Shown: piece by piece, positions 1-64,000 of the stretch | How positions within the stretch are numbered: position 1 is the stretch's first letter | Layout of the letters: each line of letters opens with the position of its first letter | Source: Escallonia rubra | Lineage: Eukaryota > Streptophyta > Magnoliopsida > Escalloniales > Escalloniaceae | Length of the DNA: 64,000 nucleotides | NCBI GenBank assembly: GCA_033065855.1 | Contig: JAVXUO010003116.1 | Coordinates: 92,001-156,000, forward strand | Direction: 5' to 3' | Notes under the pieces: generated by a model | The model's database searches: none | Told to the model about the DNA's origin: nothing | Seen by the model: only the letters and a program-made list of their open reading frames with translations | Translations under genes and position numbers: made by a program

Positions 1-1149
1 GTAAGTAAGGCTGCTTGGATGTCACTAGAATGTAAATGTTCCACGTGTATGTTCTTAGGTTTCATTTTGGAAATTTATAGCTAGATAAATTCCATTTAAT
101 TGCCTGCATCAAAAGTCCATTATGTCCTATCCCTTGACTACTTTAACATGTTCAAATGTAAGAAGTTGTTTGTACAGACCAGTGTTTGGGGCTACATGAA
201 TGTGTCTGGAATTAGAAGTAGATCCGGTATTCATTTTACGGTCTTTTTACCGATAAAGCTTGGGTCGAGTCATGATAGCAGAAGCATTTCCAGTAAAAAT
301 AGAACTATTCTAGATTTTTGAATCAAGTACAACCTGTGTGGATTATTGATAAGTTGAGAATATGGATAACTGTGGAACCCTGAAGGACTACTTTGTGTAA
401 TTGGCAAAACTAGTAGTGGTGATTGGTGTTAAAGTTGCTGGCGGTACTGATTTGTGTATGTGGAAGTGAAAATTGTGTTGTTGATTTTAGAAATTAGTGT
501 AGTAGTGATTGCATTATGGCCCAAGCAAGTATTCAAGGTTCAATTTCCACTCATCCAAGCATTAGCTTTTGATTATATGAGAGTTTGTATTCATTCTGCT
601 CAGGGAATACATTGTGATGGTTCAGCTGGTAAAGGTACTTGGCGTTCTATCAAGTCTTGGGGTCAGTTAGCGGTACATCCGGGAGGGGGTTGTGGGGTGG
701 AGGAAGAGGGGAAGGGGAGGCTATTCTCCAATGTATGTCGGGCCGAAGTGGCATCGGATAAACCGAAAGGCCAAAAGAACTCAGGTAGTTAATTTTCCAT
801 TTCTTCCTTATGGGGCGACACCTTACCCTTTTTTTGTTGGTGGGGGGATGGGGGAGGGGGAACTTGAAGTAGAGAATGCAACGAAATATTATACACATCA
901 TGTGCGACAGTAAAGTCAAAAATAAGTTGAAATTTATAACATCGACTCTAGATATTTCTCGGAAGTTCATCTTGGTGTTTCCTTTCTCTTTTCCCCACCC
1001 TTGCATGTTAATTTTCTCCTGCAACTAGAGAAAATACTTTCTTTCAAGGCTCAGTGAAGAAGTAAATATGACCCTCAAATGCAGCTACTGAGGGGAGATC
1101 CAGCTGGTTGGTCCATTTTGTTTCTTCTTCTGTTTTTTTCTTTCCAATA

Positions 1150-1254
1150 CATGGAGCTTGGAGAAGAACCACCGGTTGCTGCCGGTCTTGAAGCGCTCCT
1201 CGAACCAGGCTTTGACCTCCTTGGCAGCTGTGACCTTCCTGTCACGCGACTGGT
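1150..1254 (-). pseudogene. Exon-like fragment of an unrecognised plant gene
   Basis: On the minus strand a GC-richer block follows a TTATAG acceptor and reads without a stop for about 35 codons, including the peptide [16 protein letters not shown]. Its composition and charged, amphipathic reading differ from the AT-rich intron around it. I do not recognise the family. It is probably an exon moved here with the insertion that contains it. Confidence 0.35.
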
Positions 1255-1366
1255 CTATAAGCATAAGTTATGCTTATACCCATTCCTCCTGTCTCACCCC
1301 TACGCCCACTCCCCCAAGCAAAACTAGGATTGTAAAAAGACAATAAGCGCTGCACATACCCACCTT

Positions 1367-1728
1367 CTCTTACTTTAGCATATGATATGTGGACCCTATT
1401 GTTGTTACCACCAACGCCAAAGAAGTGTAACTGAATGCTAATGAACTATGTGAGATTATCGAGTCGAATATCAATGCACAACACAATCCGCTACATTAAA
1501 TGGCATCCATTGAGAGATAATCCTACATTAACGGACATCGGTTGAGAGATAAAGTGAGAATCTATCTTGTTGATAGTTTATGTTAGCCGGATCACTTTGC
1601 ACTTAAATGTTTTGGCTTAATCTCAAAACTGTACCCTCAATTTTACCCCCAGTACAGCTTTAGTACCCAAGTTTGAAGGTACGCCGAAGAAGTACCCAAC
1701 TTTGAAATAGAGAACTAAATCAGTACAT
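1367..1728 (+). repeat. 362-bp direct repeat, copy 1 (MULE left end plus flank)
   Basis: This block matches 3403-3764 at a constant offset of 2036 with essentially one substitution (AGAGAAC versus AGAGTAC). It contains the left terminal inverted repeat (from about 1614) of the MULE that starts at 3650, plus 247 bases of that element's left flank. It is therefore a secondary copy of a transposon-genome junction, not an independent insertion. Confidence 0.9.
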
Positions 1729-3275
1729 TGCCGTTCTTATATTTAATAGTCAATGTAATGGGGATTTCATTGAATACATTGTTGAGAGTAAGACTTAAAT
1801 GGTGTCAACATCCTTTCTAGTTTCAATAAGACTGACCTTTATCAAGTTCATATGGCAATGTGGGTCGTTATTGCTTCTAAGCAATAGAAGCACAGTAAAG
1901 ATTGTGTAGTGCATGCCTACAAATCAAAAGTTCTACAGTTTGTTTAGCTAGGGTTCGGACACTGGCACTGTCATTAAAGTAGCTGTAATCATGCTCTTAC
2001 CTTGAAAGAAAACATAGAAGGAAAAGAGGAAATCACTTTGAAAAAGTAGCGGTAAATGCTAGCGCAACATTTTTTTTTAACACTGTCAAGCTTTCTCCAG
2101 AAAATGCTATGTAATGTAAATTAAAGCTGGAGGTAAGTCCTTTAGCACTGTTGTAACATTTGATTACCTTAGAGCTTTGTGTTTTGCGTGTATATTGTCG
2201 TTGGTACTTCATTTTGAACAATAATGTCCAGATGAGATAAGGCCCAAGAAGTTTGGGCCAAAGGGATGTACTTTCTTTGCCTTCGGGGTGGATTAGGAAT
2301 GTGTTTAAATTCCTTTTGATGGAGTTGGCACACTGTTCTACATAAGGATATAATCCGTTTTGGTCCGAACTTCTTTAGCAGTGAGAGGCTTTATGTCCAT
2401 TGAAACGAGTCCAGTACACAGCAGCTTAGGGGTGATGATTCAACAAAAGCAATAGTGAAAAAGATATCTACGCCGATGTCCTTCCGTTAATGGATCTTGG
2501 GCTTTGTGGAGTAAGTTTTCCTACTTCTGGCTTCTGCCGCAGTTACTCTTAAAACTGGTAGACAATCGGCTGATCGAAACCGTAGGCATACCGGTAGAAG
2601 ATGATAAAGGTTCAGTACGCCTTACGGCTTGCGTCTCATCGCAGGTGAGCTTTTGTTCAAAGAACCACCCGCACAGCCTCATTTTCGATGTTAATGCTGT
2701 ATATTTTTCTTTCTGCACTTAGCTGAATTGCATCTTAGTTGATGCACTTTGTGAGTTGTCTTGAATATCACCTTTTCTTGCTTGCTTGTGTGCTTTCATT
2801 ATTCAGGTAGGCTGCCCATTGCGCTGCTCATTTTTTGCTACTGGCAAAGGGAGTTTCTCAAGAAACCTGAAGCGGCATGAGATCGTTGAGCTGGTTTGTT
2901 ATCGTTCTTTTGAGGCAATTTTGTTGAGCGGGTCTCTCTTTCTCTATATACTAAAATAGAGAAAGGGAGATCATTCAAACAAGCTTTGAGTAGTTTTACC
3001 ATTATTGCATATTACATTTTGCTTCCGTATTTTGTATGTATAGGTCTCGGCAATAGAGGAGGTCTTCAAGCACAGGGTTACTAATGTAGTGTTTATGGGA
3101 ATGGGTGAGCCAATGTTGAACCTGAAAGAAGTTCTTGGAGCACATCAGTGCTTGAATTAGGTCCATTTGCGAACTCTCCTATGCACATCATCGTTGCTCC
3201 ATTTGGTCTTGGGTGTGAGAGAGAGAGAGAGAGAGAGTATTAAATGAGCTTTTATAGGACTATTAAATGTGCTGT

Positions 3276-3402
3276 AATGTAGCTGATAGACGAAATACGA
3301 GTATTATATAAACTTGACTCTTTACTGTCTAAGAATCTCTTCACTTTACGAATTTCTCGGGGGTTGAGGAACTCCGATTCTTATTAAAACAGCTGACGAG
3401 AA
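3276..3402. other. Unassigned spacer
   Basis: AT-rich sequence between the end of RlmN homology and the second copy of the 362-bp repeat. I see no gene in it. Confidence 0.5.
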
Positions 3403-3764
3403 CTCTTACTTTAGCATATGATATGTGGACCCTATTGTTGTTACCACCAACGCCAAAGAAGTGTAACTGAATGCTAATGAACTATGTGAGATTATCGAGT
3501 CGAATATCAATGCACAACACAATCCGCTACATTAAATGGCATCCATTGAGAGATAATCCTACATTAACGGACATCGGTTGAGAGATAAAGTGAGAATCTA
3601 TCTTGTTGATAGTTTATGTTAGCCGGATCACTTTGCACTTAAATGTTTTGGCTTAATCTCAAAACTGTACCCTCAATTTTACCCCCAGTACAGCTTTAGT
3701 ACCCAAGTTTGAAGGTACGCCGAAGAAGTACCCAACTTTGAAATAGAGTACTAAATCAGTACAT
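3403..3764 (+). repeat. 362-bp direct repeat, copy 2
   Basis: Partner of 1367-1728. It spans the left flank of the MULE, the 9-bp target duplication at 3641-3649 and the first 115 bases of the element. Confidence 0.9.
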
Positions 3765-5038
3765 CAGCTAATGGATTTTAACGGTTGTTAAATTTTATCA
3801 AGGACAAATGTGTCAATAACAGAAAAGCAAATTTTAAAGACACGTGGCACAATCACCACCGTTCAATTTTCTCTATTTCTTAATTTAATCAGGACAAAAA
3901 AAAATTCTCTCTCTCTCACACACTCGCACCATCACACACACACACTCTCTCTCTCTCTTCTCCATCCTCTCCCTCTCCATACCTCACCAACCACCACGCC
4001 ACCACAACCCTCCATCCTCCACCCCCTGATCCCTCTCAATATCTCGGGCCACAAATAACAACGGCCGTTAATTGAGCGAAAATAGAGGCCGCGGCGGTCA
4101 CCGACGTAACACCGGGCTGACCCACGCCAAGGAAAATCTGAGATCTCTACCATCGGTGGAGAGAAGGCCATGGTCACAATCAGATCCGTGAACTAGCAGC
4201 CACGGCGAAGCCGCGACTACCCATGGCAGCGACGCATCTCCGGCGCCGATGTAATTCCAGTTACTTGGTTAGGGTGCAAAAGTGGGCTCCGGCGGTCTCG
4301 AATAGTTTGTTTGGATCGAGGCCATCAGATTTTTTTTATGACTACAATGACTTGGTTAGTGAGTGTTGCAAGGAAGTTATAGATTTTGTCGAACAAAAGC
4401 CGTGCGGATGTGCACAGGCCTCGTCACGGAAGCAGTCGCGAAGATCACTGCTTTTGTTGAAAGCATTCGGATGTTTGGCGCCATTCTTGGTTTTTGTAGG
4501 ATACTGCAGATGAGTTTTTGCGAGACTTGGTTTTCAAATCAATGGGTTTGAAAGCAATAAAATGTTAAGTTAAATTTGGCAATGTAATTCGTTTTCACAA
4601 CTTATAAAAGGTTATTAATGGAGATTATGTGATATATGATAACTACTAGAAATGAAAATGGTAGGACTTCATAGGTGTGATCTGTGTGTGTGTGTGAATT
4701 AAAGAAGAAGAAGAATGAGGGGGAGATTATGTGATATATGATAACTACTAGAAATGAAAATGGTAGGACTTCATAGGTGTGTTATAGGTGTGATCTGTGT
4801 GTGTGTGTGTGTGAATTAAAGAAGAAGAAGAATGAGGGGGGGAGAGAGAGACTGTCAAAAGGAGAGCCCGCCACATGTCTTACCCTTTCGACTTTTTAAC
4901 GGCATCTGTCGTCCGTCAGTCGAGGTACTGATTTGGTACGCTATTTTAAAGTTGGGTACTTTTTTTACGCACCTTCAAACTTGGGTACTAAAGTTGTACT
5001 TGAGGTAAAATTGAGAGTACAATTTTGGGACTAAGCCT
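3650..5038. mobile_element. Non-autonomous Mutator-like element with 9-bp TSD
   Basis: The ends are long inverted repeats of about 115-150 bases: the left runs from GGCTTAATCTCAAAACTGTA and the right is the reverse complement ending in TTTTGGGACTAAGCC. The element is bordered by AAATGTTTT at 3641-3649 and 5039-5047, a 9-bp target duplication typical of the Mutator superfamily. It contains no transposase. The interior has a (CT/CA)-rich tract (3905-3960), a GC-rich block with a 96-codon open frame from ATG at 4223 that I do not recognise (possibly captured host DNA), and a tandem duplication near 4620-4839. Confidence 0.88.
4620..4839 (+). repeat. Two tandem copies of a ~102-bp unit inside the MULE
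   Basis: The unit beginning GGAGATTATGTGATATATGA occurs at 4620 and again at 4722. Each copy ends in a (TG)n tract and a GAAGAAGAAGAATGAGGG block. The second copy has a short extra GTGTTATAG. Confidence 0.85.
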
Positions 5039-5177
5039 AAATGTTTTTTTTGAAGTGATGTTACTGAATAGAATGGTTGAATGAAGTTTGTCTTAACCTT
5101 ATAGGAGCAAACAATCTTAAAAAGAAAATGAGTAGCATACGCTGAGTTTTCTATCTAAGAACATGTAAATAAAAATA

Positions 5178-6741
5178 GGGTTAATTACAAAATTGTCCCC
5201 TGAGGTTTACATGTTTTTGCACTTTGTCCCCTACGTTTACAACTTTTGCAATAGTGTCCCTCGAGATTGACAAAATCATTGCAAACTCCAAAATTGGACG
5301 GCCGTCCAAAATTGGACGTTAAGTCGACATGTGCCTGTCATGTGCCATTTTTTTCACTAAATTGAAGGGTAAAATTGTAACTTTAGTAAAAAAAATCCCT
5401 TCATCTTCATCTTGGCCTAACAGTGTTGGGTCTCAACATACTCGTCTTGCTCCACGGCATCATTAGCACCAAGAATTATAGCCTGAGATTGAGACTGAAG
5501 TGATAGAAACTCGGGAAGAGGAACGACGACGCTTGCGTTGGGGAGCACTTGCCGATTCAACGAGTTGTTCCCTCTGAGTTAATATGCTTTCTTACTTATC
5601 TTCATCGTGAGAGCTTGGACCCCTCCCCTTCCATGGGCGAAGAAACCCAAACATTACAATAACCCAGTCGTTCTAGCACCAGCCAGAAAGAAATCCAAAC
5701 CAAAGTAATGGATTAATTTTCTCCCAGGGTGGCAGGACTATAAGTCGTGGGGGTTTGGGTGTAAGGATCCCAGCTACTCGTCTCCTTATCCTCACGGTAT
5801 GAGATCCCTCCATTAGTTAAGTCACTCAAGCAAGAAGAAACGATTTGCATACTTGGGATTAGCTTAAGAGAAAAGCCGCAGACCCAGCTTATCATAGGAT
5901 CTAGTTCTGCTGCTAGTTCGAGCTTAAATTCAGATGGGCGAAATTGTGATTGGAGTTGTCGCTACGGTTGGGCTTGATGGGGCGCTTGGGTGCCAAGGAA
6001 TTGAAATGGGCTCTAACCTGACTGGCCATTTGAAGCTGGTGATCTGGGTCTAGAACCTCGTCGCTCCGGCTAGGCTTGGTTACCGTATCCGTCTGTCCAG
6101 CCATGACTATGAGGATGTTGTGATTGATCTTCCGATGGTTTGGGTCGGCATTATATATCTGAGTCTTTATCCTTTTGAGGAGGGAGAGAGAGAAGCATTT
6201 ATTGGAAAAGGAGGTTGACACTAATAGGCAGACAATTCAACTCTGGAGTGAGCAGTTACACGGTAATGTTTGGAATATGAAGGACACCCAGAGACAAGAA
6301 ATGAAAACCCATTTCTTCATATCCAAGAATTCGCCCTCTCTCTAATTCTATCTACATATATGCAGCTATGTACTACCTTTTTCTTTCTTGGACGCCATTT
6401 CTCAAATGGCAAATTGAAATTGTGTGATCTCTACGCATCTGGTGGTGTTTGTTTTAACATCAAATTGAGAGTTTAGGGTTCTAAGAGAGGAAGAGAGAAG
6501 AGAGTAATGGAGGTTTAGGGTTTTCAGAGGGTTTGGTAAGGCATTTGACTGATTTGCCCATGCCAAATCGGCATGTGCTGTGCACATGTCGACTTAACGT
6601 CCAATTTTGGACGGCCATCCAATTTTGGAGTCGTTTGCAATGGTTTTGTCAACCTCGAGGGACACTATTGCAAAAGTTGTAAACACGGGGGGCAAAATGC
6701 AAAAACTTGTAAACCTCAGGGGACAAATTTGTAATTAACCC
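5178..6741. mobile_element. Pack-MULE 1, perfect 9-bp TSD, carries MEE59-like sequence
   Basis: Long inverted repeats (GGGTTAATTAC at the left, GTAATTAACCC at the right, continuing for more than 120 bases with CCCCTGAGGTTTAC and CTATTGCAAAAGTTGTAAAC motifs) are bordered by ATAAAAATA at 5169-5177 and 6742-6750. The perfect 9-bp target duplication and long TIRs identify a Mutator-like element. There is no transposase. The inside holds a captured host-gene fragment on the minus strand (5417-6104). The element at 47675-49283 belongs to the same TIR family. Confidence 0.92.
5417..6104 (-). pseudogene. Captured MEE59-like gene fragment in a Pack-MULE
   Basis: From ATG at 6104-6102 the minus strand encodes MAGQTDTVTKPSRSDEVLDP and soon QVRAHFNSLAPKRPIKPNRS. 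Further on (about 5550-5417) another frame gives LPEFLSLQSQSQAII and DEYVETQHC before a stop. In my recollection, small plant proteins of the MEE59 (maternal effect embryo arrest 59) type share this order: a PSRSD start, an APKRP-KPNRS motif, then QSQS and EFVETQYY motifs. The gap between the two blocks could be an intron. The C-terminal part of the family (GSGFI region) is absent, and the end after VETQ is a stop, so this is a truncated copy taken with its exon order kept. The family assignment needs a protein search. Confidence 0.6.
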
Positions 6742-6790
6742 ATAAAAATAGAATATAAAAAAGGAAACAAATTATTTGACAAAGGTCATA

Positions 6791-7289
6791 TGTAATGACC
6801 CGATTCACGGGCTCACCACAGAGCATTGTCTCCCTCAAAAGGGCTAGCCAAGTAGGTACTTATGAGTTCATAGGCAGGGTCATATAAGATCAATAACAAA
6901 CTCTCTCCTAACCAATGTGAGATATTACAATCTCCCTACCTTATTCATTAGTGTTCTCGCTAACGCTCGATCACACACAACCCATAATCTCCCTCTCTAG
7001 CCAATGTAGGATATACCCAGCTCACCCTTCGTTGCCCCAACCATTCTCTTGATGTGGGATATACTTGAGCTTGCCTTCGTTTTACCCAACCATAGGCAAC
7101 CCGACTGGATAGCCCAGCCCGAGCTTTCAAGAGTTGGCTTTGATACTATCTGTAACGACCCGGTTCACGGTCCCACCGTAGGGCATTGCCTCTCTAAAAA
7201 AGAATAGCCAAGTAGGTACTTATGAGTTCATAGGCAGGGTCTTATAAGGTCAATCACAAACTCTCCCACAACCGATGTGGGATATTACA
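6791..7289 (-). mobile_element. TRIM (small non-coding LTR retrotransposon), complete
   Basis: Two 139-bp direct repeats (6791-6929 and 7151-7289) start TGTAA and end TTACA and flank 221 bases. The whole is bordered by TCATA at 6786-6790 and 7290-7294, a perfect 5-bp target duplication. On the minus strand the base after the 5' LTR is followed by TAGTATCAAAGCC, close to the initiator tRNA-Met primer-binding site, and a purine-rich AGGTAGGGAGAT precedes the 3' LTR, so it is oriented on the minus strand. It has no coding capacity, as expected for a TRIM. The LTRs differ at several positions, so it is not very young. Confidence 0.9.
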
Positions 7290-7294
7290 TCATA

Positions 7295-7411
7295 TGTATT
7301 TGTTGGCCTTTGCCCACGTGATATCACAAAGGTTGGCTATAATGTCACCGTCTGATAATGTTATTCACTAACCGTACCCTTATTATTAGACAAAGCTTAT
7401 ATATCTCTCTT

Positions 7412-7444
<33 letters not shown>

Positions 7445-8690
7445 CGAAGAAAATCCCAACTCGTCTACACGCCTAAGTATTGGGAGCTTGTTAGATTAGG
7501 AAAGCTTGATATAATTGTTATAAAGACTATTTTTCTTGATATGACAAGGAAAAAATGTACACCATTTTCGATATTAGAACATTCTGGATCACGAGATGAT
7601 TCGCGCGGCATATAGTTGGGATCATATCATCCATGCAGTCACCTAGGATAGCTACGGATTAAGAGAAAATATTTCGATTTTTTCATTCTTTATGAATATA
7701 AAAATTCATATATCGTAAAAACGAAAAATAACATACTTGATTTAGAAAGAAAAAAAAAATGATGCTACAATTGAGAAAAATTATCTTGGATGGGGTTCTT
7801 ATTTCTTGATAAGTTAATTTTCATATTACTAAGCCTTATATAATTGAAAAACTAATTCTAAAACTCTAACTTATTAATGGACTAACTTATTAAGACTTAA
7901 TTTTGACTATTGTATCCTTAATACTACTCTCTATTATGAATATTAAAATTCAAATATCTTGAAAACGAAAAAAAACATACTAGATTTATTTTCCCCTTCC
8001 CATGCCTCACCCCTCCCCCACCCACCCACTTACCCACCTGTTATAATTTTCAATACCAAAAATTCCAAACACATTAATCTCCTTCATGAACAACAACTTC
8101 CATGCCAATGCTTTAGCCCCCTTTTCTTCATGCAAGTGTGCCACTGGTATTCGTCAAAGCATGATTATTTCTTCTTTACTTTTAGAACAATGAAAAACTA
8201 AATATCAATGATTAATTGGGAAAAAAAAAAGATAGGTTGGAACTGATCCAAACTCGCTTGTATGTACCTACCAGTTATATCCTTTGAATTTATGACATAG
8301 TTGTATAATAACCATCGAAAGTGGTGACTAACGTTACTAACATAATGGAAATAAAGATATTCACAATTGGGATTGATTTGTTGGATAAAATTGAGGATTA
8401 TGTGAAGGGATTTACGGAGGTTAAAAAGGGCGGTGGATATTAAGGGAGGGTGAGAGTGGGCGCCAACTATTTGATAAAATGTTTCTGAGAAGATTCAATT
8501 GATTTCTGGAGGAAGTGGGGAGTGATGATTGAGTTGGGTGTAGATTTTAAGGTTAGGAATGTGGGGTGATACGTGGTCGTGGTGATACAAGTCTCACTCT
8601 GCAAAAAAATAAGTAATTATATGCAATTGTATTTGTCCCTTCGTATTAATATTCAGTTACTCTGCAAAAAAAGTAAGTATTTTGGTTCTA
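7295..8690. other. AT-rich non-coding stretch
   Basis: Contains a (TA)n tract near 7422-7444 and a ~50-bp imperfect direct repeat (about 7690-7745 and 7933-7985, sharing AAACGAAAAA-AACATACT). Otherwise I see no gene or element. Confidence 0.5.
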
Positions 8691-8692
8691 AC

Positions 8693-9215
8693 ACCACACA
8701 AGTCGTTGTGTGCAGAAACCCAAGTCCTTTAATGTAAAAGTGCATGTCGGATTCTGCTGACGCCCCAGTCTTTTTATGCATAAATTACGGGGGGCACAAA
8801 CACTGCTTTTGCTTCGGTGGGACCTTAGGAAACTACGCTTTTCCTTGCTAAGGGGGTTGGGATTGAAGAAACGGATGCGGTTTAACCGTTTTGTAATGAA
8901 AAACACATCGTTTTGTCACCTCTCAATTAGGCCACATTTTATCGGCCCAAATATACACATAGGTGTTGAGGAGAAAATGATTTACTTCAGAGTGTGTTTA
9001 CCGATCAATCATAGAAGAATGGTCTAGAAGCATGGTTTGGGTGAAACTAGTCACTTTCTGCAGAAACCAAAATCCTTTTATGCAAAAGTGCATGTCAGAT
9101 TCAAATATCTGCATTAGTTGGAAGAGAAAAAAAAACTTGAATATCTGCACAAACGGACAAGTGTTTTTGCATAACCATACTTGTATTCTTGCAGAAAACG
9201 ACTTGTACTAAAATA
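8693..9215. mobile_element. Possible small TIR element
   Basis: The left end reads ACAAGTCGTTGTGTGCAGAAA and the right end is roughly its reverse complement (TTTTCTGCAAG... read from 9215 back: ACAAGTCGTTTTCTGCA). An internal direct repeat (8713-8760 and 9059-9105) shares AAAAGTGCATGTC. I found no clear target duplication, so the element call is tentative. Confidence 0.35.
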
Positions 9216-9399
9216 GGGGTCAACGATTTTGGCGAGAAGGGTAATCTAGGAAGACCAAATTAATTGATTTAAACCCATTTTTTTTAAGTGTACCCCTTGT
9301 TCAGAAATTTTAAAAAATCACCCCACTTTTTCTTAAATTTTCAAAAGAATCCCACATTTTACAAACATTTATTCTCAAAACACGTCTTTTCCTATTTTT

Positions 9400-10229
9400 T
9401 CCCTTTTTGAAGTGATGATTGACCGAGGTAGTAATGAAATGGTGGGGACCCATTGGGAAAAAAAAATTCAATTGGTCGGTGGAGCACCCTTATTCAACCC
9501 AAAAAAAAAAAAAAGGAAAAGTTGACTCAGTAATTTTTTTACTTCCAAAATTGTAGTATTTGTTTCTCTCAAATGAATGTATCTCTATTCCCAATCATCT
9601 ATGGTTGGGGAATGAGGGAAAGCAGCAACTTGTTTACCAAGATGAACATATTTTCCTGAAAGAGTTGCTGCAAGTCTGTAACTCAATCTGGAAGGCTATG
9701 TAATGAAGATCTTTAAAAGGGGTCTCTTTGATGTGTATCTGTAGATAGTAAGAGACATGAATTTTAAGGGCACTGCCACAACTATCGTAGCTGGAGGATG
9801 GTGAAATCTGTTCATTTGGATCTCATCTTTTTGGGAAAAGAACTTGATTTGCCAACTTATGGAACTTGCAGATATTTCATTCGACAGTTGAATTTTAATC
9901 TTGTGCATTCCGTGAGAAATTACTAAGACTTCTGTTTTTGAGTTTTGTGTGATGATAATGGTTGAGGTCGTGATGAAGCTGGTTTGCTATTACTCTTGAG
10001 CGTGTGCTACCATAAAAAAGAAATCTTATGGCCTGCTAGAGCACCCTTGTTCAACGAAAAACAGAAGGTTGACTCGTTGATTTTGGTGTTTACTTGGAAG
10101 ATGATGATAGTGCCTATCATATTCAAAGGGATCATCAAATTCGAAGGTAGCATTTTTCCTACGTCTCTTTCTTCTTTTCCCTTAATCGGCTGTAGGTGTG
10201 GAGTGAGGGGAAGCAGCAAGTCAGTCAAT
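9400..10229. repeat. Degenerate duplicated non-coding unit upstream of the kinase
   Basis: Sequence around 9409-9640 recurs, much diverged, at about 9948-10229 and continues after the hAT insertion at 11034-11100. Shared marks are GAGCACCCTT-TTCAAC, GTTGACTC and AAGCAGCAA. The offset grows from about 539 to 591 bases because of indels. I see no reading frame in it. It may be duplicated upstream sequence of the kinase gene. Confidence 0.5.
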
Positions 10230-11033
10230 CAGTTGCGGAACCAGAATTTCTCTCAGGGGGCTAAAAATAAATTGAAGTCAATAAATTTTTTTATTAGTAA
10301 AATAACACACAAAAATAGAGTGTGTGTTTTTTAACTTCTTAGTACCTTCTTAATTATTTAATAATGTATTGTATATTTTAAATCAAAAAAATTCCCCACA
10401 AGTTATAGGTGAAGCAGTGATCAATAATAAGCCGGTAATTTAGGAGGACATTTGCTTCTCTGGCATTCCATGATAAAAATCAGCAATAAAGAATGGAGAA
10501 GAAACCGTGGCTTCTTCTTGGGTAGGTACAAGATGTGACAGATTTGTAGAGTACCCCCCCCCCCTCCTTTCAACACCCCCACCCACTCAGGCTCCCCAAG
10601 AACTCTCCCTTTAAAAAGTTCTCTCTCTCTCTAAGAATTTTTTTTTCTCCTCTGTTCACGCATATTCACAGATCGGGGGAATCATGCCGTTAAAATGGTA
10701 GAAACCTGCTCTTGGGTGGAGAGAAGAACCTGATACCACTCCCCAGGCCCTCTCTATTTGATGTGTGAGTGGGTGGCGCTCTTCAACTCTTAGATCTCTC
10801 TCTTCTCTCCTTGTTTCTCTAGTTTTCCTTCTTTTTCCCAATCTTTCTCCCATTTTCTCTCTGTCCAAACTCCAAAGCCATCATCCTCACTGAAAGTAGA
10901 GCTTCATCAAAACAAGGTTTGTGTGATTGCGAGTGAAAAAAAACTCTATATGTATATATATATAAATTTTTTTTCCCTCAAAATCTGAGGGGGTACATTA
11001 GCCCCCTCTCGTACAAGCGTGGCTCCGCTCCTG
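10230..11033. mobile_element. hAT-like non-autonomous element A
   Basis: The ends are CAGTTGCGGAACC and the reverse complement of GGCTCCGCTCCTG, with subterminal TCAGGGGGCTAAA and TTAGCCCCCTC. The borders are CAGTCAAT (10222-10229) and CAGTCAAC (11034-11041), an 8-bp target duplication with one mismatch. The element shares termini and the AATTTTTTTATTAGTAAAAT subterminal block with elements at 20707-21537 and 24482-25979. It ends 345 bases upstream of the kinase start codon and may supply promoter sequence. Confidence 0.8.
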
Positions 11034-11041
11034 CAGTCAAC

Positions 11042-11378
11042 CAAGATTAGCAGCTTTTCTTAGAAGAGTTTCTACAAGTCTGCCAAGGTCCCACCATAAG
11101 TCCGTTTTAACTCGGGTCCAAAACCATGCTTGAGTAATCTGAAGTTTTAATCCCATCCATTTGACCTCCAAAAAAAGCTTCCTGAAAATGTGCTGGCTTT
11201 GACGTATTACTCGGTATATCTCACGCATTTGTGTACAAACCAGGAACTGCGCTCGCATCTGCTTCACACCTGGACAATTACTGTGAACATTGAGGAGCAG
11301 TTACTTTAGTAGCTGCTGTATCCTCTGAGCTTTTGTTGCCATCTTTGTGGTCCGGGTGCAGTCATCGGTAATTTAAGT
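11042..11378 (+). promoter_or_regulatory. Probable 5' leader or promoter of the kinase gene
   Basis: About 340 bases between the hAT-like element and the ATG at 11379. I found no convincing TATA box, so the transcription start may lie upstream, within or beyond the transposon. Confidence 0.35.
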
Positions 11379-12521
11379 ATGCAGCAACATCATGGAGAAA
11401 AATCCAGTGAGCAAGTCAATCCTCCATTGTACACACCAGAACAAGTATGCCGTCACTTTGGACTCGCTGAGATCAGACTGGCTACCCAAGACTTTGCCGA
11501 TGCACTGATCCTTGGCAGGGGCGGATTTGGATATGTGTACCAGGGGCAAATTGACAATGGGGCAAGTACAGTTGCCATAAAGCGGCTGAATTCCATGTCC
11601 AAGCAAGGAGCCGTAGAGTTTAGGACAGAGATTGAGTTGCTTTCCGCGTTTAGACATTGCCACCTTGTCTCCTTGATTGGTTACTGTGACGAATCCGATG
11701 AGATGATCCTGGTTTACGAGTATATGTCCAATGGCACCCTTTACGATCAGCTGCACAAAGTTGGTAAAAATGGAAATTCCCCTTTATCTTGGGTGCAACG
11801 CCTCCAGATATGTATGGGCAGCGCCCGCGGGTTGGACTACCTTCACACTGGTACGGGAATTCAGCATCGAGTCATACACCGTGATGTAAAGAGCTCAAAC
11901 ATTCTGCTAGATGAAAATTGGGCAGCTAAAGTTTCGGATTTTGGGTTGTCAAAAATAGGGCCAGCCAACCAGTCATGCTCTTATGTTAGCACTGATGTTA
12001 AGGGTACATATGGGTATTTGGACCCAGAGTATTTTTCGACCTGTAGACTGACAAGTAAAACAGATGTTTATGCCTTTGGTGTGGTATTGTTCGAAGTTCT
12101 TGCTGGGAGGCCCGCGGTGGATTCAAGACTTGCAGAGGAGCAACATAGTTTAGCAGCATGGGCTAGACGCTGCGTCAAAGAAGGGAAAATAGATCGGATT
12201 ATGGATCCCAGTTTGAGGGACGAGCAAGTGTGTCCAAAAAGTTTGAAAAAGTTCGTGAAAATTGCAGATCAATGTTTGCGACGGAATCAAGAAGAACGCC
12301 CCACAATGGCTCAGGTTGTGGTCTGTCTTCAGTTTGCATTGAAACTACAAGAGATCTGGGGTTCTGCTCTTGTCGAGGGGGAGACTTTGCAAGCTCGGGT
12401 GACCACGGGTAAGCCCTTCATCTACTTTGATATACGGATTTCTCTATCCTCCTGCACTCCCCCTCACCAAAACCCACATAAACAACACACTGTCACATGC
12501 ACACATTGTGTGTGTGGGTGA
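11379..12521 (+). CDS. FERONIA-type (CrRLK1L-like) receptor-like cytoplasmic kinase
   Basis: The product is a Ser/Thr protein kinase whose kinase domain resembles that of the CrRLK1L (FERONIA-like) receptors, which sense cell-wall and peptide signals at the plasma membrane. Visible landmarks are the glycine loop GRGGFG (46-51), Lys68 in VAIK, the alpha-C Glu at about 84, HRD at 167-169 followed by VKSSN, DFG at 187-189, GTYGYLDPEY (209-218) and the conserved Arg at about 307. All catalytic residues are present. There is no signal peptide, malectin-like domain or membrane segment, so it is a cytoplasmic relative or a shortened tandem member. The frame continues past a plausible splice donor (GGGTAAGC at about 12407) into simple repeats, so the last ~35 residues may be intron read-through and the true 3' end may be spliced or lost. 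Confidence 0.85.
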   Translation: MQQHHGEKSSEQVNPPLYTPEQVCRHFGLAEIRLATQDFADALILGRGGFGYVYQGQIDNGASTVAIKRLNSMSKQGAVEFRTEIELLSAFRHCHLVSLIGYCDESDEMILVYEYMSNGTLYDQLHKVGKNGNSPLSWVQRLQICMGSARGLDYLHTGTGIQHRVIHRDVKSSNILLDENWAAKVSDFGLSKIGPANQSCSYVSTDVKGTYGYLDPEYFSTCRLTSKTDVYAFGVVLFEVLAGRPAVDSRLAEEQHSLAAWARRCVKEGKIDRIMDPSLRDEQVCPKSLKKFVKIADQCLRRNQEERPTMAQVVVCLQFALKLQEIWGSALVEGETLQARVTTGKPFIYFDIRISLSSCTPPHQNPHKQHTVTCTHCVCG

Positions 12522-12700
12522 CAGTGTGCATTGTGTGTGTGTCCCCCCCCCCGGGGGGGGGGGGGTGGGGGGGGTGTTCTGACTGTGTGTCTGTTTGCAT
12601 GTGACTGTGTGTGTATGACAGTGTGTGCATGTGTGTGGCAATGGGTCTTTGTGTGTGTGTGTGTGTTGGGGGGGGGGGGGGGGGGGGGAGTTTGTGCGTG
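12478..12700. repeat. (GT/CA)n and homopolymer C/G low-complexity cluster
   Basis: Runs of GTGTGT alternate with a C run directly followed by a G run (12543-12574) and a second run of more than 20 G (about 12668-12688). The C-run/G-run junction is self-complementary and the G runs could form quadruplexes. Such tracts are also error-prone in assembly. Confidence 0.9.
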
Positions 12701-12721
12701 AAAGTGTGTGTGAGACTGAGA

Positions 12722-13311
12722 GGGAAAAATAGAGAGGGGGAAAGAGAGAAAGAATAGGGTAAAAAGACGGATATACCTCTGAGTAAATTGACTTAACGAG
12801 GTGGCGGCAAGGATAATTTGAAGCAGTGATCAGATTGCAATGAATTTCAGAATTTAATGGTCACTTTGACACAAATCGATGTCTAGTGACCAAAGTTGAA
12901 CTTGCCTAATAGTGCAGTGGTCAACCGAATAGTTAACTCTAAATCTTATGTCTGTCACATTAGCTTCTTTGAAGACATCAGGTCTTGATTCCACTTTTAT
13001 ATATAAGTCATTCATCCGACACATACCATATGAGACTATCACCTGACAAGGTGGAGCCAAGATTTCTCTGTTGAGTGCAAGTAAACATTTAGGAAAATTG
13101 AGCTACTAATATGAGATGAATTTTTCTTAAATATAAGCAAACTACAACCATTTTGAAAAACTTGAGGAAAAGATAAAGAAGTGGTAGCCCACAGCACGAG
13201 GTTCACCCCATTCTAAGAAGTGGGAGACTTATACGCATGCAGCCCGTGACCTCCAGGCCAATTTAGGTCTACGTTACCATACCGGCAGTTTTGAAAATTT
13301 TGACTACTAAT
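12722..13311. other. Unassigned intergenic sequence
   Basis: No domain, exon pair or transposon ends recognised. The open frame on the minus strand at 12854-13060 has no recognisable similarity. Confidence 0.5.
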
Positions 13312-13334
13312 CTATATATACGTATATAAAAAGC
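13312..13334 (+). promoter_or_regulatory. TATA-box region
   Basis: CTATATATACGTATATAAAAAGC lies about 50 bases upstream of ATG at 13379. The spacing suits a plant core promoter with a short leader. Confidence 0.45.
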
Positions 13335-13378
13335 TGAAACGACAAAAACTCATAGATCAATATTACGTCCCCACTTCC

Positions 13379-13432
13379 ATGGCCTCAAATTCTCTCGACA
13401 GATTCCATTCAACCTCACTGTTTCCATACGAG
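13379..13432 (+). CDS. Possible first exon of an unrecognised gene
   Basis: ATG at 13379 opens 18 codons (MASNSLDRFHSTSLFPYE) ending at a good donor, GAG|GTAAAT, and sits behind a TATA-like sequence. I could not find following exons with confidence. It may be the 5' end of a gene whose remainder was lost, or a chance arrangement. Confidence 0.35.
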
Positions 13433-15432
13433 GTAAATCTGCTCCTTTAAACAGTTCTCTCTTTCGGTTCTATTTTTCTTCACATCCTTTCTTCTGTTTC
13501 GCATGGCTGTTTAAACTATGCACTAAGTAATATGAAATTAATGCGGGATTGTTATTATCATTAACTACATAATGATGGCAAATGAAACAATGCTGGCACT
13601 CTAACATTATCATAGCAGCAAAATGGATGACCATCGTGCACTTAAGTGCACCATCATAAAGTTTTAAATGGGCATTTATCTAGGAATTAAGTCTATAGAT
13701 TGGTTTATATCGGTGTTAATATAAGAAACTAAGAGCTATTGGTATGCTTTCACAATCATACATCAAGGCTAACTCCGTTCAAGTTCACCACATAAATGGG
13801 TAAATAGGGGTGAAAGGTCATCAATTTCATGCATTTAGAAAAAAACACTACTATGGTATGTCCCTGCCAAATCTGGTTACTCTAAAATTAGTTTGTTCTT
13901 AATAATATAGAAGGACAGGCTTGGGAAGAGTTCGTTGACACTATCGTCATCAAGGGTTGTTTTGAGATTTGATTGCTTATGGTAATTTATGTTGGAGAAT
14001 AATATCAACGTGATGAGGTTACTTTTCTGTCTTCTTTTAGGTAGTTTGCTTTGATGGATAGCCGGGATAGGCATATATGACCTTTGATTTTATTGCATGT
14101 TCTGACCACGATTACTATTGCATACTTTAGCTACTTTTTGTTTGTCTTCTTTTTATTAAATGTTATTATGATTGGAGGAATCAAAAGAAAGATTTCTTTG
14201 TGTGTGTGTGTGTGTGTGTGTTGGAGTTTTGAGCAACCATGACTATATAGATGATATTTTGGCGCCATTGGGTCCCATCCTAAACCAAAGGGATAGCAAA
14301 TCTCTTTGTATGGGATATTTTACTGTAGGAATGTGGTTTCGAAATGAGTTGGATGATGTCCCCATGGGAATCGCTTAGGAAAAACTTAGGAGAGTTTGAT
14401 GGCTATAAGTCTAAAAAATTCTTAGGACTAAAGGCAACGAAAATTAGATCACTTTTATTAATGGCAGGTCTTGCAATTACTCTCCAATGTAAGGAACCCT
14501 AGGCAGAATTGTAGTGGTGAAGAGGAGAGTGAGAGTGGTGAAGCAGGGAGAGAGGCAAAAACCTAGCTGACCTGTAGTGTACCATTTCGATTACAACCAA
14601 TTAGGCATTGCAATGTGGTAAGAGATAGTTGATTTTTAGAATTATTTATTCTATCATGGTGTAGGTTATATAAAATGGAACCGAAGCATTAGATTCTAAG
14701 TCTCGTGACAAGCTGAGAATGAATTTTATAAATACACAAGCTTAAAGGTTAGCCAAAAGTGAGCTTTAAAACAAATTTTCACCACCATTTGACAACTTGA
14801 GACATGACAAGTGGTTCCAATGCTGTAGTGGCAGCCTGGTTGCCATGGTGGTAGTTATGGTACTCATGCTAGCAAGATGGTAAATTTAATGTGGTAGTGG
14901 CGGTGGGAGTAAAGGTGACGGTAAATTAAGTTGATAATTGATTTATCGGTATAATGGTGGTTGTGATCAGGTGAAGATGGATGCGGTATGTGGTTGTGAT
15001 AATTATGACGGTGGTAATGGTTATGGTAGGTGGAGGTGATATTGGTTAATAATGCAGGTTTGATATTGATAGTAATTTCAGTAATGAAAGTGACGATAGT
15101 TGTTGGAGGTATTAAGATAGTTTTGGTCGACAAATGGTATAAATCTGGACTGGATAAATCTGGATTGACATATAAACCAAATTTCATCTCAACTAACCAA
15201 ATTATATCTCAACCCATGCCTTTGCACGGGTTCATTATATAAAGTGAATCCCAAATCTTGTATGTTTCCAGGGTGCTCAGGCCATGGTTTTGTCCATACA
15301 TCTTTAGAATCTCTTCTTAAGTTTGATAGCCAAGCCTCTACCAAAATTCTTTTGTTCTGTGATGAACCACATCTTTGCATGTCCTTTGTTTATCCACCTT
15401 AGAGTTAATTGAAGAGGGCAATATAGTGTTAT
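13433..15432. other. Two kilobases with no recognisable gene
   Basis: AT-rich with a (GT)n tract at 14199-14221 and a region of GGTGGTNATGG-like degenerate triplets (14820-15110). The end near 15200-15240 (CCTTTGCACGGGTTCATTAT) resembles termini seen in some plant transposons, but I see no matching start. Confidence 0.45.
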
Positions 15433-15482
15433 GCTTCCTCAAGGTGTTGAGAGCCTGTAGGCTCTCAACACCTTGAGGAAGC
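15433..15482. repeat. Perfect 23-bp inverted repeat with 4-nt loop
   Basis: Arms 15433-15455 and 15460-15482 (GCTTCCTCAAGGTGTTGAGA..., reverse complement) are fully complementary around TGTA. The right arm is also the start of the 117-bp tandem repeat that follows. Confidence 0.95.
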
Positions 15483-15693
15483 CAACGTCGTCTCTTTACC
15501 AAGAGCTAGGAGTGAGCTACCACTAACAGAGTTAGCTCATTTCATTTGCTATGGCTCTCGCAATTCTTAGTGGAGAGGCTCTCAACACCTTGAGGAAGCC
15601 AACGTCTTCTCTTTACCAAGAGCTAGGAGTGAGCTACCACTAACAGAGTTAGCGCATGTCATTTGCTATGGCTCTCGCAATTCTTAGTGGAGA
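15460..15693 (+). repeat. Two tandem 117-bp units
   Basis: Units 15460-15576 and 15577-15693 both start GGCTCTCAACACCTTGAGGA and end CTTAGTGGAGA, with about three differences. Near-identity indicates a recent duplication. No coding potential seen. Confidence 0.95.
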
Positions 15694-15854
15694 CGTCAGT
15701 TTAGTACAAGGAAGCCAATGATGACCCAAAAGCACGTGTAGCGAAAGACAGAACTATGGGAGTAATTCATGCCAGGGACATAGCACAATGGATCCAGTGT
15801 TATTCTAATTTGAAACAATTAGACGATGCAGGACAACGGCTACTACAGTTAAGC
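15694..15854. other. Short unassigned spacer
   Basis: No feature recognised. An open frame starting at 15756 runs into the degenerate TRIM that follows and is not thought to be a gene. Confidence 0.4.
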
Positions 15855-16145
15855 TTGATATACACTTTTGGGCCCATTCTCTATCAGCTTAAACTTTTAG
15901 AACAATTGATAAATTTACATGGTCTAAGAGCTCTCATTGCCCAAGGTCTTAGGTTTGATTCTTCCCGCTTGCATTTATGGTAATGCAATTAGCACTTGTT
16001 TATATGTGCACTTGGTGGTGGTTCACCTTCATTTTCTCATTGATTTGTCTCTCCACGTGCAACCGGGAGCTTGCTCGTGAGGGGGAGTTTTAAACATGGT
16101 ATACGTTGTTGGGCCGGTTCTATAGCAGTTCAAGCTTTTAGTGCA
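15855..16145 (+). mobile_element. Degenerate TRIM remnant
   Basis: TTTGGGCCCATTCTCTATCAGC followed by AATTTACATGGTCTAAGAGC and CAAGGTCTTAGGTTTGATTC, then GTGCAACCGGGAGCTTGCTC and a second, related end (GTTGGGCCGGTTCTATAGCA). This is the layout of a widespread plant TRIM type: a short LTR, a tRNA-Met-like primer site, a spacer, and a second LTR. The repeats are too diverged to set exact borders. Confidence 0.55.
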
Positions 16146-16365
16146 AATGGTGGCTTAACAACGGCCTCGTGTGTGTTTATAACTGAACTAACTTAAGATA
16201 ATTTTTACATAATAATATTTATGGTAAAAAAATTTGAGGCGTACAAGATTGCACGTGCATAGACATATTATGGTGCTTTAAGTGCACAAGCTGAAAAATT
16301 GACTGTGTACAGCTAATAAATGAGATGCATCCTCAGGGCTGCAAAGCTCAGAAGTTGTAGCCAAG
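16146..16365. other. Unassigned spacer
   Basis: No feature recognised. Confidence 0.4.
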
Positions 16366-16603
16366 AAAATGGTTCAAAGGGGCAAAGAGAGATTTGGCAA
16401 TTCCTTTGGGGATTACAGAGAAACTTTCAGTAGTGAATTCCAAGGAAAGTGGTGGTGAGGTTCAGAATGATATACATCAGAAGAAGCAGGAGGATGGGCA
16501 GATGCAGCTACGGGGTGAGAGGAGGCACTCGAAGCCAAATCCTAGGCTGAGTAATCCACCATGGAATATGCATGGAGATTATTGCAACGATCCAGAGCTC
16601 TAG
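16366..16603 (+). pseudogene. Exon-like open stretch, unrecognised
   Basis: A frame ending at TAG (16601-16603) reads as a hydrophilic, Lys/Gln/Glu-rich peptide that includes HQKKQEDGQMQLRGERRHS and PNPRLSNPPWNMHGDYC. The composition looks like real coding sequence, but there is no upstream ATG in frame and no obvious partner exon. It could be the last exon of a lost gene. Confidence 0.3.
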
Positions 16604-17038
16604 ATTAGCTTCGAATTACTAGAAGATATTAAGTATTTTCAGTCAACTGCAACCAGTGATCCAGAGTTGGTGTATCAGGCGTCGAATTGGCTATCAACCT
16701 AAATATTTTCTTGATCTACATGAATAAGTTTCTAAAAATAAATTCATAAATACAGTTTAAAAAAAAGAATATACAGCACTGCTGGCAGAGCAGTACATTC
16801 TGATTCTTACCTCCACAAACCTGTCATGCCATTGAAATTAAGGTGACGACCAGTGAACGGATAAGCAGCAGCTGGACCTCCCATGGTCCCGCCGTACCGT
16901 AGATACTCTCTCTCTCTACGTGATATTAAAGGTTGCAGAAAAACAAAAATGAGGAACCAAAAGGTGACAAGTCAAGCCTGGAAAAGTTCTTGTGAAGCCA
17001 ATCAAATAAAGCCAATACTATACTACAACAAAAACCCA

Positions 17039-17044
<6 letters not shown>
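16604..17044. other. Unassigned sequence before the (TA)n tract
   Basis: Nothing recognised apart from a short CTCTCT tract at 16908. Confidence 0.4.

Positions 17045-17091
<47 letters not shown>
17045..17091. repeat. (TA)n tract at left edge of the long-TIR element
   Basis: About 45 bases of TA dinucleotide directly abut the left inverted repeat at 17092. Confidence 0.95.
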
Positions 17092-17092
<1 letters not shown>

Positions 17093-19636
17093 GAGCTGAT
17101 CCGTTGAAAGCGCTAGCAAAATGGGTTAAGTTTCTAGCGCGATCTGGCCGTCCACGCGCGATCTGTGGACGGTCCAGATCTTTTTTTTTGCGTTTTTTTA
17201 AAGTCTGTCCGCCACATAATGTAGCGGACGTTTTTTTGACAAAAATACCCCCGAGGAGTATACTGCATTGCTTGTCCGCTACATAATGTAGTAGACATAA
17301 ATCAAAGGAATATTGCAAGCTGGACAGTCTTTTCTCTCTTGTCAGAGACTGTTGGATCTGGAATGATAGCAGCCGCCGCTTCTTTTTTTTCTCTCTCTCT
17401 CTCCCTCATCTCCTCTCTTCTCCTCTTTCGGTTGCTTTCATCTTTCTTCAATTCATTAGAATCGGATGTGTGGAATAATAGCAAAAATCATAGAATGCAG
17501 AGAGAAAATCTGAGCAAACAGCGGATGGAGCGATGAAATCCTCCTACTCATATTCTTATTGTTCAGAATATGATATGATACAGTGGTAATCCCTGTTAGT
17601 GCTACAATTGCATGAGGAGTGGAACCATTACTCCAGCCCTTACACCCGAAACAATCCTTGTGGCTTTTGTTCTTACCTTTTGTAGTGGACCCATCGAACC
17701 CACCACCACACCAGTGGCAACCATGTTCATCAACAAAACCACCACATGCATGGAACTCATCAATCGCCAGCAAACCCAAAACCACCACATCTCCAAACGC
17801 CAGCAAAATCCACCATTGCTGCCGATCAACCCACCACCCAGCTTGATTTTCAAAATGGGTCATATTTAGTTTGTAACTCGTACAAACTTAGAACCCAACA
17901 TCGTACAAACTTAGAACCCACCGAGTCTTTGCCGGCGTGGACTTCGCCGGAGCCACCGGAGGCGCAGGCAGGCACAGCCATGCCGGTGCGGAGCCGATGG
18001 GCATAGCTGCCGCCATCGAGAGATATGTGGATGTCAGAGAGAGAGAGAGAGAGGTCTTACCTAGATCTGAAAGTGAAAAGAGTCTGCTCAGTTTGGGGTT
18101 TTTTTATAGGGGAAACTAGCTAATGACTCCCTGTACTATATACGCTGTGCGATTTATCCCCCTCCACTTCAAATTTAAGCACTAAACCCCCCTACAGTTA
18201 CAGAAATTGGGTACTTTTAGCGGAAACCGTTAAATTTAATAGCGCGTGGTCAACACTCGCATTGACTAACGATTTTTTTAAAAAATTGACAATTTTGCCC
18301 TTTTTCTCCACTTCTTCTCTCCCCAGTCCCCACATCAGACCCATCCTCCCCTCCTTGCGACTCTGCACACGCAACACCCGCCGCACCCTTCAGCCCAGCC
18401 CCTTCCTCCCAAACGCTGGACGCACACTTCCCTCCATCAAGCCAGCCCCCCCTCCCCCTTCCTTCCAACTCGATAAGTTTGAGTCACAGAAAGGCAAGAA
18501 TGAGGGTGAGACGAGCTTGGCATCGAAGGCCTGATCTTCGAAGGGCTGAATTAGCGGTCGTCGATTGTTGGTGGCCGTCGGCCGGCGTTGGTGGTCGCAT
18601 TTCTGTTGGGGGCGGTGGCAGTGGGTTTTGGGCTTGGTGGCTACCGGTGGTCTTCGGTTGTGGGTATTGGTTGCTTCGGTGGTGATTTAGGTGGCGGAGA
18701 AGTGGGTCTCGCCGGAAGGTGTTACCGTCGGCAACCCTTGGATAAATTGGATCGCAGTTGGTGTTTGTGGGTGGTCTTGGGTTGGCGAGAAGGGTGGTTT
18801 GCGGGGACGTAGTGGCCGGCGGTGGTGGGTCGTTGTGATGGGCAGAGTGGCGGCCCGGTCTTGGGTTGGCGAGAAGGGTGGTTTGTGGGGACGTAGTGGC
18901 CGGCGGTGGTGGGTCGTTGTGATGGGCACGGTGGCGGCTGCGGGGGTGTTGACGGCTGTTTTGCCGGCGGTGAAGCCCCGACGGGTGATCCCAACTTGAA
19001 TTGCCGGCAGTGTTGCCGTGAGGGTGTCACTGCCATGTTTTTGTTGGAAGGGGAAGCCAGAGAATTGCCGGCGTTGGTGGTCGCAAGATGAACGGTTACG
19101 CAAAGAGTTTCAGAGGAAGAAGATGAAAGGATTTACGCAGAGAGGAAGAAGATGGAAGGGGAAACCAGAGAATTCTAGGGGAAACCTGAGAGATTGAGAG
19201 GGTTTGGACCAAGAGTTCTGGCAAATTAACGATTTAAATAGGAAGGATAAAACGGACATTTCACGTAGATCTGTTACGCCGCGTTAAAAGTGCTCAATTT
19301 CCATAAGTGTGGGGGGGTTTAGTGCTTAAATTTGAAGTGGAGGGGGGCAAATCGCACAACGTGTAAAGTAGAGGGGGTCATTACCTATTTTCCCCTTTTT
19401 TATATTATGTCCGCTACATTATGTAGCGGACAAACTAAAGTGCACAATGAATTAAACAGGCAAGGGGTATTTTCGTCAAAAAACTGTCCGCTACATAATG
19501 TAGCGGACAGTTATATAGCGGACAGACTAAAAAAAAAGCAAAAAAAAGAGATCTGGACCGTCTACAGATTGTGCGTGGACGGTCAGATCGCGCTAGCAAC
19601 TTAACCCAAGTTGCTAGCGCTCTCAACGGATCAGCT

Positions 19637-19638
<2 letters not shown>
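17092..19638. mobile_element. Long-TIR element bordered by (TA)n on both sides (Micron-like)
   Basis: Inverted repeats of about 210-230 bases start GGAGCTGATCCGTTGA on each strand (17092-17300 and 19405-19638) and share GCGCTAGC, GACGGTCCAGATCT and several copies of GTCCGCTACATAATGTAGCG, itself a palindrome. Both outer edges are (TA)n tracts of about 45 and 65 bases, as described for rice Micron elements that insert in TA microsatellites. The target duplication is therefore hidden in the microsatellite. The interior has no transposase. It holds a CT-rich tract, a GC-rich region (17600-18050) and a whole second MULE (18109-19395) sitting just inside the right TIR. Confidence 0.8.
18109..19395. 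mobile_element. Nested Mutator-like element, perfect 9-bp TSD
   Basis: Ends GGGGAAACTAGCTAATGAC and GTCATTACCTATTTTCCCC continue as inverted repeats for about 120 bases (CCACTTCAAATTTAAGCACT and its complement). The borders are TTTTTTATA at 18100-18108 and 19396-19404. The interior from about 18460 to 19090 is strongly GC-rich and contains an 84-bp tandem duplication (18775 and 18859). No known gene is recognised there, though such GC-rich cargo is common in Pack-MULEs. Confidence 0.9.

Positions 19639-19703
<65 letters not shown>
19639..19703. repeat. (TA)n tract at right edge of the long-TIR element
   Basis: About 65 bases of TA dinucleotide directly follow the right inverted repeat. Confidence 0.95.
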
Positions 19704-19704
<1 letters not shown>

Positions 19705-19926
19705 TTTCACACCTTTGTGTTGTTTGAAAAATTGGACTGGGTGTTTCACCGATCTTTATTTTTGTCCAAGTTGTCTGTAGCTGCAGCATCAGTCAAGAAC
19801 CATAATAAAATTGTTATTGACCTGTGAGAGAACAACTGAAGAAACAAAAAACCAAAAGAGGTTTTGCTTCTAGAAGCTGTGGGATCCTGTTTGAGTGTTA
19901 GAATTAAAGCGGAAAGCCCCCCTTCA

Positions 19927-20085
19927 AGGGATTTGGATCCCTGCTGTAACTCATGGTTACAATAGGAGTGCTGTCCCCAATCTGTGAGAGAGAGGGTAGA
20001 GAGAGAGAGAGACCCTCTCTCTCACAGATTGGGGACATCACTCCTGCTGTAACTCATGGTTACAGCAGGGGATCCAAATCCAAAT
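19927..20085. mobile_element. Hairpin MITE, 9-bp TSD, ~70-bp stem
   Basis: Arms 19929-19999 and 20012-20081 are about 90% complementary around a short GA-rich loop. The borders are CCCCCTTCA at 19918-19926 and 20086-20094, a perfect 9-bp target duplication. It is a fold-back MITE, probably Mutator-derived. If transcribed, the long near-perfect stem would be a good source of 21-24-nt small RNAs. Confidence 0.85.
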
Positions 20086-20094
20086 CCCCCTTCA

Positions 20095-20679
20095 CGATGG
20101 TACATTTCTGCATATGTCTAGCTTTGCTCAATCTTGTTTCGATTTGTATATTCTTGATATAATCTTGTTGAAGTAATCTTGCTAGCTTAGTCAAGCTCTC
20201 CCTCATTATGCGCGCGCGGGCACACACGTACGCACACATTGATGCAAGGACGATATATGCTTGAAGTTTGCCTATATGTGTATGCTATCTTTGATTTTGT
20301 TTGAATTAGCTGATATGGGTATATTTTTACTTGAATAAGCTAAAATGGGTTTAGGCTGAACCCAGGATTAGGAAAGCTTTGGGGTCAAACTTAATCAGAC
20401 CCTTCTTTGTCTTTTGGAGGTAGGGATCATATGGGGTGAATAATCGAAGGGTCTGATAATACAATTTTGTTATCTGTAAATCAATGTTTATGGGATGTGA
20501 AATGCACAATTGAGTAGACCAACCTATGCTTCACAAATTTGTCTGAAAGAAGAAGTGCAATTTATTTTGATTACTCCTATGATAAACCCTTTTTTTACAA
20601 TATTTAAAGTTCGAATGTTAGATTTAGTTTAAAGTAGGAATTTGTTTGTGATCCAAAAAACATGAAATGTTTAATGGAG
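20095..20679. other. Upstream region of the broken PBL kinase gene
   Basis: AT-rich sequence with a short GCGCGC/CACACA tract (20210-20240). I did not find a clear TATA box. Confidence 0.4.
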
Positions 20680-23600
20680 ATGGGGAATTGATGTGTGTGT
20701 AGGCACCAGGGGCGGAACCAAGATTTTTTTTTCAGGGGGTGCATAAATTATATCGAATTCACCAAAAAAATTTATTAGTAAAATGGAATGTGATTTCCGG
20801 TGCATGCAAGGGTTTCAATTCAATTTCTTCCTTTCCACAAAAATGGTGCAACAAAAAATGGAAAGAAGAACAAGTTTATGTAGGAACGTAGTTCTCTAGA
20901 ATTGTTTGTGCTTGGAAGGACATGCCCCGACGAGAGAACTGGTAATCATCCCAAAAGAGAAGTACGTACAGGGAGAAGTGATTAGTGTGGAACTCACACC
21001 AAAGCCAAACAAGGCAAAAGAAAGAAACAAATTAAAGACACTACCCAGAGAACTTAAACGGTGCAAAACATCTGGTAGGTGGAAAGCCAATTTGGCTATT
21101 TCCTTTGATTTGGCTCCAAAACTTTTGCTTTGCCTCCAAGCAAATCCACTTCACCTCTTATACATGTATATATGCCATGTGAGTCTCGGATGACACCCTA
21201 GAACACTCACCAACATAGTTCTTCACATCCGAAGCTCTCTCTGTGTTTAGTATTATATCAAATTTCTTGGATACACTGTGATGTTTTAGTCCACATATGT
21301 TGCTATTGTGTGAGCAGAGGAAATCAATAAGAAATTCAAAGAGGTCTTAGATAGGCCAGATGTTAAGCAGAAAATTGATGCCGGAGGGGAGTTGGACCAG
21401 GGGTTGAAGGAAAAATTCGTGCAAGTTCAGGAATTTCTTTGATACACTGTGCAGGTTCACCACATAATTTTGCTATCAAATTTCAAAAGTCAGGGGGTGC
21501 ACTAGCCACCCCTAGTCCTAATCTAGTTCCGTCCTTGGCAGGCACGGTTTCAGCTGCCTCAGTTCCTCCTATGCCAAAGAGCCAGGATGAAATTCTACAA
21601 TCCTGCAACTTGAAGAGCTTTGGTTACGATGAGCTCAGAGTAGCCACCAGGAATTTTCGACCTTGTAGATTGTTGGGAGAAGCGGGTGGTTTTGGTTGTT
21701 TTTTCAAGGGCTGGATCGATGAGAATACATTTACAGCGGCCAGGCCTGGGACTGGCATGGCTATTAACGCGAAGAGACTTAGGCAAGAAGGTTTCCAGGG
21801 TCACAAGGAATGGTTGGTAAGTAAGACTTTCCCTTTTAGGAAGGATTTTCTACAGTTTTAAAAATTAATAGTATCATGCATAATCTTCCATAAGCTGATC
21901 TTATATCGTGAAAGATACTTCTAGATCACATGAGCTTAGTCAAAGCAAAAAACTTCATTGCAATTTACGTAGGTGATATCATCGTGCACTATTGTTGCAC
22001 AAAATCTTCTCATTGTCCATACTCCATAGCATTGCCACCGCCTGTTTCCCCAATGAAACAGACTGCCGAGGCGATGGCATGCGGCATTGCTAACAAAGGT
22101 TTTATTCTAGAACCTTGTCAATCACCTATGTTTGCACTATCCCTGGTCATTCCTGCTATTGATAGATGTTATTGGTGGCATTACTATTAGCAGTTTCAAG
22201 TTTAAACGGATTGGGTAATAATGTGGAGCCTCTAGAATTGCAGGCAGAAATTAATTATCTAGGGCAACTTTCTCATCCCAATCTTGTAAAATTGGTTGGA
22301 TACTGCCTTGAAGATGAGCACCGGCTTCTGGTGTATGAGTTTACGCCCCGATGCAAAGTGGACAATCATCTCTTTAGGAGAGAGTTCTTGTAGTGTCTTT
22401 GGCGCTTTTGAGTACATTCTATCTTAGATGAGGGGCATTTACACTGGCCTCTGGTTCTCATTATTTGTTGTCTTCTTTTAATTACCCGAGTCTGCTTGGT
22501 GCAGGGAGTTCTTACTTCCAACCACTCTCTTGGAACCTACGGATGAGAGTTGCTCTGGGTGCTGCAAAGGGACTTGCATATCTTCACAGTCCAGAAGCAA
22601 AAGTGATATGCATGTTCAAGTCTTCTAACATCTTGATTGATTCTGTATGTCGAACATTTATATGTCGAACACATAAAGTTATGGCTCCCCGGAATTATTC
22701 CTTACAACTTTCACCCTTTTACTACCAGGACTATAATGCAAAGCTTTCTGGTTTTGAGTTGGCCAAGGACAGGTCAGATGATAGGGAAAGCGATGTATTG
22801 CCCCAGCTCATGGGTACCTATGATTATGCAGCACCTGAGTATCTGGCCACAGGTAAACTATGTTCTCAGCTTGTAGTGCGTTTACATTTTGATCTCATCC
22901 CGATTGTTACTATTCCCTTGGATTTACCTGTTGAGCACTTGTAATTATTCTCAATTCCTCACCATGCCACTGTCAAGTGGGAATAGATATTTAATTTCAG
23001 TCATAGGCATTAACCCATGTGTGCCAAAAGTAACTCTGAAACAATTCGGAGAGGTTTGGTGTACTTAAATTTTCTGGATATCTTGTTTTCTCTTTCTGAA
23101 ATTTCCAAGCACTGGTTTTCCGGCTATCTAAGTTATTAGGATACTGAGCCTTCAGCCTTGGCTTTTCCCGTTTATGGTTTTGTTACATATATGGCTCTGA
23201 AGTTCCGTCTCAGAGATGCTCTCCATTTTAGATGTTCATCTCCTCCCCAACAAAATGAGAAAATAATAGGAAAGGTCCCAACACAAATGAAAACATCTCT
23301 AGGCTCATTCATTTGGCTTTGGCTACACTATCAGACATCACATCCGACTAATTTAACTGTATACTTGCTGCCACATTCCGTGAATTTCCATTCTGGACTG
23401 AATCGACCAATCTGTCCCTTCTGATCCTGAGTTCAATCTCTTCTTATCAAGGTCATTTAACTGCAAGAAGCGACGTGTACAGTTTTGGGGTCGTTCTCCT
23501 CGAGATGTTGACTGGCCGACGAGCGGTGGACACAAACCGTCCACAGGGGGAACACAACCTTGTTATGTGGGCAAAGCCTTGCCTGACCAGCAAACGAAAG

Positions 23601-23809
23601 ATTTTCAAGGTCATGGATGCACGAATTGAAGGCCAATACTCGTTGGTCGGAGCAGTTAAAGCTGCTACTATTGCAGTCAAATGCCTTTCAACGGAACCCA
23701 AATTACGGCCCAGTATGGTTGAGGTGGTAGAAGCATTGGAGCAGCTTCAGGATTTGAAGGACTATGGAAGTGTTAGAAGTGAATCGGTCAAGAGGCATCC
23801 ATTGAGATA
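20680..23809 (+). pseudogene. PBL/RLCK-VII kinase gene, disrupted
   Basis: Five exons match PBS1-like cytoplasmic kinases of plant immunity and growth signalling: 20680-20706 plus 21546-21816, 22244-22380, 22505-22644, 22729-22852 and 23452-23809. Recognisable pieces are [68 protein letters not shown] and [20 protein letters not shown]. Damage is extensive. A single extra A after codon 3 (20691) turns the start, which would read MGNC (N-myristoylation type), into MGN-stop. An 831-bp hAT element splits exon 1. The glycine loop reads GEAGGFG and VAVK reads INAK. The exon 2 donor has no GT. The HRD-type motif YRDFK is CMFK (22609-22620), losing the catalytic Asp. DFG is GFE (22750-22758). Yet exons 2-5 remain free of stops. 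It is best called a pseudogene; a transcribed pseudokinase is possible. Confidence 0.9.
20707..21537. mobile_element. hAT-like element B, inserted in exon 1 of the PBL gene
   Basis: Ends CAGGGGCGGAACCAAG and GGTTCCGTCCTTG-like (CTAGTTCCGTCCTTG) with subterminal TCAGGGGGTGC on both sides. The borders are GTAGGCAC (20699-20706) and GCAGGCAC (21538-21545), 8 bases with one mismatch. It shares family features with 10230-11033 and 24482-25979. A 40-codon stretch rich in Lys/Glu (about 21316-21440, containing EEINKKFKEVLDRPDVKQK) is unexplained; it may be cargo. Confidence 0.85.
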
Positions 23810-24473
23810 ATGAAGCTTTCCTGCTTCTTTCAGGATTTCAGTTTCGCCTTCCAAAAACAGAAAACAGTACGTACAGATGGTCTTAGGAAGAACAAGGAAC
23901 ATTTACTACATTGTATCAAACTGTATCTGTATCAAGTGCACTATGTGGTCGATTGGTGTACAGCTCTTATTTTGACCATACATATAAGAAACAAGAAGAG
24001 GAAGATGAAATTTTCGTTTTGACAGTTTTCACGGGCCATAATATTTTACCTGAGAATCTCTTCACTGAGGTAAACGGATCTTAGGCTGCTTGATATCTGC
24101 CATTGTGTGCATCAAGTTGAACCATTTGTTTTGAACTGACTTGGGTCTATACTTGCATCAGTTCTGCATCGATAGTCCAAATTTGAAACTGATTTATAGG
24201 AAGAGGAAAGGGGCTTTGGGCAAGCCTCATTGGCAGAGACCCCAGGGTACTAGTCATTGTAAGTTATAGTGGTATGAGTGACAACCCAACATCTAGGCTT
24301 TAGCAACACACAGAACATGCAGAAAAGATGGAGTGGTATAAACTTAACAAGAGAAAACTAAGATAACAAGAGCAATGAAGTGTAGTCTTCTATTTCTATA
24401 TCTTTCTCCTCGCTTTTGACTCCTATTTCAACCGAGCACGCACGTGAATTTTTTTTTCAGTGTAACAGCAATA
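23810..24473. other. 3' flank of the PBL pseudogene
   Basis: No gene recognised. It probably contains the former 3' untranslated region. Confidence 0.4.
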
Positions 24474-24877
24474 GATATAACCAGCGGCGGAGCAGGATTT
24501 CATCCCAGGGGGTGCTAAATATATATCGAAATTAATAATTTTTTTTATTAGTAAAATAGCAACAACAAAAAAAGGTGCATTTTTCGACAAAACACAAAAA
24601 AATACAAAAAAACATCCAAAAAGTCTTATTTAATTTCATGAGAGCTACTAATTTGGTTTCTTTTTATAGTACTTATCCATTCTGAAAATAAAACACATTT
24701 TATTTTCAATATCAATCCATCAATTATCAATCAAATAACCTAATTAATCAAAAATATTTTATTCTTTTACTTTTTCAGTCATGTTTCATTATTGCGTTAA
24801 CCTAATTTCAACCCACCATTCAACTAAATCACACATTCGATATCTCAATCCAATTGGGTCCCATCCTCCATCAATCT

Positions 24878-25240
24878 CAATATCTCAATGCTAAACATTA
24901 ACCATAATCAATATCTCAATATCTCAAGATTATCCATAATCAATATTAAACATTAATCATAATCAATATCTCAAGATTATCCATAATCAATGTTAAACAT
25001 TAACCATAATCAATATCTCAAGATTATTCATAATCAATGTTAAACATTAATCATAATCAATGCGCAAGATTATCCATAATCAATGCTAAACATTAACCAT
25101 AATCAATGCTCAACATTATCCATAATCAATTGATTCAATTCTCAAGATTATCCATAATCAATGCTAAACATTAACCATAATCAATGCTCAACATTATCCA
25201 TAATCAATTGATTCAATTCAATGCTCAAGATTATCCATAA
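24878..25240. repeat. AT-rich minisatellite inside hAT-like element C
   Basis: Repeats built from TCAAGATTATCCATAATCAA and TGCTAAACATTAACCATAA in varying combination, with a higher-order ~47-bp period and about seven rounds. Confidence 0.85.
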
Positions 25241-25439
25241 TCCATTCCTAATTTCAGCTATGATACTAAAAAGATAACAAACAAATTTTAGAGAGATGGC
25301 AACTAGATTAAGTCAATGAAAGGTGAAATTAAAGTTTGGAAGTCGGAACATACTTGTCACCGAGTCGCCGCCCGCCGCTCGCCGGAGTTCTTGGCCGCCG
25401 GTGGACTGTTGGAGTGAAGACTGAAGACCGAAGTCGCTG

Positions 25440-25810
25440 TCGGCGTAGATCCTGGGTCAGTGGGTCGTCGCCGACTCGCCGTCGGCGTAGATCCGGGGTC
25501 AGTGGGTCGTCGCCGACTCGCCGTCGGCGTAGATCCGGGGTCAGTGGGTCGTCGCCGACTCGCCGTCGGCGTAGATCTAGAAAATGAGAGAGAGCTGAAG
25601 TGAGGCGCCGAAGTGGGTTCGTGGGTGCCGGAGTGAGCCGAAGTGGGTTCGTGGCTGCCGGAGTGAGGCGCCGGCCGCGCCGTGAAGCTTAGTTGGTCAC
25701 CGGTCGGTGAGAAGAGAGTCAGATCAGAGAGAGAGCCGAAGCCGTCGCGGGTTCGTGGCTGCCGGAGTGAGGCGCCGGCCGCGCCGTGAAGCTTAGTCGG
25801 TCGCCGGTCG
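25440..25810. repeat. GC-rich tandem repeats inside hAT-like element C
   Basis: A 42-bp unit (CGCCGTCGGCGTAGATCC..GGTCAGTGGGTCGTCGCC) occurs three times at 25435-25575. A ~60-bp unit (GGAGTGAGGCGCCGGCCGCG) occurs at 25650 and 25763. The open frame across the first set is repeat-derived and not a gene. Confidence 0.85.
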
Positions 25811-25987
25811 ATGTCTCGGTCGGTGAGAAGTTGACTGAGAAGAGAGAGACACTCAGATCAGAGAGAGAGAGTCGAAAAAGTGTGAAAATTATGGAAAAAT
25901 ACTATATATATATTATTATTTTTTCAAAATCTGAGGGGGGGCTATAGCCCCCTCTCGTACAACTGTAGCTCCGCCCCTGGATATAAC

Positions 25988-27658
25988 ATAGTGTAACCAA
26001 CGGGTGAGATGGAGAGATTCCGAAAAAATGAGGGGTCAAAGTTTTGTTGCTATTTTATCTTATTTATTGATTACACTATGTCACTACTGCGAGTATGTGA
26101 CAGTTACATATAAGCTTATTGGGCCTTGCAACGAGAGAGAGAGAGGGACCTTAAAGGTCGATGCATGGAATAAGCAAAGAAATTTACCTTGTCTGTGAGT
26201 TTTGAAAATGAAAGAAAGGAATTAAAATGGAAAAACGCCATCATTTTGGGTTTATATGTCTTGTAGTATATCAAATTAAAATACTGTTTTACTCTTGTTC
26301 AATTCAAGAATTTTTGTAGTTTTCAATACTCTACCCTTCTCAAGTGATAGTGTGGTTGTATGCAAAGGGTAATGTTCTCAACCACGAGTAGCTACTGAAT
26401 TGGAGTGGGGAGTGCTGTAAATGTAATTGAAAAGTGGTGTGAGGCTGTGCATCTTCCAGCTTAGAAGTGTTGTGCTAAGAAAAGGCTGCAAATGTATTTT
26501 AGTGATAAAAATTTTTGTTTACACATTCTAACAATAACCGTAAAAAGACTTTTAGCAACCATCTTTTCCGGCTAAACCAATGTTGCATTTTGGATATCGT
26601 TGCCTGGTCAAATACCACAAATATCGTAATGCGAGTGAGGTTTAAGCCACCTTTGGGCTCTTTTGTGATCTATATCGGAGTTCTCCAAACAATTGTGCTT
26701 AATTTATCTACAAGGGGAGAAGAAATTACTAGTCCACCCCCTGCTCAATCAAGACCACTTCGTAGCTGTTAATACTCTGGTTCCGTGATAAGGTCCAAAG
26801 AATAACAGCGTGTGTAACCCACAAATCAATCGATGTATTGAATAACATAAATTTCTCTTTTCTACTTGACATGTTTACTATTTTGTTATTTAGAATTCAG
26901 TCAATCAAATGAATTTCACTTTTTTTTCTCTCTTTCATGTCAATCTCTTCCACCTACAAATTTTTATCAGTAGTTTTGCTCTACAACCAATTCGTACGAT
27001 TTTTTCAAAACTCTCTCCCAAATTAATGTCTCCCCCTCTAATCTTAATTAATCTCTTAACTTTTATTTTTTAGGCAAGCTCAATATTCTCCGGCAGTTGT
27101 TCTCTTTAATAATCGTAATCTCCCTCGTTTTAGTTCAATACAAGTCCTATACATTTTTATCTCTTATTTTGAATTTTTTTAATTTTTAATATCTGTTTAT
27201 TTTCTTCTTGGTGACTTTTATTAATAAAAATTAATATACGGTTTATTATTCGTATTATTATTATCTGAAAGAGATTATTTACTATTTTATGCACTGTTTT
27301 ACTTTTTTATTTGTTGCTAAAAGACAAATGAATTGTTACTCAACTTCATTTTTAATGACAAAAACTTATATAAAAAGGTAAAAATAACATTTTTGTTATT
27401 TTTATTGTTATTACTTATTACCAATTTTCTAAATTTCATTTATGCATACAAATATGAACTTCATTTTTTTTATAAATGTTTCTCCTTTTTCGAATTAGTG
27501 TAAAAAAAAATAATATATGGAGCAATCGTTCCCCAGAGATATCGGAAAGGATAATATCGTCTTTTCGACAAGCTGGTGAGGTTTAGGCGCCACCGACCAT
27601 CGGAGTTCTTTCATTTTCTCGCAGAGAGCGAGATAGAGAGCTCGAATCACCACCGTCA
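25988..27658. other. Upstream region of the RlmN-like gene
   Basis: Strongly AT-rich non-coding DNA (26800-27520). No clear TATA box was identified. The GC-rich leader from about 27540 to 27658 probably contains the transcription start. Confidence 0.45.
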
Positions 27659-30600
27659 ATGGCGCTACTGCAGTACATGTGCTCCTTGCCACTCGCACGT
27701 GCCGTGCGGTCACGTGCCCTCACTGTCCCGTCCCGCTCCGTCACCGCCGTCCCTTCCCTCGGAAAGGCCTCCGGTACCGACCCCCGCGTGCTCCTCGGCC
27801 TGTCGGAGCCGGAGCTCCAGCAACTCGCCGTCGATTTCGGTCAGGTATGAGCACTTTTATAAACTCCACACTTGATGAAAGTTGCACCTGTTTGGCTGCT
27901 CAATTTTACTTGCTGTTGTGATTGTAGCAAAGTTATAGAGGGAAGCAGCTTCATCAACTCCTATACAAGAGGAAGGTCAAAGATATTGAGGATTTCAGTC
28001 ATTGTAAGTCTCAATTTTGCGCTTCGTAGTTTCTGTTCACTCTGACTTTTTGCGAATTCTCAGGACAGAATTTGTGCACCTTTGAACCAAACTCAAATAG
28101 TAACTGCTGAGCATATAACAATGATTTGACAAGTCAAAGTAGGGCCAAAAACTACAAGAAAGTAAATGTTTACACGTTCGTTTTATCCTGAAATTTCGGA
28201 TAGAGTCAAAAGGGGCAAAAGCCGCTAAACCAATAAAAAGGAGAGGAGTATGAAAAACGGAGTACATTTTATTTTATACTTTGTTTTTGTTCTTAACTGA
28301 TCTATGTTTTAGTAATATTTGTGAACTGTATTGTGGAATTTGGGGAATAGTGCCGTTAGCGTTCAGGAATGATCTGCTAGAAGCTGGGTGGACGGTTGGG
28401 AGGTCGCCGGTTCATCGGTCGGTTACTGCAGCTGATGGCACGGTCAAGGTATTAACAAAAAGTTTCCATTTGTTAACTACATTTTTTGGATTATAAGATA
28501 CTTCATTTCAAGTAAGAGAGGCTGCTTGGATGTCACTAGAATGTAAATGTTCCACGTGTATGTTCTTTGGTCACATTTTGGAAATTTATAGCTAGATAAA
28601 TTCCATTTAATTGTGTGCATCAAAAAGTCCATTATGTTCTATTCCTTGACTACTTTTTTATTTGTTCAAATTTAAGAAGTTGTTTGTACAGACTAGTGTT
28701 TAGGGCTATATGACTGTGTCTGGAATTAGAAGTAGATCCGAAATCCCAGATTCATTTTATAGTTTTTTTTTACCGATAAAGCTCGGGTTGAGTCACGATA
28801 GAAGAAGCATTTCCAGTAAAAAAGAACTATTCCATATTTTTGAATCAAGTACAACCTGTGTGGATTATTGATAAGTTGAGAATTTGGATAACTGCGGAGC
28901 CCTGAAGGACTACGTTGTGTAATAGGCAAAAGTAGTAGTGTTGATTGGTGTTAAAGTTGCTGGCGGTACTGATTTGTGTGGGTGGAAGTGAAAATCGTGT
29001 TGTCGGTTTTAGAAATTGGTGTAGTAGTGATTGCATTATGGGCCAAGCAAGTATGCAAGGTTCAAGTTCCGCTCGTCCAAGCATTAAAGCATTAGCTTTT
29101 GGTTATATGAGAGTTTGGATTCATTCTGCTCAAGGAATACATTGTGGTAGTTCAGCTGGTAAAGGTCCTTGGCGTTCTATCAAGTCTTGGGGTCAGTTAG
29201 CGGTACATCCGGGAGGGGGTTGTGGGGGTGGAGGAAGAGGGGAAGGGGAGGCTACTCTCCAATGTATGTCGGGCCGAAGTGGCATCGGATAAACCAAAAT
29301 GCCAAAAGAACTCAAATAGTTAATTTTCCATTTCTTCCTTATGGGGAGACACCTTACCCCCTTTTTTTTTTTTTGGTGGTGGCGGGATGGAGGAGGGGGG
29401 ACTTAAAGTAGAGAATGCAACGAAATATCATACATATCATGTGTGACAGTAAAGTCAACAATAAGTTGAAATTTAACATCTACCCTAGATATTTCTCAGA
29501 AGTTCATCTTGGTGTTTCCTTTCTCTTTTCCCCACCCTTGAATGTTAATTTTCTCCTGCAACTAGAGAAAATACTTCCTTTCAAGGCTCAGGGAAGAGGT
29601 AAACCAGACCCTCAAATGCAGCTATGTGAAGTATAAACAACTTAATGCCGTTCTTATATTTGATAGGCAATGTAATAGGGATTTCGTTGAATACATTGTT
29701 GAGAGTAAGACTTAAATGGTGTGAACATCCGTTTCTAGTTTCAATAAGACTTACCTTCATCAAGTTGACAAGTTCATATGGCAATGCGGGTCATTATGGC
29801 TTCTATGCAATAGAAGCACAATAAAGATTGTGTAGTGCATGCCTGCAAATCAAAAGTTCTACAGTTAGTTTAGCTGGGGTTCAGACACTGGCACTGTCAT
29901 TAAAGTAGCTGTAATCATGCTCTTACCTTGAAAGAAAACATTGAAGGAAAAGAAGAAATCACTTTGAAAAAGTAGCGGAAGATGCTAGCGCTACATTTTT
30001 ATATAACACTGTCGAGCTTTCTCCAGAAAATGCTTTGTAATGTAAATTAAAGCTGGAGGTAAGTCCTTTAGCACTGTTGTAACATTTGATTACCTTAGAA
30101 CTTTGTGTTTTGCGTATATATTGTCGTCGTTACTTCGTTTTGAACATTAATGTCCAGATGAGATAAGGCCAAGAAGTTTGGGCCAAAGGGATGTACTTTC
30201 TTTGCCTTCGGGGTGGATTAGGAATGTGTTTAATCCGCTTTGGTCCAAACTTCTTTAGCAGTGAGAGGATTTATGTCCATAGTTGAAACGAGTCCAGTAC
30301 ACAGCAGCTTAGGGGTGATGATTCAACATAAACAATAGTGAAAAAGATATCTACACCAATGTCCTTGCATTAATGGATCTTGGGCTTTGTGGAGTAAATT
30401 TTCCTACTTTTGGCTTCTGCTGCAGTTACTCTTAAAACTGGAAGACAATCGGCTGATCGAAACTGTAGGCATACCAGTAGAAGATGATAAAGGTTCAGTA
30501 CGCCTTACGGCATGCGTCTCATCGCAGGTGACCTTTTGTTCAAAGAACCACCAGCACAGCCTCATTTTCGATGTTAATGCTGTATATTTTTCTTCCTGCA

Positions 30601-33600
30601 CTTAATTGAATTGCATCTTTGTTGATGCACTTTGTGAGTTGTCTTGAACATCGCCTTTTCTTGCTTGCTTGTGTGCTTTTCTTATCTAGGTAGGCTGCCC
30701 ATTGCGCTGCTCATTTTGTGCTACTGGCAAAGGGGGTTTCTCAAGAAACCTGAAGCGTCATGAGATTGTTGAGCAGGTTTGTTATCGTTATTTTGAGGCA
30801 ATTTTGTTGGGCGGGTCTCTCTTTCTCTATATACTGGAGAGCATTCAAACAAGCTTCTAGTACTTGTACCATTATTGCATATTACATTTTGCTTCTGTAT
30901 TTTGTATTTGTAGGTCTTGGCAATAGAGGAGGTCTTCAAGCACAGGGTTACTAATGTAGTGTTTATGGGAATGGGTGAGCCAATGTTGAACCTGAAAGAA
31001 GTTCTTGGGGCACATCAGTGCTTGAATAAGGTCCATTTACGGCTCTCCAACGCACATCATCGTTGCTCCATTTGGTCTGTGTGCGAGGGGGGGGGGGGGG
31101 GAGAATTGTTTTGGGTAGTAAAAAAATTTCTACTCTTTTATGCACATCATGGTTGCTCAATTTGGTCTGTGTGTGTGTGCGCGTGAGAGAGAGCTTTTTT
31201 ATCAGCATTTGGTTAATTTGTTTCAGTTGTCAAACATTTACAACTCTCTTATGCACATCATGGTTGCTCAATTTGGTCTATCACATATAAATGAGAGAGG
31301 GAGGGTGGGTGGGTTTCGAGGACTACTAAATGTGGTCAATTTTGTAAGTTAACTTCATGGATTTGTGTGAAAACAATGTGTCGAAATATGTTCTCACACT
31401 GTTTATCGTGAATAATAGTCATACCTTAACAATGTCAATTAGCTTACCTTTAGCATAGACACTTCAGGCCCAATCGAGCATTTCTCTTTTTTCACCTTCC
31501 CCATGGTGAGGTGATAAATTCTTGTTAGTGAACTGTTACGTCATTCTTGTCTGGCATGGAGCGATGGATATGTCCTGCATCACTATCCGTTGCTGTTGTA
31601 GCCAATATCTTGCGACTAGTTTAGAGAATAGCTTTCTCCAATGATTTTCTTTGCACATTTTCTTGAAATGGAAAGAATACCCAGTGTTTGGGACATAATA
31701 AATACGTCCTTCAACTCTGGTTCCAATATCACATTATTATGGTCATCTCTGGTAGGAAACTGAGCATAATGTGCTTATTGAACTAGATCGCCCTGACCCA
31801 GAATTATCACCTAGTAATGGTTTTCGAGGATTTGCCGTAAAATGCGACTGCTTTTGGGGTTGGAGAAACAAAAGCACGTTTGAGTTGAGTACTACCCGTG
31901 AAGAAATTATACCCGCCTGGTCCTTTCCCTAGTGGGTGGTGCGAGCTTATACGTGACAATGGATTGTCTCTTGGCGTGGTGCTCTGGCTCCTAAGTGCTT
32001 GTGTGTGGGTTCAAGAAAGCCCTGAACAGATCTGAAGTCTTCCATCGATCTTATTAATAGCAGGCCATCGGGCATCCAAAACCCACCTTCCCTGGCCCTC
32101 GCTCAATTTATGCAAGAAGCGAGTGGGCAATTATTGGGAGATTAAGTTAAACCCATACTTCTCGTCTATGTCACTTCTATGCTGATTGGGCTACAAACTA
32201 CACCTTAACTCTCCAGTTAGAATCACTATTCTGCAAGCTGCCTCTGGGTCTGGGAGATTTGCTGATAGTGGACTCAGCTGGCATAGCTAGGCCGCTTGTC
32301 ATCCTGTCCCGAGTTAGATTTTTTTGGAGTGATGGTATTAGAATGAAAACAATCAATGATCTATAGAGCTCTTACGGCGTTGATTTTGAGCATTGCATAC
32401 CCCGCATAATTGATGTACATGTGTCACTATACCATCATTTTGCTCATATGTAGCCTTTAGTTGGAGATATTTTCTGACAGAAGAGGGAATAAGTTTCAAA
32501 TACGAGTTGTCATTGTGAAATGGTTCAGTCATCACAGATTTTTTAGCATAATTTCTCCATAAATTCATATTTCCTTGCACACAATAAACGTGCCTCTGAG
32601 GGGAACATGTGAGCATGATAAGCTTATTAAAGTACATCCGAGTTTATCCTTATTTCGTTTATTTCAGTATTAAACTAGATTGGAATGACCCAGGAATATT
32701 GCCTAGTGATTTCTTTTGGTGGATTGCCAAAATTTTACTGTTACATGCAGATTTAATCAAATTTTTTGACTTAACAGATTGTAATGAATTGAAAACAAAC
32801 TTTCTTTGGCTGTAATTTGAATGACGTCAAAATAATTGGCTTTCAACAACGTATGTATTGAGTCTCAGCTTAACATGATGTATAATCTGTGTCTTAAGGA
32901 TGTGCAAATTGGTCAAAGGATGATTACAATATCCACTGTTGGAGTTCCAAACACAATAAAAAGGCTGGCTGCTCATAAACTTCAGTCCACGTTGGCTGTT
33001 AGGTATGTATACATCTCCTTCATGTCAGTTGTCTCTGAGCCTCAGGTATTTGTAATTTGGCATATCATTGGCATATTTTTCTTCTATTAACTACTGTTAA
33101 AGGAAGTTTCTGGCTACTTAGTGTTAGGGAGCGATTGGGAGGGAGGGTTAGTAGCATATTCTGAATTTTCCTGTTCAGAAGAGTGAAACTTGTGTTTTTC
33201 ACCTTAGGATTTGGATCCATAAATACTTATACTTGATGACTGGATATCCTGCATCATTTTCGAGCCTTTTAGCGCTCTAATTGATGCCCATAACCCAAAG
33301 GTTCTTGCACTATGTATGACTTAAAATTCTTGGAAATGTGGCATGCTCTTTTGATGATCTGTTTTTCTTAAGTTTTTCCATGTCATGGCATTCTCCAGTT
33401 CCTTTTTCTCTTTTTTTTTTTCCCCTATTCCCCCCTCACCTTCTTCTTTTGGTTTAACTCAGCCTTCATGCCCCAAACCAGAAATTAAGAGAAACAATTG
33501 TGCCTAGCGCCAAGTCCTACCCCTTGGATGCAATTATGAAAGACTGTAGGGACTACTTCCTTGAAACCAATCGCCGGGTATCCTTTGAGTATACGCTTTT

Positions 33601-34238
33601 AGGTAATTAAAATTTTGCTTGCCAATGTCTTCTTTTGCCCTTTCCCTAAATATATGCATTAATACTTGAAGAACGATGCATTATTTTTGGCAGCTGGAGT
33701 CAATGATGCAGTGGAGCATGCTCTAGAACTTGCAGAACTACTCCATGAATGGGGCCGTGCTTATCATGTGAACCTTATACCTTTCAATCCAATAGAAGGC
33801 TCTGAGTATCGGCGTCCATACAAAAAAGCAGTATGCCTTCTTTATTCCATTTTCTGGCTGCATGATTGGACTAGACATAATTTATAAGTCAGCTGTCATC
33901 GGGTTGCACACTCATGAGCTGGGAGGGTAAACCCTGTTGTGCAGCCGACTATTGGACCTATTTTTCTTTTGATAATTTTTTATGACTTCTGAAAGGTAAA
34001 TATGCCTTGGTGGAAATTTTCCTGTGCTAAATATGTAATCTAAATTTATTTTATCTGGTAGGTGCTTGCGTTTTCCACTGCTCTCGAGTTGCATAAAATA
34101 ACTTGCAGTGTACGTCAGACTCGAGGCCTAGATGCAAGTGCGGCTTGTGGACAGCTAAGAAATGAGTTCCAGAAGAGCCCGTTGCTTGCCAGCTCCGATG
34201 ACCTGCAATCCGAATCAGAGATCGCCATTGCTGCTTGA
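27659..34238 (+). CDS. RlmN-type radical-SAM rRNA/tRNA adenine-C2 methyltransferase, organellar
   Basis: Ten exons with gt/ag borders: 27659-27844, 27928-28003, 28351-28448, 30426-30527, 30690-30776, 30914-31030, 32899-33002, 33463-33602, 33694-33830 and 34062-34238. They sum to 1224 nt, 407 residues, with phases agreeing throughout. In bacteria RlmN uses S-adenosylmethionine and a 4Fe-4S cluster to methylate C2 of A2503 in 23S rRNA and A37 of some tRNAs. Visible motifs are ACVSSQ with Cys150 (the bacterial Cys118 position), the cluster cysteines C157, C161 and C164 in [24 protein letters not shown] at 202-206, ITISTVG, SLHAPNQ, LIPFNP and [12 protein letters not shown] with Cys378 (bacterial Cys355, which carries the methyl). 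The first ~40 residues are basic, Ser/Ala-rich and free of acidic residues, suggesting a plastid or mitochondrial transit peptide. Length matches the family plus a transit peptide. Introns 3 and 6 are long (about 2.0 and 1.9 kb). Confidence 0.95.
31045..31290 (+). repeat. Short repeats in RlmN intron 6
   Basis: ATGCACATCATGGTTGCTCA occurs at about 31140 and 31251 with a variant at 31048, each followed by TTTGGTCTGTGTG-like sequence and separated by G-run or GT/GA tracts. The pseudogene copy has only one unit, so these expanded in the intact gene. Confidence 0.7.
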
Positions 34239-35364
34239 CGCTTTGCTCAACTTGTTGTATACCATGTTTTTCTCCTCCCAGCACTCGAGCATGATGAAAG
34301 TGGCAGTCATTGACAAATCTGTTGGCATCTCCGGCTCGGTTACTTTGAAGTATGATTCAAACTTTTTTGTGGAACGGCGCCAGTCAATCTCTTCTCGGCA
34401 GGAGGCCTGGATTTTAGGGAGGAAGATCACGCTTGCTTTTTTGCTGAGATGTGCTAAGCAATACCTGACTTCGCATTGTTGGCAGAAGTTGTATAGGGGG
34501 CAGTTTTATCATCAGGAATTGATAGTTAAGCTTTGAGCTATAACTTGTTTTTATTTTTTCTTTGTTACATGTACAACATTGCTTCATGACTGTTGATTCA
34601 TTATATACTGGAAGCATTAGGGAAATCTAAAAAAACACTTTACCTAATGCTTGCTCAGGCCATATCTATGGAGAAAAGTACCCTTTTCATCTCTACATCT
34701 GGGATATTATTCTTAAGAAGTTACTGGACAAAAATAACAAAACATGGAATGTCTACAAATTACAAAACACGTTCTTCCAAAATCTGATATGTTTTATTCA
34801 CAATTATGTAATACGAGACGCGCTAAATTTGAATTGCGACAAGGAATTTCCTGGCAATAAAGGGACGAGCATGTGCTTGCTCAAAATCAAATGCTCAAAA
34901 TCATGAAGTGGGAGAAAGGAGATCATGGGAGAGTTCATGAGTTAGAAGTTATTTATTGACAAATGAAAAGTTAATACCTATTTAGCTCAATTTTAAAATT
35001 GTAAGAATTCAAGAAAATGAGATTAGAGGTTTGGAAGGCACAGAAGATGCCAACCAAATTCAAATACATAAAGTAAGATTGCTGTTAGAAAATAAAATGA
35101 ATTACGACCTGCAAAGAAGAAAAAGAATAATTGATGCTTGGGTTTTGCCGGAGGAAGTACTCGATGTTCAAGTGAAGCAGAACTCTGAACAAACTAGAAG
35201 ACTTGTGTTTGTGTGTGCTTTGTTGTCCACATACGCGAAGATATCCCTTTATTAGGGTCAGACCACCTGTATGACCGAGAAGGGAGCCACGACACCCCCA
35301 AAATTTTGAAAATTTATTTTTTATTTTTAAATAAAGGGTAATTATGTTTAAATTATTTACGAAA
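34239..35364. other. 3' flank of the RlmN-like gene
   Basis: Probably 3' untranslated sequence at first, then unassigned AT-rich DNA. The stretch from about 35260 to 35364 matches about 57480-57560 and marks the start of the larger duplicated segment. Confidence 0.5.
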
Positions 35365-38330
35365 AATGCTGTTGCCGAGGAAAGAGGGTTTGTTGCCACG
35401 TAAATGTGCCACAAAGGATGCAGTCTGAGTTGGCTTCTGAGTAGGCAAAGTGGGAGACAACAAGGATGGCGTAAGGGCTGAGAGCAAGGCTCCCCAGACA
35501 GGTCGCGAGGGCTGGCAGTACCGCGCAAGCAGGGCGACGACGAACAAGGCCGGCAGTCGACAATCCGAGTCGAGAGTGCAGCGTCAAGAGTCCGATGTCG
35601 AGAGTTCAAATGTCTTTCTCTCACTAGAAATCCAGAGAGAATATGTTTTAGAGAGAAAGTGAAATCTTGAAATGAGAGAGAAGTCCTTGAATAAGCTCCA
35701 GAATCCATTATATATAGGCACAAATATGCGCGTGTCATCAGCCGACACGTGTCGTCCTCCGGGAGTGACACGTCGCCGTAGGGGGTCCCACAGTATTGAT
35801 TGTCCACCGAATATGCCTGTCCCCGAGTTCGTGTCGCCCTGCCCTTGTAGCGTCCCTCTGCCTGTCTGAGGAGACTGACCACACCGCGGTAGCATGGTCA
35901 GAGTAGCCCGTTGCCCCAGCCTCCAGTCCAAGCCCTTACTGAATCCCACGAGATGCGTCAAGAGACGCGCGGAGATCCTGACAGCGGCGAGGGTTGCCCC
36001 TGTAGCCAACTGCCAGGCGGACTAGGCGCGATGCCCTCCGAGGACCTGCTCCCGTCCCGGAGTGACCCGGGGGTCATTGCCCTGGCGGTGACGATGATCA
36101 ATGGTAACATGAGCGTATATGCTCATAGCTCAATGCTCAGAGTCCGTGGCGAGGGGTCCTCATGCCGGAGCACTACGAGCGGAGCCCCCCGTGAGTCCGT
36201 CGGGTGATTGTGCCGGCGAAGGCGGGAGCCTCCGGTTGATTGTGCCTGCGAGGGCCGGAGCCTGTCGGTTGATTGTGCTGGCGAAGGCCGGAGCCTCCAG
36301 TTGATTGTGCCGGCGAGGGCTTTAGGGTTGCGAGCCCGTCCCGCCGCGAGGGCCGGAGCCCTGTCAGTTGATTGAGCCGGCGAGGGCTTTAGGGTTGCGA
36401 GCCCGTCCCGCAGCGAGGGCCGGAGCCCTGTCAGTTGATTAAGCCGGCGAGGGTTTCATGGTTGCGAGCCCGTCCCGCCGCGAGTTTGATTGAGTCGACG
36501 ACAATGAGCGTCGCGCTACTGAAGATAGCGGGGGTGTGTTGTTGGAGCGAGAAGCCAGTGCCGTGCAGCAGGTTCCCCCTAAGGACAAGGGAGGTCGACC
36601 CCCTTACAAAGTGGGTGGCCGACCCCCTTCTCAGGGGAGTGGCCGACCCCCTTACAAAGTGGGTGGCCGACCCCCTTCTTAGGGGGGTGGCCGACCCCTC
36701 GGGGGGGGGGGGGGCGGAAATGCACTTTCGATCGCCGTCTGAATACTTAAGGCGCGTAACGCTTTGACCGAGCAACGATGTTGAGCATCGGAGCGCTTTG
36801 ACCGAGCAATGATTTGAGCAAGTTTGACTGTCGAACGGGTGACGTGTCGTGCCACTGGGGTCTTTTAGCGGGCCCTGGGGTGCGGTCCGGATAGGTTGTG
36901 AACAAATGCCACTCTATTATAACGTTAATGTATTAGGATTTCATTTTGCTGTGTTTTTTACTTTTTATACAACTGCCCTTCAAAATCTTTCTTTCTCGTT
37001 CCCTTACTCTGTTTTCGTTCGTTCAAATTTCAAATCTCCATATTACAAAGAAACATAAATAAATCAAGATAAGTTATTTGTTTTAGTTTAAATTCTTATC
37101 GTATTATAAATTATACATGACTATTGTCCTCATACAATTAATAATCATATTATTAATAAATATATACAGTAGGAGTTAGACTTCTTTCATGCAAGATTAG
37201 TAATTTGTTGTTGATTAACCTTACCAAGTTAAATAAATCATTATAAATGGCAAAATTATAAAATTTTTAGTCAAATTGAACAATCTATTTTGCATTTAAT
37301 CTATTTAATAGTGAAGCTAATCATAAAACTAATAATGATTTTCTAAAGATTCTTAGATTGTGTACATTGAAAAAGATATTATGAAGACGTTTACTATAGA
37401 CTCGATTTTTGACGACTTTTGTGACTATAAATAATTTTGAGTTTCGCTTTAACTATCGATTCATACATGTTAGCAAAGTTACGTTATATATGTTTTCTTG
37501 TTTTGTGTATCCTTAATGAACTACTTCTAAATATATTTTTTTTGTTTTATGTGAACTTGAACCTTCTGAATTCTTTTATGTTAGTCATTAATGTTTTTAA
37601 TGAGTTTTTGATTTCTAGACTTCCTGAGTCAGCCCCTAAATAGCTAGGCTTGGCCCTATCCTTGAAACAAGATTAGATCTTGCTAAAATATTTTGGTAAC
37701 TCTAGTATTAGGAATACAATCCGACTTTGATTGGAGGTGGCCGGAATAGTCAAGTAGAACACGTATTGTAAGCTTGTGTCAAAATTTACCCAAGATAATC
37801 CTCGATATAGCTCCATGCCCGATTTACATGTAGAATTATTTAGAGTTTGAGAACGCAAACAAAAACAATTAGAGCTCATAAATAAATTCATCTTGTGAGT
37901 ATTAAAATCTGTATCAAGTAGGCTTCATAAATTCTTTTCTTCGGCTCTCTCCAATTTAAGCAAATTAAAAGATGTCTAACATATGTCACATTGTCATCAA
38001 AAGGGTAAAAATGGTTCCAATCAAGCATGTCAAAGATACTTACTATTTTCTTCTTTTGTAACTTAGGCACGTCACCAATTTCGAATACACTGGCGCAACA
38101 TACATTATGTCAGGTATCAACGTTATCAGCTAAATTTGTTGAAATGATACCCGTTCTTAAACAACTATTGTCGCCATTTAGGGTGCAACATGTTAGCTGG
38201 ACCCTTTTTCTAATAATTGTGATATGTAATGAATAACTATTATAAAAAGTGAATAGAGCACAACCTCTATTTGGATTCCATTGGTGTCTTTTTTGCCATC
38301 CAAACCTCAAATGCTTTTTTTTTTCTAGAC
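35280..38330. repeat. Duplicated segment, part 1, left copy
   Basis: Apart from the solo LTR at 35370-36904, this matches about 57480-58260: ATTTACGAAAAATGC against ATTTACAAAAAATGC, then TTAGGATTTCATTTTGCTGT, GCAAATTAAAAGATGTCTAA, AATCAAGCATGTCAAA and GTGCAACATGTTAGCTGGAC. It is non-coding as far as I can see. Confidence 0.8.
35370..36904 (-). mobile_element. Solo LTR, perfect 5-bp TSD
   Basis: The 1535-bp block starts TGTTGCCGAGG and ends GTTGTGAACA (TG...CA) and is bordered by AATGC at 35365-35369 and 36905-36909. The duplicate locus near 57560 lacks it. It is GC-rich compared with its surroundings. On the minus strand a TATA sequence (CCTATATATAATGG at 35704-35717) precedes a CT-rich region, as in an LTR promoter, so the minus strand is probably the sense strand. 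It contains tandem repeats: a ~33-bp unit at 36205-36310, a ~66-bp unit with CGAGGGCTTTAGGGTTGCGA (36310-36480), and GTGGCCGACCCCCTT repeats at 36590-36700. The superfamily is not determined. Confidence 0.9.
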
Positions 38331-38420
38331 TTTCTTTTGATTTATAATATAAATAAATATGTGATAGCTTATAATTGGGCCGAAAGTTACTTTCGATATT
38401 TTCATAAATTCAATTAAATA

Positions 38421-38948
38421 TCCCCTTCATCCTATAAAAATTGATCATATTTTCTTTTTTAGCCGTCACACAAAAATTGCTCACTTTTCAAATTAAGAAA
38501 GATTTTGTCTGTATTTTTTCATATTTATCCTTTTACATTTTTTTTATTCTATTTCTCTCTCTATATTGAACTGTCGACCAACTCATTTTCTCTCTCTTAA
38601 CCCACTTTTTTATATTTTATTTTATTTTATTTTTCTCTTCACATTTAACTCTCCATCACTCATTTTTTCTCTCTTGACTCACTTTCTTACACTTTTTAAT
38701 TTTATTTCTCTCATCACATTTAACTCTCCACCAAATCATTTTCTTTCTTCTCCCGACCTACTTTCTTATATTTATTTATTCTGTCTCTTTGTCCACATTT
38801 AACGCTGCCCCAACCAAATTTTTTTTCCTGACCCACTTTTTTTCCCTTCTCTCTAAAAGATAGAATGAAAAACAAACAATATATGACATAAATTTTTAAT
38901 ATGCGTGACAAGTCGAATGTGATCAATTTATGTAGAACTAAGAGAATA
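38421..38948. mobile_element. Possible Stowaway-like MITE with internal repeats
   Basis: The left end TCCCCTTCATCCTATAAAAA with TTGATCATATT is roughly mirrored at the right (GATCAATTTATGTAGAACTA, AGAGAAT). This resembles Tc1/mariner Stowaway ends with a TA target. The interior contains four degenerate ~85-bp repeats rich in CACATTTAACTCTCCA and TTTATTTTATTT (38550-38815). Confidence 0.45.
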
Positions 38949-39059
38949 TATGTTAAGATATAATTGGTCATAAAATATAATCGTCATACACCGTATGAGC
39001 TTTAACCGTCTTATCCATAACGTCCCTTCCTCCACTTTTCATAACTCCCGCCGAGTAAA

Positions 39060-40612
39060 TATATCTCAAATATTTATACCAGTTTATCTTGTCCTCTAAA
39101 CAATTGCACTTCTGGTGATTAGAGACAAAAACTTTTTGTGATTTTTGTCGCCTAAAAACATTCCGTCACCTTTCACGTTAGCCTACGACAGTGTATATAT
39201 ATATATATATATATATGGCTTTCCGTCACCTTTCATCGTGTTATTTTCGAGGCGAAAAGGTTTGAGATTTCTACTGCTGATCAGGTAGCGGATGTAGCCT
39301 TATGGTTTGTTCTGTTTGCTTTCCCCTACCTAATAATGAAATTCTAGGGTTAGGGTTTCATTGCCTTCTAATCTTGCACAGCGCGCGCACACACAAGTCG
39401 CGTCTTTGTTGATTGATGATTTAATTGTTCTTTTTTCTTGCTTTGTGATATGTGTTAGCAGATAATCTGTTCCCTCCAACATCCAAAATGTTTATACGTT
39501 TCCTAGAGTTCGGGATTCCTTTATGTCCGTGGGACTCGAGTATCCCTTTAGGGGACCGTTACAGATGTACATTATGCTATTCTCCACAACTTAATTTCTC
39601 TCTTCTTGCGACCTTTTCGGTGTTCCTAAACGTCGATAGTTCTTTCGTCTGTAATTACCTTTAGATGTTTGCAAAACAAATATTATGTGAGGAGTGGAGT
39701 GTGACTTCTATTCGTGGTATACTTAGGTTAATTTTGTTTGCAGCTCTTACGGCAACCCTTTGAGTTGCTGATATGTGGGGCATTTTTTTCCCCCTGTTTA
39801 CAGGCTTTCAGGATAAACCAAGTTTGTTGGTTTGTATCTAAGAAGAACAATTTTAAGTAGTTCAAAATCAATGCTTATACTGACATTTGGCATCTTTTTT
39901 TTTTTAATTTTAATTTATTCTTTTTTGCAGCGTGGTATGTTTGTCATTACGGTCAATCTACTGGTTCTGCGCTGGATGACAATGTGGGTAAGTACACTAA
40001 GGATTCTCCTTTCTGTTGTGTTACGACTTGCACTAGTTTGTTAGCCCCTGAGTTACTCCTTGTTTCCTTGCTTTGTGTCTTTCTCTATGGCATGGTGTGG
40101 TTCCTATTCAAAGCATTGTCCTTTTTCTTTTCTAGACTCTAATAGATTATGCTTACATGTCTGTGTCTGCGTGCTCACGTGTATAAGAGGTCTGAACTTA
40201 CTCCCAGTATAAAGCCTCATAGATTTGTACCCCTAACATTAGTCTTATGGGCAACTTGCCCACTGCACAATGGAGCTTCCACCTTAGTGGCCTAGTGTAG
40301 CTTCTCCATCTCACCTAGTAGCTTGCTCACCGCATAAATTACTTAGGCATTCCTCTTGGTGTTTTATATAAAGCACCCTTGTATCCACACCTGAATGTAG
40401 ATGACTCATGTAGTTATCTTAGTAACATGGCAGCAAAGCCGCTCTTGAATGGCCTCTATTGCTTGCAAACTAGTTCTGAATTTTCATGTTCAAGCCACAC
40501 CATATCAATACCACCACTAAAAGAAATCATGCAATCGAATTCCTTCAATGGCGATTTATGAACTCACTGGTCATCTATTAAGCCTCATCTGTTGATTCAC
40601 GCTCTCTCTACC
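39060..40612. repeat. Duplicated segment, part 2, left copy
   Basis: Matches 60620-62170 over about 1.5 kb, e.g. TTTTTGTGATTTTTGTCGCC, CGTGTTATTTTCGAGGCG, CTAGGGTTAGGGTTTCATTG, TTTAGGGGACCGTTACAG and GCAGCGTGGTATGTTTGTCA. Several pieces keep splice-like borders (GATCAG|GTAGCG at 39282, TTTTTTGCAG at 39930, AATGTGG|GTAAGT at 39990) and the reading frames between copies are partly conserved, so a decayed gene may be present. I do not recognise the product. A (TA)n tract lies at 39198-39217. Confidence 0.7.
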
Positions 40613-41197
40613 ATCAATTTGCTGGCATCAACATCAATCGGCTTGCCCTAACGCTTACCACCTCAGAATCACTGTTGAAAACAATAGTAGCAACCATCGG
40701 ACACCTCAGATATGTTGTACTCTTCCAATGAGCCTGGCATCTCTGACCAAACCGGTCCTATACGCCACCATCAACTGAATGACGCAAACCCAAGCACCCC
40801 ACCATGAGTCTCCTGGGGATACAACCACCCAATAAACACCTGTAGCCTTACCCATCAGTTGATATCCTTGCCTTCCAATCATCACCTTATCACATTTGCC
40901 CCAACATAGCAATTATTACCGGTATTGATAGCCAATCTCACCAATAAAATCACCATTCCGCTATCTACATTAAGTTCAACTCGATGTCGCAGCCTTCTAA
41001 CGCGTTAAATTCACCCAAGGTAACTCATTGTGCCTATTAAATCTCTGTTGCTGATTTCAACGGTATCACCACACTTTCGTCAGTCATTACACTGCTGTTT
41101 GAGCATCATTGGCACTCTGAGTTGACCGCCATCACTAGTCCAACCCAAACTTACAGCATATGCAACCATTATCAGAAACCACCAACCGAACCACAGA
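40613..41197. other. Unassigned sequence left of the copia element
   Basis: Rich in ACCACC/ATCACC motifs. It is absent from the right-hand duplicate (62108-62174), so it is part of an insertion. It continues after the copia element at 46413-47190. Identity unknown. Confidence 0.5.
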
Positions 41198-41386
41198 TTG
41201 AACGATGGGTCCCAATTTCAACCGACATGATCATTAAACTTAAACCTTGAATCAGACCACAGAGAGAAAACACGATCATCACCACATTTACTTCTGCTGC
41301 CCAACCATATTCACATTGTTCTCGTCACCGCTAGAACCAGCCATCGCCTCGTACTTGCTGCCTTCACTGAGCCTGTCATCGCTGAT
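41198..41386 (+). repeat. 189-bp direct repeat, left of the copia element
   Basis: Identical, as read, to 46224-46412 (constant offset 5026). It directly abuts the left LTR at 41387. Confidence 0.95.
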
Positions 41387-41627
41387 TGAAAATTTGAGAA
41401 ACAGTAAAATGTTTCTTGTATTTCTTCATAGCACTTGGATACAAGTTTATATACAACAAAAACACCTAATATCACTCCTAAATACAAGCTATTCCAACTA
41501 ATTACAGCATGACAATTATCCCTATGATCATGGTGATTATGTCCCTATGATTATGGTGATTGTGGTGATTAAGGTTGAGTCAATGATCTGATACAAGACA
41601 TACATGGAAACAAAAGATCCTCCAATA
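41387..41627 (-). repeat. Copia 3' LTR
   Basis: 241 bp, matches 45978-46218 base for base as read. Confidence 0.95.
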
Positions 41628-41727
41628 CTTCCCCTCAAGTTGGAGGATGAAGAGTGGAAATGCTCAACTTGCCAAGTAGCTAATGAAATCGATCATGTCC
41701 AAGAGCTTTGGTGAACATGTCCGCCAA

Positions 41728-42380
41728 CTAATCTTGTGAAGAAATTGATTTGGTGGCAATGGTTTGTGACTGAATATGTTGCCGAATAAAATGGCAATCT
41801 ATCTCGATATGTTTTGTTCGTTCATGAAATACAGGATTAGCTGCAATGTGAATAGCTGCTCGATTGTCACAAAACAAGGAAACTGGAGTAGTACACGATA
41901 CTTGAAGGTCTTGCAAGAGCTGTTTGAGCCAAATAATCTCACTAGTGGTGGTTGCCATGGCTCTATATTCCACCTTGCAGAAGAATGGGAGACCACTGTT
42001 TGCTTCTTAGCTCGCCATGAAACTGGTGAAGAACCAAGAAATATGATGTAACCAGTAGTTGACTTTCGTGTCATGGGGCATCCTGCCCAACCTGCATCAC
42101 AAAATGCCCGCAAAGATAAGGTGTTTTTTAAGGGAGCAAGATACCTTGACCTGATGACCATTTCAAATAACGAAGTACCCTATAAGCAGCATCAAGATGA
42201 GGTTGTCACGGGTAATGCATAAATTAACTAAGAATATGAACTGCATAGCTGATGTCTGAACGGGTGATATTGAGATACAATAATCAACCCACTAACCGAC
42301 GATATTCTTTCGGATTTTTCCAAATTTCACCGGATTCATTGGAAAGCTTATGTTGCTGCTCCATTGGAAAAGAAGTCGGT
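41728..42380 (-). pseudogene. Copia RNase H region, frame broken
   Basis: Downstream of the main frame, separate frames encode RNase H motifs: [19 protein letters not shown] (about 42110-42050), then, after a frame change near 41975, [19 protein letters not shown] and [16 protein letters not shown] frameshift near 42385 separates this region from reverse transcriptase. The element therefore looks unable to make a full polyprotein. Confidence 0.85.
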
Positions 42381-45300
42381 TTACATCCAGTCAGACCCAC
42401 ATTCGGCCAAGATGTCAAGGACATATTTGCGTTGACTCAAAAATATCCCTGCTGGAGAACGTGCCACCTCGATCCCCAGAAAATACTTAAGCTTCCCAAG
42501 ATTTTTGATGTGAAATTTTGTATCCAAGTAATTCTTCAGCTTGCAAATACGATCTGAATTTGTCCCTGTGATAATAACATCATCAACGTAGACAAGAACA
42601 ACAACAAAAGATCCTCCATGGGTGAAAGTGAACAAGGAGTAATCTGCAGTGGATTGCCGAAAACCAGTAGCAAGAAAAGCAGTAGTAAATTTTTGATACC
42701 AATTTCTAGATGCCTGGCAAAGACCATAAAGAGATTTCTGTAATCTGCAAACACGTTGCTCCCCCTTTTTGGCAAACCCTTGTGGAATCTTCATATACAC
42801 TTCTTCCTCCAAATCGCCATGTAAGAAAGCGTTATTCACATCTAATTGATGTATTTCCCAATTTTTCACTGAAGCAATTGTCAATAAACAACGGACTGTG
42901 ACTAATTTTGCAACCGGGGCAAATGTCTCATGAAAATCAATTCCCTCAATCTGAGTGTAACCTTTTGCAACGAGACGCGCCTTGTAACGTTCTATGCTCC
43001 CATCTGGTCTATATTTGATTTTGTAGACCCATTTGGAATCTATAGCTCTTTTGTCAGAGGGCAATGATTCCAAAGTCCAAGTTTGATTTTCTTCCAAAGC
43101 AGCAATTTCCTTTGTCATTGCATCTCTCCAATGTTCATGTTTGACTGCTTGAGAAAAGGATCTCGGCTCATCATTGGATGAGATGGCCGCTAAGAAAGCA
43201 GTATGATTAGGAGAAAACTTGGAATATGAAATAAAGTGAGACAAAGGATGTACCGTCGAATTGGCCGAAGGAGAGGATGGAGGCGTGTTATTCTCTACAG
43301 GAGCAAGGGAGGGAGGCAAGACATACTGATAGCCTGATAGAAAACGTGACACTTGCCGTTGCCTTTTGCTAGGGAGAGTGGCGGCTTGCTGATTCTCAAC
43401 TGTTGGAGTCGATTCATCTGATTCAGAGCACCCAACTTCAATATCTGGCGAAATGGGTTCAGTTGCGATAGATTCCATAACTGGCTCTTCAACAGGATCA
43501 GTGCACAAGTCAGTACTCAAAGGAATATTACCAGCATCTGGTTCTTCGTTGCTTACTTGTCTTGATTCACCCAAACTGGACTTGGTATAAGGATAGATTC
43601 CCTCTAGGAATTGAACATCTCTGGAAACATAAATCCTTTTGCTTTCAAGATCGTATATCCTATACCCTTTCTGCCCATTAGGATATCCAACGAAAATTCC
43701 TGGTTTAGCACGAGGAGCAAATTTATCACGAGGTTTACTATTCACATGTCCATAACATAGACACCCAAAGTTCCTTAAATGCTCATATGTTGGCTTCTTT
43801 CCAAGTAAAATTTCATATGGAGTTCTGTCCTTTAAAGTTGAAAGTGGCATTCGATTGATTAAATATGCAGCAGTAAGAACACATTCTCCCCAAAAGAAAA
43901 TTGGAAGATTTGCTTGAAATCGCAATGCACGAGCCACTTCCAAAAGATGCAGATGTTTGCGTTCAACTACTCCATTTTTCCGTGGAGTATCCGTGCAACT
44001 AGTTTGATGTTCCATGCCATGATCAGAATAATAGCTCATTAAATCACGATGAGAAAACTCTAAACCATTGTCAGTTCGAAGAGCTTTTATGTCCATATGA
44101 AATTGTGTATGAACCCAGTTGAAAAATTGCAATAAATATTCCTTAGTTTCTGACTTGTGTGTCATGAGAAAAACCCATGTTGCTCGACTGAAATCATCCA
44201 CTATAGTCAAGAAGAAATGACATCCATAGATTGATTTTGTTTTATACGGACCCCATATGTCACAATGAATCAAATCAAAAACATGCTGGGTTTTATTCAT
44301 ACTGAGAGGAAAAGATAATCTTGTCTGTTTTGCTTTGTAACAAACATCACAGAATGAAGTTTTCTTGCAATCGAAACTGACCGACAAATCTGGAATTAAA
44401 GAAATGCAATTAACCGGGAGATGACCCAACCGCAAGTGCCACATGTTTGCAGAAATCGTGTTCCTTGCCGTTAATGCCTTCCCCCCTTTTATTGGCTCCA
44501 AATAGTAGAGTCCATTACGCTCTCTACCCACTCCAATCAGCCTCCTCGAGTGTAAGTCCTGAATCACAAAGAAATTTTGCCAAAATGTCAGCGTACAATT
44601 CAGATCACGTGTTAATTTACTAACTGACATTAAATTGAAACAAAAATCTGGAACTCCAAGGACTTGATCAAGAATCAATCTGTTTCCAAGATTAATCTGC
44701 CTCAAAGCATGAACATGTATTGTTTTTCCATCAGGTATTTGGACAGGTGGTATATTATGCTGTTGTTCAACATTGGATAAGGAATTTACATCATGAGTTA
44801 TGTGGTTTGTTGCTCCAGTGTCAACAATCCACCCATTTTCTGTCTTACCCGAGAAGTTTGAGGTAGCCATATTTGCGGATGGGTTACCTCCAGGTGCTTC
44901 TTGTCCATTTAACAAAGCCATCAATTGTTGTTGTTGAGAAGGTGTTAATCCTGGAATCAGCAAATTTTCTCCATCCATCTTTGCTGTAAATGCAGCGTTG
45001 GAAGAGTTGGTTTGTTTATGATCTGCTCGTGAACTATTCCCTTTTCCAGGTTTGCGCCAATCTGATGGATAACCAATCACCTTGAAGCAATACTCTTGGC
45101 TATGGTTTGTTTTCCCACAGTGTGGACAAGGTGGAAATTGGTTGCGTCTTCCACTGCCATTCCCTTTCATTTGCGAATCACTTCTCTTGGTGAGTAAGGC
45201 AGCAGCTTCAATGGTGGGAGTGCGACTTGCTGCAATAGAACGCTGCTTCTCTTCTTGTGCAGCAATAGCATAGGCCCTTCCAATATTTGGTAAGGGATCA

Positions 45301-45845
45301 ATGCTCAATATTTGAGATCGCACTGTTGTGTATGCCTCATCAAGTCCCATCAAAAAATCGAAAACCTTTTCTTCTTCTCGCATAATCTGCATCTTCTTCG
45401 CTGCACCACAGGTACATCCGCATTTGCATATTGGCGTGGGATTCAGACCTTGCAATTCCCCCCAAACACTCTTCAATTTGCCATAATATGATGCAACTGA
45501 AGCCTTTTCTTGTTGCAAAAGAACTATGGCACGCTTCAACTCATAAACTCTTGGAGCTATTCCTTGTGTGAATCTTTCTTCTAAATCTTGCCACACTTCT
45601 CTTGCTGTTTCAGCATGCGTAGCATTCCCTTGAAGTTCTTTTGCAAGTGCATTTGTGAGCCAAGCAAGAACAACAGCGTTACACTGGATCCATGCCTGAA
45701 AATCAGAAGAGGCATCATCTGGTTTTTCAATCGTTCCATCTACAACGTCAGCTTCGTTTTTGGAATGAGAAGCGTTAAGAAAACTATGTCTCCAAGTGAA
45801 ATAATTGTCTCCATTTTCACTTAGAGGGTGTGTCACAAAAATCAA
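42381..45845 (-). CDS. Copia gag-pol polyprotein (lacks RNase H in frame)
   Basis: 1154 codons. Gag of the UBN2/Retrotran_gag_2 type covers roughly 1-220, with a zinc knuckle C240-C243-H248-C253. The protease active site is DTGATNHIT (Asp342). The GAG-pre-integrase zinc region lies near 468-505 (HLRLGH...CDVCYKAKQ). The integrase DD35E triad is Asp529, Asp592 and Glu628. Reverse transcriptase spans about 920-1150 with YVDD at 1086-1089. The frame stops at SDWM, where family members continue into RNase H, so a frameshift truncated it. Gag-pol in one frame is usual for copia elements. It lies on the strand opposite to the genes in this window. Confidence 0.95.
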   Translation of the reverse strand: MIFVTHPLSENGDNYFTWRHSFLNASHSKNEADVVDGTIEKPDDASSDFQAWIQCNAVVLAWLTNALAKELQGNATHAETAREVWQDLEERFTQGIAPRVYELKRAIVLLQQEKASVASYYGKLKSVWGELQGLNPTPICKCGCTCGAAKKMQIMREEEKVFDFLMGLDEAYTTVRSQILSIDPLPNIGRAYAIAAQEEKQRSIAASRTPTIEAAALLTKRSDSQMKGNGSGRRNQFPPCPHCGKTNHSQEYCFKVIGYPSDWRKPGKGNSSRADHKQTNSSNAAFTAKMDGENLLIPGLTPSQQQQLMALLNGQEAPGGNPSANMATSNFSGKTENGWIVDTGATNHITHDVNSLSNVEQQHNIPPVQIPDGKTIHVHALRQINLGNRLILDQVLGVPDFCFNLMSVSKLTRDLNCTLTFWQNFFVIQDLHSRRLIGVGRERNGLYYLEPIKGGKALTARNTISANMWHLRLGHLPVNCISLIPDLSVSFDCKKTSFCDVCYKAKQTRLSFPLSMNKTQHVFDLIHCDIWGPYKTKSIYGCHFFLTIVDDFSRATWVFLMTHKSETKEYLLQFFNWVHTQFHMDIKALRTDNGLEFSHRDLMSYYSDHGMEHQTSCTDTPRKNGVVERKHLHLLEVARALRFQANLPIFFWGECVLTAAYLINRMPLSTLKDRTPYEILLGKKPTYEHLRNFGCLCYGHVNSKPRDKFAPRAKPGIFVGYPNGQKGYRIYDLESKRIYVSRDVQFLEGIYPYTKSSLGESRQVSNEEPDAGNIPLSTDLCTDPVEEPVMESIATEPISPDIEVGCSESDESTPTVENQQAATLPSKRQRQVSRFLSGYQYVLPPSLAPVENNTPPSSPSANSTVHPLSHFISYSKFSPNHTAFLAAISSNDEPRSFSQAVKHEHWRDAMTKEIAALEENQTWTLESLPSDKRAIDSKWVYKIKYRPDGSIERYKARLVAKGYTQIEGIDFHETFAPVAKLVTVRCLLTIASVKNWEIHQLDVNNAFLHGDLEEEVYMKIPQGFAKKGEQRVCRLQKSLYGLCQASRNWYQKFTTAFLATGFRQSTADYSLFTFTHGGSFVVVLVYVDDVIITGTNSDRICKLKNYLDTKFHIKNLGKLKYFLGIEVARSPAGIFLSQRKYVLDILAECGSDWM

Positions 45846-45977
45846 GCCAGGATGATCTGATGGATGAAGGTAATAAGGTGATGAAGTATCGATGGTGGTT
45901 TTGGCAATCTCCTTCGTTCCACTCCCGGCAAAAAAAAAAAAAAAATCAGAGGTCTCAGAAACCTTGCTCTGATACCA

Positions 45978-46218
45978 TGAAAATTTGAGAAACAGTAAAA
46001 TGTTTCTTGTATTTCTTCATAGCACTTGGATACAAGTTTATATACAACAAAAACACCTAATATCACTCCTAAATACAAGCTATTCCAACTAATTACAGCA
46101 TGACAATTATCCCTATGATCATGGTGATTATGTCCCTATGATTATGGTGATTGTGGTGATTAAGGTTGAGTCAATGATCTGATACAAGACATACATGGAA
46201 ACAAAAGATCCTCCAATA
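45978..46218 (-). repeat. Copia 5' LTR
   Basis: 241 bp; primer-binding site immediately adjacent at 45966-45977. Confidence 0.95.
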
Positions 46219-46223
46219 TAAAC

Positions 46224-46412
46224 TTGAACGATGGGTCCCAATTTCAACCGACATGATCATTAAACTTAAACCTTGAATCAGACCACAGAGAGAAAACACG
46301 ATCATCACCACATTTACTTCTGCTGCCCAACCATATTCACATTGTTCTCGTCACCGCTAGAACCAGCCATCGCCTCGTACTTGCTGCCTTCACTGAGCCT
46401 GTCATCGCTGAT
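46224..46412 (+). repeat. 189-bp direct repeat, right of the copia element
   Basis: Identical to 41198-41386; separated from the LTR end by TAAAC (46219-46223). Confidence 0.95.
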
Positions 46413-47190
46413 GCACCATCTGCATTAAAGCTGCAATCCCGGATCGAATCTTCACTTGGAATCCCAACCATCATCAAACTTGGAGTCTTCCCTCATCACT
46501 AGAGAGCACCACCATTGGACTACTACAGACGGATGATCGAGCCACCGCAAAACGCTAGGAATTAAGTGAAAAACTGTGTCAATCTCTTTGCTGCCGCGAG
46601 TTATGGCAACGTCATCCTCGCCTCTATCCAGTGCTATTTTCCACTACCTTGCACGAATGTACAAGCATTTTGCACTGCCACCATCGTCTTCTCTATTGTT
46701 CGCTGTTTTGCCGCTGCTAATACCTCATGTTGCTAGCCATTGGTCAAAAGGGCCTCCAGTTTGTACACAAGTTCAGGCCAGGAAAACTCAATCTAAATTC
46801 TTACTTTGTTGCAGCCCATCATTTGTTGAAGCCCACTCTTTTTGTTTAAGGTCCCGACCCAGATTTTCCTTTATTTTGCTATCGAATTTAAGCCCCAAAT
46901 CAAACACTTTTGTATGTATAATTCTGGTTGGCCCATCCTTTCATTTAGGAATTCCAGATTTTTTCATGACAGACACACCAAGGGTCGTATCATGCCTATT
47001 TGCTAAACAGTGGTTTTTGGATCTCAATTTCAGGATCGTCGTGATCATGCCAGGACCTTCATTCACCTTGGGGGTTGGTTCACTCAGGTTGTTGGGTTGC
47101 CACAAACGTGGATTCACTTTGATCGTCGGACATCTTATGTAATTTAACTAGAAATCACCCCAAGACCTCTACTTTGTTGGGTTGTTTCTT
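46413..47190. other. Continuation of the unassigned insertion
   Basis: Joins 40613-41386 once the copia element is removed. A 188-codon open frame from 46576 has no recognisable domain and an odd composition. I do not call it a gene. Confidence 0.45.
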
Positions 47191-47493
47191 GGTCCTCAGA
47201 CTTTTCTTATTCAGAAGTATTAGATCAGAAGAGATTTTGTATAGATTAAGCTGCCATCCTGATTAGTTAGGATAGAATTTACATTTCAAAATTTTGTATT
47301 GTCTCTCTCTCACACCTAATTGGTTGTGAGATTTTTGTATTTAAAGAATGTACATGATAATGGATAAGGATGATACAAACTTTTGAATACAAATTTTGAA
47401 ATATAAATTCTATCCTAACTAATCAGGATTGCAGCTTAATCTATACAAAATCTCTTCTGATCTAATAAGAAGTCGCTCTGAGACCTTTGTCCA
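47191..47493. repeat. Inverted repeat with ~80-bp arms (fold-back MITE candidate)
   Basis: The left arm (about 47203-47305, containing TTTTGTATAGATTAAGCTGC and GATTAGTTAGGATAGAATTT) is complementary to 47386-47490. The spacer is about 90 bases with a CTCTCTCT tract. No target duplication was identified. Confidence 0.75.
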
Positions 47494-47964
47494 CTTAGTT
47501 GCTTGACCTACCTTAATGTCCAGGAGTCTGAGCTGGGATCTCCAGAAATAGCCTTAACGTGTGCTTTGATGGGTTGCCGGACCTTCCTCCGCGATTGTCA
47601 TATTCATTAACTTTGTATGGCGATCATTTCTCACTGGACCACCAGAGAAACTCTCATGACCTCCATTTACTCAAGGGTTAATTACAAAACTGTCCTATGA
47701 TGTTTACACGTTTTTGCACTTTGCCCCCCGTGTTTACAACATTTACAATAGTGTCCCCTGAGGTTGACAAAACCATTGCAAACAGCTTCAAAATTGGACG
47801 TCCGTTCAATTTTGGACGTTAAGTCGTCATGTGCGGTGCACATGCCATTTTGGCATGGACAAATTTGTAATTTCCCCTTCCCCATCTTCCCCACTGTGTT
47901 CATCTCTCTCTGTAAGACCTACAGGAAGCACCCTCGCCTCTTCACGTTTCCATTTACTTATGCA

Positions 47965-48399
47965 ATGGCTTCAATCACAGCCGAAATAACTCATGAATTC
48001 CCACCATTTTTTTCGAGTCTACAAAGATGTTCGCGTTGAACGCTACCCAGAGAGCCCTTACATTGAACCAGCCCTTAATCCCAGAACCGGCGTCGAGGCA
48101 AAGGACGTCGTGATCTTGTCAAAACCCAGCATCAAGGCATGAGTTTTCATGCCTTGAATCACCGGCCCAAAAAAGAAGCTCCCTCTGGTTTTCCATTACC
48201 ACGGTGAAGCCTTCTATGTCGGATCACCCTTAATTAACGCTGTAACCCTAAACTTTTAACCTCATTCGTCTCACTAGCCCAGGTCATAGTTGTGTCCGTT
48301 GACTACAGGCTCGCTTCGGAGAACCCGCTGCCAATCCCTTACGAGGACTCAATGCAGTGAGTTGTAGCTAATCTCGGTGGGGAAGGACCTGAACCGTGG
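47965..48399 (+). pseudogene. Captured carboxylesterase (CXE-type) fragment
   Basis: Starting MASITAEITHEFPPFF, then after a one-base T insertion in the T run at about 48006-48013, RVYKDVRVERYPESPYIEP, TGVEAKDVVIL, KKLPLVFHYHGEAFYVGSP, VVSVDYRLASENPLPIPYED and [10 protein letters not shown]. This is the N-terminal half of the plant carboxylesterase/GID1-like alpha/beta-hydrolase family, including the HGGG oxyanion region, here altered to HGEA. Several in-frame TGA codons and the missing catalytic-Ser half make it non-functional. There is no intron; whether the source gene had one here is unknown. Confidence 0.85.
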
Positions 48400-49026
48400 G
48401 GCCAGCCCAAGTTCAAGTCCAAGATCACCCACCTCGTCTTCTACACCACCTCTGGCGTCGACATGCCTGGCGCCGACTACCAGCTCACCAAGCTCCTCGG
48501 CCTCTGCCCCTCCGTCAAGAGGCTGATGATGTACCAACAGGGCTGCTTCGCCAGAAGCAGCGTCCTCTGCCTGGCCAAGGATCTCGCCAAGAACAACGCC
48601 GGTGCTTGTGTCCTTGTCGTCTGCTCAGAAATCACCGCCGTCACTTTTTGTGGACCCTCTGACACCCATCTGGACTCCCTCGTTGGTCAGGCTCTTTTCG
48701 GTGATGGTGCTGCCGCCGTGATCGTAGGCGTCGATCCCGATGTCTCTTTCGAGAGCCCGCTGTTCCAACTGGTGTCTGAGGCGCAGACCATTCTGCCGGA
48801 ATCCGACGGTGCAATAGATGGACATTTGCGCGAAGTGGGGCTCACTTTTCATCTACTAAAAGATGTGCCATGTTGATTTTGAAGAACATCAAGAAGTCGT
48901 TGAAAGAAGCTTTTGCGCCGATTGGAATCAGTGACTAGAACTCGTTATTTTGGATAACTCACCCGGGTGGTCCGGCGATTCTAGACCAGGTGGAGGCAAA
49001 GCTGGGACTCAAGGAGGAGAAGATGG
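48400..49026 (+). pseudogene. Captured chalcone synthase fragment
   Basis: From [19 protein letters not shown] the sequence reads as chalcone synthase: [30 protein letters not shown] (with the catalytic Cys), [71 protein letters not shown] and, after a frameshift near 48873, KEAFAPIGISD, a stop (TAG at 48936-48938, where the family has Trp), [20 protein letters not shown] and KLGLKEEKM. It covers roughly residues 118-325 of a ~390-residue enzyme. The start, the C-terminus and the third catalytic residue (Asn) are missing. Most of it (48360-48870) is still one open frame. Confidence 0.93.
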
Positions 49027-49293
49027 GGAAGGGGAACAGATAGAGAGATGAACATAGTAGGGAAAGATGGGGAAGGAGAAATTACAAATTTGCCCATGCC
49101 AAAATGGCATGTGCACCGCACATGACGACTTAACTTCCAAAATTGAACGGACGTCCAATTTTAGACCCGTTTGCAATGGTTTTGTCAACCGCAGGGGACA
49201 CTATTGCAAAAGTTATAAACAGGGGGGGGGGGGGGAAAAGTGCAAAAACGTGTAAACCTCGGGGGACATTTTTTTAATTAACCATTTACTCAA

Positions 49294-49697
49294 ATCACCG
49301 GTAAACCTTCATTACGTGGTGTTCAGACTTTTGATCTAGGGCCATTAGAGACATCATAGGACCTTTGTTCTTGATCTCCTCTGCGATTCCACGAATTGTT
49401 GGAAATCATGCTAGGGCCTCCATTCAAGTCTCGCTGTGAAACCTTGGATTATCAGGGATCTTTCCCATGTTGTAGGATCAACTTCACCTCAAACATGTCA
49501 TCTTGCCTTCACCTTCAAACTCAAGCCGGTTCCTGTCCACCACCTTATGTTTGTGGGGGGTAGTTAATGTATATTGATGTATAGGTAGCTTGTGCAGGAA
49601 CCATGTAGCTTTTACTGTACACCACCTAGTATAGCTTCTCCATCACACCTGATAGCTTGCTCCCCACATAAATTATTGGTGCTTTGTATAAAGCATC
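49294..49697. other. Unassigned; its end repeats duplicated-segment sequence
   Basis: Bases 49600-49697 (TAGTATAGCTTCTCCAT, TAGCTTGCTCCCCACATAAA) match 40290-40390 and 61855-61955, so this short sequence exists three times in the window. Confidence 0.6.
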
Positions 49698-49705
49698 CTT
49701 GTATC

Positions 49706-50515
49706 TAGGGCTGTAAGGGAGCCGAGTTATTCATGAACGGGTTATTGCTCATTTGTGCAGATGTCTAATATATAAAGCGAAGATGGACAAGTTTTTACAG
49801 CTCATTTATTAGATGAGCTTAGCATGAACACTTCAAATTATTCACTAACATGTTCAGAACGACTTGTCTGGATAAGAAATTTATGATTTGATTTTCAAAG
49901 AATGAAGGCTTTCAAACGTGCAAATAAATTATTTTTAAAGCCTGGAGGCCTTTAACGCAGTTAGCTCAAAACATAGGCCCAATGCTAAACCAAACATTTC
50001 CTACATGCAGCCCGACCTCTAAATTTTATGTGCAACCAAAAACCCAAATATGCGACCTAACTTCTCTACTTTTCCATTTAGAAAACCCCAATATCACATA
50101 GCCTCACAGCTGCTCGTCTTCTTCACAGGCGCGGTCACACTTTTCCTCTCCTCATCTTTTGCACACGCACACCCGCGCGCACTCTCCACCTAAAACACAC
50201 GTACGGACACTCTTTCGCAGAACGGCATACACACCCTCCTCTCCCTATATATATATCGGATATTATCACTTCTTCATCTACGACTCCTAATATCTTATCT
50301 TTGTGAAGATCCAGAAGTCCGTTGAGGGCAAGTTCGCGTAGTTCGACAAACAAGTCGAGACAAGCCTGGGTTTTGCGGTAACAAACTTGAGGTGAACTCA
50401 AACATTTATATTCGGATCGTAACTAACATGAGTTGATATCAAACTCAGTGAAAATGTACTAACCAAACTCAAACACCTCGCTGTTAGGCTCAAACTCAGT
50501 TCTTATGCAGCCCTA
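49706..50515. mobile_element. hAT-like element, 8-bp TSD
   Basis: Ends TAGGGCTGTAAGGGAGCC and CAGTTCTTATGCAGCCCTA. The borders are CTTGTATC (49698-49705) and GTTGTATC (50516-50523). Duplicate loci at about 40378 and 61945 read uninterrupted CCCTTGTATCCAC, giving two natural empty sites. No transposase. Confidence 0.85.
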
Positions 50516-50523
50516 GTTGTATC

Positions 50524-52045
50524 TACACTTAAAATGGACTTGAATCATGTAGTTGTCTTTGCAACAATGTGGGAATTCACTTATTGAATATTGACGTTTG
50601 TTTTACATATTCCAATTCAACTAGGAATTCAAATTTAATCAAAGTCAATAGATGATCGGATAAAGTTCCACATTATACTATCGTTTGTTATGGGGCACGA
50701 TGTGATTAGACCATGGTTTGATCCTTATAATGTAACATGATTATGCTGCAGTAGAAATGTTGGGAGAAAGGGTAATAAGTTGGAGGTTACTTTATTTCCT
50801 TACTTGGTTATACTATATATAGAATCCATCGATCAACACAAACTTAGTTACAAATTTTCTTTAGCTCTCTCATTTGTTGAAATATGAAGTTAATCAAAAC
50901 CAATTTCGATGTTTAATGTTACTTTTTGCCCATTATCTGATGATTAGTTTGGGGTGTAATATATCTCGACATTCAGCATGTTAATCGAATGGTTCGATCG
51001 TCTATTCGGTGCATCTAGATTTGGGGTAATTTAATGGTTGTTCGGCTTGTCCCCTAAACCATCCATGTTTCTTGGGTTGTATGTCGGATCTTTTATTGCA
51101 TAAGTGGACTAATTTGGTTAGTAGAACTAGCGACAGTAAGCCCTATGTACGATTCATATGGTTCATGTATGTCTGTCGACTATCAGTGAGAGAGAGGACA
51201 CGTATAGCTTATTTGAGTAAAGCATGGAAAATTCAATACTGCTGGAAGCAGTGCGATTTGATGGGTGGTGGATGTTGTATTCATGGAAAGAGGGGATTTG
51301 TGTGGTTGTAAGGGACATGAAGATGGGCAATGATGGTGGTTTTAGTTTTTTTTTTTTTTTTTGAAATCAGGTAAGAAGACTACATGTTGTATAAGCCAAC
51401 ATCCAACTACAAAAATTTTACACATCCTAGCGATATAAACAGATGGTGATTTTAGTTGAACTCATAACAAGTCCTATAGTTGGTCAAGTATCAATAGCCG
51501 AGAGAGGCAGCCCAAGAGCTTGAAGATTTTGATGGGGCCAATCTTTTAATTACCTCTGTAAAATGAAGTCAGTTGGATATAGCATTTTTAGGTCTCTCTG
51601 ATATGTTACTCTCTTCTTCTCTACACCTTTGGCAACTTGTGCTATGTCTACATGTTTGTGCTTTGTTAAATTTCTTTTCCCACTGGTTTCATTTATGCGG
51701 ATTGAGGCCGAGGAAAAAAGCTCTTCTCTTGTGAAAAGATTCCTGTTGACTGTCACGCGTTCTAGTATGGGGGGAACCTTTGGATAGTCTACTTTAAGTT
51801 TCATATTCAGCTCTTAACTTTGTGATTGGTAAGTAGCTTTAGCAATTGGATTTGGTTTAAGCAAAATAAAATTACTTTCGATCATGATTTTTAGAGTGCA
51901 CCCGAAAGAGAAAAAGATTGCACTAAGTTGATTTGGCTGGCCATTTGATTGTCTAGGAATTCCTGAGCTTTTGCAACGTCAAATTGTTAGCAATCTCAGC
52001 AATTCAAAGGTCTAAGAGGAATTGCTCTCTTTCAAAACTAGTAAA
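50524..52045. repeat. Duplicated segment, part 3, left copy
   Basis: From AGATGATCGGATAAAGTTCC (about 50651) it aligns with 62174-63470 for about 1.3 kb. One block near 51690-51780 reads RIEAEEKSSSLVKRFLLTVT after an acceptor-like site. The right copy reads IEAEDKSSSLVKRFLLTVKH in the same place, suggesting an exon of an unrecognised gene. Confidence 0.75.
51346..51441 (-). mobile_element. Small poly(A) retroposon with 14-bp TSD
   Basis: A 96-bp insertion absent from the duplicate at about 62850. It is bordered by GATGGTGGTTTTAG (51332-51345) and GATGGTGATTTTAG (51442-51455). A run of T at its left edge is a poly(A) tail on the minus strand. This is the signature of LINE-driven retroposition; the source is unknown. 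Confidence 0.8.
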
Positions 52046-52719
52046 ATTTGCTATCAAGTTTAACAAAAAGGTAGTCTTGTCATAAAACCCTCGTTCTCGA
52101 AGGGTTAGTAGTAAATATGTACTCCTCCAGGGTTTCAATTGTGCGACTCAAAATCTTGACGTTTTAGAAATGTTGCAGTCCAGCCAAAGTCGTGTCTTTC
52201 TTAAGGAAAAGGTAGATGGCCGTGCTCCCAATGTGTGTTTCAAAGGGCTAATCCTTTTTTAATAGTAGAAACATTTTATTAAGTTTGGGATCAACAAAGC
52301 CTTTCCAGTTAACAGCATAATAAGTTCATATGAAAGTACCAATTGTGAAATATGGAAGTGTAGACCGATAAATGCAAATCAAGGTCTACTGATATCTAAA
52401 GTTGGCGATATCCATTCCATAGATACCTGGAATCTTGATTAATACGTAAAAATTGCTTGGGAGATTGCTTCAATCAATGATCGCGGACTTCCAAGCACTA
52501 CGTTGCACGGATGAGAAGCTGAACTGATAGAGCATGTAACAAACAGAATAGGTTCAATTGTAGTGCTAGCCTCCGGTCTTGTCATATGACGCATCAAGCG
52601 TTTTTGGATTAAAATATAACACAATATGATGAAGCTGGAGGGCCAAACTTGTGAAGATGCGGTTCTCGGTTCAATTGCAACCTTTGTAAATTTTCAATAG
52701 TCACGTGATACAATCATAA
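52046..52719. other. Unassigned
   Basis: No gene or element ends recognised. Confidence 0.4.
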
Positions 52720-52727
52720 CTTCTAAA

Positions 52728-53319
52728 CAGGGGTGAGCATTGTTTGGAAGTCAAATCACAAATCGCACTGTTACCTTTCAGTTTGAAAAAATGTGAATCG
52801 AACCAAACTAAACCAAATACCATCGGTTTGGACGGTTTGGTTTGGTTGGTTTAAACGGTTCGGTTTAATCGGTGTGGATCGGTTTACGCTCACTTAAAGA
52901 CGTTGTTCATTTGCACATTACTAATTGAAGTTATATTTTTTTAAATTGCATATAATCTTGTTTCGTTCAATATATAAGTTCCCGTTGATGAATGAAAAAG
53001 AGTGAGTAAAGATAAACTAGATATTGATCATAAAATTTTTGTGTTATAAGTGTTGTCGATATTTTCGTTTCTTTTAACTTTCAAGATTTGTTTATTTGGA
53101 TTTGCTTGGTACTCTATACGTGTAATTATCAATGGAGTGTTACTAAAAATATATTAATACATCATAGGTCGGTTCAGTTCGGTTTAAAAAATATGAACTG
53201 TGAACCAAATCGAACCAAGATCGGTTTGAAAAATATGAAACCAAACCGTTAAGATCTTTAGACGGTTCGGATTGATCGGTTCGGTTCGATCGATTTGAAC
53301 GGTTTGATTCTCACCCCTA
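52728..53319. mobile_element. hAT-like MITE rich in GGTTCGGTT motifs, 8-bp TSD
   Basis: Ends CAGGGGTGAGCATTG and TTGATTCTCACCCCTA. The borders are CTTCTAAA (52720-52727) and CTTCTGAA (53320-53327). The subterminal regions carry many GGTTTGGTT/GGTTCGGTT motifs in mirror orientation, typical of one plant hAT family. Confidence 0.82.
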
Positions 53320-53504
53320 CTTCTGAAGGTCAAGTGAGACGATTACTTAAACCTCAAGGGTTATTTGCAATTCAGCCCACCTCGTAATGTAAAATTTTGT
53401 TCTTAAATTACATGAAGCTCGAAAAGTAATTTTATTTTAAACTAATATGTTGTTTCCAAGCACCTTTTTATATTCTAAAATTTTTTGTTCAAATTATTTT
53501 TAGT

Positions 53505-54558
53505 ATTGATTACACAGGTACACGAGCTTAGAGTGAAATTACATCAGCTACCTGAGCTTATGGTAGAATTATACGCGTATTCATTAGTTTGGACAAATAG
53601 CAGTGATGTTTGTTGCAATTATTTTCCATTTCCTTTCATTCTCTATCTCTTACTCTCTCCCTTTTCTTGTTGCCGCCACATTTTCCATGCACAACCTCTC
53701 TATCCCTCAGTCTCTCCCTTCTATCATTGCCACCATACCATACCACCACTGTAAGTCCACGCTGCCTCTGCCATGCACAACCCACAACTATCGCTACCCA
53801 CCGTCAAACACAAACATGTTCAAGTATATATGGTATCAGTCAAAAAGAGGTATGCACTTTATGGTTTTCCACCAGATCTACAAAAAAAAAAAAAATGTAT
53901 AAAGCCAATGGATATCCCAAAAAAAACAAAAATAGCAACGTAGATGCATATATGGAAAGGCAAAAGCAGATCAACTAATTACACCACAAAAACCTATCCC
54001 ATATTCCAGCTGTTGCGGCCTCACATATCATAACCTATAACAACGCAATTTCAGTGGTGTGGGTTGTGTTTTCGTGGTGCGAGTGGTAGGGTGGGGTTTG
54101 GTGGTGTTATAGGGATGGTTGTCTGGTGGTGTTGCTGGTGGTTTGTTCGGGATAGTGGTGAGTTGGCAAATTTGGCATGGGGTGATGGCTATGCCATTGG
54201 TGGGGGTAGATGATGGCAGGGGTGGTTGGTGGTGTTGGGTGGTGCCGTGATGGTTGGTTGTGGAAAGTAGGGTGGTGGTGGTCCCGTGGTGCAGAAAAGA
54301 GGGGAAATTTTTTGGGTTTGACTTCTTCAAATTTGAAAGTTATATACTGTATACATTGTATAAGAAGTACTATATTGGCATTTTGAAAATGCATATTGTT
54401 GACATCAACAAAAAGGTACATTTTTTAACGGGTCAATGGCAGATCAACACGATTGATACAAATTCTAAGTCTTTGGTCATGAACTGTTACACATCTAGAC
54501 CTTAAGTCATTGATTATAATTTTACCCTAACTTTAAGGTCATATGTGTAATCAATCCA
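53505..54558. mobile_element. Probable MULE-like element with diverged TIRs
   Basis: The left end TTGATTACACAGGTACACGA and the right end (reverse complement TTGATTACACATATGACCTT) share a pattern through GGTA-AATTATA. The interior has CT-rich and GT-rich halves (53600-53760 and 54050-54300), often seen in Mutator-like elements. No target duplication was found, so the class is uncertain. Confidence 0.45.
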
Positions 54559-54599
54559 ATTATGTGTTTTGATGAACAACATTGTGGTGACAAATATAG

Positions 54600-54778
54600 T
54601 CTGACGTCAATGCACATGTATGCACAAACACAATGCTCAACAAACATGTTGCTTACAACACACTGCTCACAACACAGTGCAAAATAAGTGCTCAAACCAA
54701 GTGCACAAGCACAGTGCAAACAAACTGTTCAAACCAAGTGCACAAACACATGCTCAAACCAGATGCTCAAACACACTT
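54600..54778. repeat. Degenerate short tandem repeats (CACAGTGCAAAC / TGCTCAAACCA)
   Basis: Units of about 12-25 bases such as AAACCAAGTGCACAA and ACAACACAGTGC recur about ten times. Confidence 0.7.
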
Positions 54779-55043
54779 CCATAAGGCCCACAGTAAAAAA
54801 TGAAAAGAATAGCCTGTGGAAGTGAGGCAAATCCAAGTTAGAGCTAACTCTTTGAGTTTCAAGCTTGAACAAACTACCAGGATTAGTCTTCATCACCTTA
54901 TGCCAATACATCCATAACTTCTTATATGACTCACCATGAGATCCTTCAATTTTTTCTATTGCCTTCTTTTTTACCCTATAGAGTTGCATTCTGTGAGCTT
55001 CTTCACCATACTTCACTTGAAAAAGTTCTTGCATGCCACCCAA
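54779..55043 (-). pseudogene. Fragment of a MULE transposase-like protein
   Basis: The minus strand reads RMQLYRVKKKAIEKIEGSHG, ESYKKLWMYWHKVMKTNPGS and LPHFHRLFFSFF. The order (AKKKA-E-I-GSH-ESY-KL, then TNPGS, then F-RLF) is that of the region preceding the catalytic core of plant MuDR-type transposases. After FFSFF the similarity fades, so only a fragment remains. It suggests an autonomous Mutator-like element once sat here. Confidence 0.65.
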
Positions 55044-57479
55044 GCTAATATAAGGATTTTTTTTTTCCTTATGTTAATTAGCTTATGTGAAATCCAAGTG
55101 GAATTGGCCTCTTTATTAATAGTGGCCATTACACTAGAATGTTCGGGGCCATATTGATTTATAAGTTTACCATCAGGAAGATGAGATGTATATAGTCTCT
55201 AAGTATGCTTCTTTCAGCAGGAGCTACATCAACAGTGCCTCACTATATTTGAGAAGTGGACCAACAGGCCATGCCTCCTTTCGGTTTGCATTTCTTTAAT
55301 GTAATTAAACAAAATATTACTTTAATTTCATGTCACAAACATATTATTTTAAATTAGGGCTTCAATATGGGGTTCGTAAATTCTACAATTAGGTTCGAGT
55401 TAGGGCTTCTCACATAAATGTACATCCTCCATTATCTGACAACCTTCTCTCTCTATGACAAACAATAGATGTTCCCCGCCATAACGCCTCTAATACGGGT
55501 TTTGGTTTCACATATGAATTGTGCCAGACATCTTCTCAGAAACATGCAATCTTTTGTGGAAGCTCTCATTCGGGATATTTCCCATCTTGGATTAAATTTC
55601 ATAGGGATAGTTCAAACTAGGGAAGGAGCAAGTTCTCGCACAAGGAATAAGTTTCCGTAAGATACTGAAATAATTTGCTCATAACCAAACCGTCGCAGAA
55701 TCTAGCAAGTAAAATTGAAAGACGAGAAGCACAGTCCTATAAGGTAGACACATTTATTTCCGGAATCCGAAGCATAGGTCTATGAGTCCTTCGGCAATTA
55801 CAATACCAGTTAATATCTCTAGATTTCTTAGTATAGAACAATTGGGTTCAAGTGTCAACATCCGAAAGGCCCTCAAAGAGAAAAGGACCTAGAACGAAGG
55901 AGCGATGATGATACCTCACCTCAGTTGGTACAACCATTGATCGCATGTGATCAAGAGCCACGTGTAGAGAAGGTTCGAATTAGGGCTTCAATTAGAGCTT
56001 TAAATTAGGAATTCAAATTATGGCTTCAATTAGGCCTTCAGATTAGGGCTTTAATTACGGCTTTCAATCAGGGCTTTAATTTGGGGGTCCTAAATTTAGG
56101 TCCAAAAGTTAGGGTTTCATGGATTTAGATTAGGGCTTCCAGTTCAATCTTCAATTAGGGCCCGATTTAAACATGCGTAGACTTCGAAAATACAAAATAG
56201 TGCAAATTAGGGCTTGTCACGAAAAATCAATGCATAGATTTACGAAAGGATGAAGCTTTAAGAAGAAACCATGGAATAGTGAGGATAACATACATTCAAT
56301 GAGTTCATCGCGTTTGAGATGAGAACACAAATCTTGATTCGAGGATGTGAGTTCGTAGCGTATGAGACGAGAACATAGGCTGGCTTCAAGGTATGAAATC
56401 AAAATCACGATTAATTTTGATTTTGTACTTTGTTCTCTCGATCATAGACATGCCCTACCTCTCTGTCGTTTCTTTTTCCCTCTAAATTCCAAGAAGATGA
56501 GTTGTATTCTTTTATGTAATGAACGAGGGCATTAATGTGTTTTTGCAGCGCACCGTTGACATTGTGAGAGAAAAAGTTATTTTTGGGGCGGAGTGTAATA
56601 AAAATGGTTAGTAGGCACTGAGTTTAGTTTTAGGTAAATCTTAAGAGTGTCATGTGTAATTAGCCCTAAAATAATTGCTTAAAGATGATTGAATTTATTT
56701 CAGTCTTGTAGATAAGTTGACTTATGTTTACTCGCATTTTAGTTGATTTTGATTTAAGCCCTACTTTGAGTGTTTCATAGATTTGTGTGAGATATTCCAC
56801 TTCATGTTCTTTGAAAGTTTCACTTTATTTTTTTGCGACTTACGAGTGGCTCTCAATGTGAGCGTTAGGCCGATTTTATCTATGTTGAGCTCAAAAAAAC
56901 TTTGGGTTAGGTATTTTAAATTCCATTGAATACGTTTCTTTTTGTGCTCATCAACTTAAGGCGAATATAGATTGTTTGAACAAATCTCAAAATTTAGGGT
57001 CCTTTGGAGACACATTTCTTTATATGTTGGCAAGCACTAGATGTTGCACACGCTACCGGTATGCACAAGTTACATACGCATACGTTTGGTTTGACATTTG
57101 GATCTTCTGACCAACATGTTTATTGATTTTTTAGCATTCTATGCATATTATATATATGTATAAGGTCAAAATGCTTAATGATGTTTTTTTCGTTATTCGA
57201 TAGACGGATATCATTTGCTCATTTCAAATAATTGGTTATTGATATTGGATTTGTATAGCTTTGGTTTGGTGTCCCTGGAAATTTGGTACTTTATTGGCTA
57301 TTTGAGCTCACTTTTTTCTTTTATATTGTCCCTTGCCACAAGTGGAAGAGGTGATTAAAAGCTCTGGCAAGCTTCAAAATTTTGAACGTTTTCTTAGTTT
57401 AAATAATTGAACTACTAGGTTTTATTTTGAGAGTTGTACTCAGATATAGATAATTTGATTCAAATTATGTTTTTATAAA
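55044..57479. other. Non-coding stretch with TTAGGGCTT-like repeats
   Basis: Between about 55955 and 56165 AATTAGGGCTTCAA-like units occur roughly ten times with variation. I see no credible gene in the remaining 2.2 kb. Confidence 0.5.
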
Positions 57480-58260
57480 TTGTTTACCCAAAATTTGAAA
57501 ATATATGTTTTAATTCTTAAATAATGGGTAATCATATTTAAAATATTTACAAAAAATGCTACTATGTTGTAATGATCATGTATTAGGGTTTCATTTCGCT
57601 ATATTTTTTACTTTTTATACCACCGATCGCCATAATTTTTGTCTTTCCGTTTCCTTACTCTATCTTCATTTTTCATTTAGAGTTTGAGACTGCAAAAAAA
57701 AAAAAAAATGTAATAATTAGAGCTCAGTAATAAATTCATATTTTCAGTGTTTCAAACTTTATTTGGTAGGCTACATAAATTCTTTTCCTCAGCTCTCTTC
57801 AATTTAAGCAAATAAAAAGATGTCTAACTATGTCACATTTTATCATTAAAAGGGTAAAAATGTTTCTAATCAAGCATGTCAAATTAAAGATGCTTACTCT
57901 TTTCCTCTTATGTGACGTAGGCAAGTCGCCAATCTCGATCGTATTGGCTGCAACATATATAATGTCACGTATGAAATATATCAACTAAATTAGTTGAAAT
58001 GATACCCGTTCTTAAACAACTAATGTCGCATTTTATGGTGCAACATGTTAGCTGGACCCTTTTTCTAATAATTGTGTCATGTATTGAACAATTATTTTTA
58101 AAAAATTGATAGAACACAATCTATAATATATGTATTTGGATTTTATTGGTATTTTTTTTGCCTTTCAAACCTCAAATGCTATTTTCCTAAACTTTTTTAT
58201 TTCAGAAGACAAATAAATAGATGATAGCATATAAATGGCTCGAAAGTAACTTTCGATATT
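57480..58260. repeat. Duplicated segment, part 1, right copy
   Basis: Partner of 35280-38330. It lacks the solo LTR and most of 36950-37640, so it shows the uninterrupted arrangement at the LTR insertion point (near 57560). Confidence 0.8.
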
Positions 58261-59646
58261 TCATAAGCCTAATTAAATAGATATTAAGATATAATTGGAC
58301 AGAAAGTTTAATCATGATCTTCCTTCCCCCATTTTCCAGTTTTCATGACTATTACTATTATTGATCCGTACGTTGCATACGGGAGCAACAAATACTAAAA
58401 ATCCATACTTATATGTCAATAACAATTAAAAAAAATTAAATTTAAAAGTAATAATAATAATGTTATTGCCACTTTTTTATGAGTTTTCTACTATTTTTAG
58501 TAACAATAGTAGTAATACAAACTGTTGAGGTTTGTATTAATACGTACCAAGAAGACTATAAAAAGTTATGGAATATGAGATAAAATGAATAAAGAGATAA
58601 TTATATGCAGACATATATACATTAGCATACATGTTATTTCTCCACTACTGATCTAGCCTTCCATTAGAGGTTGTGAACAACTTATATTGAATACTTTGTA
58701 CACTAACCGTCAAACTTGGTACCGGTTAGGGACTCGCTCGAGCAGAAGATATCTTAAATATCGAAGGGATCTAAGGAAATAGGGGAGTAACGCTAACCAC
58801 TAGTAGTTAGGCAGATATTGGAGATCTCCATCGGTAAATATGGATCAACTCCCATATTTATATATACGCATATATAAATATGACTTACAATGAAATAAAA
58901 GAGATAGATTAAGTTTGTTAAATTGTGAGAAAATATTGGACTTGTGTAAGATATATGAAAGTATCAAGATTTGAATGAGAGATAATCGGTATTAAGGAAG
59001 ATAGAGAAGAAATTGGTTTTAAAATAAGACATGTTGACGTGAAGGAGAGAAGAAAAGTGAATTAATTCAATTTATTGAATGCTAAATGGCATAAAAATAG
59101 ACATGTCAAGTATGAAAGATAAATTCACATTCTCTCAATTTCAACTTTCGCGCGCGCACACACACGCATGTATGTTATGTGTGTGTGTGTGTGTATATAT
59201 ATATCTTCAACTTTTATTCCTTGCGTTGCACATGTGAGTAACAACTGTTAAAGTACTGGTTGAGAGATCTCTTATTATATGCCTAATAACAACAAAATTG
59301 GTTGTTAAAACAAAAAAAAGTAAAAAAAATATTTTCGCCTTTTTATATGAGTTTCATATCAATTTTTGTCTTTAAAAATGAACTTGAGTAATAATTGTTC
59401 GCTTTTAGCAACTAATATCAATAATAATGATAATACTAATAACCAGTATGCTGTGGTTTAATTTGTATTACTCATAAATTTACTAATATCAATAAATTTT
59501 TGTCTTTAAAAATGAACTTGAGTAACATGAATCTTAAATAATAGAAAAATAAGTTAGGCATACGTGTCCAAAAATAAGTTATCAAAATATTATTATCGTA
59601 TAAAATATGGCCTTTAATTTTTTTTTAACTATATTTTTTAACTCGT
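58261..59646. other. AT-rich non-coding stretch
   Basis: Includes GTACGTTGCATACGGGAGCA (58368) and TTGCGTTGCACATGTGAGTA (59220), similar to each other, and a CGCGCGCACACA/(GT)n cluster at 59150-59205. No gene seen. Confidence 0.45.
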
Positions 59647-60420
59647 GAAAACTAAACATATTATTATAAGTAGTTACTTATCAATTAAAATTTTTATTTT
59701 GTGTCACTTTTTAAAGATTTTCTTGAAATGCCACTTGCCACCATCGTAGGTAGATAGTTATGTAACATCAAAAAGTTATTTTACGATTTTACCCGCATTT
59801 TGGACACTTGTCGTCTCCAGAATTATTTTCAGTATAATTTCAAAATGGTATTACACCAAAAATAAAAAAAAGTATTCTCATTATAAGTAGTTTAGAAAAT
59901 TAAACATATTATTATATATAGTTACTTACCAATTAAGATTTTTATTTTGTCTCACTTTTTAAAGATTTTCTTGAAAAGCTATTTGCCACCATCGTAGGTA
60001 GGTAATTATGTAACACAAAAAAATATTTTACAATTTTATCTGCAATTTGGACATGTGTCGTCTCCAGAATCACTTTCAGTGTAACACCAACATAGTATTA
60101 CACTAAAAATGAAAAGTGTTCACTTTCAGCGTGTTCTCGTTAAAAAGTGTGTTTTCATTATAAGTAGTATAGAAAATTAAACATATTATTATATGTAGTT
60201 ACTTACCAATTACGATTTTTATTTTGTCTCACTTTTTAAAGATTTTCTTGAAAAGCTACTTGCCACCATCGTAAGTAGGTAATTATGTAACACCAAAAAA
60301 ATATTTTACGATTTTATCCGTAATTTGGACATGTGTCGTCTCTAGAATCACTTTCATGTAACACAAAAAGAATATTACACCAAAAATGAAAAGTGTATTC
60401 TCATTATAAGTAGTACGAGT
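59647..60420 (+). repeat. Three tandem copies of a ~250-280-bp AT-rich unit
   Basis: Units start near 59647, 59895 and 60172 with AAA-TAAACATATTATTATA and share TTTTTATTTTGT-TCACTTTT, GCCACCATCGTAGGTAG and GGACA-TGTCGTCTCCAGAAT. Units differ by substitutions and small indels, so the array is older than the 117-bp tandem at 15460. Confidence 0.85.
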
Positions 60421-60619
60421 CATCGCGCACACGCGATGCGTGTGCAAAAATAAAATTAATAGTACAAATTTTATTATTAAAAAAATCACGAATACGATTT
60501 TATTGTCATATTCAATAAAGTGAATTCTAAATAGAAAAAAAGTACCATACGTGTCTAAACATAAATTAAGTAGTACATATAATATAATATAATATAATAT
60601 GATATGATATGAATAAATC

Positions 60620-62170
60620 TCAAATATTTAGAACAGTTTATCTCGTCCAAACAATTGTACTCCAGATTGGTGATTACTAATCACCAATCACAAAAGGTTT
60701 TATCTCTAATCACTGATTAGAGATAAAACCTTTTGTGATTTTTGTCGCCTAAAAACATTCCGTCACCTTTTATGTTAGCGGCCTACGCCAGTATATATAT
60801 GGGAAGTGGCGGGTGACAAAGCTTCTCATTATCGTGTTATTTTCGAGGCGGAAAGATTTGAGATTTCTATCGCTGATCAGGTGAAGCATATTGGTTGGAT
60901 CCGTTTGCTTTCCCCTACCTAATTTTGAAATTCTAGGGTTAGGGTTAGGGTTTAATTGCCTTCTACTCTTGCACAGCGTGCGCGCGCACAAGTCGCGTCA
61001 TTGATTTTTGCTTCGGGTTGATGATTTAATTATTCTTTTTTTCTTGCTTTGCGATATGTGTTGTCAGATCGTCTGTTCCCTTCATCCAAAATGCCATTTA
61101 TGCGTTTCCGAGATGTTGGGATTCCTTTCCCCTCTCCCAGGGCTTTAGGGGACCGTTACAGAGGTACATTTCGCTGTTCTCCACAACTTAATTTATCGCC
61201 TCTCTTACTTGTGACCTTTTGCATATTATCCCAACATTTAGACGTTCGCAAAAAGTTAAATTATGTGACGAGTCGAGTGTGATTCAATTCATGGTGTACT
61301 TAGCTTGATTTTGTTTTCAGCTCTTACTGCAACCCTTTCAGTTGCTGATATGTGGGGCTTTTTTTCCCCCCTCTTTATTGCAGGCTTTCAGGATAAACTT
61401 CGCAAGAAGTTTGTTGGTTTGTATCTGAGAAGAGCAATGTTAAGTATTTCAAAATCAATGATGATACTGATATTTGGCATCTTCTTTTAATTAATTCTTT
61501 TTGCAGCGTGGTACGTTCATCATTATGGTCAATCTACTGGTTCTGCGCTGGATGATAATGTGGGTAAGTACACCAAGGATTCTCCTTCCTGTTGTGTTAG
61601 ACTTGCACTGGTTTGTTAGCCCGAGTTACTCTCTGTTTTTTTCTTTCAGTCTTTCTCTATGGCATGGTGGTTCCTATTCGATGCAGTGTCCTATTTCTTA
61701 TCTAATAGATTATGCTTGCACGTGTGTGTATGGGTGCTCACGTGTATAAGAGGTCTAAATTTACTCCCAGTGTAAAGCCTCATAGATTTGTACCCCTAAC
61801 ATTAGTCTTATAGGCAGCTTGCCCACTGCACAATGGAGCTTCCACCTTAGTGACCTAGTGCAGCTTCTCCATCTCACCTAGTAGCTTGCTCCCCGCATAA
61901 ATTACGTAGGCAATACTCTTGGTGTTTTATATAAAGCACCCTTGTATCCACGACTGAAGTAGATAAATCATGTAGTTATCTTAGTAACTCTATTGCTTGC
62001 GAAGAAGCTCTGAATTTTCATGTTCAAGCCACATCATACCGGTACTGCCACTAAAAGAAATCATGAAATCAATTTCCTTCAATTGCGATGTATGAACTCA
62101 CTGGTCATCTGTTGATGGTAGAGAGAGCGTAAATCAACAAATTTTTCGACCAAAATCTGTTGATTTACGC
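60620..62170. repeat. Duplicated segment, part 2, right copy
   Basis: Partner of 39060-40612. Candidate exon borders are GATCAG|GTGAAG (60881), an acceptor before ATCGTCTGTTCCC (61067), TTTTTGCAG (61506) and AATGTGG|GTAAGT (61562). Reading across copies gives short similar peptides (for example FRDVGIPF against FLEFGIPL), but no product is recognised. Both copies look decayed. Confidence 0.7.
60686..60740. repeat. Perfect 27-bp palindrome with 1-nt centre
   Basis: Arms 60686-60712 and 60714-60740 (starting AATCACAAAAGGTTTTATCT) are exactly complementary. The left duplicate at about 39115-39152 has only one arm, so the palindrome arose after the segmental duplication. Confidence 0.95.
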
Positions 62171-62180
62171 TCTCTCTAGA
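62108..62180. repeat. Inverted repeat at a duplication junction
   Basis: AGAGAGAGCGTAAATCAAC and GTTGATTTACGCTCTCTCT face each other across about 20 bases. This is the point where parts 2 and 3 of the right copy join and where the left copy has about 10 kb of extra DNA. Confidence 0.85.
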
Positions 62181-63470
62181 TGATCGGATAAAGTTCCACC
62201 TTATGCTATCGTTTGTTATGGGGCACGATGTGATTAGACCATGGTTTGGTCCTCGTAATGTAACATGATTATGCGGTGGAACTGTTGGGAGGAAGGGAAA
62301 TTGGAGGTTAGGTTACCTAATCTCCTTAGTTGCGTATACTATTTATAGAATACTATTTATAGAATCCATCGATCAACTACTTAGATACAGATTTTCTCTA
62401 GTTCTCTCATTTGTTGACCTAAGAAACCAATTTCAATGCTTATTGCTACTTTTTGCCCATTATATGATGATTAGTTTAGGGTGTAATATATCTCGACATT
62501 CAGCATGTTAACTGAATGGTGTGATAGTCTATTCGGTGCATCTAAATAAGGGTAGTTTAATGGATGTCCCCATGTTTCTTGGGGTATCCGTCGGATCTTT
62601 TTTTTCCATAAAGTTTGCCCTCTCCGCTATTAGTAGTTATAAGTGGACTAATTTCGTTAGTAGAACCAGTGACACTAAGCCCTGTGTACGATTCATACGG
62701 TGCATGTATGTCTCTTGGCTATCTGTGAGAGAGAGGACAGGGATTGCTTATTTGGAAGCAGTGCAATTTGATGGGTGGTGGATGCTGTATTCATGGAAAG
62801 AGGGGATTGGTCTGGTTGTAAGGAAGGGACATGAAGATGGCAATGGTGGTGCTTCTCATTGAACTCGAAGCAAGTCCTCCGTTGGTCAAGTATTAATATC
62901 CGAGAGAGAGCCCAAGAACTTGAAGATTTTGATGGGGTCAATGTGAATTACCTCTGTATTAACTTTTCAGTTTGATATGGCATTTTTAGTTCTGTCTGGT
63001 CTGTTACTCTCTTCCTCTCTACGCCTTTGGCAACTTGTGCGATGTCTACATGTTTGCGCTTTGTTAAATTTCTTTTTCTGCTGGTTTCATCTATGCAGAT
63101 TGAGGCCGAGGACAAAAGCTCTTCTCTCGTAAAAAGATTCCTGTTGACCGTCAAGCATTTTAGTATTGGGGGAACCTTTGAACGAGTCTATTTTAGTACT
63201 TAAAATCTTCGCCTGAGTAGTGACTTTACGAATTTTAAGTTTCATATTCAGATCTGTATTTTTGTGATTAGTCAGTAGCTTTAGCATTTGGATTTGGTTT
63301 AAGCAACATAAAATTACTTCTCATCATGCTTTTTAGAGTGCACCTGAAAGAGAAAAAGATTGCACCAAGTTCATTTGGCTGACCATTTGATTATCGTCCA
63401 GAAATTCCTGAGCTTTTGCAACATCAAATTGTTAGCAATCTCAGCAATTCAAAGGTTTTAGAGGAATTGC
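62174..63470. repeat. Duplicated segment, part 3, right copy
   Basis: Partner of 50651-52045. It lacks the 96-bp retroposon. The exon-like block at 63100-63190 follows TTTCATCTATGCAG and reads IEAEDKSSSLVKRFLLTVKH, then SIGGTFER. I do not recognise the protein. Confidence 0.75.
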
Positions 63471-64000
63471 TCAAACAATTACTTGCATTACATCTCTCTC
63501 TAAAAAGTTGTTTCTCTGCCTTCTCTCTACAATCTAGCTTTCCACATTAAAGCCACCATGGCTGCCCCACCGTGCGTTGGCGCGCGTGGGGCGGCGGCCG
63601 GATTCTGGCCCAGCCTTAGATTTGTGTTCCTTCACGTAGTGTGTTGGGTTCTTTGAGGTTTGACTACTATAATGGCCGGCGACGGATGGAGGGTGGACGA
63701 CGACGGTGAGGTGAGGCGCCATCTACCTTGGTCTGCTCCGATCTCTATAGATCTATGTAGATCTGGATTATTTTCTTGTTCTACTAGATTGTTTGGACCG
63801 AAATTGATGTGGCTGGAATTTCACCGGCGGTGGTCGGAATCTTGTCGGTGGAGTGCGGGATCACTAACAAGCTGTGGGTTGATCGTGCTCAATGATATGC
63901 TTGATTGACGAGGTTGTTGCTAGGGTTATTTTTTTCAAATCTGACTGGTTAGATTTCCACCGGCGGCGGTCAGAATCCCACAGGCAGCGGCAGAATTTTT
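63471..64000. other. GC-rich sequence at window end, unassigned
   Basis: Contains two ATG-led short frames (63558 and 63672, the latter MAGDGWRVDDDGEVRRHLP) and two copies of CCGGCGG-GGTCAGAAT-like sequence (63820 and 63960). It could be the start of a gene or of another GC-rich transposon cargo; the window ends before this can be decided. Confidence 0.35.

Follow-up and report, generated by a model that had tools for sequence, protein, structure and literature searches.

Two host gene fragments in one Pack-MULE of Escallonia rubra: a multicopy carboxylesterase::chalcone synthase chimera, probably assembled in two steps

How does a transposon come to carry the start of a carboxylesterase gene (CXE) joined head to tail to a part of a chalcone synthase gene (CHS), and is the product a gene or a passenger? 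The question is raised by a locus in a stretch of 64,000 nucleotides from Escallonia rubra (C1237:92001-156000, called the window below), which belongs to an assembly of 566 Mb in 3222 contigs. An in-frame join of one enzyme to another does not by itself imply a new gene. The reading that we prefer, with a probability of about 0.88, is that a non-autonomous Pack-MULE took up pieces of host genes in two successive steps and later multiplied as a passenger.

The Mutator-like element occupies positions 47675-49284 of the window (1,610 bp). Its terminal inverted repeats (TIRs) have a length of about 235 bp each and are 88% identical to each other; the left one begins with GGGTTAATTA (47675-47909, plus strand) and the right one covers 49042-49284 (minus strand), the inner limits being approximate in both cases. 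A search for inverted repeats returned the arms as two pairs, 47724-47892/49060-49228 with 92% and 47666-47729/49230-49293 with 83% identity. The element is enclosed by a perfect target site duplication (TSD) of 9 bp, TTTACTCAA, at 47666-47674 and 49285-49293. The TIR pair and TSD of a Pack-MULE, as proposed by the sequence-only reading, are thus in place. The interior (47910-49041) comprises 1.1 kb, and no match to transposase families was obtained for the five interior pieces and two read-through readings that were searched. Long TIRs, a TSD of 9-10 bp, fragments of cellular genes with donors elsewhere, and the lack of an internal transposase are features of Pack-MULEs, and all are found here. 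By every feature for which a test gave an answer, the element is a chimeric multicopy Pack-MULE.

The TIRs probably belong to a large element family, as a genome search with them gave 1674 first-look candidate places, 40 of which were scored. An autonomous partner was not found in the one 3.6-kb transposase region that was compared; blastn did not match it to the left TIR, and the region may not reach the ends of its element. Matches to the transposase family PF10551 are abundant in the genome (150 scored of 3309 candidates). Many MULE transposase frames have 777-783 codons and identical scores (e.g. C1232:67523-67804), which suggests a recently active family. The window contains a second element with TIRs of the same family at 5178-6741 (region 5169-6750); it has a perfect 9-bp TSD, ATAAAAATA, and no frame of more than 107 codons in its interior.

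Protein searches bore out the identity of both captured parts. Directly inside the left TIR, about 50 bp from upstream of the CXE start codon are retained (47913-47964, plus strand; limit approximate), as seen in the alignment to a CXE gene on contig C1870 (L047). The first ca. 145 codons of the CXE coding region follow at 47965-48399 (plus strand), assigned by the gene alignment, by Pfam family PF07859 and by a PDB match. An open piece of 32 codons matches PF07859 with E=2.3e-7, and a read-through translation of the pieces, in which X replaces the stops, reaches E=1.4e-10; an open piece of 50 codons gave no Pfam match on its own. The best PDB match is 2-hydroxyisoflavanone dehydratase (E=1.3e-24), and plant enzymes with a carboxylesterase fold are matched as well. 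Small indels (one T gained in a run of Ts, a single-base deletion, and a loss of 9 bases) and three stop codons interrupt the CXE part in the window. Compared to related genes, two of the stops represent C>T or G>A changes and one an AGA>TGA change.

The CHS part, which derives from exon 2, extends from WGQPK to LKEEK (48397-49025, plus strand; end approximate). It matches PF00195 (E=1.7e-56), PF02797 (E=3.8e-9) and chalcone synthases in the PDB (best E=6e-83). It had been described as mostly open, and this holds up to about position 48873, where the frame is lost by deletion of one base; a TAG codon occurs further on. The stretch past this frameshift is still recognizable (PF02797, E=3.6e-18; PDB, E=3.2e-22). 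About the first 117 residues of chalcone synthase are missing, as is its C-terminal end, and the cysteine of the QQGCF motif is retained in the window copy.

Probable donors of both parts, with open frames, were found in the same genome. The best-matching CXE gene, L047, has an open frame of 305 codons and is 85% alike; a second gene on the same contig, L050 (303 codons), is 83% alike. For CHS, the candidate is gene L008 on contig C2913 (91%), which has exon 1 and, within a frame of 343 codons, exon 2; other CHS genes that were compared (L001-L007) are only 69-71% alike over the aligned stretch. Judged from these alignments, the C1870 CXE and C2913 CHS genes are probably the donors. As the CXE candidates are only 83-85% alike, the exact CXE donor may be another gene or allele.

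Comparison with these genes confirmed the order of the parts (CXE before CHS on the same strand), their in-frame contact, and the microhomology at their join, all of which had been proposed from the window alone. The chimera reads CCGTGGGGC where the CXE gene reads CCGTGGATT and the CHS gene GAGTGGGGC, so that four bases, GTGG, are common to all three (48396-48399, plus strand). The reading frames of both genes agree at this position, with GPEPW being followed by GQPK. When breakpoints were drawn at random from the two gene loci, four or more shared bases occurred in 1.8% of 200,000 draws. Chimera copies that have CCGCGGGG instead probably carry a later change.

The chimera is not confined to the window. 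A search of the genome for the CHS family gave 115 matches, of which at least 15 begin at profile positions 112-115 (the window copy begins at 113). The CXE piece has 25 genome matches, which represent the window site in two haplotypes, 19 other elements, and four places in the gene array on C1870. CXE and CHS still meet in 17 of these 19 elements; in the remaining two, CHS is either reduced to its first bases (C2204) or is not found in the stretch examined (C386). Including the window site, the chimera thus occurs at 18 or more sites. The CHS piece has at least 43 genome matches, a lower bound because 40 of 67 candidates were scored. Both element ends could be read at 15 chimera sites, and 11 of these, the window site among them, have a perfect 9-bp TSD. 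Deviations at the other four are minor, with one mismatch in L011 and L025, two in L021, and an 8-bp match in L049. All 15 TSDs differ from each other, so these sites are independent insertions.

The second haplotype of the window site is found on contig C389, which aligns to 46220-50995 of the window at 96-97%, except for a small insertion, and has the same TSD and flanks. Only four mismatches occur among the 1,200 bases of the interior from 48000 to 49199; over most of the surrounding sequence the two haplotypes diverge by about 3%, and in the left TIR by more than that. This near-identity may stem from gene conversion or may be an assembly artefact. In a fragmented assembly of 3222 contigs, one might also suspect that unrelated sequences were fused artificially at the junction; nothing except this fragmentation speaks for it. 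The same junction recurs at 18 sites, and at the window site it is present in each haplotype; these independent copies refute such an artefact, the probability of which we consider to be close to nil.

The window also has several other features. Just upstream of the element, a snap-back repeat (47218-47467) has arms of 77 nt which are 97% complementary. It is absent from C389 and thus probably is a polymorphic MITE-like insertion. Also absent from C389 is a Copia element (41198-46412) with a 1210-codon frame on the minus strand and identical 241-bp LTRs. An identical 189-bp repeat flanks it on each side and is present once in the C389 stretch; this arrangement is not explained by ordinary insertion. 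The window further contains long, diverged duplications with pieces that are 79-93% alike (1-3219/28512-31087, 37864-40576/57712-62110, and 50649-52027/62177-63472). A protein kinase frame of 402 codons is located at 11313-12518 (PF07714, E=5.6e-48), and separate frames, two of them with weak matches to kinase families, are found at 21379-23807; together they perhaps represent a split kinase gene.

The chimera copies differ in the extent of their CHS part. CHS positions 385-602 are retained at the window site only. Elsewhere, at 17 of 18 sites, 218 bp of CHS are absent: the match ends at 379-384, and it resumes at 603 in 11 cases. The CHS tree nevertheless places the window copy among the copies which lack this segment, and forcing the latter together costs 8.15 log units (p-AU 0.0485). 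The window copy may have regained the segment, or the tree may be off; how far it is from the gene and from the CHS-only copies favours neither reading.

Which of the two genes was captured first can be read from related elements. Four elements (C1068, C2972, C826, and C1612) carry CHS without CXE between the same TIRs, although for C2972 only the right TIR is found in the stretch examined. In these CHS-only elements, CHS extends up to position 2292 of L008 and is joined to the TIR via a duplicated segment of the inner TIR end. This CHS/TIR junction (49016-49036 in the window) is identical in all four and in the chimera, which is why we conclude that CHS was captured first. Three of the CHS-only elements share their CHS start point, which lies 12 bases ahead of exon 2, while the match of C2972 begins later. 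The bases preceding exon 2, GATCTACTACAG, are present in all three elements for which the 5′ end was read. The splice site is presumed here, being placed from the structure of the CHS gene. CHS was apparently taken from DNA, as 12 intron bases precede exon 2. Given this splice site, we reject capture from spliced RNA, as the CHS-only relatives contain these bases. The chimera is most simply derived from such a CHS-only element.

Phylogenetic analysis agrees in part. In the CHS tree, the 19 chimera rows, which stand for 18 sites plus the other haplotype of the window site, group in a single clade (96/89). Their nearest neighbours are C1068 and C2972, but this branch is weak (86/72). The picture is not tidy, as the four CHS-only elements do not form one clade and the C2913 gene is placed among the element copies. 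One may also envisage that CXE was captured first and CHS later, or that both were captured together, and C386, with CXE but without CHS in the stretch examined, would agree with an early CXE capture. However, the CHS-only elements have the 3′ CHS/TIR junction of the chimera and extend in the 5′ direction to the exon-2 boundary. In addition, C386 has a 1-base CXE deletion which it shares with the chimeras, and it may therefore be a chimera that has lost CHS. We consider this reversed or joint capture to be quite improbable.

A history in which CHS came first would have the following steps. Surviving relatives show the first one, in which an element of the TIR family took most of exon 2 of a C2913-like CHS gene together with what appear to be the last 12 bases of the intron. 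The start of a C1870-like CXE gene would then have replaced the 5′ part of the CHS piece, with the switch occurring within the shared GTGG. While the order of these events is shown by the shared junctions, we infer the mechanism; template switching during gap repair or replication would be expected to leave shared bases. The copies themselves show the third step, in which the chimera spread to 18 or more sites, 17 of them without the 218 bp of CHS. Finally, the pattern of changes described below suggests that the copies were methylated and then decayed, with no coding constraint being detected. One such decayed insertion, present in both haplotypes, is the copy in the window. The sequence-only reading had described a chimera within a single element; the two captures stand, but the chimera exists in multiple copies and arose by two successive steps within an older element that already carried CHS.

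Could the chimera nevertheless have become a new protein-coding gene? The frames agree at the junction, the QQGCF cysteine has been kept in the window copy, and frames of 198-298 codons that start with ATG cross the junction in five elements (L014, L016, L018, L019, and L023). However, all 20 aligned element rows lack one CXE base that is present in both CXE genes, so that CHS is not in the reading frame of the CXE start codon. Four of the five long frames begin outside the CXE frame, while the fifth (L018) begins late within it. Stop codons interrupt the CHS frame in six of 18 chimera rows, and the CHS piece is truncated at both ends. Compared to the CHS gene, dN/dS is 0.35-0.80 in the 18 chimera rows and 0.56-0.92 in the four CHS-only elements, and the pooled value between 17 chimera sites is 0.53. 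Neutral simulation with the observed mutation pattern gave a median of 0.59 (5-95% range 0.32-1.05). Coding constraint was thus not detected, the chimera values being inside the neutral range, although weak constraint may be compatible with the simulated range. For four other CHS genes compared to L008, dN/dS is 0.05-0.10, with dS being saturated. On account of the shared frameshift and the neutral dN/dS we reject a fusion gene; a usable fusion is not supported, and that the chimera is a new protein-coding gene is very improbable. Its copies look like decayed passengers and not like a working gene.

The type of changes also fits decay. We counted distinct changes over CHS 1-379, pooled across copies, at positions where at least five of seven CHS-only elements have the base of the gene. 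C>T and G>A make up nearly two-thirds of them (100 of 153), with per-site values of 0.61 at CG, 0.57 at CHG, and 0.22 at CHH. For the window copy alone, 13 of 25 changes are of this type, nine of them at CG. This pattern, which is densest at CG and CHG, fits methylation-driven decay as in methylated transposons.

If CHS-bearing copies were transcribed, in sense or in antisense from a TIR, they might, as the sequence-only reading proposed, give rise to small RNAs that lower CHS expression. The window copy and the CHS gene have 57 21-mers in common, with a longest exact run of 36, so that crosstalk via small RNAs is possible. A better candidate than the window copy is the CHS-only copy C1068, which shares more (217 21-mers, run of 89). 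CHS also adjoins one or both TIRs of these elements at 29 sites. In maize, captured fragments are reported, in the part of PMC13317346 that was available, as siRNA reservoirs against donor genes. On the other hand, the exons of the CHS gene are open, and the pattern of decay agrees with the copies themselves being silenced, which requires no effect on the gene. For Helitron captures in Brassica napus, the available part of PMC11986588 reports that methylation of donor genes was affected, while expression did not differ between the groups compared. We consider such an effect on CHS to be unlikely.

A further CHS-bearing MULE lineage (C2850, C1874, C866, C1660, C1060, C1392, and C1019) has other CHS ends and more distant TIRs. 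In its elements (L022, L024, L026, L027, L028, L058, and L059), CHS is joined to a different shared upstream fragment. These differences indicate that CHS was probably taken up twice. It is conceivable, though unlikely, that related MULE lineages took up CHS two or more times and that 29 or more scattered CHS-bearing sites would jointly act as a small-RNA source which tunes the C2913 CHS gene and thereby flavonoid levels.

Pack-MULEs of rice and other plants were reportedly described by Jiang et al. in 2004. The element resembles them in its long TIRs, the short TSD, the captured gene pieces, and in that no transposase was found inside. In Oryza, 5-10% of the MULE-derived putative genes have two or more parental genes, and most evolve neutrally, according to the available part of PMC4858842. 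Within the part of the literature covered on chalcone synthase with Pack-MULEs or Mutator-like elements, no CHS Pack-MULE is described, and chalcone synthase figures as a rate standard only in what was available of PMC3544724; for carboxylesterase in such elements, the part covered consists of fungal work only. Soybean Tgm-Express is likewise a plant DNA transposon with host gene fragments, but it is a CACTA element and not Mutator-like; alternative splicing of mobilised fragments is mentioned in the title (PMC1947982, available in part).

The available part of PMC8277862 calls the acquisition of DNA by Pack-MULEs perplexing and deems it worth exploring whether gap-filling or FoSTeST template-switch models apply to them. 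The animal Pack-TIRs described there also have breakpoint microhomology and became multicopy through later transposition, with distinct TSDs. The present element differs from them in being a plant MULE and in that the switch lies where one captured gene passes into another and not where the element passes into filler. In summary, a chimeric multicopy Pack-MULE is of a known kind, but it is unusual that a predecessor type with one gene, the product with two, and the probable donors coexist. As the state before (CHS only), the state after (CXE::CHS), and probable donors with open frames are all present in one genome, the breakpoints left when an existing Pack-MULE made its second capture can be resolved at the level of single bases, which makes the template-switch nature of that capture testable. 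Compared to other Pack-MULEs, the donors here are CXE and CHS, a shortened form is found at 17 of 18 sites, and one-gene relatives survive which reveal the order of capture, so that the copies record gene capture step by step.
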